From a bacterium (GTDB lineage Bacteria; CSSED10-310; JAJRTK01), in the NCBI GenBank assembly GCA_024278345.1, contig JAJRTK010000124.1, positions 1 to 9,142 on the forward strand: DNA of 9,142 nt. Direction: 5' to 3'. The notes under the pieces are model-generated. The model saw only the letters and a program-made list of their open reading frames with translations, did no database searches and had not been told where the DNA came from. Position numbers and translations under genes: made by a program. Positions 1-9,142 of the stretch are shown in pieces. Position 1 is the first letter of the stretch; each line of letters opens with the position of its first letter.

Positions 1-552
1 AGCGGCGCTCCCAGCGGAGGTCCGGAGGCGGAGCCTCCGCCAGGTTCCAGGGCTGGAAGCCCTGGGGCTGGGCCCGAAGTTCACTGGGTGGCCGAAACGA
101 TGACCAAGGCCGACTCGGACCATGGTGAAACTGTAATGCAGAGTGCAGTCCAGGGCCCCGCCGCACGAGACGGGGTCAAGGGCGAGGCCTATTTCCATGG
201 CCCCGTCGAGGCGCTGCGCCGTGCCGACACCCTGGATGTCGTAGGAACGGGTGCTCACGCATCCAGAGTCCGGGTCAGCTTCCGTGACAAGCCCAGTGAG
301 GCGCACTGCGTCATCGGCGATGGTTCCACTGAACTCGTTCTTTTCTTCGTCCGTTGCGGAAACCCGATCTCCGCTTTGCGTGATGGTCAGCTTGAAGGTT
401 TCTATCTGACCGTTGTTGAGATCGCAATCGTTGCCAACGAGAGTCATGGTGACTTGCCAGGTTCCCGCCAGATCCAGAAGATCTTCGCCGCCACTGCAGC
501 TTGAGAGCGAAAGAAGGAGGATGAGTACCGCGAGGAGCCCCAGTTTGCGCAT
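1..552 (-). CDS. Small secreted lipoprotein, partial (no stop before the left edge)
   Basis: An open frame of 184 codons runs from the ATG at 552 to base 1 without a stop, so the end lies outside the window or has been lost. The N-terminus is a lipoprotein signal: MRK, a hydrophobic stretch (residues 4-15), then lipobox L16-S-S-C19. The upstream AAGGACGG is a weak ribosome binding site. The mature part starts with DLAGTW and aligns over its whole length with the neighbouring lipoprotein at 630-1109: VDL-GTW against LDL-GTW, ITQTGG against ITQSGD, F-GTI/V, and CTI-F-F-MAKV against CTL-Y-F-MVRV. Four non-lipid cysteines (43, 98, 130, 136) match in position and could form two disulfides. The alignment predicts that the protein should end near residue 148. 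The remaining 36 residues are rich in Arg, Pro, Ser and Gly, and most of them are encoded by a palindromic repeat. Function is unknown; a beta-rich, lipocalin-like fold is a guess. It probably shares a transcript with the upstream paralogue. Confidence 0.75.
   Translation of the reverse strand, partial: MRKLGLLAVLILLLSLSSCSGGEDLLDLAGTWQVTMTLVGNDCDLNNGQIETFKLTITQSGDRVSATDEEKNEFSGTIADDAVRLTGLVTEADPDSGCVSTRSYDIQGVGTAQRLDGAMEIGLALDPVSCGGALDCTLHYSFTMVRVGLGHRFGHPVNFGPSPRASSPGTWRRLRLRTSAGSAA
24..65. repeat. Pair of perfect palindromic hairpins (intergenic-type repeat)
   Basis: Two stem-loops lie back to back. In 24-41, GGAGGC pairs with GCCTCC around GGA, or alternatively GGCGGA pairs with TCCGCC around GCC. 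In 47-65, the 8-bp arms CCAGGGCT and AGCCCTGG flank GGA. Such GC-rich palindromes usually lie between genes as dispersed repeats or transcription-end hairpins. Here they fall inside the open frame of the minus-strand lipoprotein and account for much of its anomalous tail. No second copy is present in the window, so its dispersed nature is inferred. Confidence 0.5.
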
Positions 553-629
553 GATCCCGTCCTTGAAAAGGTCGAGGCGCTTCCTTGCTTACCGAACTTC
601 TGGGAAACGCCTCGCACCTCGCCGGCCAA

Positions 630-1109
630 CTAGCTGACTTTGGCCATCTTGAACTGGAAAGTAATGGTGCATTCAAAGCCGTTGAGCGGCTCACAGCCGG
701 AGTCAGCCAGTTTCACTTTCACCGAGGCCGTTCCGTTGACCAATGTTTCCGATGCGGTGCCTTCGGCATCCCAGGAAAGCGTGATCGTGCAGGCGGGGTA
801 ATTATCCAGGTTTCCACCCTGTGTGCCATCAAAAGCCAAAGTGTTGCCTTTGACCGTGCCGGTGAAGTTGAGTTGTTCTCCTCCAGCACCGGTGATAACG
901 ACTTTGCCACCAGTTTGGGTGATGATGATCGGCAAGGTTCCCACAGGATCATCGATGGGAAACCCGCAGTCGCTTTTAAAGTTGGAAGCGGACAGCGTCC
1001 AAGTACCGGTCAAATCAACCGTCGGTTCGTCGTTGCCGCCCCCGCCGCAGCCGGCACCGAGGATGACGAAGAAGGCGAGCAGGTTTGCTAAAGCTGTCTT
1101 GCGACACAT
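630..1109 (-). CDS. Small secreted lipoprotein, paralogue of the adjacent gene
   Basis: The product has 159 residues. The start at 1109 is supported by GGAGG (1116-1120) six bases upstream. The N-terminus MCRK plus a hydrophobic segment (residues 5-19) leads to LGAG-C21, followed by GGGGNDEPT. The -3 residue is Gly rather than the usual Leu, so the lipobox is slightly unorthodox. A glycine-rich linker then leads to a DLTGTW motif (32-37) and alternating hydrophobic strands, which suggests a small beta-sandwich or barrel. Cysteines 48, 107, 139 and 147 are matched in the downstream paralogue. It likely sits in the periplasm or on the outer membrane. The two genes are 77 bp apart in the same direction and probably form an operon from the promoter at 1139-1167. 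No known family is recognised with confidence. The GTW-then-strands pattern is common in uncharacterised lipoproteins. Confidence 0.8.
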   Translation of the reverse strand: MCRKTALANLLAFFVILGAGCGGGGNDEPTVDLTGTWTLSASNFKSDCGFPIDDPVGTLPIIITQTGGKVVITGAGGEQLNFTGTVKGNTLAFDGTQGGNLDNYPACTITLSWDAEGTASETLVNGTASVKVKLADSGCEPLNGFECTITFQFKMAKVS

Positions 1110-1138
1110 GGCTTTCCTCCAGTAGGGTTTGAAAACAT

Positions 1139-1167
1139 AGGATGGGCTTCCATGAAACTGATGTCAA
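1139..1167 (-). promoter_or_regulatory. Putative sigma70-type promoter of the lipoprotein pair
   Basis: On the minus strand a perfect -35 hexamer TTGACA (1162-1167) is followed, after a 17-bp spacer, by CATCCT (1139-1144). The latter keeps the key A2 and T6 of the -10 consensus but is otherwise weak. Transcription would begin near 1132, about 20 bases upstream of the lipoprotein start, leaving room for the GGAGG site at 1116-1120. Confidence 0.45.
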
Positions 1168-1201
1168 GCCCACCCCGCCATCGAGGCGCCAATGGCCAGT
1201 C

Positions 1202-1226
1202 GGGGGTATCCACGCAAGGCGGGACA
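1202..1226 (+). repeat. Left terminal inverted repeat of element copy A
   Basis: This 25-bp end starts GGGGGTATCCAC and ends CGGGACA. It matches the reverse complement of 1447-1471 except for three positions in the middle (GC/CT, and G/C). Confidence 0.75.
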
Positions 1227-1415
1227 TTCCCGGGACTGTGGAATCGCAAGCGTCCGGGCAACGCCTCGCTATCGCTCGGCGGGTCACGCCGTGCGTTATC
1301 CGAAGGTGCTCCGGGGATTCCATCCCCTGGCAGGGTTTCGCCCTGCACCCACCCGGGAGCGTGCTCATCTTCCCGTTGCAACGAAGGGCAACGGGATCCC
1401 AGCCCACGTTTTTGT

Positions 1416-1433
1416 ACGCTGCGCGTCTTTTTT
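1416..1433 (+). terminator. Terminator-like hairpin with T-tract inside the repeat element
   Basis: A short stem ACGC/GCGT (1416-1419 and 1423-1426) with loop TGC is followed by C and six T. The stem is only 4 bp, so any termination would be weak. The same stem with a different loop base occurs in copy B, which suggests the structure itself is kept. It would stop plus-strand transcripts running towards miaA. Confidence 0.3.
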
Positions 1434-1446
1434 GGGTTTTGTGGCG

Positions 1447-1471
1447 TGTCCCGGCTTAGGTGGATACCCCC
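1447..1471 (-). repeat. Right terminal inverted repeat of element copy A
   Basis: Read on the minus strand it begins GGGGGTATCCAC and continues CTAAGCCGGGACA. The same version of the end is present at 9021 in copy B, so this is the better-conserved terminus. Confidence 0.75.
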
Positions 1472-1550
1472 AGTCGGTTTTGCATCCGGGGGGCTCAACT
1501 CAGTGGATCCCTACCTGTCCGCATGCTTTCGTTCTTGGAAGGTGAAGTGA

Positions 1551-2534
1551 GTGGTCTGCAGCACGCAAGAGACAAGCGGTGGATCTCGTTCCCGGCGAAC
1601 TTCTTCTCTGGTGCTGGTGCTCGTGGGGCCCACGGCCGCGGGAAAGACGGAGCTTTCCATCGATCTTGCCGAGACCTTCGGCTTCGAAATCGTCGGCGCC
1701 GACAGCCGGCAGGTCTACCAGCGACTGGATATCGGCACGGCGAAACCCGGACCTTCAGAACGGAGCCGTGTGGTGCATCACTTGGTGGACTTTGTGTTGC
1801 CCACGGAGGATTATCAGGCGTTTCGCTACCAGCAGGACTTTCGGAGAGTCCTGGCCCATCTGGAACAGCGAGGCCGAACGCCGTTGGTCGTCGGTGGGAC
1901 GGGGCTCTACTTACGCGCTGGCATTGAGGGGTTGAGTCCGGGGATTCCGTCGGCGCCGGTGATTCGGGAAGCGTTGCGCCAGGAGCTCGCGCGCAAGGGG
2001 CCTGAAGTTTTGCACCGGCGCTTGGCCAAACTCGATTCCAAGGCGGCCGATGGCCTCTCTCCAAGGGATAAGGTACGGATCGTGCGAATGCTGGAGATCT
2101 GTCTTGCCACGGGGATGTCCGCCACGGCTTACCTGGAGGCCCACCCGCCAGAGCCCATTGAATCTCGGGTGGAATACCTGGGCCTGGATTGGTCTCGCCG
2201 GAAGCTCTATGACAGGATCGACCGGCGGGCTGATCAGTTGTTGAAAGGCGGATGGATCGAAGAGGTGGAAGAACTCATGAAACTCGGCCTGAACCCGGAA
2301 TCCAGGGCAATGCAAAGTCTTGGCTACGCTGAAATCGTCTGTTATCTGAAAGGGGAATTGGATCGGCGGGAGCTGCTGGATAAGATTCAGCGGCGGACGC
2401 GCCGTTATGCCAAAAGGCAGCTCACGTGGTTTCGAGCTCTCCCCGTCACCTGGCTGGACGGTGGTCACGGCGATCTGGTGGAGCGCGCTCGGGTTTGGGT
2501 CCGGGCCCGTCAAGAGGAGGCTGGCTTGCCGTGA
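1551..2534 (+). CDS. miaA: tRNA dimethylallyltransferase (MiaA)
   Basis: MiaA transfers a dimethylallyl group to N6 of adenine-37 in tRNAs that read codons starting with U. The 327-residue product has the family landmarks in order: the P-loop GPTAAGKT (residues 26-33), GADSRQVYQRLDIGTAKP (49-66), HHLVDF (76-81), the PLVVGGTGLYLRA segment (111-123), and the C-terminal RRYAKRQLTWFR motif. Length is typical, with an N-terminal extension of about 15 residues. The start is a GTG at 1551, preceded by GGAAGGTG; later in-frame GTGs within the first strand lack a ribosome binding site. It is the first gene of a plus-strand operon, and its TGA overlaps the GTG of the next gene. The repeat element ends 76 bp upstream, so its promoter lies either in that short gap or within the element; no clear promoter hexamers were seen. 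Confidence 0.96.
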   Translation: MVCSTQETSGGSRSRRTSSLVLVLVGPTAAGKTELSIDLAETFGFEIVGADSRQVYQRLDIGTAKPGPSERSRVVHHLVDFVLPTEDYQAFRYQQDFRRVLAHLEQRGRTPLVVGGTGLYLRAGIEGLSPGIPSAPVIREALRQELARKGPEVLHRRLAKLDSKAADGLSPRDKVRIVRMLEICLATGMSATAYLEAHPPEPIESRVEYLGLDWSRRKLYDRIDRRADQLLKGGWIEEVEELMKLGLNPESRAMQSLGYAEIVCYLKGELDRRELLDKIQRRTRRYAKRQLTWFRALPVTWLDGGHGDLVERARVWVRARQEEAGLP

Positions 2535-3943
2535 AGGGAAAAGCGTGGAAAGGCAAGAGAGGGAGAGCGGTGGCCTGGCGGTTGGTGGGCAAGCCCGGTG
2601 CGTTGGTGTTTGCGCTGCTATGCTTGGGGGCTTGCCGCACCGTGCCTCGCCCCACGACCCTTGCCTCGGATTCGGCGGCGCTGGTGGTAGGGAGGTGCCG
2701 GGGATTGATCTCGGCGTTGCGGCTTTCTGATGCCGAGGACTGTTGCCGGGATCTTTTGGCGCGGGAACCGGTGAAAGCGGAGAGCCTCTTGGTCTGTAGT
2801 GAGCTGGACAGGCGGCTTCACCGTTCCGGGGAGACCTTGGATAAACTGGCTCGTGCTGTCGGTCTTGATGCTTCCAGGGAGGTTTGGGAGCTTTACCTTG
2901 CGGCCCGCCGAAATCAATTGGACGAAGTTCGCGCCCGGGCAGTTTCCCTTGCTGAAAACGGTCGGCATCGGGAAGCCGGGTCGTTGTTGGAGTCGAATCC
3001 CGAGGCACTCTCTGATTCTGACTGGATTTGTTTCCTGGCGGAACAGTGGCGGCGCATGGGTGATTTGGAGAAGGCTAGAAGAGTTCTCGATAGCCTGCCG
3101 GTTCGCCAGGGCCCGACCTTCCCTCTTCGGTCGATATCTGATGGGACGTGGCGGGAATGCCAGATTAGAGGTCTTGGGCGGATTGCCCTGGATCTGGGGG
3201 CGCCAGAGGAAGCACGGGCACTTTCAGCCAGGCTGGAAGAGATGGGCTATCAACCCCTACCTCTGCCGGCGCAGGCGGCTGTAACACCCCTCGTTGACGT
3301 GATGCTTGCCCGGGACGTCTTGACGAGAGGAGAGTTGGCGGCACTCTTCGCGGAGGTTTTGATCCCCTCTTCGGAACCGGCGGGCCCTTCCGAGCTCCTT
3401 TTCGACGTGGCACGGAATCCGTTTCGGGAGGCGATCCTTCGAGCCGTGGCCCAGGGATGGATGCGAGCGGGGTCCGGGGGTGTTTTTTGGCCGGACCGAG
3501 TTGTGAGCCGGTTGGAGTTGGGGCGGATCGCGGGGAATCTCGTTCACCTCAAACCAGTTTTCGGGCCCAGGTTGCCTCTCAATTTGGAGATCCCGTGGGC
3601 ATTTCAAGGACAGGACCAGCAAGCTGTTTCTGGTGGGACAGAGGGAAGGTCTCATTCGCTTCGTGGTGGGGGAATGGCACCGATTCCTTCGGCGCCCCGG
3701 TGGGCCTTTGGGTTCCCGGAGTTGAAGGGTCTCTGGGGGCACCTTCCATTTGCTGGAGCCCAAGGCCCGTTGGATTTGATCCGGCCTGCGTCTGGCCAAG
3801 AGATCGTGGGGCTGCTTGCGGCATTGCCACGTCTTGTGGCGCAGTGGCGCCGGGTGCCTGGCGGGCAGCCGCTGGAATCTCCCGGCCTCCCGATCTATCC
3901 TGGCGCGATGCCAACCGAGGCGCCTTCTGAAGGCGTCAAATGA
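2531..3943 (+). CDS. Lipoprotein with TPR-like helices and an SLH-like region
   Basis: The function is unknown. The best start is GTG 2531, which overlaps the miaA stop (GTGA) and has AGGAGG about 12 bases upstream. It yields 470 residues with a basic N-terminus (KGKAWKGKRGR), a hydrophobic core and a perfect lipobox L32-G-A-C35. Longer in-frame upstream extensions lie inside miaA and are unlikely. Residues about 60-240 are helical with TPR-like pairs, such as NGRHREAGSLLESNP and MGDLEKARRVLDSLP. Residues 289-338 resemble an S-layer homology domain: FDV, then EAILRAVAQGWMRAG, then G-FWPDRVVSRLELGRIAG. The preceding VLTRGELAALFAEVL (263-277) looks like the end of another SLH repeat. The last 130 residues are Pro/Gly-rich and not recognised. 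A lipid-anchored envelope protein that may contact cell-wall polymer is plausible but inferred. Confidence 0.82.
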   Translation: MKGKAWKGKRGRAVAWRLVGKPGALVFALLCLGACRTVPRPTTLASDSAALVVGRCRGLISALRLSDAEDCCRDLLAREPVKAESLLVCSELDRRLHRSGETLDKLARAVGLDASREVWELYLAARRNQLDEVRARAVSLAENGRHREAGSLLESNPEALSDSDWICFLAEQWRRMGDLEKARRVLDSLPVRQGPTFPLRSISDGTWRECQIRGLGRIALDLGAPEEARALSARLEEMGYQPLPLPAQAAVTPLVDVMLARDVLTRGELAALFAEVLIPSSEPAGPSELLFDVARNPFREAILRAVAQGWMRAGSGGVFWPDRVVSRLELGRIAGNLVHLKPVFGPRLPLNLEIPWAFQGQDQQAVSGGTEGRSHSLRGGGMAPIPSAPRWAFGFPELKGLWGHLPFAGAQGPLDLIRPASGQEIVGLLAALPRLVAQWRRVPGGQPLESPGLPIYPGAMPTEAPSEGVK

Positions 3944-3982
3944 GCTTGTCAAGCTGTCATGGACATAGCGAAAGGAAAGGTC

Positions 3983-5482
3983 ATGGACTACATCCTCGCC
4001 ATCGATCAGGGAACCACTGGCTCCACCGTGCTGGTATTTGATAGCCAGGGTGGGCTCCGCGGACGAGGTTACTCGGAATTCAGCCAGCATTACCCCGAGC
4101 CCGGTTGGGTCGAGCACGATGCCACTGAGATATGGGAGACCACCCACGGCGTTGTGGGTCAGGCATTGGAAGATGCCCGTATACAGGCCTCCGATCTTGC
4201 CGCCGTGGGCATCACGAACCAGCGAGAAACAACGGTGTTATGGGATCGCGCCACGGGCGAGCCGGTCCACCGTGCCATCGTCTGGCAGGATCGAAGGACT
4301 GCCGCCATCTGCCGGCGCCTCAAGGCGGAGGGACTTGAAGAGGAGTTCAAAAAGCGCACCGGCCTCCTTCTGGATCCCTATTTTTCCGGGACCAAGATAG
4401 CCTGGCTGCTGGAGCGTGATTCCTCGCTGGCCTCCCGGGCGGAGAAGGGGGAGATTCTCTTTGGGACCATCGACTCCTGGCTCCTCTACAAGCTCACAGG
4501 TGGCGCGGTCCATGCCACGGAACCGACGAATGCTTCGCGGACGCTTCTCTATTCCCTGGAACTTCGGGACTGGGACCCGGAGCTTTGCCAGTGGCTGGGC
4601 GTTTCTCCCAAGATGCTGCCCAAACTGGTACCTTCGTCGGGAGTCATGGGCATGACGGCACCGTCGAGTTTCTTCGGGGCCGAAGTCCCCATCGCCGGGA
4701 TCGCGGGCGATCAGCAGGCGGCTCTCTTCGGGCAGCTCTGTCTGACCCCGGGAAGCCAGAAGAACACCTATGGCACCGGTTGCTTTCTGCTCTGCAATAC
4801 TGGAGACAGCCTGGTTCGCTCCAGCGCCGGGCTTTTGACAACCATGGCGGTGAGCGAATCGGGGAAGAGCACCTATGCTCTGGAGGGATCAATTTTTATC
4901 GCCGGGGCCGCGGTCCAGTGGCTGCGGGATGGCCTGGGTCTCATTGCCTCGGCCCACGAAACCGAGGCTCTTGCCAAGAGCGTCGAGAGCACGGACGGAG
5001 TCTATCTTGTTCCCGCCTTCGTCGGGCTTGGCGCTCCCCATTGGGATCCGGATGCCCGAGGAGTCCTGGTGGGCCTGACTCGGGGAACCACGCGGAACCA
5101 CCTGATTCGTGCCACCCTTGAGTCTATTGCCCTCCAAACCTACGACCTGATGCAGGCCATCGCCGGAGATCTTCCGGACTCGATGCGGACCGGGATCTCC
5201 TGGTTGGGGGTCGATGGAGGGGCGTCGAAGAACGATTTCCTCATGCAGTTCCAGGCCGACATCTTGGGGATCGAGCTTCGCAGGCCGAAGATCTCCGAGA
5301 CGACGGCGGCAGGCGCCGCTTATCTTGCTGGTCTGGGGGCTGGCGTCTGGGCCTCGGCGGACGAGCTTCGCTCCTTTGTCTCCGTAGACCGGACCTTCGA
5401 GCCCAGCATGGAAGAGGCGCGGCGCCAGGAGATTTTGGCGGGTTGGAAAAAAGCCGTTTCAACGGCGCTTTTTCGCCCGTGA
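3983..5482 (+). CDS. glpK: Glycerol kinase
   Basis: It phosphorylates glycerol to sn-glycerol-3-phosphate with ATP, in the cytoplasm. From ATG 3983 the product is 499 residues, the usual GlpK length. This start is preferred over the ATG 24 bases upstream because AGGAAAGG lies just ahead of it and the protein then begins MDYILAIDQGTTGS as the family does. FGGY-kinase landmarks follow: WVEHDATEIW, VGITNQRETTVLWDRATG, IVWQDRRT (glycerol site), DPYFSGTKIAWLL, FGTIDSWLLYKLTGG, GIAGDQQAALFGQ, NTYGTGCFLL, GLGAPHWDPDARG and GVDGGASKNDFLMQFQADILG. It lies 39 bp behind the lipoprotein gene in the same direction, and no promoter is evident in the gap, so co-transcription with miaA is likely. No glycerol facilitator or glycerol-3-phosphate dehydrogenase gene is in the window. 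Confidence 0.96.
   Translation: MDYILAIDQGTTGSTVLVFDSQGGLRGRGYSEFSQHYPEPGWVEHDATEIWETTHGVVGQALEDARIQASDLAAVGITNQRETTVLWDRATGEPVHRAIVWQDRRTAAICRRLKAEGLEEEFKKRTGLLLDPYFSGTKIAWLLERDSSLASRAEKGEILFGTIDSWLLYKLTGGAVHATEPTNASRTLLYSLELRDWDPELCQWLGVSPKMLPKLVPSSGVMGMTAPSSFFGAEVPIAGIAGDQQAALFGQLCLTPGSQKNTYGTGCFLLCNTGDSLVRSSAGLLTTMAVSESGKSTYALEGSIFIAGAAVQWLRDGLGLIASAHETEALAKSVESTDGVYLVPAFVGLGAPHWDPDARGVLVGLTRGTTRNHLIRATLESIALQTYDLMQAIAGDLPDSMRTGISWLGVDGGASKNDFLMQFQADILGIELRRPKISETTAAGAAYLAGLGAGVWASADELRSFVSVDRTFEPSMEEARRQEILAGWKKAVSTALFRP
5448..5473. terminator. Possible bidirectional terminator overlapping the glpK 3' end
   Basis: GCCGT (5453-5457) pairs with ACGGC (5462-5466) around TTCA. An A-run precedes it (5447-5452) and GC plus five T follows (5469-5473), so it resembles an intrinsic terminator read from either strand. 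It overlaps the last codons of glpK, which is unusual but possible for convergent genes; the A-run could also simply encode lysine. Confidence 0.4.
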
Positions 5483-5491
5483 TTCAGGCTG

Positions 5492-5516
5492 GGCCAAGGG
5501 GGGGATGGCCTTGGCC
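5492..5516. terminator. GC-rich hairpin between convergent glpK and hemH
   Basis: GGCCAAGG (5492-5499) and CCTTGGCC (5509-5516) form a perfect 8-bp stem with a 9-base loop. It lies wholly in the 44-bp gap between the two convergent stop codons. There is no T-tract directly after it on either strand, so it may act as a transcript-end stabiliser or partner the neighbouring hairpin. Confidence 0.45.
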
Positions 5517-5526
5517 GTCGCCGCCG

Positions 5527-6594
5527 TCAACTCTTTTTCTGGAAGGCCGGGTGTTGGAACCCGCAGTCGCGGCAGCTCTTGCGCCGGAAATGGCTCGGCT
5601 CCCTGGGGAGAAGGCAGCGAACACAGGTGTTCTCGTACCGGCCTTGAAGGGCACGGTTGACCAGGTCTTCAAGGCAATCGACGAAGCGCGGATGGAAGCC
5701 GATGGCATCGGTTCTCTCGAAGATATCAATCCCGAGTCCTCGGGCGAGCTTACCGTAGAGCAAGTCAATTTCGTAGAGTGACTCAAGGTGTTCCGATACG
5801 AAGCTCAAGGGAATCACCAAAAGTTGTTTGCAGCCCGTGGCGGCCAGCCTTTCGATTTCGTTGTCGGTGGAGGGGCTGAGCCAGCGGACCGGCCCGACGC
5901 GGCTTTGATAGGAGAGGGAGAAGGGACCGGTCCAGCCCAGCCTGGCCAGCAGTGTGCGGACGTTTTGCTGGATCTGAGCTTGATAGGGATCTCCCTTGCG
6001 GATGAAGGAGATGGGAAGGCCGTGGGCCGAAAAGAGAAGATGGGTCGGATTCTCGGAGCCGCGCAGGCTCTGGAGTTTTGACCGGATCCTCTCCGTCAAG
6101 GCGTCGAGAAATCCGGGATGCTCGTGCCATGCGGGAATGAAAAGCGTACGGAGCCGGGCGTTTCGGGACCGGATTGCTCGGGAAAGGCTGTTAAAAATCG
6201 ATCCGGTGGTTGCCAGGGAGTAGTGAGGAAAAAGGGCCAGGCAAACAAGGGTGTCGATTCCTTTCGAAAGGATGGAATCGAGGACTTCATCGATTCCGGG
6301 AGGTGTATAGGCCATGGCAACAAAGACGGGGTTCCCGGAACCAAGGCGCTGGGCAAGAAGCCCGGCCAACTTCTGGCTGTCCTGGACCAGTGTGGAGCCA
6401 CCACCGATCTGCCGGTACTGCTCTTCCACCATGGGGCTTCGCCGGCGACTGATATACCGCGCCAAGCGCCTTCGAATGGGGCCGGGAAAAGGCAGAATGA
6501 CCGGATCGGAGAAAAGGTTCTCCATAAATGGCCGCACTTCCGCCAGACTCGCGGGGCCTCCGAAGTTCATGAGCAGAACGGCCGATGAGGTCAT
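5527..6594 (-). CDS. hemH: Ferrochelatase with C-terminal four-cysteine motif
   Basis: It inserts ferrous iron into a porphyrin, the last or near-last step of heme synthesis, usually at the inner face of the membrane. The 355-residue product has LLMNFGGP (residues 7-14), YRQIGGGSTL (60-69), FSAHGLP with metal-site His191, YQSRVGPVRWLSPSTDNEI (229-247), and FVSEHLESLYEID (265-277) with Glu268/Glu271. These are the standard HemH motifs. Residues 324-344 add CVRC and CRDC, a CX2C-X13-CX2C arrangement. Some bacterial ferrochelatases carry C-terminal cysteines binding a [2Fe-2S] cluster, but this symmetrical spacing also looks like a zinc ribbon. The ATG at 6594 has GGGAAGGGA a few bases upstream. 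It lies 24 bp behind the UppS-like gene, so the two are likely co-transcribed. Confidence 0.95.
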   Translation of the reverse strand: MTSSAVLLMNFGGPASLAEVRPFMENLFSDPVILPFPGPIRRRLARYISRRRSPMVEEQYRQIGGGSTLVQDSQKLAGLLAQRLGSGNPVFVAMAYTPPGIDEVLDSILSKGIDTLVCLALFPHYSLATTGSIFNSLSRAIRSRNARLRTLFIPAWHEHPGFLDALTERIRSKLQSLRGSENPTHLLFSAHGLPISFIRKGDPYQAQIQQNVRTLLARLGWTGPFSLSYQSRVGPVRWLSPSTDNEIERLAATGCKQLLVIPLSFVSEHLESLYEIDLLYGKLARGLGIDIFERTDAIGFHPRFVDCLEDLVNRALQGRYENTCVRCLLPREPSHFRRKSCRDCGFQHPAFQKKS

Positions 6595-6618
6595 GGTGGT
6601 CCCTTCCCGGAGAGCCGT

Positions 6619-7371
6619 TCAGCCTGCCCTTGGGAGTGGCGGAGAGCTCGGCACTCTCCCAAACCTGCGCTCCCTTGACTGATAGTCCACGAGAGCCTCT
6701 TCCAGCATGTCCGCCTCGTAATCGATCAAGCTCCAAGAAGCCAGGCAAAGCTCAGCGTAGGCTTGTTGCCACAGCATGGCGTCCCCAACACGGGATCGAG
6801 AATCCAACAAAAGCATGAGATCCGGATCGGGTTGGTCTCGAGTCTCCAAGGTTCGGCTGATCAACTGAGAATCAATGGCGGAAAGGGATAGCCTGCCCGC
6901 CGCCACGGCTCTGGCGATTTCGCGGGCCGCCAAGACAAGCTCGGCGCGGGAGCGGTAGTCAAGGGCAAGATTCAGCCTCAATCCGCGATTGTTCCTGGTT
7001 TTCTCTTCCAAGAACCACAGAGCCGTGGGAATGAGCTCCCGGCGCTGGAACGCCTGGCCCGATAAAAGAGTCACCCGCACGCCAGCTCCATGAAGCCAAC
7101 CCCCATGTTGGACTGCAAACTCTTCAAACAGGCCAATGGCTTCCGGGCTGGGATCAGGACAGAGGGTAACGATCTCAAGATCCATGTGAATGGCGTCGCC
7201 AGTCAGTTTTCGAAGGGCGGTAAGACCAGGTTGGGCTTGTTTGTCCCCATCCCTTGGAGTGCTCGCCGGCGGCTTGACCGCGAAGCGAATCGCAATGTGC
7301 CGAGGGAGCCTGTACGGATCGATCCTGGCTGTCAGGGCGGGCCTTGGTCGCCTTTCCTCTGGTGCTGCCAC
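6619..7371 (-). CDS. Divergent UppS-family (cis-prenyltransferase) homologue lacking catalytic motifs
   Basis: UppS normally condenses isopentenyl units into undecaprenyl diphosphate, the wall-glycan carrier lipid. The C-terminal half here is clearly of that family: RLNLALDYRSRAEL, then DPDL (residues 182-185), MLWQQAYAEL (199-208), and RERRFG (233-238). However, the N-terminal HIAI-MDGNGRWA motif reads RHIAIRFAVKPPAS, putting Ala31 where the catalytic Asp should be. FSxENW is replaced by LCPDPS, and RTSGE-R by LLDSRSR, so only the second Arg remains. Start: GTG 7371 has GGAGG (7377-7381) five bases upstream and gives 250 residues, the family length. An alternative GTG at 7410, just after an in-frame stop, has no good ribosome binding site. 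The frame is intact, so a non-catalytic role or a partner subunit is more likely than decay. It is followed closely by hemH. Confidence 0.8.
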   Translation of the reverse strand: MAAPEERRPRPALTARIDPYRLPRHIAIRFAVKPPASTPRDGDKQAQPGLTALRKLTGDAIHMDLEIVTLCPDPSPEAIGLFEEFAVQHGGWLHGAGVRVTLLSGQAFQRRELIPTALWFLEEKTRNNRGLRLNLALDYRSRAELVLAAREIARAVAAGRLSLSAIDSQLISRTLETRDQPDPDLMLLLDSRSRVGDAMLWQQAYAELCLASWSLIDYEADMLEEALVDYQSRERRFGRVPSSPPLPRAG

Positions 7372-7459
7372 TTTGGCCTCCAACCATTTCTGCGGGTGAA
7401 CCCCGGTCACCGGTCTGCTTCAACCTGTCGCGTCGCCGTTTCGAAGTCGGTACAGCGAT

Positions 7460-7476
7460 TCGCCCACAGCGGGCGA
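7460..7476. repeat. 6-bp stem-loop
   Basis: TCGCCC (7460-7465) and GGGCGA (7471-7476) flank ACAGC. It may belong to the leader of the leftward transcript. Function is unknown. Confidence 0.35.
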
Positions 7477-7502
7477 CAGCAGAGCGGGAATGGGGTAAAC
7501 TA

Positions 7503-7536
7503 GGGTTGTTGAGCCGGGACTTTAGACCGGCAACCC
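7503..7536. repeat. Bulged stem-loop
   Basis: The inner stem GCCGG/CCGGC (7513-7517 and 7527-7531) encloses a 9-base loop. An outer stem GGGTT/AACCC (7503-7507 and 7532-7536) is offset by a 5-base bulge. It could be a structured leader element or a transcription-end hairpin. It matches no riboswitch class I know. Confidence 0.35.
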
Positions 7537-7581
7537 AACAAAGATCCAGTGTGGGTCAGTTTTCACGGTTTGCGGAATGGC

Positions 7582-7600
7582 AACTTTGTAGCACAAAGTT
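7582..7600. promoter_or_regulatory. Perfect palindrome, operator-like
   Basis: AACTTTGT and ACAAAGTT are perfect inverted 8-bp arms separated by AGC. The site lies in the A/T-rich part of the divergent region, where a promoter would be expected. This is the form of a binding site for a dimeric repressor. Which regulator is unknown, and no regulator gene lies nearby. Confidence 0.45.
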
Positions 7601-7679
7601 AAGTTGAAAACAATCTTTTAAAATGCGCAAAAAGCAGGCCAATCTCGGGTACGGCCAGATGAGCGTTCTGCCTCCGAAT

Positions 7680-7692
7680 TCACATTTTGTGA
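7680..7692. promoter_or_regulatory. Short palindrome TCACA-TTT-TGTGA
   Basis: The arms are perfect 5-mers with a 3-base spacer. About 25 bp downstream there is a second, imperfect one, TGTG-N6-CACA at 7715-7728. Two related half-site pairs ahead of the rhomboid gene could be a regulator site. Spacing and orientation do not match a standard CRP box. Confidence 0.3.
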
Positions 7693-7843
7693 CCTGTAGC
7701 CAATTGCGACGATTTGTGTCAATTCACACACAGCCCCGGGCGGAGCCATCCTTGGCACCACCCATGACCACTTCCGACGACCAACAAGGCCGGCGGGTCG
7801 TTTCCGCGCGGGACTCAGGTGCGCCGGAACGACGGAGAAGATC

Positions 7844-9013
7844 ATGTTCATTCCTGTGGGGGACCATCCCAATCCCCGGGGCATTCCCTACGTCAACTGG
7901 TTGCTCATCGGTCTGAACGTCGGGATTTACTTTTTCGTGTCCTGGCCTTTGTTGTCGCGAGCGGCGGATCTCTACGATCCGGCGACCGTGGCCTATCTTG
8001 AGGCGATGAGTCGTGCCCTCGGGGTTCCCGCGCGAGCACTGGCTCGTCAGGTCACGGCCTATGACGTTTTTGTCTTCCAGCACGGTTACATTCCGGCGTC
8101 GCCTTCGCTCATCGACCTCTTTAGCTCCATGTTCCTTCATGCGGGTTTCTTGCATCTTGCCGGCAACATGCTTTTTCTCTGGATCTATGGCGACAACGTG
8201 GAGCATCGCCTTGGTCGCGTTGGCTATTTGGTGTGCTACTTGGCGACAGGCGTTGCCGCCACCGTGGGGCACGCGTTTTTTTCTGGCGGTTCCACACTGC
8301 CGCTTATTGGGGCCTCGGGGGCGATTAGTGGCGTGTTGGGCTTTTATTTTGTCTGGTTCCCTCGGAACACGGTCAAGGTTCTTCTTATCCTCTTTCCTTT
8401 TTTTGTCAACGTGATTGAGCTGCCCGCTCGTTGGGTCCTGGGTTTCTACCTTGTTCTTGACAATCTGCTGCCCCTTGCTTTTTCCGGTGGCGGAGGAACA
8501 GGCGTCGCCTACGGGGCTCACATTGGCGGTTTTCTGGGGGGCGTTGCCTTGGCGGTTCTTGTGAGCCGATTGAAAGCGGAGCGGACGGCTCAGCGGTTCG
8601 CGCCAAGAATGGCGGCGGGAATTGGCACGGTTGATGCCGTCACCGAAGCTCTTGGCCAAGGGAAATGGGGAGAAGCGGCCCAACGGTATTTGCGGATGTC
8701 CAGGGCTGAGCTTGCGCGGATTCCGGCGCGGACGGCACTGGAGATTGCCCGCTGGCTGGAAAAGGAAGTCTCCTTCGCGGTAGCCAAAGTCGCCTACCGC
8801 CGATTGATCGGCAGCCATCCCCGGGGGCCGCATTTAGCGGAAGCCTACTTGGGGCTCGGCCTGTCCCACCTTCGGGCTGGTGATTCTACGACTGCGTACC
8901 AGCATTTGTTGACCGCCCTGGATCTCGATCCATCCCCGCGGGAGCGTGAGATCATCATGGAAGCTCTGGCCACCATTGCCCAATGGCAGAGGCGGCGCCG
9001 GAGTTTTTACTGA
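7844..9013 (+). CDS. Rhomboid-family intramembrane serine protease with C-terminal TPR-like domain
   Basis: Rhomboids cleave substrates within the membrane using a Ser-His dyad. The 389-residue product begins in the style of one bacterial subfamily (PVGDHPNPRGIPYVNWLLIGLNV). It has the HLAGNMLFLWIYGDNVEHRLG block with His104 and Asn108, GASGAISG with catalytic Ser158, and AHIGGFLGG with His226. Six or so hydrophobic segments lie between residues 17 and 241. Residues 245-389 form a soluble helical extension ending in a TPR-like unit: LAEAYLGLGLSHLRAGDSTTAYQHLLTALDLDP. This makes the protein longer than single-domain rhomboids of about 220-240 residues. The start ATG has CGGAG six bases upstream. 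It is transcribed alone, away from the uppS-like gene, and is followed seven bases after its stop by a repeat element. Confidence 0.93.
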   Translation: MFIPVGDHPNPRGIPYVNWLLIGLNVGIYFFVSWPLLSRAADLYDPATVAYLEAMSRALGVPARALARQVTAYDVFVFQHGYIPASPSLIDLFSSMFLHAGFLHLAGNMLFLWIYGDNVEHRLGRVGYLVCYLATGVAATVGHAFFSGGSTLPLIGASGAISGVLGFYFVWFPRNTVKVLLILFPFFVNVIELPARWVLGFYLVLDNLLPLAFSGGGGTGVAYGAHIGGFLGGVALAVLVSRLKAERTAQRFAPRMAAGIGTVDAVTEALGQGKWGEAAQRYLRMSRAELARIPARTALEIARWLEKEVSFAVAKVAYRRLIGSHPRGPHLAEAYLGLGLSHLRAGDSTTAYQHLLTALDLDPSPREREIIMEALATIAQWQRRRRSFY

Positions 9014-9020
9014 TTCGGAA

Positions 9021-9142
9021 GGGGTATCCACCTAAGCCGGGACACGCACCAAAACCAAGAAAAGACGCGGAGCGTACAAAAACGTGGGCTGGGCTCCCGT
9101 TGCCCTTCGTTGCAACGGGAAGTTGAGGTAACTCCCTGGTGG
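9021..9142. mobile_element. MITE-like element copy B, cut by the right window edge
   Basis: From 9021 the sequence reads GGGGTATCCACCTAAGCCGG and continues colinearly, without gaps, with the reverse complement of 1470-1349 in copy A. About 7 differences fall in the first 100 or so bases, then more after 9120. It keeps the CCCGTTGC/GCAACGGG hairpin (9097-9120). Its other end and any target duplication lie outside the window. It begins directly after the rhomboid stop codon and may supply its transcript end. Confidence 0.75.

Follow-up and report, generated by a model that had tools for sequence, protein, structure and literature searches.

A UppS-fold pseudoenzyme as the probable second subunit of a heteromeric bacterial cis-prenyltransferase

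Heteromeric cis-prenyltransferases have been placed in eukaryotes, the bacterial enzymes being called homodimeric (review, PMC7839719). In the human complex of DHDDS and NgBR (NUS1), as in yeast Rer2/Nus1, the catalytic subunit lacks the C-terminal RXG motif, and a pocketless subunit supplies RXG together with a neighbouring interface segment in trans (PMC7573591). The C-terminus of human NgBR, a protein with no substrate cavity, crosses the interface, where the backbone of Leu291/Gly292 holds the S2 phosphate; RXG and Arg259 of NgBR contact DHDDS in trans, Arg259 through a salt bridge to DHDDS Glu81, and the kcat of the complex is ~400-fold above that of DHDDS alone (PMC7573591). One archaeal heteromer, MM_0618/MM_1083 of Methanosarcina mazei, is cited in PMC8131916, which gives it as reported to make a C45-50 glycosyl carrier lipid. 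A search confined to open-licence papers, beyond which such a report may exist, rendered no report of a heteromeric cis-prenyltransferase from bacteria. As far as can be read from the sequences, the bacterial pair described here resembles the human and yeast complexes in its division of motifs; it can be likened to the archaeal one by description, as a prokaryotic heteromer, and differs from it in host. In homodimeric bacterial UppS (E. coli, B. subtilis, M. luteus), on the other hand, the active-site and trans-acting elements are located on one chain, whereas here they appear split over two.

The window, that is, the whole stretch of 9,142 nucleotides analysed, includes the following features:

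5527 to 6594, minus strand: hemH (ferrochelatase; TIGR00109, E 1.1e-82), 24 bases downstream of the gene under study.
6619 to 7410, minus strand: the gene under study, encoding a UppS-fold pseudoenzyme (PF01255 match and AlphaFold model), proposed to be a non-catalytic, NgBR-like subunit.
6658 to 6675, minus strand: RERRFG with the RXG motif (residues 246-251, from the sequence), proposed to complete the active site of the partner.
6751 to 6762, minus strand: retained AYAE (residues 217-220, from the sequence), proposed to act in trans on the partner; the counterpart region of NgBR contacts DHDDS Glu81.
7135 to 7173, minus strand: IVTLCPDPSPEAI (residues 80-92), where FSxENW has been lost, with ~10 residues fewer than UppS has here (alignment).
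7264 to 7299, minus strand: HIAIRFAVKPPA (residues 38-49), aligned to the P-loop and alpha1 of UppS and lacking MDGNGRW (alignment; alpha1 is missing in the model).

By our own residue count, we take Arg259 of NgBR to be located in the segment that corresponds to AYxE, and Glu81 of DHDDS presumably lies in its FSxEN loop. Elsewhere in the window, a plus-strand gene (7844-9013) that diverges from that of the pseudoenzyme encodes a rhomboid protease domain followed by TPR-like repeats (Pfam search), and two adjacent minus-strand ORFs (1-552 and 630-1109) encode small lipoprotein-like products, 26% identical over 149 residues (E 1e-12), which match no Pfam family and are read as tandem copies from a family not described before.

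The gene under study encodes a real, intact protein of the UppS fold. The initial annotation had placed an intact ORF at 6619-7371, which is borne out, on the minus strand, although the frame stays open up to a GTG at 7410, giving 263 codons in which the GTG at 7371 is an internal alternative start; along most of the ORF, this frame scores best of all for coding potential. The match to PF01255 (Pfam search, E 4.8e-23) is limited to profile positions 77-219. Against the uppS equivalog model the protein scores 76.7 bits, under the cut-off of 109.55 bits. An AlphaFold model (pLDDT 85) shows the UppS fold, with Z 25.8 and an rmsd of 2.5 over 207 residues against M. luteus UppS (1f75_B), but helix alpha1 after the P-loop strand is missing and alpha2 is shortened. 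The elements said to be kept, DPDL, AYAEL (within LWQQAYAEL) and RERRFG, are all present. The active-site motifs had been described as replaced in place and without gaps: in the alignment MDGNGRW (the P-loop with the catalytic Asp), FSxENW and RTSGE are indeed gone, but the lengths do not hold, since the FSTENW/alpha3 start is shortened and the segment from HIAI to the next strand is a net 2 residues shorter than in UppS, with no alignable P-loop (MAFFT renders it as a 6-residue deletion plus insertions). Moreover, it is not just the first Arg of RTSGE that has changed to Leu, as had been proposed, the whole motif being replaced by LLDSR. A frameshift behind these losses was rejected, as the patterns DGN.R and FS.EN occur in none of the frames of the gene.

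In lacking active-site motifs while having a UppS-like C-terminal half and RXG, the window protein shows the characters of an NgBR-type non-catalytic subunit; a catalytic partner without RXG in the same genome (see below) is a further one. With homodimeric UppS, the bacterial system shares the fold, the C-terminal half and the housekeeping locus of the catalytic partner. By sequence, the nearest relatives of the window protein are bacterial UppS proteins (33% identity with one from its own phylum), which argues for a derivation independent of NgBR. In PDB searches it matched M. tuberculosis Rv2361 with E 3e-20 and NUS1 with E 0.1, so that it is not closer to NgBR. The best 50 matches listed by Foldseek or VIA-align were filled by UppS entries, and the absence of NUS1 among them carries no weight in either direction. 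A profile of four pseudoenzymes (see below) matched NgBR up to its C-terminus (E 1.1e-12) and yeast Nus1 weakly, UppS being matched better. The bacterial pair also differs from DHDDS/NgBR in that the pseudoenzyme has no transmembrane anchor (the top 19-residue mean hydropathy is 1.09, and not N-terminal) and the catalytic subunit has no long C-terminal helical domain.

Exactly two PF01255 genes are found in the genome of the window, and the second (contig C148, L001:1369-2256) is the canonical UppS that the initial annotation had suggested looking for. It carries MDGNGRW, FSTENW and RTSGE and is located directly before cdsA (Pfam match) and downstream of two ORFs that we read as pyrH and frr. 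Its model is a standard UppS, with a TM of ~0.9 by target length to many entries and a low-confidence tail beyond residue 265. Its C-terminus is YQKRTPEVAGDRL, where other UppS proteins read YQxRxRRFG; neither RRFG nor RXG was found in any frame of the locus, and PNAE occupies the AYxE position, the Tyr being lost. Judged from the two sequences, the active copy has thus lost exactly what the dead copy retains, namely RXG and AYxE.

When 290 bacterial genomes of ~220 families were surveyed for PF01255, with follow-up of all other genomes having at least two matches, two further complementary pairs came to light, and the phylum of one of them yielded a third. The pair is therefore present in four genomes of three phyla: that of the window, G154 and G290, which belong to different families of one phylum, and G033, from yet another phylum. 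In the last three, the catalytic UppS keeps MDGN[GR]RW, FSxENW and RTSGE and lacks RXG, and its AYxE is replaced by ARSQ (G154), VGAR (G290) or IESE (G033), while the partner gene lacks the catalytic motifs and bears SYAE, SYAE and PYAE, respectively, and a C-terminal RQRRFG (G154, G290) or RSRRFG (G033). All four catalytic subunits are encoded immediately ahead of cdsA, where the housekeeping uppS is located, and RRFG was found in no frame after any of them, so that a frameshift was rejected as the reason for their loss of RXG. G201, on the other hand, was set aside: the frame of its first UppS (L080, contig C10) ends short of the tail, with RRFG lying in a different frame, likely through a frameshift or an assembly error.

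Residue-by-residue reading of 58 genomes rendered at least one active UppS with RXG in all 54 that lack a pseudoenzyme and in none of the four that have one (G201 was counted by its second copy, active and RXG-bearing; the N-terminus in G006 is cut by a contig end). The corresponding p is 1/C(58,4), ~2e-6, if the genomes are independent, and ~3e-5 with three lineages, values to be taken as a guide and not as a formal test because the genomes were partly picked through their matches. The ~230 matches listed, which come from two partly overlapping genome sets, all reach the last profile position except those of G106 and G282 (contig ends); ~35 of the 290 surveyed genomes had no listed match and fall outside the count. 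Among the UppS variants seen, a third, divergent UppS-like protein (L082; G104:C6, minus strand, ORF at reverse offset 4771) has PDGNRRW, RWGGR and a C-terminus, QDITLGG, that recalls the TLGG end of the O-prenylating M. mazei MM_0014, and it is possibly an irregular bacterial cis-prenyltransferase.

We consider it highly probable that the window protein and the C148 UppS form a heteromeric cis-prenyltransferase of the DHDDS/NgBR type. The NgBR-like subunit contributing RXG that had been put forward for this gene is thus strongly supported, the sole canonical UppS of the genome lacking RXG and the Tyr of AYxE, and the same pair recurring in G154, G290 and G033. The window protein would be the non-catalytic subunit of an undecaprenyl (polyprenyl) diphosphate synthase and would dimerise with the catalytic UppS from the frr-uppS-cdsA locus, lending its C-terminal RXG tail and AYxE segment across the dimer interface after having given up its own substrate pocket. 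P-loop, FSxENW and RTSGE would act in cis on one chain, and AYxE and RXG in trans on the other, leaving one active site per heterodimer, compared with two per homodimer. We infer a physical complex, an activity dependent on the partner, and the length of the product.

It could also be the case that the catalytic UppS needs no partner and is active as a homodimer without RXG, the role of the pseudoenzyme being unrelated or only regulatory. RXG-less homodimeric cis-prenyltransferases are known, MM_0014 crystallising as such (PMC8131916); likewise, the short-chain Z-synthase 2vfw was crystallised as a chain that ends before RXG, and a few second UppS copies in the surveyed genomes lack RXG too (L072, L075). 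These copies, however, are additional to a UppS that bears RXG; in the four genomes described here it is the only housekeeping UppS, encoded before cdsA, that lacks the motif, and the losses of RXG and AYxE coincide with a partner that retains exactly RXG and AYxE, which makes this explanation rather improbable. L072 itself (G269:C140) has all catalytic motifs and ADAD at the AYxE position, and stands beside the RXG-bearing L063 with no dead partner.

That the window gene is a recently decaying duplicate, a functionless pseudogene in the making, is very unlikely and already largely refuted. The N-terminal half of the protein has strongly diverged, and the seven other genomes of the phylum each have a single RXG-bearing UppS and no close orthologue of the gene; a scan of genome contigs turned up canonical UppS only. 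The frame, however, is intact and has a coding signal, and RERRFG, AYAE and the core are retained, only the active-site motifs being lost. An orthologous pseudoenzyme is found in both G154 and G290, 37% identical between the two and in the same gene order (pseudoenzyme, a small LysM-like gene, uvrB), which indicates that the pseudoenzyme is old and retained, not decaying; decay would also leave the loss of RXG in the other copy unexplained. The small protein matched no Pfam family, so that "LysM-like" is only our reading of its sequence.

We give as little credence to a mixed-contig artefact, in which the two proteins would come from different organisms. The genome is a draft of 550 contigs, 88% complete, and the two genes are on separate contigs that differ slightly in GC content (0.60 for the window contig, 0.575 for C148), but both lie within the range of the bin in GC and tetranucleotide profile, a composition that fits one bin and is supportive rather than decisive, and the same kind of pair is present in three other assemblies. 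Since the draft is incomplete, a third, RXG-bearing UppS could be missing from it; this is less likely in G154, G290 and G033, which are 92-97% complete. Least credible of all is a function in heme or isoprenoid handling tied to hemH, as the initial annotation had offered in the alternative: the spacing of 24 bases on the same strand makes co-transcription with hemH probable, but hemH adjoins none of the other pseudoenzymes, whose neighbours are the LysM-like gene and uvrB (G154, G290) or genes that we read from their ORFs as hisF/hisI-like (G033), so that its adjacency is incidental.

The two-subunit synthase would have originated by duplication of uppS followed by a split of the cis- and trans-acting residues, in at least two independent events. 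Among 60 genomes, the best match of the window protein was the UppS of G001, of its own phylum. In FastTree trees, the pseudoenzymes group together (support 0.82) on long branches, while the catalytic UppS of the window genome groups with that of G001 (0.61) when pseudoenzymes are left out and with L036 (0.76) when they are included, and that of G033 joins G154/G290 weakly (0.68-0.84). A common ancestry of all the pairs was considered, but the trees are poorly supported and no single clade unites the catalytic subunits; the one from the window genome stands apart from those of G033, G154 and G290, which, with low support values, favours independent origins. The heteromeric arrangement therefore probably arose independently at least twice.

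The fact that a dead copy keeps the pieces lost by the working UppS, and that this split recurs in other phyla, makes it probable that, like animals, fungi and some archaea, some bacteria assemble this essential cell-wall lipid synthase from a pair of unlike subunits. Judged by its family match alone, the non-catalytic subunit would be annotated as just another UppS. If the proposal is true, an independent bacterial heteromer would show which of the shared active-site residues act in cis and which in trans, the bacterial pairs, small and soluble, would serve as models for the disease-linked DHDDS/NgBR complex of humans, and the question of why evolution repeatedly splits the cis-prenyltransferase would become testable. 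It is likely, in our view, that obligate heteromeric cis-prenyltransferases exist in bacteria, having arisen convergently at least twice with their cis- and trans-acting residues on two genes, and that synthesis of the peptidoglycan carrier lipid in these phyla depends on a pseudoenzyme.
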